Assembly (NCBI RefSeq): GCF_011397635.1
Contig: NC_064774.1
Span: 1,769,449-1,833,448, forward strand
Source of the DNA: Epinephelus fuscoguttatus
Taxonomy: Eukaryota > Chordata > Actinopteri > Perciformes > Serranidae
Direction of reading: 5' to 3'
Length of the DNA stretch: 64,000 nt
The position numbers were made by a program, and so were the translations under genes. Below are positions 1 through 64,000 of the stretch, piece by piece (the first letter of the stretch is position 1; each line of letters begins with the position of its first letter). A model generated the notes under the pieces. It did no database searches. It worked only from the letters and a program-made list of their open reading frames with translations, and had not been told where the DNA came from.

Positions 1-387
1 GCAGTGTAATCCAAGAGTCATTTATCCAGTTCAGCTCAGTACTTCTCAAACACACGTATTTACACTCAGAACACAGTATAAAAACACTTGAGTATAAACA
101 GTACAGACACACTCTGATCGCCCTGACAAGTGTGTTAACCAAGGATTCGATATTAGTTTTGCTGCTGTTAAATGTAAGCCTCGTTCATGAAGAATGTTCG
201 CCTTTTTTGGATTCTGTTTTTCGGATTCTTCGTTCAGCATAGAGGCATAAGCGAATAAAGTTTTCTTGACAAATTCAACGTAACACGTGGTGAGTAACTG
301 ATTTACAAATAGTCATTTTGCAAAGTTGCAAAGCTTTCCAATCAACCTCTAATTTTATTTAACTTTTCCTCCACACTTTTTTCTTAG
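1..387. other. Upstream flank and intron sequence before ednra
   Basis: No coding exon is recognisable here. The stretch ends in a pyrimidine-rich run and an AG at 386-387, which looks like a 3' splice site, so most of it is probably an intron between a non-coding first exon outside the window and the first coding exon. A non-coding first exon is known for mammalian EDNRA; its presence here is inferred. Confidence 0.4.
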
Positions 388-693
388 AGCCTGGAATCCA
401 ACAACTTCAGGACTGCTAACACGTGCTCTACTCGGCTCCAATCAGTGCTGTGGACTTCTAAAGCTTCTAGAACTTGCAGCAGAAAAGGTTCTGAAATCAG
501 AGAAGGATCTGGTCCTGGATCTGGAAAACATTCTGCAACAACAGCAGGTTCTAAACTGGGTTCTGGAGTCTGCCCTGAAGCCACAACAAGTTCTACGAGT
601 TTAGGAGTTGGTTCAGGAGTAGGGTCCAGGATGGGTTCAAGAACCAAATCATGCTCCAGAATAGGAACCAGTTTGGGTTTCAGGGTTCCCTCC
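388..693 (+). other. 5' leader part of the first coding exon of ednra
   Basis: The sequence between the likely 3' splice site at 386-387 and the chosen ATG at 694 is open in the receptor frame from about 445 and rich in imperfect Gly-Ser codons (GGTTCTGGA-like repeats). It holds an in-frame ATG at 631 with A at -3 and G at +4. I read it as untranslated because the residues after 694 form a clean signal peptide, but an N-terminally extended form is possible. Confidence 0.45.
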
Positions 694-1751
694 ATGCCCG
701 GAGTGTTTACCTCCCTGCTGGTTGTCTGGTGTTTGGGGTTTGTCAAGCCCGCCGGTTGCCACAGTAACTTCTCCGATCTGGTGATGTTGGAGCTGCCTGA
801 CCTCCACAGCACTGATGCGCCTCTGGGACCAGGGCTGGACTATCTCATCCAGACCTTGGACGGAGAGCCACACCTGGTGCAAGAGACCGTGAACAAGCCC
901 CCGCCCACCTTGGAGAAAGGAAAACCAAAACACGTGAGCAAGCACAAACACAAATACGAAAGAAAACCTCCTTCTCACTCTCCTTCCTCTAACTCCTCCC
1001 TGGTGGTTCGTATGCGCCCGATGTCACTCCCTAGCTGCCTGCAGGCCACGTCAATCCAAACCGCCTTCAAGTACATCAATACGGTGCTGTCCTGCGTTAT
1101 ATTTGCTGTGGGGATCATCGGAAACGCCACCCTGCTCAGGATTATCTCCCAAAATAAAAGCATGAGGAACGGACCCAACGCACTGATAGCCAGTCTAGCC
1201 CTGGGAGACCTCATATACATTGCCATCGACATACCGATCCACGTCTACAAGGTACGCAACTTCACTACGATGTTACTCAGACATATATTTGGATTTAAGT
1301 ATTTACATCGTGACTGATGTTCTGATTTACTGAAACATGAGCCAAGAAGTCAAACACTTAATAGAGCTGATAAAGTGTTTACTTCCATGGTTTAGTTAGT
1401 ATGTACTCTCATCTCTACACAGGGAATTTCAAAATAAAAGCACAGTCTTTTAATACAAGTTGGTCTGAAAATCATATTTCAGTTTTTATGTTCGAAGTAA
1501 AGAAACGTCAAATAGTGATGATCATTAACCAGCTTTATTTTTAAAAGACTGGGACGTAATTTGTGTCCTGAGTTTACAGGAGCAGAGATGCATTATGGGA
1601 TATAAAACAAACTCCCTGTGGAAGCTGTGTGTGTTGTGTGTGTGTGTGCGTGTGTGTGTCAGTCAGGAGGTTGAGTGTTGCACTGATAACAGCACTAAAA
1701 TACCCCACGGACTGAGATAACATGCCACACACACTCTGTGGTATGATGTTA

Positions 1752-1813
<62 letters not shown>

Positions 1814-1941
1814 CTCCTGGTGATGCGGTGGCCCTTTGCCGACGGTGTGTTCGGTCTGTTCCTCTGTAAGCTGTTTCCCTTCCTGCAGAAAGCTTCAGTC
1901 GGCATCACCGTCCTCAGCCTGTGCGCTCTCAGTGTGGACAG

Positions 1942-1989
<48 letters not shown>

Positions 1990-2039
1990 GTGACAATATG
2001 GTATTTAAATATTACCATATATAATATAATAATAATATA

Positions 2040-2095
<56 letters not shown>

Positions 2096-2485
2096 CCCCT
2101 TCCTCCTTTTCTCCCTCCCTGCCTTTCTTAGATCCTTTTTCTTTCTCTTTTTCTCCCTCCTTCCCGCCTCTCTCCTTTCTTTGTTCCTGCCCCTTCCTCC
2201 CTTCTTCCTCCCCGCTGTCTTTCTTCCATCCTTCCTGCCTTCCTCCTTTCGTCCCTCTTTCTCCCTCCCAATCTTTATGTTCTTTTTCCTTCTCTTTTTC
2301 TTCCTCCCTCTTTCTTTGTTTCTTTCTCCTTTCCTACCCTTCTTCCCTCTCTTCTTTCTTTATTTCTTCCTCCTCCCCCACCCCACCCTTCATTATTTCT
2401 TTCTTCCCTCCTCATCTTCCCATTCACTCACCCACCCTCCCTCCCTCCCTCCCTCCCCTTCCTTCCTTCCTTCTTTCCTTCCTTC

Positions 2486-2536
<51 letters not shown>

Positions 2537-3105
2537 TCCTCTCCTTTGTCCATTCTCCCTTACCCTCTCCTTCCTTCTACCCTTCCTCCATCCCTCTCTT
2601 CTTTCCTTCTGTCTTTCTTCTTTCCCTCCTTCTTTCTTCTTTCCTTCCTTCCTTCCTTCTTCCCTCCCGCCCTTTATCTCTTTCTTTATTTCTTCTTTCC
2701 TTCCTTCCCTCTCTTTCTTCCCTCTCTCCTCCTTCCATGCTCCTTCCTTCCTTCCTTCCTTCCTTCCATCCTTCCTTCCTTCGTCCGTTTAGTCGGACCA
2801 AAGGAAAACACCAAACTAATATTTAGATACGAAGGATTAAGGTGCATCAACTGATGTCCACACATCCAGAGAGAACAAATGATTAAAAGTTACACCCCTG
2901 TGCCCAGGTACCGTGCGGTGTCGTCCTGGTCCCGGGTGCAGGGCACAGGCGTTCCCACGGTAACGGCGATGGAGCTCGTGGTGATCTGGATGCTGTCTAT
3001 CACGCTGGCCGTGCCGGAGGCCATCGGCTTCAAGATGGTCACCTTCGACTACAAGAACGCCACCATTAACACCTGCATGCTGCAGCCCGAGACGCCCTTC
3101 ATGAC

Positions 3106-3143
<38 letters not shown>

Positions 3144-6100
3144 TATGTCAGTGTGTTGATAGCTTCTGTAAACCTTCCCTCTCAAAAACAGGTTTCACAA
3201 CTACAACACAATTCATTTGAAAGAATATTATTCAAAATTATTGTTAAAAATTCTAAATGCAGGAACTAAATCTGATTTTATTTCACGATATTGTCCAGTG
3301 AAACTTTTAACATGGTCGCACAGTTTTAACTTCACTCCCTGAGAAAAGTACCATGGTTTATGTTGGTGCACACTATGATCTAAAACTGAATTCTCAGGTC
3401 ACAAAGTTCAGTATATAAGAAGCTGATTTCAAACAATGATTCCCATGAGAGGCCTCTAAGTAATATCACTGAACAGTTCATGAGTAGGGGCACAGAGAAC
3501 TGGGGGGGAGGGGTTCTTCCCGGCACATCTGTGTGATGGATGGTCTCTGCGGAGAAAATACTCTTTGGTCCATTTCCATGTTCTCTTTGTTGTTGTGTTT
3601 CAGGGCGAGGCCTCTTTAACTCAAATGGTTTAGATCATCATTTCCTGTTTACATCTGCAGGTCGCCACTGGACTAAACACAGGCCGCCCAGGCACTCCAA
3701 GCTGAACCTGGGTCAGCTGACCTGCTGTTAGTCTTTAGATGTGTGTTTTTCTCCCAAATCATTTTTAACTGCACTCAGTGACGCTCCAGTTACCTGAAAG
3801 TATTTAAATCCTCAAATTCTTGATGTAAGAAGGAAGTTGAGTTTATGGACCAACTAGCTGCAAACAAAGATCATGATCCAGTGGTTCTGGTGGCCAAAGG
3901 TGGTTCTAGAACAATAATATGGTTCTATAATGATATATTGAGCAAAAATCACCTCATGGCTCTACTGTGCTGATTTATGGTCTGATCCATTTCAGAATGT
4001 TACAGTAGTTCTACAACTCTGTTATAGTACTACAGTTGTTCTAGAGGGTTGTAAGGTATTTCAGTGAAGGTCGTTGCGCCGATCCTAGAATATCCTAGAT
4101 ACCTGACAATGTTTGATGGTTCTAGAACTTTACGAGAATTCTATTATTTGGACGACACACCATGCTGTTCTAGAATATTATGAGGTTCTGTACGGTCATA
4201 GATGCTCTAGAACGGGGAATGAAATCAAATTTTAAGTTATGGAAAATGTCAAGAGGATTTTTATGCTTTTAGAGATTTCTAGAGAATTTTTAAAACATTC
4301 TGAGAGTTCTCTACTGTACATACGAGTTTTAAAGAAAGTTCTGGACATTTGTAGAAGGTTTTCAGGATTTCAGTGAAGGTTGTTGCACAGTTTCTAGAAC
4401 GTTGAAAATAATATGATACACAAGAATACTGATGGTTCCAGAATTTCCTGAAAATTCTAGAACTTGGATGACGTGCCATGCTGTTCTAGAGCACTGTGAC
4501 GCACTGTTCTAGAACAGAGAATAAAAAAAATCTTTCAGTGGTGAGAAAATGGCGTTGGGGTTCTTGTGTTTTTGGAGAAGTTTGGAGAATTTGTAAAACA
4601 TTGTCAGGATTCTCTGCTGTATACGTGGGTTCTAAAGAGAGTTTCAAAAACTTTCAGACAATTTCAAAAATGCCTCAGTCAGTAAATACTTGACTGCAAC
4701 GCTCCAGTTACCTGAAAGTATTGAAATATTCTAGAGTGCTGAAAATCATATGACACGCGAGAGTTTGATGGTTCTACAATTTCATTAGAATTCGCTAATT
4801 TGGACGACATGCCGTACTGTTCTAGAATATTATGAGGTTCTAGAATGGAGAATGAAATTTTAAGTTATGAAAAATGTCAAGAGGGTTTTTATACTTTTAG
4901 AGATTTCTAGAGAATTAATAAAACATTCTGAGAGTTCTCTACTGTTTTTTTGGGTTTTAAAGAAACTTAGGGAATCACAGAACATTCTGAGAACTTTTGG
5001 AGAGACGTTTCAGCCAGTAAATACTGGATCACAAGTATTTAAATTTTCGAATTAAAATCTTAATGGAAGAAGTCCATGGACAAGTTAATACTTCCAAACA
5101 AAGATCATGATCCAGTGCTTTTGGTAGCTATTAGTAGTTCTAGAACAATATAATGGTTCTTCAATATGGCTCTAAAATGATACACTGTGCAAGAATTATC
5201 TAATGGCTCTTACATGTCCTATGAATAATTTGATGTCCAGTCCATTCTAGAATATTAGGAATCATGAGATTCCTGGAATGCTGAAAATAATACAATGCCT
5301 GAGAATGTTTGATGGTTCTAGCATTTCAAGAACAAACTTGGTCGTCATGCCACGCTGTTCTAGAGTATTGTGAGGTTCGGTGTAGTTCTAGAGGTTCTAA
5401 AATGGAAAATAAAAGACAAATCCTTCAGTCCTGAGAATATTTTGTGAAAGTTCTTCTGTTTTTAGAGAATTTTAGAGAATTTCCATACTTTCTAAAGTTC
5501 CGTAGAGGAATCAGGTCTGAAAGCTTCCAGATAGATTTGAGAGATTTTGAGATTTGAAGTTTGGACTCTATGAATGTTTGGAGAGGTTGAACAGTACTTT
5601 TCCTACATTTTGGATTTGCCGAAGAGTCTGGGACTTCTGAGTGTCATGTGTTCTAGAGATGTTTCAGGGAGGCTCTGGAGTTCAAAGGGTCTCAAGAGTC
5701 TGACGTCTCTACAGGAATATCGAGGAGTTCTAGAAAATCTAAGCTCCATATCTCAACATGTTTTGAGTTTTGTTCTAGAGTATTCTGAAAGTGTGTTTCT
5801 CTGCATGTTCCAGTTCTACCGGGATGCAAAGGACTGGTGGCTGTTTGGCTTCTACTTCTGTGTACCTCTGGCCTGTTCTGCCATTTTCTACGGCCTGATG
5901 ACCTGCGAGATGCTCAGACACCAGAAAGGAAGACTGAAGATCTCACTGAGTGAACACCTCAAACAGGTAAACACACACACACTAATGTAAAAGATCAAAG
6001 TACCTGCATTCCTGATGCTCGACTTCTGAGAGTAATTTCTCTCTGCAGCGTAGAGAAGTAGCCAAAGCCGTGTTCTGCCTGGTGTTGATCTTTGCTCTGT

Positions 6101-8846
6101 GCTGGTTTCCACTGCATCTGAGTCGACTTCTGAAGAGGACCGTGTACAAATCCCATGATGCACACCGCTGTGAGCTGTTAAAGTAGGTGGAGAGATACAT
6201 GCATTAACAAAAAAAACATTCTCACTGATTCGTACTTTTACTTAAGTAAAGGATCTGAATTCTTCTTCCATTGATGTCACGTGTTCTTTTTCTGTGGTTA
6301 CAGTTTCCTGTTGGTGCTTGACTACCTCAGCATCAATATGGCGACCATCAACTCCTGCATCAACCCCATCATCCTCTTCTTTGTCTCCAAGAAGTTCAAA
6401 AACTGCTTCAAGGTAAAAACTGAACGTCGCTGTAGTTAGTGGTGATAGTGAATGTCAGTGTGACATCACAACGAGATCACTGGGTCAGAGGACGTGAGAC
6501 GCAGACAGAGAGAAAGAAACTAAATCTAAATGTCTTGGGACAACGAGTGATAAACATAGAAAGGTCGTGACCTCTGATAAAAGACTTGTGGGAAGTGACC
6601 AGTGGCATGTCTGTTTAAAGGGGCACTCCACCGACTTCACACATGAAGGTCAGTCTGTCTGCGTGTGGAAACAATCTGGGGGAGGCTTTTTAAAGTCTGA
6701 GAACACAACCCTGATGATGTCATAGCGATGTCAGAAGGGTTTATCTCGGATGGTGTCTCCAAGATGAGAAAAATTCATAGCAGAAAGGCTGCTTTACAAA
6801 GTGGACGTGTGGAGTATGAAAGACGTGAGGGAGGCTCAAAGGAAATTATGTTATTAGTTGTATTATAAGTAAATTTGGTATTTATTGAGCTTAGGTACGA
6901 TATATCAGGATAACTCTGCCTCAGTTTTCACCATTCCTTTTAAAAAATGTGTCTCACACAACTTTACAAAATTAAGACCTTAAGTTACTTGAGTAAAAGT
7001 ACTAATATGATATTGTAGAAGTGCTCCACTACATGTAGAAGTCCTGCATTCAAAACCTTACTGAAGTAAAAGTATGTATGAGCTAAATGTTAAATGTTTA
7101 AAGAAAAAGTATTGGTAGTGCAGAAAAATGTTCCCTGACCATGTTTTACTATGATAACTTATGCTTTTGGTTAATATTGCTGCTGCATTAATGTGTTGCA
7201 TTTTACTGCTGTGGATGTTTAAGGCTGTGCTAATTTTAACAGCTTCATATACTGTTGGTGGACAGTGTTGCACCCAGGCAAGATGGCTGCCAAGCTGCAG
7301 ACCACTGTTCAAAACCAACAAACAACAACACCAGTTGTGTTTTGGCAAGTCATGGCTTTCAGCAGTGTTTTAAGGCACCAGGGTTGGGTGTTCTGTAGCG
7401 ACCTGTCAGTGTGTTTTTCAGTGGATTTTTATGCACCAAACAAAGGTGTTGTGTACAGTAGCAACCCTTGCTGTTTTTCCAGCAGCTTTTTAGGCACCAA
7501 GCATGGATGTTTTTTTTGTTTTTTAGCAACCTGTCATTGTTTATCCAGTGGTGTTTTAAACTCCAAGGGTGGGTGTTTTGTCATGACTTGTCACTGTCTT
7601 TCCAGCAGCTTTTTAGGCACCAAACGTAGGTGTTTTGTAGCAACCCGTGCTGTCTTGACAGCAGCTTTTTAGGCATTAAATGTGGGTGTTTTTTTAGCAA
7701 CTTGTTTGTGTTTTTCCAGTGGTGTTTTAAACAACAGCGGTGGGTGTTTTGTTGTGACTCGTCACTGTCTTTCCAGCAGATTTTTAGGAACCAAATGTGG
7801 GTGTTTTGTAGCAACCTGTCTGTGGTTTTCCAGTGACTTTTAGGCACCAAACATAGGCAGTAAAACATGCTGTTTTCTCCAGTGACCTTTTTAAGCACCA
7901 AACTTGGGTGTTTTGTAGCGACCAGTCACTGTTTTGCCAGTGGATTTTTAGGCACCAAACGCAGGTGAGCTGTAGCAACCCAACACTGTTTTTCTAGCAG
8001 CTTTTAGGCACTAAGCATGGGTGTTTTTTTTTAGCAACCTGTCATTGTTTTTCCAGTGGTGTTTTAAAGTCTAAGGGTGGGTGTTTTGTTGTGACTCGTC
8101 ACTGTCTTTCCAGCTGATTTTTAGGCACCAAATGTGGGTGTTTTGTAGCAACCTGCCTGTGGTTTTCCAGTGGGTTTTGGGAACCAAACAGAGGAAGTAA
8201 AACATGCTGTTTTTTCCAATGACCCTTTCAAGCGCCACACTTGGGTGTTTTGTAGCGACCTGTCACTGTTTTGCCAGTGGAGTTTTAGGCACCAAACGTA
8301 GGTGAGCTGTAGCAACCCAGCACTGTTTTTCCAGCTGCTCTTCAGGCACCAAATGCGGCAACCGTTTGTAGCAACCGGTGCTGTTTTACAAGCAGGGAAA
8401 GTACCACACAAAGCAAATGTCTTTGACCAAGACATCAGCGCATTTCCTGCTGGGATAGTGCCAAGAAAAGCAGTTGGGGTTTTTTCAGAGACACTTTTCC
8501 AGCGTGGATTTTCCCCCTAAAATCATATGTTTTAAGCCAAAATATGATCTTTTCCGAACCAAAATTGGTGGTGGTTTTTGTGCAGAAACATTCACCACAA
8601 TGTTGTTGAAATGTTAAGTTTCAGCGCCAGCATTTTTCTGGCGGTTGTGTTGGGCTGTTAAACAAATGTAGAGCAGCAAAAGTCAAACATTGACCTCTGA
8701 GATGGAGTGGAACTATAAAGCAGCATAAAATGGAAATACTTAATCAAAGTACAAGTACGTCTAATTTGTACTTAGGTACTTGATTTAATATACCTAGTTA
8801 CATTCCACCACTGTCGATGGAGTACCCCTTTAATCAACTCCCCCCC

Positions 8847-8883
<37 letters not shown>

Positions 8884-8996
8884 TTCTCTCTCTGCAGTCC
8901 TGTCTGTGTTGTTGGTGTTATTCTGGCTCTCTCTCCAACAGTATGCTGCCTCTCCACCATGGGACCAGCCTGCAGTACAAACACACTGACCACTGA
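694..8996 (+). CDS. ednra: Endothelin receptor type A (class A GPCR), complete, 7 coding exons
   Basis: Receptor for endothelin peptides at the plasma membrane; it couples to Gq and acts in vascular tone, neural crest and jaw patterning (family knowledge). Coding exons are 694-1251, 1814-1941, 2908-3106, 5814-5966, 6049-6182, 6304-6412 and 8898-8996; all have GT-AG borders and matching phases, giving 459 aa (human about 427). Residues 1-22 look like a signal peptide, followed by NxS glycosylation sites and a Lys/His-rich, longer-than-usual extracellular tail. TM1 begins at [10 protein letters not shown]; the DRY box is VDRYRAV; the TM7 motif is [10 protein letters not shown]; a Cys-rich palmitoylation patch (SCLCCWC) opens the tail. 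The [13 protein letters not shown] stretch is the type A form, since type B lacks this insertion. An in-frame ATG at 631 has a better Kozak context but would bury the signal peptide, so 694 is preferred. Adjacent tmem184c matches human EDNRA synteny. Whether it is ednraa or ednrab cannot be decided. Confidence 0.93.
1753..1987. repeat. TG and CA microsatellites flanking ednra exon 2
   Basis: A (TG)n run at 1753-1810 ends directly in the 3' splice site of exon 2, and a (CA)n run at about 1946-1987 begins a few bases after its 5' splice site. On the transcript the two runs are complementary and could pair across the 128-nt exon. Confidence 0.85.
2038..2790. repeat. Polypyrimidine tract with (TTTC)n in ednra intron 2
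   Basis: About 750 bases of almost pure C/T on the + strand, containing perfect TTTC runs at 2041-2094 and about 2488-2537 and degenerate CCTT units. The long open frames here are repeats of Phe/Leu/Pro/Ser on one strand and Arg/Glu/Lys on the other, and are not genes. Confidence 0.9.
3107..3142. repeat. TG microsatellite starting at the ednra exon 3 donor
   Basis: The 5' splice site of exon 3 (GTGAGTG) runs straight into a (TG)n repeat, so the repeat length sits next to the splice donor. Confidence 0.8.
3880..5790. repeat. Degenerate tandem repeats rich in TTCTAGAA in ednra intron 3
   Basis: Intron 3 holds degenerate units spaced about 330 bases apart (for example starting near 4163, 4490, 4819 and 5350). 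Each has the words TTCTAGAA, AATGGAGAATGAAAT, AGAGATTTCTAGAGAAT and ATTCTGAGAGTTCTCTACTGT-like text. More than ten copies of TTCTAGA(A/G) occur. No open frame of note is present. Confidence 0.7.
6955..8813. mobile_element. Non-autonomous fish DNA-transposon remnant expanded by an internal minisatellite (ednra intron 6)
   Basis: The left part (about 6975-7260) has TTACTTGAGTAAAAGTACTA and related words, and the right part (about 8700-8813) has AAAGTACAAGTAC and ends in GTTACATTCCACCACTG. Both are the ends of an element very common in spiny-rayed fish (hAT-like, from memory). Between them, about 7370-8350 is a degenerate tandem array of roughly 60-base units with TGGGTGTTTTGTAGCAAC, TTTCCAG and AGGCACCAAA. 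No transposase frame is seen. Confidence 0.65.
8853..8882. repeat. (GTCT)n microsatellite before ednra exon 7
   Basis: A GTCT run that continues into the polypyrimidine tract of the exon 7 acceptor (CTCTCTGCAG at 8888-8897). Confidence 0.8.
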
Positions 8997-10375
8997 GAGA
9001 GAGTCTGTGTGTTCATTTGCAACATCCCACCAGCACCTGAACTCATCACCAACACTCGGAGAGACATTGTTGTGTAACAGATAACCACTGTATTGATCCT
9101 CTAATGTTCAGTTTGTATCTTTTTACAGTGTATTTATTCAGGTCTAAATATTATATTTTATTACAGACTAATTACTGTGTGGTGACGTATCGTACACTAC
9201 AGTGTATGGCCAAAAGTATGTGGACAACATACTGTACACTCTTGTTCTTTTGGTCTGGGGTTGTCTTTCAGGGTTTAGTTCAGCTTTATATAATTTATTA
9301 AAGAGCAAAACGGGCAGACATGCAGAAAGCAATAAGAAATAAGACACAAGCCGAAATAAAATGTAAATTGTTTAAAGGTTGCAGTTTTAAGTCAATAAAA
9401 TAAAGAGACAATGGGCCCCTGGGCACAGACAAACAGAAGGCCCCACCACCTCTGCTGCACTGAGACGAGACACACTGACACTGTGGTGGTTTTGTCTATT
9501 TTTGTTTGTTTGTTTTGTGTCTTTTTTTTTTAATCTTGTGTCTTCTTGTGGTTGTTTGTCTTGTGGCTTTTTATAAATCATTTTATGTCTCTTTGTGGTC
9601 TGCTTGTGTCTCTGTGGTCATTTTGTGACCCATTGTGGTCATTTTGTGTCTCCTTGTAGATGTTTTGTGTCCTGTTGTGGTCTGTTTGTGTGTCTGTGAT
9701 CATTTTGTGTCCCATTGTGGTCTGTTTGTGTGTCTGTGATCATTTTGTGTCCCATTGTGGTCTGTTTGTGTCTCTGTGATCATTTTGTGTCCCATTGTGG
9801 TCTGTTTGTGTCTCTGTGATCATTTTGTGTCCCATTGTGGTCTGTTTGTGTCTCTGTGTTCATTTTGTGACCCATTGTGGTCTGTTTGTGTCTCTGTGGT
9901 CATTTTGTGTCCCACTGTCTGTTTGTGTCTCTGTGTTCAGGCCAGAAATGTCGGAGGATGCCTCAAACAGAAGAGTGGGTGCTGCTATAACAGCATTTTA
10001 ATGTTGGAATGAAACGCTCAGCCATCACATATAGATGTCATGTTTTAGTGTCCACTTACTTTTGGCCATGTAGTGTATTTATTATTGTGTTTAATGTGTA
10101 AAATATTTCATTTCAAGTCTCCCTGTGCAGAAATAAAACTAGTCCGAGGTTTGAAACAGCACTAGGAGCCCCTGCAGGCTGAACTTTTTATTACATCCCA
10201 TAATATAAGCTTTCAGTTTGTGGAGCCTTAGTTACTGGGACTGAAATCTGGTTTGTAGTTTACGAGACACCAACTAATAGTCTGCTATCACCAACTGAGT
10301 TTGAATTATTGATGAGGTTTGTGTCCATTAAATTATATATCTGTATTTATCAATAAAGCTATAGTCTAAAGGCTC
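8997..10375 (+). other. ednra 3' untranslated region with candidate poly(A) signals
   Basis: Non-coding sequence follows the stop at 8994-8996. AATAAA hexamers occur at 9394-9399, 10132-10137 and 10352-10357, so the 3' UTR could be about 0.4 to 1.4 kb long. Which signal is used cannot be told from sequence. Confidence 0.5.
9590..9945. repeat. About 40-bp minisatellite in the ednra 3' region
   Basis: Near-identical units of about 40 bases, each with TGTCCCATTGTGG, TCTGTTTGTGTCTCTG and TGATCATTTTG, repeat about eight times. The apparent open frames here simply translate the repeat. Confidence 0.85.
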
Positions 10376-10396
10376 GTGCAAACATCTGTTTTGGTT

Positions 10397-10482
10397 TGCA
10401 TGTGTGTGTGTGTGTGTGTGTGAGTGTGAATGTCTCATTTGATTAATTTTCCAGTGCATTGGCCACAATTAAGAGCTGTTGT

Positions 10483-10545
<63 letters not shown>
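10397..10545. repeat. TG and CA microsatellites downstream of ednra
   Basis: (TG)n at about 10397-10422 and (CA)n at about 10487-10543. They are complementary runs with an interval of about 65 bases. Confidence 0.85.
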
Positions 10546-10548
<3 letters not shown>

Positions 10549-11399
10549 CATATGGTTTCCAGCTGAAGCTCTTTACACTGTGAACAAGAGTGTGCGGTCA
10601 TGCTAACATGCTAACATGCTCCCCGTGGAAACGCTAACATGCTGATAGGCTGTGGATGTAAATTAGAGCTGAGGCTCTGGCGTGTGCTTTTGTTTTTGGC
10701 AGGCTATTTGATGCTAACACTTGTGTACATTCACGTAACCCAGAGGTCGGCAAAACTAAACTAAAATAAATAAAGAAGAAATAGCTGTTCTTATAACATT
10801 CTTATTTTCGTCTACCAGCATTCCTTCACTTTCTCCATCATTTGGACTCCAAAGTCGAAAAAGTATGCTCTGTGGCTCCACAGATTTTTTTTTTGTACTT
10901 TTCTTTTTTTTTTTTGGGCCAAATGGCTCTTTTAATCGTTGAGGTTGCCGACCCCTGACCTCACCTGTTCAGATCCCCCGTCCACGCCAATGGACCGAAC
11001 CTTTCCAGGATGTCTACATCTATGATTACCGTCATCTGATGGATGTCTACAAACCAATCCGACTTCTAAAGTGAAAGAGGAAGCGCAAGTTGTCACGTTG
11101 TTAAAGTGCATCATTTGTGTTGAATAAACTGTTTTGTAAACTATTGTTGAGTGTATTTAGAGGAAGGAAAATTAAAATATTTGTGTGTCTCTGTGTGTGT
11201 TTGGAACATAATTGGGATTATAAACACCTTAATTTATACAGCACTTTTCTTAGTGCTCCAAAGTGCTCTTCACACAAAAAACCCGCCTGCAGATATGAAC
11301 CTTTCTTACCTGTCATTACTTATTAAAGAGTATTTTTATTATACTGTAGTTTTGCTACTTTTACTCAAGTAAAATATCCACCACTGACATCAAGGCCTG
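10546..11399. other. Intergenic stretch between ednra and tmem184c
   Basis: AT-rich sequence with poly(T) runs near 10885-10915 and short repeats such as ATGCTAACATGCTAAC. I see no exon, RNA gene or complete mobile element. Confidence 0.4.
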
Positions 11400-12175
11400 T
11401 AAATCTTTGTTTATTTTTATTTTATTTTTTATTTTTACTCTTAGTTTAATTTTTTAAACTTTAATGTACTTTACTTTATTTTATTTTATTTATTTATTTA
11501 TCAATTTATTTATTTATTTTTGGTGTATTCGCTGTTGCATTGAAATACATCTTTCATGTTTAATTATCTATTTATGTTGCAGGGATTCAAACCTACAACT
11601 GTATTTTATTTTTTTTTTAACTTTATTTTAATTTATTTATTTTTGGTGTATTCAGTGTTGCATTTAGATAAATATTTCCGGTTTAATTATTTATTTATGA
11701 TGCAGGGCTTAAGGCCTGCAATTATATTTTATTTTATTTTATTTTATCTTATTTAATTTTCCTTTATTTATTTTGATTTATTTTAATTTATTTATTTTTG
11801 TTGTATTCAGTTTTGCATTGAAATAAATCTTTCCTGCTTAATTATTTATTTATGATGCAGGGATTTAGACCTGCAATTTTATTTTACTTTATTTTATTTA
11901 TTATTTATTTTGATTTATTTTAATTTATTTATTTTTGGTGTATTCAGTGTTGCATTGAAATACAACATTACAACAGTGTTGCATCAAATACAAACATTTC
12001 TTGTTTAATTATTCATTTATGATGCAGGGATTTAGACCTGCAATTTCATTTTATGTTATTTTACTTTGTTTTATTTACTTTATTTTCACTTTATTTTAAT
12101 TTATGTATTTTTGTTGTATTCAGTGTTGCACTGAAAGAAATCTTTCCTGCTTAATTATTTATTTATGTTCCTGGG
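11400..12175. repeat. AT-rich tandem repeat, unit about 120-170 bp
   Basis: Five imperfect units share TTTTGGTGTATTCAGTGTTG, CATTGAAATAAATCTTTCC, TTAATTATTTATTTATG and GCAGGGATTTAGACCTGCAA. The GTATTC words fall near 11525, 11647, 11804, 11940 and 12115. The last unit ends about 130 bases before the GC-rich tmem184c first exon. Confidence 0.75.
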
Positions 12176-12299
12176 GTTTAGGCCTTTAAAAGCAGAACAT
12201 ATAAATAGCCATAAAGATGAATGTATAAATAAAGACGGGATGCCGATTAAAATATCTTTGAATTAAGATGATTAGATTTGGAGGCTGTTTCCTGTCAGC

Positions 12300-12634
12300 C
12301 ACGTGACTGATGGAGAGAAACGGTTTGACATCCCTCCTCGTGACGCGGCGCGTAAACAACGGGAACAGGGAGGACAAACACGGACTGCTGCTGCTGCTGC
12401 TGCTGCAGAGTGAAGCCGTAGCGGCTGTGTCACCGACCACCGGCAGATACCGGATTAACGGATCGATCAGGGTGATCGGGGTGATCGGGGTGGTGGTCTG
12501 AGCGGCGGGGCGGAGGAGGGGATGCGTTGCCTGGTAACAGAAGCAGGACTGAGGAGGAAAACAGGCCGACCGTCACTCTTCATCATGAACATCCTCATCT
12601 TCAACGGTCCGAGTCTTTCCATGTTCAACCTCAG
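12300..12634 (+). promoter_or_regulatory. GC-rich promoter and probable non-coding first exon of tmem184c
   Basis: The base composition switches abruptly from AT-rich repeat to a CpG-containing, GC-rich segment with a (CTG)n run at about 12387-12408. It ends in a consensus donor, CTCAG|GTCATA, at 12634/12635. The next acceptor (TCTCCCCAG at 14444-14452) leads into the tmem184c coding exon 58 bases before its ATG. I infer that this segment holds the promoter and first exon. It contains an ATG at 12585 that would open a short upstream frame. Confidence 0.5.
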
Positions 12635-14452
12635 GTCATATTTATCACGTGTTTTATCTCTGCAGCTGCCTGTGCTCACTGTGCACTCCATCATTTATAA
12701 TTGTAGCCGAAATCTACATAAATATTCCTGCAATACTTGTCTGCGGTCGCGTTTAATGCTTCATAGTGACCTCATTGCGTTTACACTGGTCATAGAGAAC
12801 TTTAATATGCTATGACATTGTTAATGTCCATTGTGTTGGAATATTACTATAAAAAACTTTATTAAAATATGCCTCCGGATCAAAACAGTCAGTTTAATCC
12901 AACTCATAGTTCATATTTAGACTTTAATGATGAAATATAACTGCACCAAAAGTGTATTTAATTAATATTCCTCCTGCTACAAAAACTTGACTTTAATGGA
13001 TGAAAAATGAGCGAAAAATATTTTTAAAGGGTTATTTCACATATATGTGTTGCTATGTGATTTTGTAGTCATGATCAGTTAAGTATTTTTAACAAATATT
13101 CCAATACATTTTGTTTAATTTATTGGAGACAATCTGTAACTTTACATCAGCTAGCTCATGATGTGGCTAGCTAATGTTAGCTTTTCAGTTAGCTTACACC
13201 CTGACCAGGTGACCACAGAATATTTAATATAATATTATTAAATACATATGTGTTTTCTAATTCATGTTTAAGAGATATTTATGATCAGTAAATCATGTCA
13301 GTGCAGTGGGGAGACAGCGGTGGAAGAAGTTATTGGCTAACTGAAATGTTAGCGTAAATGTGCATTCAATTAACCTTCTTACTGCTAGAAATATTTAACG
13401 TAATGGATGAAAAAAAGTGATAATGCTTTTAAAGTGTATAATTTCACATATAAGTGTTACTATATGATTTTGTAGTCATGATCAGTAAAGTATTTTTAAT
13501 ATAGGCCTGTATTCCAGTAAATTTTGTTTATTTAAATGGAGACAAGTAACTTTACATTTGCTAGCTTGTGACGTAGCTAGCTAATGTTAGCTTTTCAGTT
13601 AGCTTCCACAGAATAGAATATTTATTAAAATATATATTTTCTAAATTTATATGTGAGAGATATTTTTATGATCAGTAAATTATCTCGTTGCAGTGGGGGA
13701 GACAGCGATGGAAGAAGTTATCGGCTAACTGAAATGTTAGCGCAAAAATGTATTTAATTAACCTTCCTGCTGTCAGAAATATTCAAGTTTAATGGATGAA
13801 AAAAGTGATAAATTATAATTGTTATTTCACATATGTGTTACTATGTGATATTGCAGTTATAGTCAGTAAAGTATTTTTAACATATTTTCCAGTAAAGTTT
13901 GTGTATTTGAACGGAGGCAATCTGTAACTTCGAATAGTCGAATATTTCTATGCTGAAAAACATTAGCTAGCTACATCACAGGCTAGCTAATGTTTTTTAG
14001 CATAGAAATATTCATCTTCAATGGATGAAAAATGAGGGATAAACACTTTTAAGATATATTTTTTACATTATGTTTTTCTATGTGAACATGAGGTCATTTC
14101 AGTATTTTATAATCCACTAAATTCATCAGGGAATCAGTAACATTAGCTGTGATGTAGCTAGCTGACGTACGCTTCTCAACAGTTAGCGCCCACCTTGACC
14201 GCTGACTGGAAAATATTAAAAAGACTGTTTGACAGAATAAAAAATATAAAGCTGTGTTTAGTTAGCTAATTTGTGCTAACACTGCTAGAACTCCTTAAAC
14301 TCTCACACAACTGCCGAACAGTTAATTCATTTTCAGTAATTTAATTACACTTGTGTTCAACAAAATACGGTCTTATCGTTCCTGGATTGTGTACCTTGTT
14401 GAAGTTATAAGAACTGGAAGTTAAAACAGACCAACTGGTTTTGTCTCCCCAG
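12635..14452 (+). other. First intron of tmem184c, filled by a ~390-bp tandem repeat
   Basis: The sequence is AT-rich. Three imperfect units of about 390-400 bases (roughly 12890-14030) share GGAGACAATCTGTAACTT, AGCTAGCTAATGTTAGC, CAGTTAGCTT and GTTGCTATGTGATTTTG. The words GGAGACAGCG.TGGAAGAAG fall near 13310 and 13698. No coding exon is seen. Confidence 0.6.
13940..14013. repeat. Near-perfect 32-bp inverted repeat with 10-base loop
   Basis: Arms 13940-13971 and 13982-14013 are reverse complements with a single mismatch around a 10-base spacer. The arms contain GCTAGCTAATG and ATAGAAATATTC. It arose at the end of the third ~390-bp unit and would fold as a long hairpin or cruciform. Confidence 0.85.
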
Positions 14453-14471
14453 GTGTGGCTCAGTGGTTTAG

Positions 14472-22644
<8,173 letters not shown>

Positions 22645-23075
22645 CCAGGGGCGGGAACTCCTCTCTTTACGTCCTTCGTCCTCTTGTTTCGATGTGGCTA
22701 CGAACAAAGACACTCAGATTCTGTGTTATAGTCAGAATATAAAAGAAACTCGTCTACAGATTTGTGAAAGAGAAGCGAAGTCTCATATGGATTTTAATCG
22801 AAGGAAAGCAGAGAAAGAGTCTCTGATGTCAAAGCCATGTTTGTGGAGTATTTTTAAAATAATCACCTGGTTTTAAATGTTTAAAATCTGTATTTTATGT
22901 CTAATGATGTCATTTTGATAGATGTGTCTGCAGCTGTTGAGAGGAAAACATTTATGTTTTCATCAGAGTGAAGGCAGGTTGTTCTCTTGGTTTATTCTCC
23001 CATGGTGCTGAAGTGTCCTTGAGCTGAGTTTGACAGTTTGTTCTGATTCATAATAAATTAACACGCCATATCTAA
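22645..23075 (+). other. tmem184c 3' untranslated region
   Basis: Non-coding sequence after the TAG at 22642-22644. A canonical AATAAA lies at 23052-23057 and would end the transcript at about 23070. Confidence 0.5.
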
Positions 23076-23741
23076 CCATTAGAAACTGTGTTGCTATTGT
23101 TAGTGTTAATCTTATTCCTCCAAACTTAGGAGAAGTCTCCAACAGCAGCCCTCTGAGGACGAGGGAACCAAGGGATAAACTTACCATACCAACCACAGAC
23201 TGTCTGGAGAGACATTTAGAGGCATGGATTTTTGGATTAACTGCTTGCCGTCCAGACAACCCAAATTCAGGGCAACACAGGACAGAGCAGAGGTGGACCA
23301 AACCTGCAGCAACCAATAAATATAAAGCTACAGTTGGTGACTTTTATGAAAATAACCTTGTGTCATATTTTCTATTATCTTATCAAATATGAATCAAGAT
23401 TCTGTAACTATATCGTCTGAGGAAGTTTGCTCCGGTCAGTAGGTGTTGCTTGGGTTTCACTTCACTGTTTCCAACATGGCGGCCGGGTAACAAACTTTCT
23501 GATTTACAGCTAAACAGACACTAAAATATGTTTCTGGAAACATCTGAGGTGAGAAAAAGGCATTGCAGTAACAGAATCTTGATGCATGTTTGCTCAGTTC
23601 CGCCCAGTTTGACCGCAGCAGTGATTGACATAGCTGCGCTGTGATTGGTTGTTTTCAGTGTGCCGTGGTAGAATCCAGTGAAGGCCATTAGGGGGAGAAG
23701 GAGAGGAGGAGGGACGATAATTTTATGCCTACCCGCCAGCA

Positions 23742-24366
23742 ATAGCCATGATTGGCCATGACTTATGTTGACAGGTTGTCCGTCCGTCCCATCCTTGTGA
23801 ACACAATTAAGAATGCCTCAAGGGAATTTCTTCAAATTTGGCACAAATGTCCACTTGGACTCAATGAACGGATTAGATTTTGGTGGTCATAGGTCAAAGG
23901 TCAAGGTCACTGTGACCTTGTCTGTCTCATTCTTGTGAACTTGATATCTCAAGAATACTTTGAGGGAATTTTTAAAAATCTTGGACTGAAGAAAACGAAT
24001 TAGAATTTTGTCGTTGGTGGTCAAAGGTCAGTATGTCCTCACAAAATATGTAACTCAAGAATTCATATGTTAATTATGACAAAACTTCTCACAAATGTCT
24101 CACAGGATAAAATGACATGGTGTCGTTTCGGGTTGAATTTGATGGTCGTGGCTTACGGACACTTGGATTATACCACGCGAGCAGTAAGGAGACATTTTGT
24201 GATTTTTTAGTGTTCTTTTTTTACATGTTAATATTGGTCACCGTTGACTTTTCCGCTGAAACTCCAGGAGTGTTTTGTGAACTGGAGATCTTCACCCATC
24301 CTCACATTAGCACAGGGGGGAGGAGATATTGAGTGAATTTTCATTTTTGGGTGAACTATTGCTTTA
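23742..24366. repeat. Dispersed repeat carrying nuclear-receptor half-sites, copy 1
   Basis: The text GGTTGTCCGTCC, CTTGTGAAC, CAAATTTGGCACAAA, CACTTGGACTCAA, GGTCAAAGGTCAAGGTCA and CAGGATAAAATGA recurs at about 34405-34990 (same strand) and 60290-60930 (opposite strand). This copy runs into a terminus TTCATTTTTGGGTGAACTAT typical of fish DNA elements. It contains a perfect DR1 (23891-23903) and a perfect inverted repeat AGGTCACTGTGACCT (23904-23918). No coding potential. Confidence 0.7.
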
Positions 24367-25590
24367 AACTTGCAATAGAAAAAAAAACGCCCATAATATT
24401 AAGGCCAAACAAAAAACAATTCAACTGACATCAAAAGTGTTTTTATATAAATACGTCTGTTTTCTAATTTACTTCAGACAGCTGAAAAAAAAGCTCAGCA
24501 GAAAGAAGTGTCAGTCTGATCATAACCAGCTGTTTTGAATGTTTCAGTTTAGTGATCCTGTTACTCCGCACCCTGGCTCCACATCCACACACTCTATACT
24601 ACTGTGAACATTTTTGTCCACTAGGTGGCACACATGGTCCGTTAAAAGTCATCAGGATCTCCAACAAGTCTGAAAACATCATGTGCTGAGGTTTGGGAAA
24701 CTGAGGTTTAGATTACAAAAGCAAGTGTGAAATAAAAGTAAAGCATGGTGTGCAATAGGTCAAGATCTACCAGGATTTGGTTGATATAATCTAGTCTTCA
24801 CTTCTCTGCTGACCAAACGGGAGAAACATCTCAAAGCCAGCTGTAAACCAAAACAAGGGCAGCAAGGCCCACAATGACAAACAAAGGTCCACATAAACAG
24901 AGAACGTATAAGCACACACAAACCAGTGCAGAAATATGCTACACATATACATACATACATATATATAGCCTATATCCTCCTGAGACCCTGTGTCCTCATA
25001 TGAGGAGACCACATTTTGGGTTTACTTTACCCTTATACTTCATTGTACTTAACTCAGACCTGCTGTCCTCGTTCATGGACAATTTTTCTGTGGTAGTAAG
25101 AGCACAATACACTGATCCATGTAGAAACAATGTAGAAACAAGATGGCAGCCATCTCTGCCAAGTCAGTCTGCAGCCGATCCCAACACAAAAGTAGACAAG
25201 GTCCAAAACCTGATCACATCTAATGGTTGAAACTTGTTTATTTATGATTATTTTGTTTGTAGTTTGATATGGCAACAAATTTGACCAACTTTAGCAACAG
25301 TAACAAGCTGAGACACAGTTACCCAGCAAGTGCTTGTTTGAGGACATTGGGACTTTATTGCTGTCTCGTTTGAGGACATTGGACTTTATTGCTGTCTTGT
25401 TTGAGGACATTGGGACTTTATTGTCATCTTTATTGTCAGGTAAAGCTGCAGGTTTGAAACTGAACTCCATCAGTAATAATCATCAGGAGCTGTGTGACTC
25501 TGTTACAGAGTCCAAACTGACCCTGTGAACCTGCTGTGTGTCATCAGTGTGTGACGGTGATATCTGGAGTTTATTTTGAAGGGGGAGGGG
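24367..25590. other. Intergenic stretch, tmem184c to NLR gene 1
   Basis: Mostly unremarkable AT-rich sequence. A short tandem repeat at about 25333-25428 has three units of roughly 36 bases containing GTTTGAGGACATTGGGACTT. No exon is supported. Confidence 0.4.
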
Positions 25591-25599
25591 AGGTGCATC

Positions 25600-25611
25600 G
25601 AAACCGAAAGT
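25600..25611 (+). promoter_or_regulatory. ISRE/IRF-type element
   Basis: GAAACCGAAAGT fits the interferon-stimulated response element consensus GAAANNGAAA, and it is followed by further half-sites (AACCGAGAAAGAAC). It lies about 2.2 kb upstream of the inferred NLR start codon, next to a segment that ends in a good donor. Known biology: teleost NLR genes are often interferon- or infection-induced. Function here is inferred. Confidence 0.5.
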
Positions 25612-25624
25612 AACCGAGAAAGAA

Positions 25625-25744
25625 CTGACGGGTACTTTCCAACATCTATTACAGCTGCGTGTTATCGACTGTGACCCGATACAGCCAGAGAAGAGACTTT
25701 GGATCCGCAGCGCCATAAGGAGCAAACGCCTTGAAGCCTTTCAG
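25625..25744 (+). other. Possible non-coding first exon of NLR gene 1
   Basis: A moderately GC-rich segment after the ISRE-like site, containing CTGCGTGTTATCGACTG and ending TTTCAG|GTGATT (donor at 25745). It has no ATG-initiated frame joined to the NLR. I propose it as a leader exon by position and splice-site quality only. Confidence 0.3.
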
Positions 25745-27780
25745 GTGATTGTCGGTGCATGAACCTGTGAACATGTGTGTGTGTGCATGTCTGAATCAGA
25801 CCAGCTGATCGGTTCGTGGTCTCTGCTGGAAGTGCGCAGTTTGGTGTCAGGCTCAGCCGACATGTTGTTTGTGCAGAGGGAGAAGTGGAGTGCGCAGCTG
25901 AGTCCAGAGCGCACAAGAGTTTCTGCAAACTTTGACCTCAAACGGATTCAAATGACGACATCAAATATATAAGTAGACAGTTTTTAATGCGAGGAGCTGA
26001 TATGAAATGTGAAAACAGGAGATGATGCCTGTTTGTTATTTATAGTGTTAGTAAACAAAGAACTGCGTCACTCCTGCGCAGCAGCATGTTTTTCATGTAC
26101 TTATTTCCACCACCAGGCGACGCCAAAGGGTCTGCTAACATTAAATGAAGCGGAGCTGCGTCAAATATTCTGTACATTTATTATCATAACACACGTGTCT
26201 GTTTTATGCTGCTCAGGCCTCGTGTAAATAAATTCAAATGAAACTTTATCAGTAGTAAAACTCAGCACCAGCAATATTGAAAACTATTTAAAGTAAAAAT
26301 AATAATAAAAAAGGCTTTGAGGAACCTGATTAAAGGAATATGAAATGTTTTGTAGTACCTACAGCTGCTATTCTGTTTGATGGTAAACAAATAGATTGTT
26401 TTCACCAGCTAAATAATGCCATTATGATAAAACATTATTAGTAAAGCACAAGTAAAATTCAGCTCCAGGTGCTGAGCATTAAAGAGTTAAAACATGACAG
26501 GGAAGAGAAATAATAAAGGAATTATTAATGGATATTAAAACAAGGAAAAATCAAAACAAAATAAATATGTGAAGCAAACCAGGGAAGTGTCTTTTATTAA
26601 AAAAAAGTCAAATAAACAAACGAAAATATTTATATTTTTTCTACTTAGTTGCTAAAAAAATACAAGTCCTAAAGATCTTTGCATGAGATCGATCGTATCA
26701 GGGGAATATAAGACAGAAAAAAGGGGAGGAATCTGATTAAAGATTGTTATTCTGATGTTCAGTTTAATGACAATTTGTTCTTTTTACTAACTAATGTCTC
26801 TTTTAATCTTCAGGTTTATTTTTAAATTCCTTTAACTAATGAGCTTCTCCCACTCATGTGCACTCTGCTGATTTCCACACACTTGTTCCTATAATTTTTC
26901 TCCAGTAGGTGACACTAACCGTCCAGTAGTGCAGCGTGTTGGAGCTGCGGTTGAATCTAATGACACACACACTGTAACAGAGAGCCTGATCTGATGAGTG
27001 TTACTAGAGTTTGTCTCCATTTGAGTCTTTTTAAAAGGGATCTTTAGAGATTGTTTGAGTACACGACTTCACAAAGCTGCTGGGATAAAATGAACACAGT
27101 CCAACTGATAATCAACAGCCTGTTTGAAACAGGAAGGAGGACGTTGAGACTGACTTCCTCTTTTTTGTCTGTTTGTTTCACAGCCCGCCCATCTGAGCGC
27201 TCACAAAGGAGCAGCCACAGAACACTGAACAAGGAAGTAAAGCTTTCTGACAGACGTAGGTGTTTATGATTTGAGTTGATTTTAAAACTTAAAAACACGT
27301 CTTTGTTGTAAATGTGTACTATATACAGTGATGTGAGTAACAAAGTACTGTTAGGTATGAGGTCTTCACACTCTCTTATATTTCCATTTTACTCTGCTTT
27401 ATACTTCTACTCCACTAAATTTATTTAATAACTTCAGTCAATAGAATTATGTTGTTGGATCATTATATCATGTTATATATTCCAGCTTTGTTTCAATGTA
27501 GTTGGGACCTGCTACATATTAACATACACAGTTGAAACCATAGCTGTAGTTTCATAAAACATTTTTATTTTAAGTGACTTCAGACAAAAATCAAATAAAT
27601 GTAAGGTAAATTTTGGCTCTTGCAGCCCGTCCTTGGTCATTCATGTCTGTTCCTGACACCTTAGCCATAAACTGATCAAATTAAAGAATTAACGTGACAC
27701 CATGTTGGAATTAGTTCTTGACAGATGTCGGGTAAAGTTATTTTGCTTCCTGTAGTTCTGTTTCAGCTGCAGCAGTCAAA
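25745..27780. other. Stretch before the first NLR coding exon
   Basis: AT-rich sequence with no recognisable exon or mobile element. It ends in TTTGCTTCCTGTAG and TTCTGTTTCAG, two candidate acceptors just upstream of the ATG at 27781. Confidence 0.35.
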
Positions 27781-28062
27781 ATGGCTAAGAAGAGGAAGAT
27801 GAGGAAGCGATCCAAATCTCTGTGCTCCAGCCATGAGCTGATCGGGTAATGTACAAGCCAATCATTAATGAGCAGCTGTGATGTCATGAATGAAGGCTGA
27901 ACACACTGTAGAAAGTTATATAGCACAGTAGGCCTATGGATTAGTCCTTCAAAATTATACACAGTGAATCTTACTCTTTATATTCACACTGTATATATGT
28001 ACATACACACACACACACGTGTATATATATACACACGTGTGTGTGTGTGTGTACATGTACAT

Positions 28063-28100
<38 letters not shown>

Positions 28101-28826
28101 GTATATATACACTGAACAAAAATATAAACGCACCACTTTTGTTTTTGCTCCCATTTTTCATGAGCTGAACTCAAAGATCTAAAACATTTTCTAAACACAT
28201 AAAAGACCATTTCCCTCAAATATTGTTCACAAATCTGTCTAAATCTGTGTTAGTGAGCACTTCTCCTTTGCCGAGATAATCCATCCCACCTCACAGGTGT
28301 GGCATATCAGGATGCTGATTAGACAGCATGATTATTGCACAGGTGTGCCTTAGGTTGGCCACAATAAAAGGCCACTCTGAAATGTGCAGTTTTGCTTTAT
28401 TGGTGGGGTCTGGGGGGGTCAGAAAACCAGTCAGTATCTGGTGTGATCACCATTTGCCTCATGCAGTGCAACACATGTCCTTCGCATAGAGTTGATTAGG
28501 TTGTTGATTGTCGCCTGTGGAATGTTGGTCCACTCCTCTTCAATGGCTGTGCGAAGTTGCTGGATATTGGCAGGAACTGGAACATGCTGTCGTATACGCC
28601 GATCCAGAGCATCCCAAACATGCTCAATGGGTGACATGTCCGGTGAGTATGCTGGCCATGCAAGAACTGGGATGTTTTCAGCTTCCAGGAATTGTGTACA
28701 GATCCTTGCAACATGGAGCCGGGCATTATCATGCTGCAACATGAGGTGATGGTCGTGGATGAATGGCACAACAATGGGCCTCAGGACACAAAAACAAAAG
28801 TGTTGCATTTATATTTTTGTTCAGTG

Positions 28827-28904
<78 letters not shown>

Positions 28905-31407
28905 TATATATATATATGCGTATATATATATATATATATGCGTGTGCGTGTGTGTGTATATATATATACAGAGGTGGAAAAAGTACTGAAAAATTCTATT
29001 CAAGTAAAAATAAGAAGTAGTTTGTTTAAAATGTACTTAAAGTAGAAGTTACTTAGTTACTTCCAACAACTTGATGGGGGTCACTCCTATGCAGTGCAAA
29101 AATGGTTCAGGGGTCATAAATCCAATCCAAAAACTGGTTATTTTTCTACCATAGGATTCAATTCAGTTTAGGGCTGCACAATATCATTAGAGCATCACCA
29201 TAGCAATGTGTTCTTGCGCAATAGTCACATTGTGAGACTGACAGTATAAGTTCATCATATCAATTTAATATTAGTCAAAGGCAATATGCCATACTTATTT
29301 TGCTGGTTAATACTTTAGGTTGTGAAGTTCTCAATTTCCAGGACAGTTTGATTGTAAAATACATATTTCATGCAAATACAGCCTTTCCAACTCCCAAATG
29401 ATGACTTCTTTCCAAATAGAGCTATTCAAGTTATTGCAATACATATGGCAATATACAAAATTGTCGTTGCATTGTCAGTTTTGTCTAATATTGTGCAGCC
29501 CTGCCTCACCAACACAACTGTTAGACTGATGATACACAAAGCAAACTGTTGAGCAATGTTGTTGGCCATTATTCTCAGAGATGCAAACAGGTGTATGATC
29601 AAAAAAGAGAGAGCTTGTCGAAGCGAAATTCTACACTAACACTAATTTGGAAGAATACTGTGTATTCCAAAACAGAACAAATCCATTGAGCAACAGTGTT
29701 TCCCCTATATGCAACTAGCAGCGGTGGTGCTCCCCTGCTGAAATATGACCTCTGCTGCTGATTTATTTATTTTTTTTGCTCTTTAGAAACTACCGTTATA
29801 ATATTTGGCGCTACGGACACTTCATATCCAGGTCAATTCACACACTTGTGAGTAAAGCATATCCACCTTATTTTCAAACACAGAAGTAAATAGTGATCAA
29901 CTTCCATTTTTTTGTGCGTGACTTCCGGTCAGCCGCTTTCCCTCATGCTTTCCCGTACCGGAGCTAACGGTGCAAGCTAATTTTTTTTCAGTTTTCAGTT
30001 GTTTATGTTATTCAATCAGTTAGTTAGTTAGTTAGTTAGTTAGTCTGTGTATTTTGTATAGATAACTGTGCCCACGTTTCCGTTATAACGGAAATTTATT
30101 CCCTCTAAATGCGAATAAATCGCACGTCAATCATAAACTATGAACCAAAAAAGCACAATCTATCCCGAGTGAGACAAACTGCTTGATCCCCGTCTCCAGT
30201 GTACCAGCAGAGAACCTGCAGAACCGAATCAGTGAAAAAACACACCGGGCTACACAGCCTCTCTACCTGAGCAGCTGAAGCTGCGGCTCGCACCCTCGAC
30301 ACACAGACGGTGCTTCTGCATGCCAGCCACACGTGCGCGCAACTGTGAGAAATAAATATGTGAGGTGTACACTGCTTTTCTATCTTTTTTCCCTTTTCTT
30401 TCTTTCTTTCTTTCTTTCTGTCAGCGACATACACTCCTAACACAGGACGGGTTGTTTTAATTGACTGAGTTGATCATTAAGCCATAGTGATGCGCGGATC
30501 AGCTCTGATAGCACCTGAATCAGCATGTACGCATCAACCATCCAGCCGTTACAACATGACTGAGCTAGCAAAGCAGTCTTGTGTTGCTGTGTGTGGTATT
30601 TATTCAGTTTTGGGAAATCACGATGTCTAGAAAGCATCAGTGGCTCCAGCTGACAGGGACAGCTAACGTTAACACTAGCAACAAAGCTAACATCAGGATC
30701 GTCATCCGTTAAAAGCCTCCCGTTGTCGGATACGACATGAAACTACTCCAGTTAGCTCTATCATGTTGTAACTAAGACATCCATTGGAGAAAATATTTTC
30801 TTCACGGGCCACTTTGTGAGTTTAGTGAGTTATTACAGACACGCTAACGGCTAACAGCTAACGGTTAGCCCAGCTAATCTACGATAACCATGTTATTAAT
30901 TACACAGAGAGAAAATACTAATGTTTGTTCAGTCATTGTGTTTATAGATTTTACAAACATCAGATTAGTCTAAACGGTGATATAGTGACGTGAAAAATAT
31001 GATATATACATATATATAGCTAAACTAAGCAAGGTAAACAACAAGGCGATTCCCATTTACACAGTGGTCAGAGTGCTGGACCGGAAGTGTCGCACAAAAA
31101 ACGGAAGCTGGCTGCGTTCTGTTTTGCCTCCGTGTTTCCGTGAAAAATAAGGTGGATAAGAGGAGAGGAGAGGGCTCTGTCTGATCTCCTCATAAACTAA
31201 AGTTATATTATATTGCGCGATGGACGCTTCATATAATACATATATTATACGCTAAAATGTTTCACTTTATAACGTGATGACATATTGTTTACATGACGGC
31301 ATGTCATTTCTGTCTCTACATGGTCGCACCTTTACAATGCTCCTCTGCTCTCTGTATCGCACACGGCGGATTTCGGCCCCGATACGCACACACAGAAACG
31401 TGTGCGT

Positions 31408-31444
<37 letters not shown>

Positions 31445-31445
31445 T

Positions 31446-31489
<44 letters not shown>

Positions 31490-34400
31490 AGGTGAACACA
31501 CAAGAGCGCAACTTGGGCCGCATTTTTCTGCTTGTGCTTCTGCCGAAGCACTCTGACCCTCCTCCATCTCTCTCTCCAGTAACTCGCCGGCACCGGCCGC
31601 TTGTTCTGGGTCAATTCCACGTGAGATTTCCGAGATTCACCCTTTTGGTTTCCATTTAGCTGAAAACTTTTTTTTTCTTACTTAGTAACAGATGTGATTT
31701 CAAGTGTAGCGAAGTACAATATGTCAATACCTCAATACCTTTTACTCAAGTAAAAGTAAAATTACAGATTTCAGAAACTACTGAAAAAATGACAAATTAC
31801 ACAAAAAACAACTCAATTACAGTAATGTGAGTAAATGTAATTAGTTACTTCCCACCTCTATATATATAAGTGTGTGTGTGTATATAGGCCTTGACCTTGA
31901 AGGATTAATGTTCCACTATATCCATAAAGGTACTTTCTATGATGCAGGAGGGTATTAGGGCCAATGAAAAACCATGAAACATTACTACTGCAATTTACTA
32001 CTGCAGGAAGCTTGACCACGAAATTCTCAAAGGCATGTTTAGCACAATCCCAATGCACTTGGCAGGAGGCACCTTACTGTGATCTGGCTGTGACACTTGG
32101 TTCACGTCAATAGAGACCATCATGTCTTCTTGTGTGCACAGAAAGTGGGGGGACAAAAAGTCTTGTTGTCCACCCTATTCAGGCACCAATGTTGCTGATG
32201 TTAGCTTAAAGGGATAGTGCACCCAAAAATGAAAATTCAGCTATTATCTACTCACCCATATGCCGACGGAGGCCTTGGTGAAGTTTTAGAGTCCTCACAT
32301 CCCTTTCGGAGATCGGCGGGGGGAGCGGCTAGCACACCTAATGGCTGATGGTGCCCCAGACTAACGTCCAAGAACACAAAATTGAATCTACAAAGTATCT
32401 CCATACTGCTCATCCGTAGTGATCCAAGTGTCCTGAAGCCCCGACATAAAAAGTTGTTTGGAAAAACATCATATGAACTCTGTTTTCAGCCTCACTGTAG
32501 TCTGTAGCTCTGACTGCTTCTCTGTGCTCCGCGCTCACGTGTGCGCGCTCAGGGTGATCAGTGATCTCTGAAGAGCAGCAGTCTCGTCAGTACTGATGTC
32601 CAGATTCTCAAGTGCAGGCATCGCCAATTCCCAGTCTGAGCAGCAAAGACTTTCCTCATCCGTTGGCATTGCTTTGCATTTTGCAGCTGGCTGAGGGTTA
32701 GGCTCATGAGCTGCGGCGGCTGCTTCGTCCAGTAGCCTGAGTTCCGTCCGTATACTCGGGCTCAGACAAATACGGCTCAACAAAGAAATGCTGTTCCTCC
32801 TCAATTTCAAAGTCTTCAGACATGTTGGGCTGTCCTTTGCTAAAAGACTGTAGTGCAAATTATCTTTTAGCCACTGTGGTTACTGCTGTTTCCCCGCAGG
32901 ACTTCCGCGGCACTAACGCGCTCGGTGTGTCCTTAGCGTTAATTATAACAGCCAACGTGCACAGGCTCGGGCCGGGTCGGGCTGAATTTTTTGGGCCTGA
33001 TCTAAGCTCTAAGTCTCATAGAGCAGACTCTAAGTTATGTTTAGTTGTTTCTAGACTTTTTAAATTCTTCTTCTCTTTGTAGTTCACAGACGAGTGAAGC
33101 GCAGTCCTCAGGTCCCAGCTGTGAGTCTATGAAGAGTGATGTATCCATGTATGAGCCACTCAACTTTAAGAGAAGACGGTAATCCTAAATTTTGTGCACC
33201 ATTATTAAATAAATTAATATTTGTAGGTAGAGCAGCACATTCTCACTCCGACCTCGTCACATACTTTCCACATCCACATATGACGTGCAAGGTACCCTGG
33301 GTGTGTTGGTTGTTGATGCTCTGGGACACCATGTAAAGTTCTGCCTGTTACATGCATTGTCTTCTTTCAAAATACACTTCTGTTTTCACAGGAAATTTCA
33401 CGTTAACATACAGTCTCTTTCAAAATAAAAGCATACGTTGGTACAACACTTTGAATTGACATTGTTTTTCCTTCAACAATAAAAACACAAGGTTAGGTTG
33501 AGGAAAAAACAACAGGGTTTGGCTTTAGAATCTTACAGGATGTGAACACTGCTCTCTCAGGTGAAAGTTGTTCGTCCGTGTCCCGCCACATTTCCCCCTG
33601 ACGCTGCTGGGCGTGTAACAGCAACTGGCCACATATCATGCTGATGTTAAAGAACGCCCTTTTTCGTAGGTTTCTGACACTGCAAGTCACTGCCCATGCG
33701 TCGGATTTTGACGACTTCGGAGTGAGACTGGGCTCGTTATAGATGTGCTCTTGGTTGCTGACTAAGTTACTGAGTAGATGCAAAGGTTATACATAAATAA
33801 AAGGATTTCTCTAAATAGATCACGGACAAGTGAAGCTGAGTCCTCAGGTCCCAGCTGTGAATCTATGAAGAGTGATGTATCCATGTATGAGCCACTCAAC
33901 TTTGGTGTTAAGAGAAGACGGTAATCCAAATAACCATTAATAACATTTCTAGGTTATAGATGTGTTCTTGATTGCTGAATGAGTCTCTGAATAGATGCAA
34001 AGGTAATACATAAATTAAAGATTTCTCTTTTTCTTTTTAGTTCACAGTCGAGTGGCAATGAGCCCACAGCTCCCAGTGTTGTGTCTATGAAGAGTGACGT
34101 ATCCATGTACGAGCCGCTGAACTTTGGTGTTGAAACTACACAAAGGTAATTTAATTTCATGTATTCAGTTTGCAGGTTGCAAAACATGAGGCACACCTTA
34201 CTGCATTTCTTTGTTAAAGCCTACCCTGATCAGACAGAGCACCTTTTGCTGTTTGCTGCATCCTGCCTAGAGCGACGTTGAAAGTGAGCTAATGTTGTTG
34301 CACGCTACCACTTATCATCGCCACTACAGAAGGAACAGCTTTTAGATCATCTAATTGGACAATGGAAAAACCCCAAAGGTGTCTGTCTTGTTATGCTTAC

Positions 34401-37400
34401 ATGCTGGCAATACCTGTGGCCATAGGAATGATGTTTGTCGGTTGTCCGTCCGATTCTTGTGAACACTGTATCTCAAAAATGCTTTAAGGGAGTATCGTCA
34501 AATTTGGCACAAACATCCACTTTGAGTCAAAGATGAAGTAAAATTTGGCGTTCAAAGTTTAAGGTCAGTGTAGCCCTGTCTGTCGCATTCTCATGAATGT
34601 GGTATCTCAGGAACACTTTGAGGGAATTTTTTCTACTTTGGCACAAACATTCACATGGACTCAAAGAAGAACGGATTAGAATTTGGTGGTCAAAGGTCAA
34701 AGTCAGTGACATTGCGAACGTCCCATATTGTTAATGCGATATCTTAAGAACGCATCGAGGGAATTTTTTCAAATTTGGCACAAACATTCACTTGGACTCA
34801 ACGATCAACTGATTAGAATTTGGTTGTCAAAGGTCAAGGTCACTGTGACCTCACAAAATATGTTTTTGGTCATAACTCAAGAATTCATTCGTTAATTACA
34901 ACAACATTTCACACTAATGTCTGACAGGATAAAATGATGAAGTGATGACATTTTATATCTAAAAGGTCAAAGGTCAACTTTACTGTGACATGGGTGCTTT
35001 GTGCTACTTAAATTAGCAGCTAACAAGAGTCTGCTGCTTCACAGCTGCTTGATCTTTGTTTCAGCTTCTTCAGCAGAAACACTCCTATCTCAGTTTTCAC
35101 GATATTGAGACCTAATTTTATATATTTGGTGATTTTTTTTTTACATTGTTTAAATTTGGCGAGGTGGTGATCTTGCATTTAAAGCATACTAAAATCAGCA
35201 ATTCCGTCTTTTAAGAAGTTTGTCATACTTAAAATGTAATAAATTATAAAACAGAAAATGAACAAAAAAAGTTTAAATATGCACGCTGTAGCCATTCAGA
35301 ACTTAGACTGCTCTGTATAAAGGAACACAAGCTGTAGTGAAAATTAAATTATCTACTACCCAGTAAAAGTAAATGCATGCTATTGTGTTACAGGAATTAT
35401 TTCCTGCCTGTACGAATGAACACAAGATGTAATTGTCCAAGTGTGTTGACTTTTTGAAATAAATGGAAATAATGACCCAAAAACTGAAAACATGCACAAC
35501 GGTGGCCCCAAAACTGTACCCGGTACACATCTGACAGGACTAACGTAGTCATTTGTTGTTCACCCTACAGCGAGCTGACTGGGGAGCTGTCCAGCTGTTC
35601 CATGTGTCTGGAGGTTTTGAGGGATCCAGTCCGTTTAACCTGTGGACACTGGTCATGCAGACTGTGTTTCAGCTCGGATTGCACCTGCACAAAGTGTGAG
35701 AAGGAACTCAGAAAAGATCCGGAACACCAGAGGGAGACTGGTAAGTTTAATTAGGCCAAGATTATGTGTCTGCTTGTGCTGTTTACAAGACCTAGCTAAA
35801 ATTATTTGATATTAACCACTCATTTATTATTGGAATTTCTGGGATTTGCAAGCATGCATTTGATTGTTTCAGGGGGCAGCCATCTCTTGAGAGCAAAGAA
35901 GAATCTTAAAGAAGCAATTCAAAAGAAATTCACTCTGACATCTGAAGGTAATGGTGACCAACAGAGCTCCCTAAACAGCATCTACACAACACTTCACATC
36001 ACCACTGGAGAGAGTGAAGGGCCACATGATGAACATTCATTCAGACTCATCAAACCTAAACGACCTTCAGAATTTATCAGCCTCAGTGACATCTTCAATC
36101 CTTTGCCTGGCCAAGAGAAACCCCACAGAACGGTCCTAACAAAGGGTGTTGCGGGCATTGGAAAATCATTTTCCGTGCAGAAATTCATTCTTGACTGGGC
36201 CGAGGGGAGAGAAAATGAGGACATTGACTTCATTTTCAGTCTTGCTTTCCGAGAGCTGAATTTGAGTACAGATAATAAAAGCTTGCAAAAGCTCCTGACT
36301 GAATTCTATCCTACGATCCATGATCATGATCTCTCAAAAGATTTCACCAAAGCCAAAGTTGTAGTGATCCTGGACGGCCTGGATGAAAGCAGACTTCAAC
36401 TGGACTTCAGGAACAAGAAGGTAACATCAGTCAGTGAAGTAACATCTGTGGGGAATCTTCTAGCAAACCTCATCCAGGGTAACCTTCTTCCTAATGCTAA
36501 CGTGTGGATAACGTCCCGTCCAGCAGCAGCCAATCAGATCCCTGCAGGCTTTATCGACATGGTGACGGAGATAAGAGGGTTCAGTGACCCACAAAAAGAA
36601 GAATACTTCAAGAGGAGATTTAGAAATGACCCAGGCCTCGCTGACAGGATCATTTCACACATTCGCTCTTCACAGAGTCTCGACATCATGTGCCAGATCC
36701 CGATCTTCTGCTGGATTTCTGCCGTGTTATTTCAGGAGATCTTTGGAGGAGGAGATGAGAAAGCTGAAACTCCTCAAACTCTAACAGAGATGATGGCATA
36801 TTTCCTGTTTGCCCAGACAAAATGCAGAAGCAGAAAATATGACCAGAAGACAGAGGAAAACAAAGAGAGCCTTCTGAAGAAACACAGAGAATTTCTCCTG
36901 AAACTCGGCAAGCTTGCGTTTGTTCACCTGCAGAGGAACAGTCTCATCTTCTATGCTGAAGATCTGGAAGACTGTGGCATCGACGTAGAAGAGGCAACCA
37001 TCTGCTCTGGATTTTGCAACACAATTCTGAGGGAAGAACAAGTCTTTTCGCAGAAAAAGGTCTTTTTCTTTGTGCACCTGACCATACAGGAGTTCTTTGC
37101 AGCTCTGTTTGTCTATGACTGTTTCACAAACAACAACACAGAAGAGCTCGGCAACTTCCTCGATCTGAAGGACAAAGAACATACTTTACTTGATCTTGTA
37201 AAGATGACAGTTGACAAAGTGTTGGAGAAGAAGAACGGCCACCTGGACTTCTTCCTGCGATTCCTCCTTGGCCTCATGGTAGAACCCAACAGAAGAGTCC
37301 TTGAGGGTCTGCTGACATTGACAGATCCAAGCCAAGGTACTGACAAGAAAATCTTGACTTACCTCAAAGCCATCCGAAGGAAGGCCCTCTCTCCAGACAG

Positions 37401-40394
37401 CTGCATGAACCTCTTCCAGACCATGGTTGAGATGAGAGATCACAGAGTCAAAGATGAGATTCAGGAATATCTCAAATCATCAGATCGTTCCAAAACTGAG
37501 CTGACTCCACTGCACTGTTCTGCATTGGCCTACGTGTTGCTGGTATCGAAGGATCATCTGGATGTGTTGGACTTGAAGAGTTACAACACATCAGACGAAG
37601 GCAGAAGGAGGCTGATACCAGCTGTGAGGATCAGCAGCAAGGCCATGTAAGTTTACCTTCCCTGTATTATGTAACATAATCTGGTTGCGGTATGTTGATT
37701 TTATCATCTCTGCTAAGCTATGGTGGAGATTTGTCTGTCTGCACCTGATCTCACAAATGATTGGACCAATCATTCTAATAATTTGTGTCCACATATATGA
37801 CTGTATGCTCAAGGACCTCCCATGGTTGCGGTGATTCCCAACTGCTGAAAAACCTGTTTAATTAAATGTTTTATACCACCATTGACTGCTGACTCTTCAC
37901 TCTCACAGCAACTGGTACGGGCCACATGTTTTCCAGAAATTGTCTTGGCTAAAAACAACAAGCCTTACTATCTGTTGCAGGCCTATATCAGAAATTGAAA
38001 TCATAGACAAGTTTGGTCTCAATCTGAACCGCAGCATCTGCAGATTAATTTTGTTCCCGATACAAGATGAATAAGTTCCCCTTTTTTTTCTTTTCATCGC
38101 CATTTTGACTGTAAGGAAGCTGGGAGGGACAATTCTGCATGTCATGGCTGAGACCTGACTATGTTCCGACTGGCGCATATTTTTACTGGCCTCTAGGACG
38201 ATACTGGAGCACGCTGCGCCATGTCTGCTGCAATTTCAAGAATTGTCTTAAGCGGCCATGATCAGCCCGGGTGGTTGCTTGGCTGCCTTGGAGAGATCTG
38301 CACTCCACTGTGTATATTGTGCCTTTTTCTTTATCCTTAAAACCCTTTAACGCTATTTTCCATCTCTAGACTAGCAGACTGCAAAGTGACTGAAGAGTCA
38401 ATCCAGCATCTGGCCTTTGGCCTCAAGTTCCCCTATTCACCTCTAAGAGACCTGGATCTGAGCAACAATGACCTGAAAGACTCAGGAGTAAAGCTGCTCT
38501 GTGAGGGACTGTCGAGTCAATACTGCAAACTGAAGACACTGAGGTATTTATTAGATGTTTACACAGCAGAACTCATTCTTTGTACAGTCTCTGACTGCTG
38601 CTCCTTCAGGCTGAGCTGGCCATGATGCTCCCTGCATTAGATTCTACTTCTACCATCAAACTGGTGAAACTTCATTTTCTAGCCGCTGCTTTTTATTGAT
38701 GCTGCCACAACGACATCACATAAGTACCGAATTCTGCTCAAGGGCTGCTCATCAATTTATGCCAGCCTTCTTTAGATTCACTCAAGGATGCAAGAAACTC
38801 ACTACTGGTGCAGTTGCTTTATATAAATGCATCTTGAACCTGCATGCTAATTAACCAAACACTTTGTTTTCACAGGTTGTCAGGTTGTCAGGTCACAGAA
38901 GAAGGCTGTGTTGATCTGGCTTCAGCTCTACGGTCCAACCCCTCCCATCTGACAGAGCTGGACCTGAGCTACAACAATCCAGGAGACTCTGGAGAGAAGC
39001 TGCTCTCTGAGCTGAGAGAAAATCCACAATACAAGCTCAACATACTCAAGTGAGTACAACGCTAGAGTACCAGATTTTTGACTTTTCCACTGAACTGAGA
39101 AAAAGTGCTACTGGACTACCTCTACAAATGCACAACAGTAAGATGGAGTGTATGACCAACAGTAAAACTAGTCAAGGGTGTACTCAAGGGCAGTGATGGC
39201 CAAATGAAGCCTCATGAACCATTTTCTTTGTTTTGTGAGCCCACTAGATGGCACTCTCCTTTCAACAAAGGGTTGAAAGCAAACTGAATTGCCTTTCCTT
39301 GAGCCCTTTTCTTTAAACCAAGAGCGCCATCCACTGGGGTCAGAAAAGGGCTCATGAGGCTTCATCTGGCCATCACTGTTCTAGGGCACCCTATCATCAG
39401 CCTGAATTCTGATCAAATGTAGTAATGTACAGTTGCACTACAGGTTGGATAACACCAACCGTAGATTTATATACGATGGATTCACAATAGACACATCTGA
39501 TACTCTGATAGCAGAAGGCTCTGAGAGCAACACGTTGTCCTTTAAATCGCTCTTGGTCTGATCATAATTTTTCTTCACAGTGTTGAACATGGTGGAAGTC
39601 ACCGGATGAGAACGAGATTCAAGAAATGTAAGTATCTGTGTAAATGCTGAACATTTAAAGAATGTTGTGACCACAGTGATGGATCATGATTTCAATGAAC
39701 TGGTGAACATCAGAGGAACAAGAATATTGACGATTCTTACTGGAGGAAAGGCAGTCTGGACAGAAAACATGACTTCTTCTTCATCACTCCCTGAGTGGAG
39801 TGCTGCCCAGCGATATTAGTACAGTCTATGCTTTTAACATGAAGTGTTTTCTTACCTCCAGATGCCTGTGAGCTCACGTTGGACCCCAACACAGCCCACA
39901 AGAACCTCCTTCTCTCTGAAGGGAACAGAAAGGTGACATGGGTGCAAGAGGAGCAGCCATATCCCCATCACCAAGAAAGGTTCGATAACTGCCAACAGGT
40001 GCTGTGTCAACAGGGTCTAGATGGGCGTTGCTACTGGGAGATGGAGGTGTTGGAGCCCTTCACCATGGGGTTAACGTACAGAAGCATTGGCAGGAAAGGT
40101 GATGTGGATGATTGCAAGCTGGGATGCAACGACAGGTCTTGGTGTTTGATTTGCTCTGATGAAGGTTGTTTTGTTCTGCACTGCAATGAGAGCGTCAGTG
40201 TATCTTCCCTCTGCTCGCGCTCCAGTCGGGTGGGGGTGTACCTGGACTGGCCAGCTGGGACTCTGTCCTTCTACAGAGTTTCCTCTGACAGTTGGACCCG
40301 CCTCCACACCTTCAAAGCAACGTTCAACGAGCCCCTCTATCCGGCTGTTGAACTTTACACTCATTCCTCTGCACTTTTTTGTCACATTACTTAG
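27781..40394 (+). CDS. NLR gene 1: RING-FISNA-NACHT-LRR-B30.2 receptor (NLRC3-like), complete, 10 exons
   Basis: Predicted cytoplasmic innate-immune receptor of the fish-expanded NLR-C group. Exons are 27781-27845, 33083-33178, 33819-33920, 34041-34145, 35571-35740, 35873-37646, 38370-38543, 38876-39049, 39581-39627 and 39862-40394. Every junction is GT-AG and in phase, giving 1079 aa without a stop. Order: a basic start ([13 protein letters not shown]), three [18 protein letters not shown] repeat exons (residues about 22-122), a C3HC4 RING (about 132-165), FISNA (about 190-260), NACHT with Walker A GVAGIGKS at 271-278 and Walker [12 protein letters not shown] at 342-352, two 58-residue LRR exons (771-886), a short linker and B30.2 (PRY-SPRY, from [13 protein letters not shown]). 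The first exon is the least certain: it fits by phase and position but lies 5.2 kb upstream across an intron full of transposons. RING suggests E3 ubiquitin ligase activity; B30.2 suggests ligand binding. Both roles are inferred from family. Confidence 0.85.
27990..28100. repeat. CA/TA compound microsatellite
   Basis: Alternating purine-pyrimidine runs (CACACA, TATATA, GTGTGT) directly left of a Tc1 insertion at a TA. Confidence 0.85.
28110..28826 (-). mobile_element. Internally deleted Tc1-like element A (717 bp)
   Basis: The termini CACTGAACAAAAATATAAAC and the inverted TTATATTTTTGTTCAGTG are flanked by TA dinucleotides at 28108-28109 and 28827-28828, the Tc1/mariner target duplication. 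The size is about half that of a full Tc1 element. Confidence 0.88.
28431..28808 (-). pseudogene. Truncated Tc1 transposase, C-terminal part
   Basis: The 125-residue frame keeps the second catalytic Asp context (LQHDNARLH) and the DDE tail ([13 protein letters not shown]), but the helix-turn-helix DNA-binding half and the first Asp are missing. It cannot encode an active transposase. Confidence 0.85.
28829..28968. repeat. (TA)n microsatellite
   Basis: About 140 bases of TATA with short CACA and GCGTGTG interruptions lie between the Tc1 element and the next TIR element, which used TATATATA as its target. Confidence 0.85.
28969..31860. mobile_element. 2.9-kb non-autonomous TIR element in NLR gene 1 intron 1
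   Basis: It begins CAGAGGTGGAAAAAGTAC and ends GTTACTTCCCACCTCTA, imperfect inverted termini. An 8-base TATATATA flanks both sides (28961-28968 and just after 31860), but this sits within a TA microsatellite, so the duplication is not diagnostic. It contains internal TACTCAAGTAAAAGTAAAA words, a (GTTA)n run near 30018, a CTTT run near 30398 and a long (CA)n at about 31410-31488. No transposase frame. Confidence 0.6.
32207..33020. repeat. Fragments of two dispersed fish DNA elements
   Basis: Starts TTAAAGGGATAGTGCACCCA and continues as a GC-richer stretch with no plausible gene. The right end (about 32970-33013) is the inverted counterpart of the terminus at 21147. Neither element has two clear ends here. 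Confidence 0.45.
33083..34145 (+). repeat. Three tandem copies of the N-terminal repeat exon of NLR gene 1
   Basis: Exons 33083-33178, 33819-33920 and 34041-34145 each encode a Ser-rich lead, then [18 protein letters not shown] or a close variant. All start in phase 1-of-3 and end in phase 2, so any number can be spliced together in frame. The introns before the second and third share TTATAGATGTG(T/C)TCTTG and GATGCAAAGGT, which shows that exon plus flank were duplicated. This repeat is typical of fish NLR-C proteins. Confidence 0.8.
33229..33736. mobile_element. About 0.5-kb MITE between N-terminal repeat exons
   Basis: The left terminus has GAGCAGCACATTCTCACTCC, and the right terminus inverted reads GAGCCCAGTCTCACTCCGA. 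It sits in the intron between the first and second repeat exons of NLR gene 1, which explains why that intron is longer than the next one. Confidence 0.6.
34405..34990. repeat. Dispersed repeat carrying nuclear-receptor half-sites, copy 2
   Basis: Homologous to the repeat at 23742-24366. It has internal ~100-120-base periodicity around AATTTGGCACAAACATTCAC and TTTGGTGGTCAAAGGTCAA. It carries a second exact AGGTCACTGTGACCT at 34837-34851. It lies in the intron before the RING exon. Confidence 0.7.
35571..35740 (+). CDS. RING-finger exon of NLR gene 1
   Basis: Encodes [18 protein letters not shown] then WSCRLCF and CTKC, that is C-x2-C, x11, C-x-H, x2, C-x2-C, x6, C-x2-C. All eight zinc ligands of a C3HC4 RING are present, although the gap before the last pair is short. 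The [14 protein letters not shown] wording resembles TRIM-type RINGs. It is joined in phase to the NACHT exon 132 bases downstream. Confidence 0.8.
35873..37646 (+). CDS. FISNA-NACHT exon of NLR gene 1
   Basis: One 1774-base exon encodes the fish-specific NACHT-associated domain ([21 protein letters not shown]), the NACHT ATPase with an intact P-loop (GVAGIGKS), Walker B (ILDGLDES), a sensor-type [11 protein letters not shown], and the winged-helix/NACHT-associated helices down to [14 protein letters not shown]. All signature motifs are intact, so nucleotide binding is expected. Confidence 0.92.
37647..38369 (+). other. Intron between NACHT and first LRR exon of NLR gene 1
   Basis: Contains a segment (about 37960-38150) that matches, in reverse complement, about 58600-58770 in the other NLR gene; shared words include GGTCTCA, GCATCT.CAGATTAAT and TTGACTGTAAGGAAG. 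This may be an ancient interspersed repeat or intron sequence common to both NLR copies. Confidence 0.45.
38370..39049 (+). CDS. Two LRR exons of NLR gene 1
   Basis: Exons 38370-38543 and 38876-39049, each exactly 174 bases and phase-matched, encode ribonuclease-inhibitor-type leucine-rich repeats ([20 protein letters not shown] and [20 protein letters not shown]). Few LRR units is usual for B30.2-bearing fish NLRs. Confidence 0.88.
39191..39378. mobile_element. 188-bp palindromic MITE in NLR gene 1
   Basis: Starts CAGTGATGGCCAAATGAAGC and ends GCTTCATCTGGCCATCACTG, a long imperfect inverted repeat extending through CCTCATGAACC / GGGCTCATGAGG. Imperfect 8-base flanks (CTCAAGGG and TTCTAGGG) are compatible with a hAT-type insertion. 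Confidence 0.75.
39862..40394 (+). CDS. B30.2 (PRY-SPRY) exon of NLR gene 1
   Basis: Terminal coding exon. PRY part: [24 protein letters not shown] hallmarks: [35 protein letters not shown] and [15 protein letters not shown] (the fish equivalent of FTEPLYPGF). It is preceded by the 47-base linker exon at 39581-39627, as in other NLR-B30.2 genes. Confidence 0.92.
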
Positions 40395-43381
40395 CTCAGT
40401 TAACACATAGCTAATTAAACTTTCACTGCAATCACAAACAAAGGTGTTGATTTGCATGTGGATAGTTGGGACGTGTCCAATACAATCAATCAAAGACCTA
40501 CTAGAGGTAGTCAGACAGAGAGCCATCTCGCTGATTGTTCAGGCTTGTAAATTAGTGATTGCACCCTCAGAATGAGGTATCACTGTGTTTTTACCGTCAC
40601 ATTTTCTTTTGCCATGTGCTTAAGACCGCAGGCCAACAACACCAGTAGTGTGAAGCAAAACCGACTGTTACCAGACAGGCTCTCACTTTGTATTCCAAAG
40701 GAAAAAGAGGACATTATGTCCTGGTTAAAAAAATGTTCTTTAAATAACAACTTTGCTAACATGGCAAGAACCACACTGGATAGCCAAACAGCTTGTGTAA
40801 CACAAGCTAACCTCCCAGTGCAGAGTGATGGAGGTATTTACGGTGGATCTTCACCAATGTGAAACACATGCACAACATTAAGAAAAAATGCTGCAAAGTG
40901 AGGAAATACAAATACAGAAACATTCACTGAGGAAAACTGGTGACTCTCTTCAAGGGAGAGAGAGATCTGGCCAAAAAGTTGCTAGACATGCTAGGTAAGG
41001 TGGCTAAATCTAGCAAGATAGTTGCCAAGTTGGCAGCAATGCATATGCTATGGGCCCATAATTTGCAAAGCCCTACATCGACGCAGAGCCTACGTCACAG
41101 GTACGGCATTGATTCAGTGCAGAAGTATAAATCCCACCTTAGCGCTGTAGCTGAAGAGAGGCATGGGAATGTGCATAATGTCACATTCTATGGAATTTCC
41201 CTGGAAACATTTTTCAGAGTCCTTTACAGAGAATTCAGTCCACAGGCTCCGAGAAGCAAGTGAGAAAGTCGGGGAAAGTCATGTTTTTTAGTTGTGTTAC
41301 AACAACGTGTTGAACAGAAAGAAGAGGAACGTCGATATGATAATGCTCAAAAATACTTTTTTTTTTACGCATATGTAGCATGTAACAGTGACAAACACAA
41401 ACACACAGAATGGTTTTCCTTTAAGATTCAATCATAGAAATTATATTTTTAACAGCAGCAGTGGTGATTCTTCTTCAAATACTTTGGTACAATATAATGT
41501 TCTGTAATGTATCCTGTGTAATATATCTCCTAAAATGTAAAATACGTCGCCATAAAGCACTTTTGCAACGTCGAGCTGCTATGAGCGTTTGTGCATTAGT
41601 GAAAGAGAGAAAGTGATCACGAACACGTTAGCTCGGGTTTCAAACATGTCTCTACTAATCTCAAAACCAAACCTACACCCTCGCCAGCCTCGTCTCCAGA
41701 AACCTGTTGCTCCTGTTTTCATTTTTATTTTTTTTTCACCCCATGCTATTATCTCACATAAAAGGCTAAACGTATCTCGGCAGTCAGGAGCTGCGGGTAT
41801 GGTTCTGACCATGTAAGATTCAACCAAAGAAACATTTAAATTGCCCCTATGTGATGGTCCGACAAGCTGTCAGAGTAAGCATTGAGCCCACACTGTAACT
41901 AACTGCACTCCCTGAAGAAATATTATGTTTATGGAGAAATGAAAGAGTGATTCCAGAGAGAAGCAGACAGAGGGGTCTACAGTCTGTGTTTGAAGGATAT
42001 ATCCAGGATGTCAAACTGACTCAGCAGCAACAACAGGTTAAAAAGACAAAGATAGTTAGAAGCTAAAGCCGAACTATAGGCTACAGATCACAGTGTAAAA
42101 GTGAACCACCACATCACTGCTGATCGCCACACAAGACAATGAATATAAAGGGAAACTTTGCTGATACTGAACCAGCTGTGTGGCATCACAGTGTGTGCAG
42201 ACAGATTTGCAACATTTAAATCATACCGGTCTGATCATCTTCAGGGTTTTTATTAAGTTTTAGTCGTTCATGTTTGTCCAACTTATATGTGTATAAGTTT
42301 AACCATTCAACTTTTAGTTTTATGTGTGATCGAATAACTTTGAACTGTGGTAAAGTTTTACATTTTGTTGTTGTCAGTGAGTGACAGTTTAGTGCACATA
42401 GTGTGTGATTGTGTACACAAGCAGATAAATACACTGTGGACATGAGTAGTTGACTGTATTATTCTTTTTAAGTATAGGTGTGATGTGTCTTTTTAAACGT
42501 TTCATTTAAGTAAGAAGCTGTCTTTTATTATTTTTCCACTCAGAATATTTTATGCTTCAACATATTTATTTGCTCCTTCTCATGTAGTGTCTATATTCTA
42601 TAGGGCCAGATACATCTGTGTTTAGACTCTGTATCAGTGATCAATGAATCATTTGTTTGTAAAGCAAATAATACATTAAGCTGCTCTTTCCTTCCCTCAA
42701 AGTGCTCGACACCATCAACTTTCAGTAACGTAGCTTAAATTTATGCACCTAAATAAATCCGTACCTTGCATTTGAGCTTTTCGTCATGTTTTGCTTTCAT
42801 TTTGATGTTTCCAATTGTTTCTCATTGTTTTCATGCAGCCGGTCAATAACAATAAAGGTGTTTCCTGAACTACTTCCTAATCACAATCGGTGTGGACCAC
42901 GTGATGGCTCAAGTTGTTTCCCCTTTTGTTGACAAATAGCAGTGGGCCTGCAAAAACAGAAGAAAGTTCTGGGTCTGACTTTAATATACGCAGTGTTTTA
43001 TGAAAGAAGATCTTCTTGCAGTAGAGTGGACTGAGTATTCAGTGAAGTTCTTTTGTTTTGTGACTCTTTTTTAAAGTAATTTTGGAACGGCTCTTTTTTT
43101 AGAGCCAGCTCTAATGATTGGGCAATCCACTGTGATGGGTATCCCTGCTGTCCAAATCTGTTTTTCATACCCATTCTGATGATTTAATGCTAAAATGTGG
43201 GTGCACCGTCATGAAACCAAAAAATAGAAAGTTCATCCTTTTGGATTGGAACGTCAATTAATGTTTAAGGAGCATCAAATTATCTCCATCTACTGGTGAC
43301 TAAAAGTAACTACAACAACACTGTGTTTAAAACACACAATAACAACAAAGTACAACAGTTGACAAAAGTCCTTTTGTAGCA
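40395..43381. other. Interval between the two convergent NLR genes
   Basis: No recognised gene. A 107-codon + strand frame at 40940-41263 (MTLFKGERDLAKKLLDMLGK...) and a 96-codon frame at 40572-40862 have non-repetitive composition, but I do not recognise either; they could be relics of a transposable element or chance frames. An AATAAA at 42851-42856 could serve a distant 3' end of NLR gene 1. Confidence 0.35.
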
Positions 43382-43415
43382 TTTATTTGAATCACCTCAC
43401 TATTATACGGTGTAT

Positions 43416-43447
<32 letters not shown>

Positions 43448-43554
43448 ACACACACAGACTCACACACACAGACTCACACAGACACACAAACTGATGCTGT
43501 TGCTTCAACGTCTCTGGATCATCAGGACACAGCTGATCCTCTCACGTCTTCCAT
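43382..43554 (-). CDS. Probable 3' terminal exon of NLR gene 2
   Basis: On the minus strand a strong acceptor (TTCTTCTCTCATCAG) precedes 43554. A phase-2 LRR exon spliced here would read Arg-Trp-Lys-Thr-stop (TGA at 43544-43542). The exon then runs through a (TG)n repeat to an AATAAA at 43387-43382. This gives a B30.2-less C-terminus. It is inferred from splice site, phase and poly(A) signal, and the intron to the nearest LRR exon would be about 7.6 kb. Confidence 0.4.
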
Positions 43555-44411
43555 CTGATGAGAGAAGAAGACAAGAGAAGTTATAAAGCAGCTGTCAGTC
43601 AGTGATGCAGCACATCCAGTATAAAGACCAGTAGGGACTTCCTGTTCAGAGCAGAGTGGAGCAGCTGTGTAGCGTAGTCGGCTTCCTTCCAGCTCTCATG
43701 TTAACGTGTTGGAGTGAACACACTGAGCTGGAAGCTCACAGACCTGCAGAGACTTTGGGCATCAAGTCTGTTTACTCTGCAGATTTCACTCAAGTACACA
43801 GTGTAAATAAACTGCTGAGAGTCCTGAACGCATCATGGCTGCACAAACAGAGGATTCACTTTAATGATGGATTTACTGAGTCTGTTAGAACAAATGACTG
43901 ATGGACAGATATATCATGTTAAATGTTCTACATGTTCATCCAAAGACTGAACAGCAACACATCAGCTGTGATTACTGGACTTCAGCAGAGCTTCTGCTCT
44001 GTATAAAGAACACATGGTTACTAAATGTAATGATGGTTCTTTAAAATAAGAGCCAGTGATTTGTAGGCTTCAGTCAGACTGATCTCAGAGCTGTGACAAA
44101 GATGAAGACAACAAACACTTTAAAGAGGACATATTATGCTCATTAACAGCTTCATATTTGGATTCTGGGTTTCTACTAGAACCTGTTTACATGCTTTAAT
44201 GTTCAAACTAGAATTACCGCCTCATAGTTGTATGCCTTATAAAGAAATCTTAGCTTCAGTAGAAAAAGCCGTTGAACACAGGGTATTCACAACAGTCTGA
44301 AGTCTGAGGTTTTTGTTCACAGGGATTACTTTTACATACATTTACCTCATTATCTGAAACTTTGGCCACATTTAATACCAACATCCTTCATTGTAACACT
44401 ATAGGCTATAT

Positions 44412-44486
<75 letters not shown>
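43412..44486. repeat. CA microsatellites and intervening non-coding sequence
   Basis: (CA)n at about 43412-43480 (inside the proposed terminal exon) and a long one at about 44415-44482. Between them I see no exon; a fragment at about 44212-44245 (GAATTACCGCCTCATAGTTG) matches a common fish repeat that recurs at about 60290. Confidence 0.7.
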
Positions 44487-44487
<1 letters not shown>

Positions 44488-44869
44488 CAGGAAAGCATAA
44501 CAGGTCCCCTGTTATCAAGGTCAGATTTGATGGTGTGACAGTTTGATGAAGGAGGACAGCTGTCTCTATACATGTTGTGATGCTGTCAGCTGTGATCCAG
44601 CTTCACTTCCTGTAGACATGAACACAACAACAGTCGTCTTCACATCAACTTAAACACATGATCTCAACAAGCTTCTTTCTGATCTGATTGGCTGACTGTT
44701 CTCTCTGTCTGTCTCTCTGTCCTCTCCTGAAGACTGTCACCATTCCCCTCTTTGAGCCACTGAGAAGGTCTGAGGTTTACAGGAAGTACTGGATACACCT
44801 CAAAGTGTGGTATTCTCAGAGGCAACCTAGTGACCACACTCCCCAGCTTCCTCCCTCTACCTCGAAAAA

Positions 44870-45125
44870 GACTTGTTACACCCGCAAACGTAATAACAGC
44901 CCACAAACGTAATAAACCACAAACATAATACAAATCTGCAGCTTTGAATGTAATAATCCCGCAAATGTAATAAATTTCCCACAAACGTAATAGCAGCTGC
45001 CTACTACAAACGTAACACACAATTTTCCGCAAATGTAATAGCTATTACATTTGCAGGAAATTATTACATATGTGGGAAGGTGAAAATCTAAACTGTAATA
45101 ACTTCCCACAAATGTAATATGAGAC
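44870..45125. repeat. Irregular array of ACAAACGTAATA motifs in both orientations
   Basis: About a dozen copies of (C/G)CAAA(C/T)GTAATA, spaced 15-35 bases apart, occur first in one and then in the opposite orientation. A palindrome near 45027-45062 is centred on AATAGCTATT. Unclassified. Confidence 0.7.
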
Positions 45126-45277
45126 TGAATAATGATGTTTGTGGTTGTTGTGGTTTGTTTGTTTACTTATACACCTGCCAATAGTGATGCGTGTGTTGAC
45201 AAGCAACCCGCAGGTCGGGTGAGGCGGGTCAGAAAGTGACAGAGCAGCGTTCTGAGTAAGTTAGAAATAACTTACAG

Positions 45278-45311
<34 letters not shown>

Positions 45312-45351
45312 GTCATTCCTTGTCAGTTCACAGAATTACTCTGTGGCAGCA

Positions 45352-46598
45352 AATATGTCGTTTAATTGGATTTATTTTATTTTCTTCTGCCTCTTGTTAA
45401 TACGGATTTCTCTGCAGCATCTGGCCTACAGTACCTGTTCAGCACCTCAGACAGCGGCGCTGCGGGATGGGCTGGCTCTCATAGGGGGTCAGGTGCAGGT
45501 TGTAAGGTTTTAAAAACCATGGTTTACAATAACTTAATCCTCCTCCACTCAAAAATGTGTTTTCTTCTTGTTCTTACAGATGAATGTTTGAGCCTCAATG
45601 TGCAGAAAGATGTATGTGCAGAGCTTGACACTCGAAGGCTGTTTTCATATTTATCTGCTGAAAATGCTCATAGGATTTTAAGGGCTAGGGCTACTAGCCT
45701 ATGTTGGTGGCTTATGTAGCCTATGTTTGAACCATTTAATTAAAATATGTCTGCATATCAAAAGCCAAAAACTTGAATATGTCGTTCATTCTTTGGAAGG
45801 GCTACAAGCATGATTTGTGACATCACAAATATTTTAGAAGCCAGTCATGGTCCAATGTTCAACTTACACAAGTGTGATGTGGAGACTTGAAGCCTCCAGT
45901 GCACATACACTGAGAATGGACTTAACAGTGAAACCTTTGGGATGAAGAACAAAATTGACATATTGATAGATTCTAGCATTTTTAACGAGGGAGAAGGTGT
46001 AGATGTCAATTTAAGGATTTCAACAAGATAATTGAATTTTTTGTGGAAAAACTATATCATACATTATTATTCAAAGAGAAACATTTATATACATTAAAAC
46101 ATGTCTTGAAGGAATCTTTAATGATTAAATTATCATTTATTTTCATAAAAAAAGATAACTTAATTGTGATAATAAACACAATTATTTTAATAATAATTAT
46201 TATTATTTTTCTTTTAATTATTTCTTCCCCATATACACACATATACAAAATCACACATACAATAATATAACTCGAACACTCGAACACATGTACGCCCACA
46301 AACAGAGCAAGTTTTAACAGTACTATGCTACTCTTTTCTTGTTTTAATTCATGAAATTCATTAATTTTTGTTGAATTGATTCTTGATGCTTTGGCAATAT
46401 TGTTGTTATGATATTTACACCAATAAAGTAAATTTGAATCTAATTGAATGAATAAACCACGAATACTAAAAATCTGCAGCTTATACAAGTTGCTAACTAA
46501 CGAGGTGCTGAACAGGTACTGTAGGCCAGATGCTGCAGAGAAATCCGTATTAACAAGAGGCAGAAGAAAATAAAATAAATCCAATTAAATGACATATT
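45352..46598. repeat. 88-bp inverted repeats enclosing about 1.05 kb
   Basis: About 45354-45442 and about 46506-46596 are near-identical reverse complements (words TTTAATTGGATTTATTTTAT, TTAATACGGATTTCTCTGCA, CCTGTTCAGCACCTC). The interior has AT-rich sequence and fragments of other dispersed repeats but no transposase. The right repeat ends a few bases from the Penelope-like element. Confidence 0.75.
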
Positions 46599-46709
46599 TA
46601 TAGAAAAACAAAAAAGCACAAAGCTTGCTTCAGGCACACCAACAGAGCCAAGGATATTATAAAATGCCTTTATTAATTAGGGCATGTCAGTATAAAAATA
46701 ACTACGAAA

Positions 46710-46751
46710 ACGCCGACCGGTTTCGACCACACAGGGTCTTCGTCAGGGCGT
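46710..46751 (-). ncRNA. Hammerhead ribozyme fold, Penelope-like copy 1
   Basis: Read on the minus strand: stem I ACGCC pairs with GGCGT; core CTGACGA (46746-46740); stem II GACC-loop-GGTC; GAAA (46724-46721); a minimal stem III; then the GTC cleavage triplet. All conserved core positions are present. Penelope-like elements are known to carry such ribozymes with a very short stem III. Confidence 0.8.
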
Positions 46752-46966
46752 GAAAGAGACAAACCGACTCAGGTGTGCTGATCACTATTATAGGTAATCA
46801 GGCAATTTGACACATAAGGCTACATAATACAAGCATATCATACATTCAAATATTTGGAAACAGACTGTCAGATAAGTAAATATACATGAGTACTAATGAG
46901 AGAATTTTAATGAGAAAATTAGGTCATATATAATCTTCAACACCCACGACATTATAAAGAATACAT

Positions 46967-48103
46967 TTACAGAAAAGGTCTAAAATCTATCTCCTCATTG
47001 AGACCAGGATACACCAATGCGTCACATTTAAAAATCCAAAATGTTTCTCTCTGTAATAATTTATTAAGACGGTCTCCTCCTCTAATTGACTGTTCCACAT
47101 ATTCAATTCCCTCCACTTTTAGTAGGCTGTCATTATTATTATTATGAACATTATGAAAGTGGCGTGCCATGGGATAATCATTATTGTTGATTCTTATAGC
47201 ATATTTCTGTTTCGCCACTCTGTCTTTTACACGTCTTTTTGTGCGCCCGATGTAAAAACAGCCACACGGGCAGCTAAGACGGTACACTACATATGTGGAG
47301 TTACAGTTGATAAAGTGTGTATTTTTATATGTTTTCTTAGTTTTAAAATCTATAAATTCTTTCTGTTGTATGATATTGGAACAGTGATTACAGTTAGTTT
47401 GCAAACATGTAAAAGTACCCTTAGGCCTCTTGAGCCAGCTGTCTCCCTTCTTTGCTGGGAGATAGCTGTGCATAAGCCTGTCTTTTATAGTAGGGGCTCT
47501 TTTATGACAAAAAATGGGAGGAGACTGAAAAACCTCTGAAAGAGAGGGGTCACTTCTGAGAATATCCCAATTTGAAGAAATAATCTTTTTAATCTGCTGA
47601 GCTTGTTTGCTGTAATGTGTAACAAAATAAACACCTGATGTACCTTTTTTCTTCTGTCTGTTGGACTGTTGTAGGAGATGGTGACGTCTGATGGAAGCTG
47701 CCTTGGTCTGAGCTGTAGAAATAGTAGTCTTATTATATGATCTATCCAAAAAGCGTTTAGTCATATGTAGGGACTGTGTATGGAAATCTGAATCTAGATC
47801 ACATATTCTTCTTAATCTTTGAAATTGACCCAATGGGATATTATTTTTGAGGTGAAAAGGATGAAAGGACCCATAATGCAATACAGAATTACAGTCAGTG
47901 GGTTTTCTAAATAGTGTAGTATGTAATTTTTTGTCATTCCCTTTATAAATATTTAAATCCAAGAAGTTAATATTTTCTCTAGAGTTTTCCATAGACAATG
48001 TGATATTTTTACTTGTGTTATTGAGATAATGGTAAAAATCCATGAGGTCATTATGGCTGCCTTTATAAAGAAGAAGAATGTCATCAATAAATCTACAATA
48101 CAT
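46967..48103 (-). pseudogene. RT/GIY-YIG polyprotein fragment of Penelope-like copy 1
   Basis: A 378-residue open frame begins at the RT catalytic motif (YCRFIDDILLLYKG, with FIDD at the active site), continues through the RT thumb region and a Cys/His-rich stretch (CLQTNCNHCSNI), and ends with the GIY-YIG nuclease (TYVVYRLSCPCGCFYIGRTK, then RRVKDRVAKQKYAI). Upstream the frame is lost: relative to copy 2 there is a small deletion near 48195-48205, and the N-terminal RT is missing. It cannot be complete, but this part of the frame is intact. Confidence 0.85.
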
Positions 48104-48307
48104 TTTAACATTATCACTGTAAGGATTCTTTTCATGATTAAAGACATATTCCGACTCCCAAAGACCTAAATAAAGGCAGGCATATTCAGGGGTAAAGCTA
48201 TACTAGTTCCTTTACATTGTCTAAACAATCTATCTTGGAACAAGAACACATTATTTCTCCATACCCATTCGGTCAGCTCTACTATGAAGCCTGTAGGGGG
48301 CGTTAAC

Positions 48308-50595
48308 ACCTATGAACATGGCTTCTTATCATGTGAACATCCAAGACTTGCTACTTTCTATATGTTACCAAAAGTGCATAAAGAACCTAAAGACAACCCC
48401 CCTGGCAGACCAATTGTATCTGCGAATGGCACTCTTACTGAACCAGCCTCACAATGTATTGATTATTATTTAAAACCTTATGTTCATAAATTACCTTCGA
48501 ACGTGAGGGACACTACTGATGTTTTAAATAAACTGTGCCAGGTTGATGATGTGGTCTGGGACTTTATGGTCACTTTAGATGTTGAGGCACTTTATACTAA
48601 CATTGATCACTCTGATGGACTGAGAGCTGTCAATCACTATCTATCTGACAGAGATGGATTAACGCCCCCTACAGGCTTCATAGTAGAGCTGACCGAATGG
48701 GTATGGAGAAATAATGTGTTCTTGTTCCAAGATAGATTGTTTAGACAATGCAAAGGAACTAGTATGGGAGCTAGCTTTGCCCCTGAATATGCCTGCCTTT
48801 ATTTAGGTCTCTGGGAGTCGGAATATGTCTTTAATCATGCAAAGAATCCTTACAGTGATAATGTTAAAATGTATTGTAGATTTATTGATGACATTTTTCT
48901 TCTTTATAAAGGCAGCCATAATGACCTCATGGATTTTTACCATTATCTCAATAACACAAGTAAAAATATCAAACTATCACTCTATGGAACACTCTAGAGA
49001 AAATATTAACTTCTTGGATTTAAATATTTATAAAGGGAATGACAAAAAAATAAATACTACACTATTTAGAAAACCCACTTACTGTAATTCTGTATTGCAT
49101 TATGGGTCCTTTCATCCCTTTCACCTCAAAAATAATATCCCATTGGGTCAATTTCAAAGATTAAGAAGAATATGTGATCTAGATTCAGATTTCCATACAC
49201 AGTCCCAACATATGACTAAACGCTTTTTGGATAGATCATATAATAAGACTACTATTTCTACAGCTCAGACCAAGGCAGTTTCCATCAGACGTCACCATCT
49301 CCTACAACAGTCCAACAGACAGAAAAAAGGTACATCAGGTGTTTATTTTGTAAGGATAGACGGATACATCGGCCGGCCGATATATTGGGCCGATATTTGA
49401 GTTTTTTACTTGTATCGGTATCGGCCGATACGCGCGTGGGTTCGCGGATTTTTTTTTCCCTGGCATGATTTACAGACAGGCATCCACGGGCAGCTCTGTG
49501 TTGCCGGAAGACCCTGCAGCGCACAGGCAGAGAATCCTACTGTGTACAGTAGTTGTTGTTTTATTTATGCTTCAGCTTAAATATTTGTTTATTTTATAAA
49601 GACATTACTGGAAGATTTAAGAGCACTGAACTCTTTTTTTTATTTGAATTTATAATAATAATAATAATAATAATATTCTACCTGTTCTACCTCAACTTTC
49701 CATCTTGTTTTAGTATTTTTTACTGTTCAATAAATGTTTCTTATTTTAAACTTGAGACCTGTAATATTTGTTATCATTGTGTCATTTTTCTGATGTAAAT
49801 TGAGGGAGCAAAAGCAGTATCTGCCCCAAATATCGGCTCAAGAAAATCAGCAGTCCATAATCGGTCATCGGCTAAGGGTAATGGAAAAAAATCGGCATCG
49901 GCCCTAAAAAATCCATATCGGTCTATCCCTATAATTTTGTTACACATTACAGCAAACAAGCTCAGCAGATTAAAAAGATTATTTCTTCAAATTGGGATAT
50001 TCTCAGAAGTGACCCCTCTCTTTCAGAGGTTTTTCAGTCTCCTCCCATTTTTTGTCATAAAAGAGCCCCTACTATAAAAGACAGGCTTATGCACAGCTAT
50101 CTCCCAGCAAAGAAGGGAGACAGCTGGCTCAAGAGGCCTAAGGGTACTTTTACATGTTTGCAAACTAACTGTAATCACTGTTCCAATATCATACAACAGA
50201 AAGAATTTATAGATTTTAAAACTAAGAAAACATATAAAAATACACACTTTATCAACTGTAACTCCACATATGTAGTGTACCGTCTTAGCTGCCCGTGTGG
50301 CTGTTTTTACATCGGGCGCACAAAAAGACGTATAAAAGACAGAGTGGCGAAACAGAAATATGCTATAAGAATCAACAATAATGATTATCCCATGGCACGC
50401 CACTTTCATAATGTTCATAATAATAATAATGACAGCCTACTAAAAGTGGAGGGAATTGAATATGTGGAACAGTCAATTAGAGGAGGAGACCGTCTTAATA
50501 AATTATTACAGAGAGAAACATTTTGGATTTTTAAATGTGACGCATTGGTGTATCCTGGTCTCAATGAGGAGATAGATTTCAGACCTTTTCTGTAA
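48308..50595 (+). pseudogene. RT/GIY-YIG polyprotein of Penelope-like copy 2, disrupted
   Basis: Extends further 5' than copy 1: it shows RT motifs FYMLPKVHK, PGRPIVSANGT, TLDVEALYTNI, KGTSMGASFAPEYACLYLG and FIDDIFLLYKG. The frame shifts near 48970 (LSLYGTL-stop) and resumes in another frame to 49350. It is then split by an inserted element and resumes at about 49932 to end with the GIY-YIG domain (CFYIGRTKRRIKDR) at 50595. Inactive as it stands. Confidence 0.87.
49351..49931. mobile_element. 581-bp hAT-like non-autonomous element inside Penelope-like copy 2
   Basis: The termini TAAGGATAGACGGATA and, inverted, TAGGGATAGACCGATA match at 14 of 16 positions. The flanks TTATTTTG and TAATTTTG form an 8-base target duplication with one mismatch. 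The interior has repeated ATCGG words and an (AAT)n run near 49650-49675. Confidence 0.85.
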
Positions 50596-50795
50596 ATGTA
50601 TTCTTTATAATGTTGTGGGTGTTGAAGATTATATATGACCTAATTTTCTCTTTAATGCTCATGGAATATTTACTTATCCTTGTCTGCTTCTAAATATTTG
50701 AATATATGATATGCTTGTATAATGTAGTCTTAAGAGTCAAATTGCCCGATTACCGATATAAGTAATCAACACACCTGAGTCGGTTTGTCTCTTTC

Positions 50796-50837
50796 ACGCC
50801 CTGACGAAGACCCTGCGTGGTTGAAACTGGTCGGCGT
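50796..50837 (+). ncRNA. Hammerhead ribozyme fold, Penelope-like copy 2
   Basis: Stem I ACGCC (50796-50800) with GGCGT (50833-50837); core CTGACGA (50801-50807); stem II GACC with GGTT (one G-U pair) around CTGCGT; GAAA at 50823-50826; two-base stem III loop; cleavage triplet GTC ending at 50832. The stem II change relative to copy 1 keeps pairing by wobble. Confidence 0.8.
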
Positions 50838-51115
50838 TTCGTAGTTATTTTATATTAACATGCCCTAATCAATAAAGGCATTTTATAATATCCTTGGCTC
50901 TGTCGGTGTTCCTGAAGCAAGTTTTGTGCTTTTTTTCTACAATCGACTATTTTCAACTTCAAGAGCACCTGGCACTCATCTGGAGTCCACTACCTCTCAC
51001 CTGTGAGCACTCTGTAATTTTTCTTTGTTTGCTACTGGATCTTTGCTCTGATACTAAATGTGTTTAATATAATACTGCTGAAACCAGCATGGACCCACTC
51101 CAACCCTCTACTGAC

Positions 51116-51289
51116 CTCAGAGTCTCCAGTTTACAGTGTGGACTCTCCTTCAGATCACACAGCTGCTTCACATCTGAATCCTGCAGGAAGTTGTAGCTCA
51201 GCTCCAGCTCTCTCAGATGGGAGGGGTTGGACTTCAGAGCTGAGGCCAGAGAAACACAGCTGATCTCTGATAAACTGCACCAACTCAGT
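51116..51289 (-). CDS. LRR exon 4 of NLR gene 2 (duplication unit 1)
   Basis: 174 bases; its first half equals unit 2 ([11 protein letters not shown]), while its second half differs ([20 protein letters not shown]), which places a recombination breakpoint inside the exon. Confidence 0.87.
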
Positions 51290-54200
51290 CTGAATAAAGA
51301 ATAAATGATGTAGATAAAAATCATTAATAAAACAATCAGATGTGTTCAGGTGTTAAATGTGTAGCTCAACATTACTATGTCCTGATCAATGAGCTTTGCC
51401 CTAAACTGAGTAGAGTGACTTTGTCATTGTGTTATTGTGCTGATCCCAACAGGATGCAGGTTAAAGACTGGAAAATACAAAAAGTGAAAAACAGCTCTCA
51501 TAAATATCATTGACAACATGCTGCTACTTCAATAAAGATGTAGTGACTTCACCTCTTAAACTCTGCCAGCTCCACCAGTGGCTCCATCATCACTAACTCA
51601 TGTTGTGCAGCCAAACACAAATCACTTATTTAAAGAATCACGAGGGTAAATTTGAAATCAAGTCTTTAAAACAGGGCTGTTAATATACTTTGATGCAGTA
51701 GAGATGCTTGATTATCAGGAATGGTGTCTGTGAAATGTCCTGAACACAAGTATTTCAGATATTGTCAGGAATTATAGAGCAACTTTTCTTCTTTTTCTTT
51801 GTTTTTCATGGCACTTCCAGTTGTTTAGATTTTCAAGGTAGAAATGTGGGACTTTTACTCTGGAATATCTCAAAATACTGATACAGTAAAATACTTCAGT
51901 TCTGTGTCTGTATGTTGTCAGACATGTCCTCAACATCAGGAATAATCTTTTCATTTTCATTTCCAGAAATGAATAAAGAATAAAGACATTTCTCACAAGT
52001 TAGTGGTATTTACTTTTTAATTTATAAGGGACACTGGTAATTAATTTGACTCTTTTTCTGAATATAATCCAATTAATTGTATTTCTATAATGTTATGTAT
52101 TTTATAACAGCTTAATTTGAAAATCAAAAGTCATCATTCTGCTAACTTTGCTAAGTCTGTCACTAGCTCCCCCCATCAGCTCCATCTGGGCTGTTTGAAG
52201 GCATTATTCAATGTAACACATATTAATGTCAGTACATGGATGCACTACAGTTGTAGCATTAGCTGATGTCACCATGGAGATGAGAGTGACTGCCAGCTTG
52301 ACTGTAGTTCACTCTGCTACATTACTAACTGTACTGACTAGCTGTAGCTGGGTAGCTACCTCGCTAACACTGCAAACAGATATGATAAACATGAGTAACA
52401 TGACAGCTGTCAGCGGCAGGATTATATTTGACTTTTAATAAAACTTAACCAGTGTTTCACTTTTCAGCAATGTACCTCATAGTTTGCAACTATTACTGTG
52501 AGCACACCGCCTGACTCTGCTCCACCTTTTTAACTGTGATGCCTACCTTGGTGCCGGTGCTGAGAGTCTAGAAACAATGGGAGCGCCCTCATTTCCCATC
52601 ATGCCTGTCTAGTGCTGATCTACTGTTTATTTACAAGTATTGTGTTTTCTGTTAGGCCTATATGCTCCAGAATGCAAATGTGACTGTGTATTAATACAAA
52701 GTCACAGTGTTTATAATGTGTCTGTTCAGAACATGGTGGCTTATGTCGCTAATTGTCATTTTGTGCTGGTTTAGAGTTTCAACCAATAGAGAGGTGGCTG
52801 TTACATTTCTTGAGACCAGCTGTACTTTCTAACATAATCTGAACAAATGTAATGTTGGGACTTATAAAGAGCAACTATTGCATTAAGTATCAAATAAAAC
52901 CCTGTAAGAATATTATGATGGGATATAAACAGCTGTTGACATTAGCTGACAAGAATATTGAAGGTATGATTGTCTCTTTCATTCAGCCAGCCGGAGAACC
53001 AGGTGGTGTGTCCGTTTCGGCCCATGAGCAGTACGTTTGACACCCCTGGTTTACAGGTTAGGAGTGAATAATCCAGTCATTTTTCTGCTGAAATTAAAGT
53101 TATGTTATGCAGGATTGTTGGTTACTGTTTGTAAACACGTTCGACAGCTCAGGTGAGGGTAAAAGCCAACCCCAGATTCATTCTTGTTTGGCATTTCTTC
53201 TTGCTAAATTTGCATTTCTTTCAGTGTTGTATCTCTTTGATTCCTGCTGCTTACAGTCTGGCATCTGGTCCCCACCTTTTTATAAAGCCCTGACCTCACC
53301 TGAGTTTGTCTTTAAGGTTTTAGCTCCACATTGCTCTGCCACAGTCAATGGATTAAACCACTGAACAAGACAAATAGACTTCATTGTGGATCAGTATAAT
53401 ATCAGCCTGATGTCTGCAGTTTAGTGTCAACACAACTTTCACATCATAATAATCTCAGCACAGGAGTAAAAAATGGTGTCTGACCTCAGAGACTCCAGTT
53501 TACAGTGTGGACTCTCCAGAAAATCACACAGCTGCTTCACTCCTGAATCCCGCAGGTCGTAGTTGTCACTCAGCTCCAGCTCTCTCAGATGGGAGGGGTT
53601 GGACTTCAGAGCTGAGGCCAGAGAAACACAGCTGATCTCTGATAAACTGCACCAACTCAGTCTGAATAAAGAATAAATGATGTAGATAAAAATCATTAAT
53701 AAAACAATCAGATGTGTTCAGGTGTTAAATGTGTAGCTCAACATTACTATGTCCTGATCAATGAGCTTTGCCCTAAACTGAGTAGAGTGACTTTGTCATT
53801 GTGTTATTGTGCTGATCCCAACAGGATGCAGGTTAAAGACTGGAAAATACAAAAAGTGAAAAACAGCTCTCATAAATATCATTGACAACATGCTGCTACT
53901 TCAATAAAGATGTAGTGACTTCACCTCTTAAACTCTGCCAGCTCCACCAGTGGCTCCATCATCACTAACTCATGTTGTGCAGCCAAACACAAATCACTTA
54001 TTTAAAGAATCACGAGGGTAAATTTAAGTTGAAATCAAGTCTTTAAAACAGGGCTGTTAATATACTTTGATGCAGTAGAGATGCTTGATTATCAGGAATG
54101 GTGTCGTGTGAAATGTCCTGAACACAAGTATTTCAGATATTGTCAGGAATTATAGAGCAACTTTTCTTCTTTTTCTTTGTTTTTCATGGCACTTCCAGTT

Positions 54201-57200
54201 GTTTAGATTTTCAAGGTAGAAATGTGGGACTTTTACTCTGGAATATCTCAAAATACTGATACAGTAAAAATACTTCAGTTCTGTGTCTGTATGTTGTCAG
54301 ACATGTCCTCAACATCAGGAATAATCTTTTTCATTTTCATTTCCAGAAATGAATAAAGAATAAAGACATTTCCCTCACAAGTTAGTGGTATTTACTTTTT
54401 AATTTATAAGGGACACTGGTAATTAATTTGACTCTTTTTCTGAATATAATCCAATTAATTGTATTTCTATAATGTTATGTATTTTATAACAGCTTAATTT
54501 GAAAATCAAAAGTCATCATTCTGCTAACTTTGCTAAGTCTGTCACTAGCTCCCCCCATCAGCTCCATCTGGGCTGTTTGAAGGCATTATTCAATGTAACA
54601 CATATTAATGTCAGTACATGGATGCACTACAGTTGTAGCATTAGCTGATGTCACCATGGAGATGAGAGTGACTGCCAGCTTGACTGTAGTTCACTCTGCT
54701 ACATTACTAACTGTACTGACTAGCTGTAGCTGGGTAGCTACCTCGCTAACACTGCAAACAGATATGATAAACATGAGTAACATGACAGCTGTCAGCGGCA
54801 GGATTATATTTGACTTTTAATAAAACTTAACCAGTGTTTCACTTTTCAGCAATGTACCTCATAGTTTGCAACTATTACTGTGAGCACACCGCCTGACTCT
54901 GCTCCACCTTCTTAACTGTGATGCCTACCTTGGTGCCAGTGCTGAGAGTCTAGAAACAATGGGAGCACCCTCATTTCCCATCATGCCTGTCTAGTGCTGA
55001 TCTAGTGTTTATTTACAAGTATTGTGTTTTCTGTTAGGCCTATATGCTCCAGAATGCAAATGTGACTGTGTATTAATACAAAGTCACAGTGTTTATAATG
55101 TGTCTGTTCAGAACATGGTGGCTTATGTCGCTAATTGTCATTTTTGTGCTGGTTTAGAGTTTCAACCAATAGAGAGGTGGCTGTTACATTTCTTGAGACC
55201 AGCTGTACTTTCTAACATAATCTGAACAAATGTAATGTTGGGACTTATAAAGAGCAACTATTGCATTAAGTATCAAATAAAACCCTGTAAGAATATTATG
55301 ATGGGATATAAACAGCTGTTGACATTAGCTGACAAGAATATTGAAGGTATGATTGTCTCTTTCATTCAGCCAGCCGGAGAACCAGGTGGTGTGTCCGTTT
55401 CGGCCCATGAGCAGTACGTTTGACACCCCTGGTTTACAGGTTAGGAGTGAATAATCCAGTCATTTTTCTGCTGAAATTAAAGTTATGTTATGCAGGATTG
55501 TTGGTTACTGTTTGTAAACACGTTCGACAGCTCAGGTGAGGTAAAAAAGATTCATTCTTGTTTGGCATTTCTTCTTGCTAAATTTGCATTTCTTTCAGTG
55601 TTGTATCTCTTTGATTCCTGCTGCTTACAGTCTGGCATCTGGTCCCCACCTTTTTATAAAGCCCTGACCTCACCTGAGTTTGTCTTTAAGGTTTTAGCTC
55701 CACATTGCTCTGCCACAGTCAATGGATTAAACCACTGAACAAGACAAATAGACTTCATTGTGGATCAGTATAATATCAGCCTGATGTCTGCAGTTTAGTG
55801 TCAACACAACTTTCACATCATAATAATCTCAGCACAGGAGTAAAAAATGGTGTCTGACCTCAGAGACTCCAGTTTACAGTGTGGACTCTCCAGAAAATCA
55901 CACAGCTGCTTCACTCCTGAATCCCGCAGGTCGTAGTTGTCACTCAGCTCCAGCTCTCTCAGATGGGAGGGGTTGGACTTCAGAGCTGAGGCCAGTGAAA
56001 CACAGCTGATCTCTGACAAACTGCAGTCCCTCAGTCTGAATGAAGAATAAATGATGTACAGTACAGGCCAAAAGTTTGGACACACCTTCTCATTCAATGC
56101 GTTTTCTTTATTTTCATGACTATTTACATTGAAGATTCTCACTGAAGGCATCAAAACTATGAATGAACACATGTGGAGTTATGTACTTAACAAAAAAAGG
56201 TGAAATAACTGAAAACATGTTTTATATTCTAGTTTCTTCAAAATAGCCACCCTTTGCTCTGATTACTGCTTTGCACACTCTGGCATTCTCTCAATGAGCT
56301 TCAAGAGGTAGTCACCTGAAATGGTTTCCACTTCACAGGTGTGCCTTATCAGGGTTAATTAGTGGAATTTCTTGCTTTATCAATGGGGTTGGGACCATCA
56401 GTTGTGTTGTGCAGAAGTCAGGTTAATACACAGCCGACAGCCCTATTGGACAACTGTTAAAATTCATATTATGGCAAGAACCAATCAGCTAACTAAAGAA
56501 AAACGAGTGGCCATCATTACTTTAAGAAATGAAGGTCAGTCAGTCCGGAAAATTGCAAAAACTTTAAATGTGTCCTCAAGTGGAGTCGCAAAAAACCATC
56601 AAGCGCTACAACGAAACTGGCACACATGAGGACGACCCAGGAAAGGAAGACCAAGAGTCACCTCTGCTTCTGAGGATAAGTTCATCCGAGTCACCAGCCT
56701 CAGAAATCGCAAGTTAACAGCAGCTCAGATCAGAGACCAGATGAATGCCACACAGAGTTCTAGCAGCAGACCCATCTCTAGAACAACTGTTAAGAGGAGA
56801 CTGTGCGATCAGGCCTTCATGGTCAAATAGCTGCTAGGAAACCACTGCTAAGGAGAGGCAACAAGCAGAAGAGATTTGTTTGGGCCAAGAAACACAAGGA
56901 ATGGACATTAGACCAGTGGAAATCTGTGCTTTGGTCTGATGAGTCCAAATTTGAGATCTTTGGTTCCAACCGCCGTGTCTTTGTGAGACGCAGAAAAGGT
57001 GAATGGATGGATTCCACATGCCTGGTTCCCACTGTGAAGCATGGAGGAGGAGGTGTGATGGTGTGAGGGTGTTTTGCTGGTGATACTGTTGGGGATTTAT
57101 TCAAAATTGAAGGCACACTGAACCAGCATGGCTACCACAGCATCCTGCAGCGACATGCCATCCCATCCGGTTTGCGTTTAGTTGGACGATCATTTATTTT

Positions 57201-60200
57201 TCAACAGGACAATGACCCCAAACACACCTCCAGGCTGTGTAAGGGCTATTTGACCAAGAAGGAGAGTGATGGAGTGCTGCGGCAGATGACCTGGCCTCCA
57301 CAGTCACCGGACCTGAACCCAATCGAGATGGTTTGGGGTGAGCTGGACCGCAGAGTGAAGGCAAAGGGGCCAACAAGTGCTAAACACCTCTGGGAACTCC
57401 TTCAAGACTGTTGGAAAACCATTTCAGGTGACTACCTCTTGAAGCTCATGGAGAGAATGCCAAGAGTGTGCAAAGCAGTAATCAGAGCAAAGGGTGGCTA
57501 TTTTGAAGAAACTAGAATATAAAACATGTTTTCAGTTATTTCACCTTTTTTTGTTAAGTACATAACTCCACATATGTTCATTCATAGTTTTGATGCCTTC
57601 AGTGAGAATCTACAATGTAAATAGTCATGAAAATAAAGAAAACGCATTGAATGAGAAGGTGTGTCCAAACTTTTGGCCTGTACTGTAGATGAAAATCATT
57701 AATAAAACAATCAGATGTGTTCAGGTGTTAAATGTGTAGCTCAACATTACTATGTCCTGATCAATGAGCTTTGCCCTAAACTGAGTAGAGTGACTTTGTC
57801 ATTGTGTTATTGTGGATCATCATGATGTCAGCCTTCTACAGACATCATCCAAATGTCACCACAACATTCATTCACCTATTCATATCAACACAGATTAACA
57901 ACATGCTGCTGATCTCAGTCAAGTCTGTATTTAGAGGATCAATATCAAATCAGACACGTTGGACTAAAAACTCTTCATTCATTTCTTACATGACCTTCAT
58001 ACTGTATTTGTATATGGAATAAAAAGGAGAGGGACACATTTGTTCAAGTTTGTTCAACAGCCACATGCACATTAAAAGAGTTACTGGTGGCAGTAAATAT
58101 TCCTCCTGTCCATACTGAGTGTGAAGTGGTCTCTTCTTAACTCAGCTACACTGTAAGAAATGTCTTCATAAGTTCAGATGAAACTAATATGAAGCTTCAG
58201 CAGTCTGAGTTATCCAAATCAAGAGGGTGTGGACCAAAGTTACAGACTGTTGAGCACCAAACTCCCTCTTTGAGTTACTGTTCCTCCTCTGCAGCTCAAC
58301 AAGAAAAACACTGTCAAACACTAAATACTGACTGTAACTCAGACGTCTGAAGCCTCATATTAGTTTAAACTGAACTTTGACACAGAACAAGACTGTGGAT
58401 TTTGTCCTCCATCTGGTAACACTGGAGTCAGGTTATAAAGGGACTGCTTCACAGACAGTATGGACAGAAGGAATGATTACAGACATCAACTACAAAGTGC
58501 ACTCAGTAGAGTGCAGACCTCTGCCAGGCGACTGCATTACAGCTGTGACTCTAGACAACAACACATGCTGCTCAGCTGTGACCGCTGGAGTTGTCCCTCC
58601 TGACTTCCTTACAGTCAAGATGGCGGCTAAGATAACAACTCAGGACTAAATCATCTCCTATTGTGACCAACTTCAGTGGATCATCAGATATCCTGTATGG
58701 CATTAATCTGAAGATGCTCAGTTTCAAAATGAGACCACAGTTTCCAATCGACCACGAGAGATGATTGAGCATACAGTCATAAATGTCTTCAAATATGTCT
58801 TCACAATAAAAGTCCCATGTTGTTTTGTTATTTTAGCTTTGTTTAGCTTTTATTGTGAAGCAGCCAAAGCAGAAAATATTGGCTTTTCATCTGCAGTGAC
58901 TTCATACGAATCTTATCCGTCTGACAGTGAACATGAAACGGTAAAATAAGGCAGATATCTGAAAGTACAAACAGCAACGCAGGAGAGAAACTAAACTTCA
59001 AACCACAGAGATTCAGTTCAAAGATACAAACCTTGTGAACACACAGACACTTTGAAAACTCTGGGCTGCTGCACAGACACCAGTTGAGCCTCAACACACG
59101 CTTGTTGGAGGGGGCGGAGCCTGTCAGTTTCAGCTCCACTAGTTTGGAGTCCACATGTGTCTGTCTTTGGTTTTAGGTGGATTACAATAAGAAATGACAC
59201 GTTTGAAGATTTTATTCCACTTACAGTGATGTAACCAGAGGCTGTTAACTCAAGTAACGTCACCTGTGTGGGTCGAGGAGGAGGGAGAGAAACGCAGCCC
59301 AGCGACAGGAAAACACAGTAAAGACTCTCACACTGAGCTCAAATCAAAGCAGTGCACATAAACAAGGTCAATAACATCAATAAAATATTTGCTTTCTTTC
59401 AGGGGGGTGGGGGATCCCACTGATAGAGGAAACACTTGATAGCAACTGGGATTGTTCCACAGCACATCAGTCAACACATGGATGCATAGGGAAACAGGAG
59501 CCAGTCAATGCTTGTCATTGAGAAATGAGATCACATAGACGTATGAATCCAGATCATTAATGGTGCAGTCCTAATGGGCGTGAGTGTGAAAGAATATCAA
59601 CCTGTCCTTAAAGTCCAAGATGTTTCCAGTGCAGACTATTTATTTGCTTATTGTTGCAGTCTAAAGGTCTGTGACTTCAAATGATTATGTGACGTTAACA
59701 TGAAAACAAAGAAACCTCAGAACCTCAGGAATCTTAAATTCTCTTTGGATAAATCTCAAACTTGATGGTGTCTAAATGTTCTAAATCATCATTTCTCTGC
59801 CTTTCATAACCAACTGTTCAGCCATTTGGAAAGACACAACATTTCTGAAAACACTGAAAGCTTTATAACCTCAGTCAAGGATTTATATTATATATATCCA
59901 AAAACAAACAAACAAACACCTACATAAGCAAGTGAACTGACCTCAGAGTCTCCAGTCTACAGTTTGGACTCTCCAGTCCAGCACACAGCTGCTGCACTCC
60001 TGAATCCTGCAGGTCATTGTGACTCAGGTCCAGCTCTCTCAGATGGGAGGGGTTGGACTTCAGAGCTGAGGCCACGACTTCACAGTCAGTCTCTGAGAGT
60101 CCACACTCAGTAAATCTGACATGACACATATATTAGAAAATCTGTTATTGTCAAAGAGACACTTTATATTTACTTTATGGATTTGATGATAAAACAGTTT

Positions 60201-63200
60201 GAAATATCCTGTTTTGATGGACTGAAAATAGTTAAGAATAAAAAAAGAACACAAAGAATTCAAACTAATTAAAAGCTGATTCATGACCAGAATTACTGCC
60301 TCGTGGTCGTATGCTTCACCAGTCAAGTTACACTTACAGTTTACATCCATGTCTGTCCAGACTCATATGTGTCCATGACAGGAGACAATGATTCAAATAT
60401 GGATGTTGCTGCAAAGAAGCTACTTATTCTAAAACACAGACGCTTCACACACATCTTCAACCCGACAGCACAGAAGATCTATACAATCAGCACAGTTTCA
60501 AGATCAGTGTCACCAACTCAGTCTCTGACCAAATGTCTCCCTTCTGTTCCTGAGATATGACGTTTAATAATGACCAGAGAAGTGTTTTATGCAGAACATG
60601 ATGATGTCACAGTGAAGTTGACCTTTGACCTTTTGGATATAAAATCTCATCACTTCATTATTTTATCCTGTTAGACATTAGTGTGAAGTTTTGTCATAAT
60701 TAGTGAATGAATTCTTGAGTTATGGTCAAAAACATATTCTGTGAGGTCACAGTGATCTTGACCTTTGACCACCGAATTCTAGTCAGTTCATTCTTAAGTC
60801 CAACTGGACGTTTGTGCCAAATGTAAAGAAATCCTCTCAAGGTGTTCTTGAGATGTCGTGGACAGACTGACAACCCAAAAACATGATGCCTCTGGCCACG
60901 ACTGTCGCCGGCGCTGAGGCATGAAAAAAGAGAGCAACAACTGGATAAAAGCAGTTTTTAGGACTTCAGAAATCTCCTTTGGCAAATGATACAGATCTTA
61001 TTTTAAATGTTTAAGCATAGTGGTGAATAAACTCAGGTATTATCTGCATGTCTGATTCTATAAAACACCTTACACAATCTGTTTATGGAGTAATAACTTT
61101 ACTGCTTTCACTCAGAACCATCAAATACTGCCATACTGTGATGAAATGCTGCTGTGATAAAACCTCAACAACAACCTCTGAAGTCCATCATTTGTTTTAT
61201 CAGGTTCACATGGCGCCTCCATCACATAAAGGTGAAAAACTGTCAACTGGAACAATGATTAGAAATAAATAGAAAAACTGTGTTCATTAACTCAACAGCT
61301 ATAAACACAACCAACTGAAACATCTACATGTTTTGCACTCACAGCATTTGAAACAGCTCAAGAACATCTGTGACAAAATACAACAGACACATCATTTGAA
61401 CATTTTATGAATAATAAGTAGGGGTGTAACTGTACACAAGTCACGGTTCGTTTTTTTTCGGTACAGTAATGAAAAAAAGAGACAACGATTAAATTTCTTT
61501 TACTTATTGGTAACCTTATTAAAACATACCACCACAGCAGTTAACTCTTTTACACAATTTTTGAATGAAACAAATATATATAAAATCCTGCTTTTTCACA
61601 TTTTTTGAATGAAAAATATAAATATAAATTTCTGCTTAAACAGTTTTACTCAATTAAAATAAAAAGTATAGTGCAGCTGGTCAACTTTAAAGCCTGCTCA
61701 GATTCAGTTTTACTAGGAACTTACTTAGCTTTCCCACTTTGTTAAAGCAGCTGTGCGGAACTTTTCGTTTTCGTTGATTATAGCGCCCCTTTGGTCGAAG
61801 CGGTATGACATCCACAGCCTGGTGTCGTAAAATTCCGACTGCAGCCGGCAAGTACCGCATGCATTTGTTTTGGAGAGCGAGAGGATTAACTAACGTCAGG
61901 TCAGTCAAAGTAATTAGTGCAAACATGCTAACATGCTAATGTTACACACAAATTAGTAGTAAAGTAAGGCCTGTTCATAAATGTTCTGGTGTAGCTCTGA
62001 ATTTCTTATAAACTGAGGACAACTGCCTGCTGTACATTGGTGTTCATGGTCACAGTCACAGATAATTTTACATGATGCTCCTTCGTTATCCGCCATGACA
62101 TCAAAAGTACAACCAAGTCCTCATAGATACATCTCTGGTAAAACTGTTAGGTGTTATGTGTTCAGCAATGCCCGTTGTGTACTGCTTACTTGAAGAACAC
62201 TGTAAACACGGCTCCTTCTTCTTCCGTGGTTTAATCGCTGTGGGCTGCTGCGGGCGAGCAGAAACACTTCCGCCTCGAGTGCCGTATTCTGGTTTGCTGA
62301 CTTCCGCTGTGTGTCCGACCCGAGCGAGGCTACGCTAAATAGCCATATAGAGAAAGGCTTTTTTGTCCCTGTTGGGTTCAAATAAATATGCGGATCTTCA
62401 AGGGGGGGTGATACGAACTCGGGACAGTTTTATTAATGGTAAAAAGTTCCACACAGCTGCTTTAAAGTGCAGTAAACAAAACATGCTTATATCTAAAGTG
62501 CAGGTTAAACAATTTTACTCAACTCCAATGGCGTTGGTTATTTCTTTAGCGCGATGGTCAGGGAAACGCTCTTTCTTTTTAAACGACGACGATATCGTAG
62601 TTTGCACCAGATTGCTTTTTCTAGTCGTGCCGGTTAACGTTCAAACTTGGGTGGTGTTGCTTTAGATGCGTTAGCATGTTAGATGTGTTTCCAAGTACAT
62701 ACCCGACCGCTGTTCTGCAGTGTCGGCACACTGCTTTTGTCTTGTCAACTTGTTTATTTCCATCTTTGTATTTTACCCTGAAACCAAAGTGTTCTCAGAC
62801 GGAGGACTTAAGGTTTGTGGGTGGGTCTTCAGGTTTGTCAGACTCACTTGCCATGTTGTCAAAATGCGAGAATGCGCTGCACAAAGTGAAAGCGGAGATT
62901 TACGGTCGGACTCGGTCCGTCACTCAATTATGTCCGTCGGGGAACTAGATATTTTAAATGGTTCGGCTTGCAAAAACAGAATTAAAATAAAACAAAATAA
63001 AATAAAATAATATCCTGCGCCCAATAATTCGGTACAGGGTCGTGCCGAACCGAAAGTCGTGTACCGAACGGTTCGACACAAATACATGTACCGTTACAGC
63101 CCTAATAATAAGAATTTCATAGTGTGTATATTTGAAGAATTAAACTACTAATCTACAATGTTTTATGATGTTAATCACATCTGGACTTACCCAGCCTTTC

Positions 63201-64000
63201 TGCAGTTCCTCACAGCTGGAATCAGTCTCCGTCGTCCAGCACTTGTTGTGTTGTATTTCTCCACGTCCAACTCATCCAGAACCTCCTCTGACATCTGCAG
63301 CATGTAGGCCAGAGCTGAGCAGTGGATCTCTGAGAGTTTCGTCTCTGATCTGTTCTCTGACTTCAGGAACTCTTGGATCTCCTGATGTACTGAGAGGTCG
63401 TTCATCTCCAGCAGACAGTGGAAGATGTTGATGCTTCTGTCAGGAGAGATATCGTATGTGTTCATCTCCTTCAGGTTGTTGATGGCTCTCTGGATGATTT
63501 CTGGACTGTTGTCTGTCCGACCCAAAAGGCCTCCTAACAGTTTCTGGTTGGACTCCAGAGAGAGGCCATGAAGGAAGCGGACAAACAGATCCAGGTGACC
63601 ATTTTTACTTTGGAGGGATTTCTCCATGGCTCTCTGTAAGAAGACATCCAGGGATCTGTAATTATCCTCGTCTGTCTCCAGGAAGTCCTCCAGTACCTTT
63701 GTGTTCCTGTTGGTGAAACAGTGGAACAGGTAGACTGCAGCCAGAAACTCCTGAACGCTCAGATGAACGAAGCAGTAGACTGTTTTCTGGAAGATCACAG
63801 ACTCTCTTTTGAAGATCTCTGTACAAACTCCTGAGTACACCGAGGCCTCTGTGACATCAAGACCACAGCGCTCCAGGTCTTCTTGGTAGAACATGATGTT
63901 TCCTTTCTCCAGATGTTCAAACGCCAGCCTCCCCAGCTTCAGAAGAACGTCCCTGTCAGCCTCCGTCAGCTCCTGTGGACTGGTCTCATGTCCTCATCAT
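51116..64000 (-). CDS. NLR gene 2: NACHT-LRR receptor (NLRC3-like), 5' part beyond the window
   Basis: Minus-strand cytoplasmic innate-immune receptor of the same fish NLR-C group. Visible exons in transcript order: 64000-63191 (end of the NACHT exon, partial), 60115-59942 (LRR), 56035-55859 (LRR), 53661-53485 (LRR) and 51289-51116 (LRR). Sizes are 174 or 177 bases and all phases match, so the LRR exons can be joined in any number. A possible terminal exon is at 43554. No B30.2 exon was found in the following 10 kb. The NACHT exon carries an in-frame TGA at 63996-63994 close to the edge, followed by normal-looking sequence, so this copy or assembly may be frameshifted. Large insertions lie in the introns. 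The P-loop lies outside the window. Confidence 0.8.
53005..53050. repeat. Terminus of a dispersed DNA element inside the duplicated intron
   Basis: The text ending ACGTTTGACACCCCTGG resembles the end of common fish hAT-type repeats. It recurs in unit 2 at about 55390-55435, so it predates the duplication. Its other end was not identified. Confidence 0.35.
53485..53661 (-). CDS. LRR exon 3 of NLR gene 2 (duplication unit 2)
   Basis: 177 bases; identical to unit 3 over most of its length, but begins [11 protein letters not shown] instead of [11 protein letters not shown]. Confidence 0.88.
55859..56035 (-). CDS. LRR exon 2 of NLR gene 2 (duplication unit 3)
   Basis: 177 bases; encodes [20 protein letters not shown] and [20 protein letters not shown]. 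One residue is inserted (DNYDLRD) relative to the standard 58-residue unit. A Tc1 element sits 23 bases from its acceptor. Confidence 0.88.
56059..57685 (+). mobile_element. Full-length Tc1-like element B (1627 bp)
   Basis: The terminal inverted repeats CAGTACAGGCCAAAAGTTTG and its reverse complement extend inward for tens of bases, with TA at 56057-56058 and 57686-57687. Units 1 and 2 of the LRR duplication carry the uninterrupted ATGATGTAGAT, which directly shows the empty site. Confidence 0.95.
56474..57522 (+). pseudogene. Tc1 transposase, inactivated by frameshifts and a stop
   Basis: Starts [20 protein letters not shown] (helix-turn-helix). The frame is disturbed by an extra A and a compensating loss near 56590-56635, by another single-base loss near 56808, and by a TGA in place of a Trp codon at 57064-57066. 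The catalytic region is otherwise recognisable: [24 protein letters not shown] and [17 protein letters not shown] give the D, D and E contexts. About 340 residues would be expected for an intact protein. Confidence 0.9.
57816..59941 (-). other. Unique intron sequence of NLR gene 2
   Basis: No LRR exon is seen. It holds the segment (about 58600-58770) similar to the NLR gene 1 intron at 37960-38150. A 103-codon minus-strand frame at 58843-59154 includes [21 protein letters not shown] do not recognise it and see no convincing splice sites in phase. Confidence 0.4.
59942..60115 (-). CDS. LRR exon 1 of NLR gene 2
   Basis: 174 bases; encodes [20 protein letters not shown], then [20 protein letters not shown] and ends LETLR. 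Closest in style to NLR gene 1 LRRs. It is not part of the 2.37-kb duplication. Confidence 0.9.
60290..60930. repeat. Dispersed repeat carrying nuclear-receptor half-sites, copy 3
   Basis: Inverted relative to the copies at 23.7 and 34.4 kb. It starts with ATTACTGCCTCGTGGTCG and ends ACATGATGCCTCTGGCCACG, with TTGACCTTTGACC twice. Its ERE-like site (AGGTCACAGTGATCT) differs from the perfect palindrome by one base. Confidence 0.7.
61419..63104. mobile_element. 1.7-kb hAT-like element with perfect 8-bp target duplication
   Basis: Ends TAGGGGTGTAAC and GTTACAGCCCTA (11 of 12 inverted matches). ATAATAAG occurs on both sides (61411-61418 and 63105-63112). GGTTCG and GTACCG words follow inside both ends. 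No transposase frame, so non-autonomous. It sits only 86 bases downstream, in transcript sense, of the NACHT exon donor. Confidence 0.9.
61742..62465. mobile_element. Second TIR element nested in the 1.7-kb element
   Basis: TTAAAGCAGCTGTGCGGAAC at the left and GTTCCACACAGCTGCTTTAA at the right are inverted with one mismatch, enclosing about 720 bases with a GC-richer core. The nesting shows it inserted after the outer element, or that the outer element captured it. Confidence 0.75.
63191..64000 (-). CDS. C-terminal part of the FISNA-NACHT exon of NLR gene 2 (partial)
   Basis: Encodes [59 protein letters not shown] and ends [15 protein letters not shown] at a GTAAGT donor (63190). This is the same region as residues about 500-770 of NLR gene 1, and clearly diverged from it. 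The in-frame TGA at 63996-63994 sits where the gene would read a short acidic linker; a one-base loss between GAGGAC and CATGAG would explain it. Confidence 0.85.

Follow-up and report, generated by a model that had tools for sequence, protein, structure and literature searches.

Within the window analysed here, a stretch of 64,000 nucleotides from the genome of Epinephelus fuscoguttatus, two copies of one element, termed c1 and c2, meet head to head, and each carries a hammerhead motif towards its 3' end (Table 1). We consider it very likely that these motifs are minimal type I hammerheads situated in the 3' pseudo-LTR or tail of two 5'-truncated Penelope-like copies that are now decaying, with cleavage predicted and a dimer as the likely form in which it would occur.

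Table 1. Features of the two element copies, with positions in the window, strand and basis of assignment.
Feature	Position	Strand	Basis
Penelope-like copy c1, 5'-truncated; 3' end ~46598	46598..48306	minus	BLAST, copy alignment, inverted repeats I1-I5 and I7
c1 hammerhead motif, 42 nt	46710..46751	minus (46751 to 46710)	sequence reading, R1 (E 1.4e-6), descriptor scan
c1 open frame, 411 aa, RT end and GIY-YIG endonuclease	46967..48202	minus	homology to L126 frame
c2 open frame, 275 aa, RT piece	48170..48997	plus	RVT_1 (sub-threshold), own-genome matches
c1/c2 head-to-head junction, near-palindrome GGCGTTAACACC	48299..48310	none	sequence, alignment
Penelope-like copy c2, 5'-truncated; similarity ends near 51033	48299..51033	plus	BLAST, copy alignment
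c2 insert with terminal inverted repeats; empty site in c1	49352..49933	not assigned	sequence, alignment
c2 open frame, 237 aa, endonuclease piece	49882..50595	plus	sequence comparison
c2 3' untranslated stretch	50596..50795	plus	alignment with other copies
c2 hammerhead motif, 42 nt	50796..50837	plus	sequence reading, R1 (E 3e-4), descriptor scan
Tail 3' of c2 hammerhead, common to other copies	50838..51033	plus	alignment

The coding content of the two copies points to a Penelope-like element, the context that an earlier note on this DNA had proposed and that the open frames, their homology to a second locus (L126) and the RT family matches bear out. In the c1 frame we take CRFIDDI to be an RT motif, and VVY...FYIG to belong to the GIY-YIG domain, and the C terminus reads RETFWIFK..GLNEE; the order VVY...YIG, C-terminal to RT, was read from the sequence. 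The c1 frame has no match in Pfam or among PDB sequences, and shares 34% identity across 201 aa (E 2e-31) with a frame at L126, where two hammerheads lie head to head around an RT/endonuclease element. This L126 endonuclease frame gives a sub-threshold GIY-YIG match (E 0.0028); the RT frame beside it exceeds the cut-off for RVT_1 (38.1 bits). In c2 the RT frame and a shorter piece of it match RVT_1 at E 0.00063 and E 0.00045, both below the Pfam cut-off, and the shorter piece has at least 151 matches in its own genome, with 150 of the 515 candidates scored. The c2 insert is flanked by ATTTTGT at 49345-49351 and again at 49934-49940, and the c2 hammerhead lies ~200 nt past the end of the coding part. 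On four contigs, 5 of 27 RT loci are followed on their own strand, at a distance of 1.3-2.6 kb, by a hammerhead core, and 0 are preceded on that strand by one within 3 kb; the window adds two more RT loci with a downstream core. Since RT, GIY-YIG endonuclease and hammerhead occur together, the host of both motifs reads as a Penelope-like retroelement. No relatives of the c1/c2 proteins were found in viral contigs or phages. The flanks of the window are leucine-rich-repeat-like.

At the junction of the two copies the sequence TTAA (48303-48306) is common to both native sites, GGATTAACGCC and GGATTAACACC, which are seen in L010 and L011 and both of which read GGATTAAC. The inverted arrangement is a Penelope-like trait and it recurs: L011 is a second head-to-head locus of the c1/c2 family, and among 100 listed places the 8 pairs of neighbours less than 10 kb apart comprise 6 minus-then-plus, 2 same-strand and 0 plus-then-minus pairs. 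Rows of a narrower pattern from further contigs add one more minus-then-plus pair and one plus-then-minus pair whose members are of different classes, together with a five-fold same-strand array on contig C5. A full unit with two direct pseudo-LTRs was present at none of the loci fetched for the c1/c2 family.

The recurrence of head-to-head pairs (6/8 neighbours), and the second such locus of the same family (L011), would also fit a single composite unit in which the inverted ribozymes of c1 and c2 act together, for example by cutting the transcripts of both strands. We regard this as very improbable. Because the two motifs point outward, any transcript that crosses the locus has one motif in sense and the other in antisense orientation, never both in sense, so that each direction of transcription has only one sense ribozyme; moreover, c2 is interrupted by an insert. 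For Penelope elements, head-to-head copies joined by palindromes have been attributed to self-priming as the element inserts (PMC3846280), an account that would cover the near-palindromic junction seen here and its shared TTAA. The pair described in the earlier note thus stands as two copies of one element, but since these are inverted it does not amount to two ribozymes in tandem (a cis dimer). In Adineta vaga, Penelope elements likewise show head-to-head copies, junction palindromes and 5' truncation, according to the accessible text, which makes no mention of hammerheads (PMC3846280); there the inverted part is mostly pseudo-LTR, whereas c1 and c2 are long pieces joined within the RT region.

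Both motifs have the layout ACGCC-CTGACGA-A-GACC-loop-stem II 3' strand-GAA-AC-NN-GT-C-GGCGT, on the minus strand in c1 and on the plus strand in c2, with a stem I of 5 bp and the conserved core CUGANGA plus GAAA. The variable parts are the loop (CTGTGT in c1, CTGCGT in c2), the 3' strand of stem II (GGTC and GGTT, respectively) and the stem III insert (CG and TG). Both motifs end in GT-C, with the A15.1-U16.1 pair in place and H17 other than G, and cleavage is predicted between 46715 (C17) and 46714 on the minus strand for c1 and between 50832 (C17) and 50833 on the plus strand for c2; the RNA 5' ends at 50833 and 46714 expected in the earlier note agree with this layout. A single extra A, absent from that note, separates CTGACGA from stem II in both copies. 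In the CChMVd hammerhead an extra A follows A9. The likeness to c1/c2 is confined to this extra A, which the accessible text of PMC3705267 places in the consensus core of the plus-strand hammerhead; CChMVd is a plant viroid, and no relation is implied.

A descriptor consisting of CTGANGA, an optional extra nucleotide, a 4-bp stem II and GAAAC[NN]GTH matched the window only at c1 and c2, each time with a 5-bp stem I, and gave 0 matches in 60 first-order Markov windows. A looser core pattern was uninformative, with 52 matches in the window against a shuffle mean of 29.4 and 6/100 shuffles reaching 52. Single-strand folding energy likewise gave the c1/c2 hammerhead no support (z -0.83, -0.31, +0.27 and +0.88), and in the energy model a stem III of 2 bp closing on a loop of 2 nt is unable to form within one molecule.

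A covariance-model search, which the earlier note had put forward as a check on the two folds, failed with Rfam and succeeded with our own model. Rfam gave 0 matches at the gathering threshold in the whole window and, at E up to 10, 0 around c1 and, around c2, no more than two weak matches, both unrelated. Rfam hammerhead models expect helix III. Reviews describe the minimal Penelope-like hammerheads as lacking helix III. Since Rfam misses the minimal form seen here, genome annotation will miss it too. Model R1, by comparison, was built from other families of the same genome: it rests, like alignment A2, on 22 sequences that exclude the window's own family and were hand-picked after the cluster pairing test described below, with L061, L073, L131 and L134 omitted for weak pairing, L041 and L057 for a 2-nt insert, and L045 unused. 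R1 matched c1 at E 1.4e-6 (30.8 bits) and c2, below c1, at E 3e-4 (22.8 bits), its best match after these two having E 0.41. Sequence, descriptor scan and R1 together confirm the two hammerhead folds that had been proposed within 46710..50837. R1 also gives 23.5 bits to L004, a copy with a broken core, so its score is no proof of activity. In viral contigs a stem II pattern picked out 15 stretches, the best R1 value among these pattern-selected sequences being a weak E 0.006 (L023).

Across the genome (1.05 Gb, 26 contigs), the pattern CTGANGAAG-NN-C-loop-G-NN-CGAAAC, in which the core, the extra A and the outer G-C pairs of stem II are fixed and the two inner stem II pairs are free, occurs at 586 places as against 2 for a reversed-pattern control; a narrower version has 302 matches as against 0. 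From a few contigs, loci among these 586 places were fetched to give 109 distinct rows. The free NN/NN positions of stem II are complementary in 98 of the 109, falling into six classes (AG/CT 29, AC/GT 23, GT/AC 14, GG/CC 13, AT/AT 10 and GC/GC 9). GT is missing from its expected place in 20/109 rows, and in the 89 rows that have it H17 is G in only 2.

Covariation within A2 exceeds that in shuffled alignments (0.607 against 0.240), as does the share of paired cells (82.3% against 63.9%), both being figures for a hand-picked alignment that leans towards structure; two of five measures do not rise above the shuffles, 239/500 and 330/500 of which reach them. The fairer test is the comparison of 25 clusters, formed after removal of the 21 rows without C[NN]GTH. 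Stem II pairs in 24 of the 25 clusters, against a shuffled mean of 9.3 and a highest shuffled value of 18. Stem I pairs at its positions 1 to 5 in 21, 22, 16, 13 and 10 clusters, where the shuffled expectations are 17.3, 11.6, 12.2, 9.1 and 9.3; the summed pairing is reached by 0 of 10,000 shuffles, with positions 1 and 2 individually significant and positions 3-5 not (P 0.06, 0.06 and 0.46). It is this comparison among older families, rather than that of c1 with c2, that provides the real evidence for what appears to be a conserved RNA. A chance resemblance, in which an ordinary repeat happens to spell a hammerhead core, would accommodate the silence of Rfam and the ordinary folding energy, but it is refuted by covariation in two stems across families, and with no match in the 60 random windows and 586 genomic matches against 2 we assign it a negligible probability.

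The same comparison bears on whether the motif is kept instead as an RNA hairpin, for binding of the element protein or for the start of reverse transcription, with self-cleavage a by-product or already lost. The best-supported part of the motif is stem II, which is a plain hairpin. In the Poseidon element of Anolis carolinensis (PAc), the one case studied biochemically, the ribozyme needed the element protein in order to cut, and mutating it left insertion in vitro unaffected (PMC11167929). Both findings, and the observation that RNA ends were not seen at the site in PAc, also count against the hammerhead reading given here. A binding hairpin, however, would have no need of GAAAC followed by GTH, of an H17 other than G (87/89 rows), or of pairing between the distant strands of stem I, and we therefore hold this explanation to be unlikely and prefer that of a hammerhead with predicted cleavage.

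Evidence for function had been sought in the earlier note in the differences between c1 and c2, where an intact core with variation in loops and at a wobble position was read as the signature of a functional RNA. This part of the note is not supported. Aligned over 1680 positions, the two copies show 80 differences, a tally that near indels varies with the alignment: 31 lie in the mostly coding stretch 48206-50595, 33 in the 3' untranslated stretch of 200 nt, 3 within the motif and 13 in the 98 nt after it. All three motif differences are C/T transitions at CpG sites. Among ten family copies, divergence over all columns is 6.8% in the motif against 5.1% in the 95-nt tail, and with CpG columns removed 2.2% against 4.0%; the variable non-CpG columns are 3/28 in the motif and 13/89 in the tail, and no clear constraint on the motif emerges. 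A core base is changed in four of the ten copies, G8 to A in L004 and L011b, G12 to A in L005 and A14 to G in L007. Given the CpG transitions and the family divergence, we reject the wobble pair of c2 as evidence for function; because the change that creates this G-U pair abuts the core and c2 scores below c1, it reads as decay. The copies of this family thus appear to decay after insertion as their surroundings do, and those in the window are best seen as decaying, the c1 motif being complete, that of c2 carrying three CpG changes, and neither having a sense partner in cis.

As stem III within a monomer would comprise only A-C/G-U closed by a loop of 0 or 2 nt, the ribozyme most probably acts as a dimer, in which the self-complementary ACCGGU of c1, or ACUGGU of c2, would pair between two RNAs or between two units transcribed in tandem. 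In 84/89 rows the stem III string is a palindrome, identical to its reverse complement. In the 68/89 rows that have no insert (ACGT) the palindrome is automatic; the c1/c2 family differs from these in its 2-nt insert, and has a perfect 5-bp stem I. Among the 21 rows with a 2-nt insert 16 are palindromic (ACATGT in 11, ACCGGT in 4 and ACGCGT in 1), and four of the remaining five match the products expected from CpG decay of ACCGGT. These palindromes point to a dimer form in a manner that is suggestive only, the rows being drawn from few families. Minimal hammerheads in Penelope-like elements are reported to be active as dimers (PMC7761336), with which a palindromic stem III agrees, and minimal forms of the dimer type are described in PMC6155905 as well. 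In a living element the RNA would most likely be cleaved just 3' of C17, ahead of the first stem I base, and a likely use would be the cutting of tandem or read-through transcripts into units. With hundreds of motifs in many families and compensatory changes between them, stem I, stem II and a dimeric stem III can be tested by swapping.

Minimal type I hammerheads have been reported in Penelope-like elements and Terminons (PMC7761336, PMC6155905), and what hammerheads do in Penelope-like elements is described as unknown in reviews from 2020 (PMC7761336). Beside these published examples the c1/c2 motifs show nothing distinctive; such hammerheads are already known, and the c1/c2 element adds another member. 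As far as the window is concerned, the finding is an ordinary one. A literature search, with subscription journals outside its coverage, found no paper on the c1/c2 element. PAc similarly couples RT with GIY-YIG and carries, within its pseudo-LTR, a hammerhead made up of stems I and II (PMC11167929); its ribozyme overlaps the start of the ORF, whereas in the 5'-truncated c1/c2 copies the motif follows the end of the ORF by ~200 nt. The non-LTR retrozymes of animals resemble c1/c2 in having type I hammerheads with a weak helix III, some of them active only as dimers, in what is accessible of PMC7229834. Retrozymes are short and non-coding, unlike c1/c2, which carry RT and endonuclease frames.

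Short copies that start at the cleavage site were considered and rejected, as no copy starts at the cut. The start lies 12 nt before the motif in L002, 7 nt before it in L008 and directly at it (0 nt) in L007, whereas L016 starts within the motif and L017 after it; starts no more than ~12 nt upstream of the motif are thus found at 3/9 family loci. At L071 and L101 the ribozyme itself contains or adjoins the inverted junction. It is conceivable, though we consider it improbable, that the hammerhead is kept mainly as a device for dimerisation and strand switching and less for transcript processing: stem III would join two RNAs, and its inverted symmetry would help to produce head-to-head copies. 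The observations cited for such a role are the junctions at L071 and L101, the starts of L002, L007 and L008, and the 6/8 head-to-head neighbours.

The two head-to-head Penelope-like copies, c1 and c2, differ little in their coding part (31 substitutions in the alignment of window 46907-50655) and diverge strongly in the untranslated 200 nt that precede the hammerhead on its 3' side of the frame (33 substitutions in the same alignment), and the same two types of untranslated stretch also divide other copies. This pattern suggests either that 3' ends have been exchanged between two subfamilies or that the coding part is under strong constraint.

Elsewhere in the genome, hammerhead cores also lie on one strand. 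Five occur at a spacing of ~6.85 kb in the loci L123-L125 (G000:C5:399100-428900), with reverse transcriptase matches between them on the strand of the cores. This is a tandem array, in which cis dimers of hammerheads could form; in the L124 unit the GTC is replaced by GGC. A further same-strand tandem pair, in L039, has its cores only 54 nt apart (G000:C1:14049051 and 14049105). Two other loci, L071 and L101, carry hammerhead pairs arranged head to head at a separation of 55-61 nt, the join carrying short palindromes composed of hammerhead sequence. In a viral contig (L031) a CTGACGAAGGTC..GACCGAAAC hairpin is present as two direct copies 819 nt apart (2018-2048 and 2837-2867), both without the hammerhead GTH.

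The c2 insert is bounded on either side by ATTTTGT, the corresponding site in c1 is empty, and the insert resembles a non-autonomous hAT-type DNA transposon. The right arm of the inverted repeat adjoins the 3' end of c1, and the repeat is flanking DNA duplicated in inverted orientation. An 84-nt repeat (87%) adjoins the direct repeat, whose sequence resembles exons that encode leucine-rich repeats in an immune-type gene of fish.

Repeats and insert in and around the Penelope-like pair
Feature	Window positions	Size	Match	Termini
Insert in c2	49352-49933	~582 bp		inverted repeats AAGGATAGAC... / ...GTCTATCCCTATA
Inverted repeat	45351-45448 and 46502-46599	98 nt	99%	
Direct repeat	51189-51488 and 53561-53860	300 nt	99%
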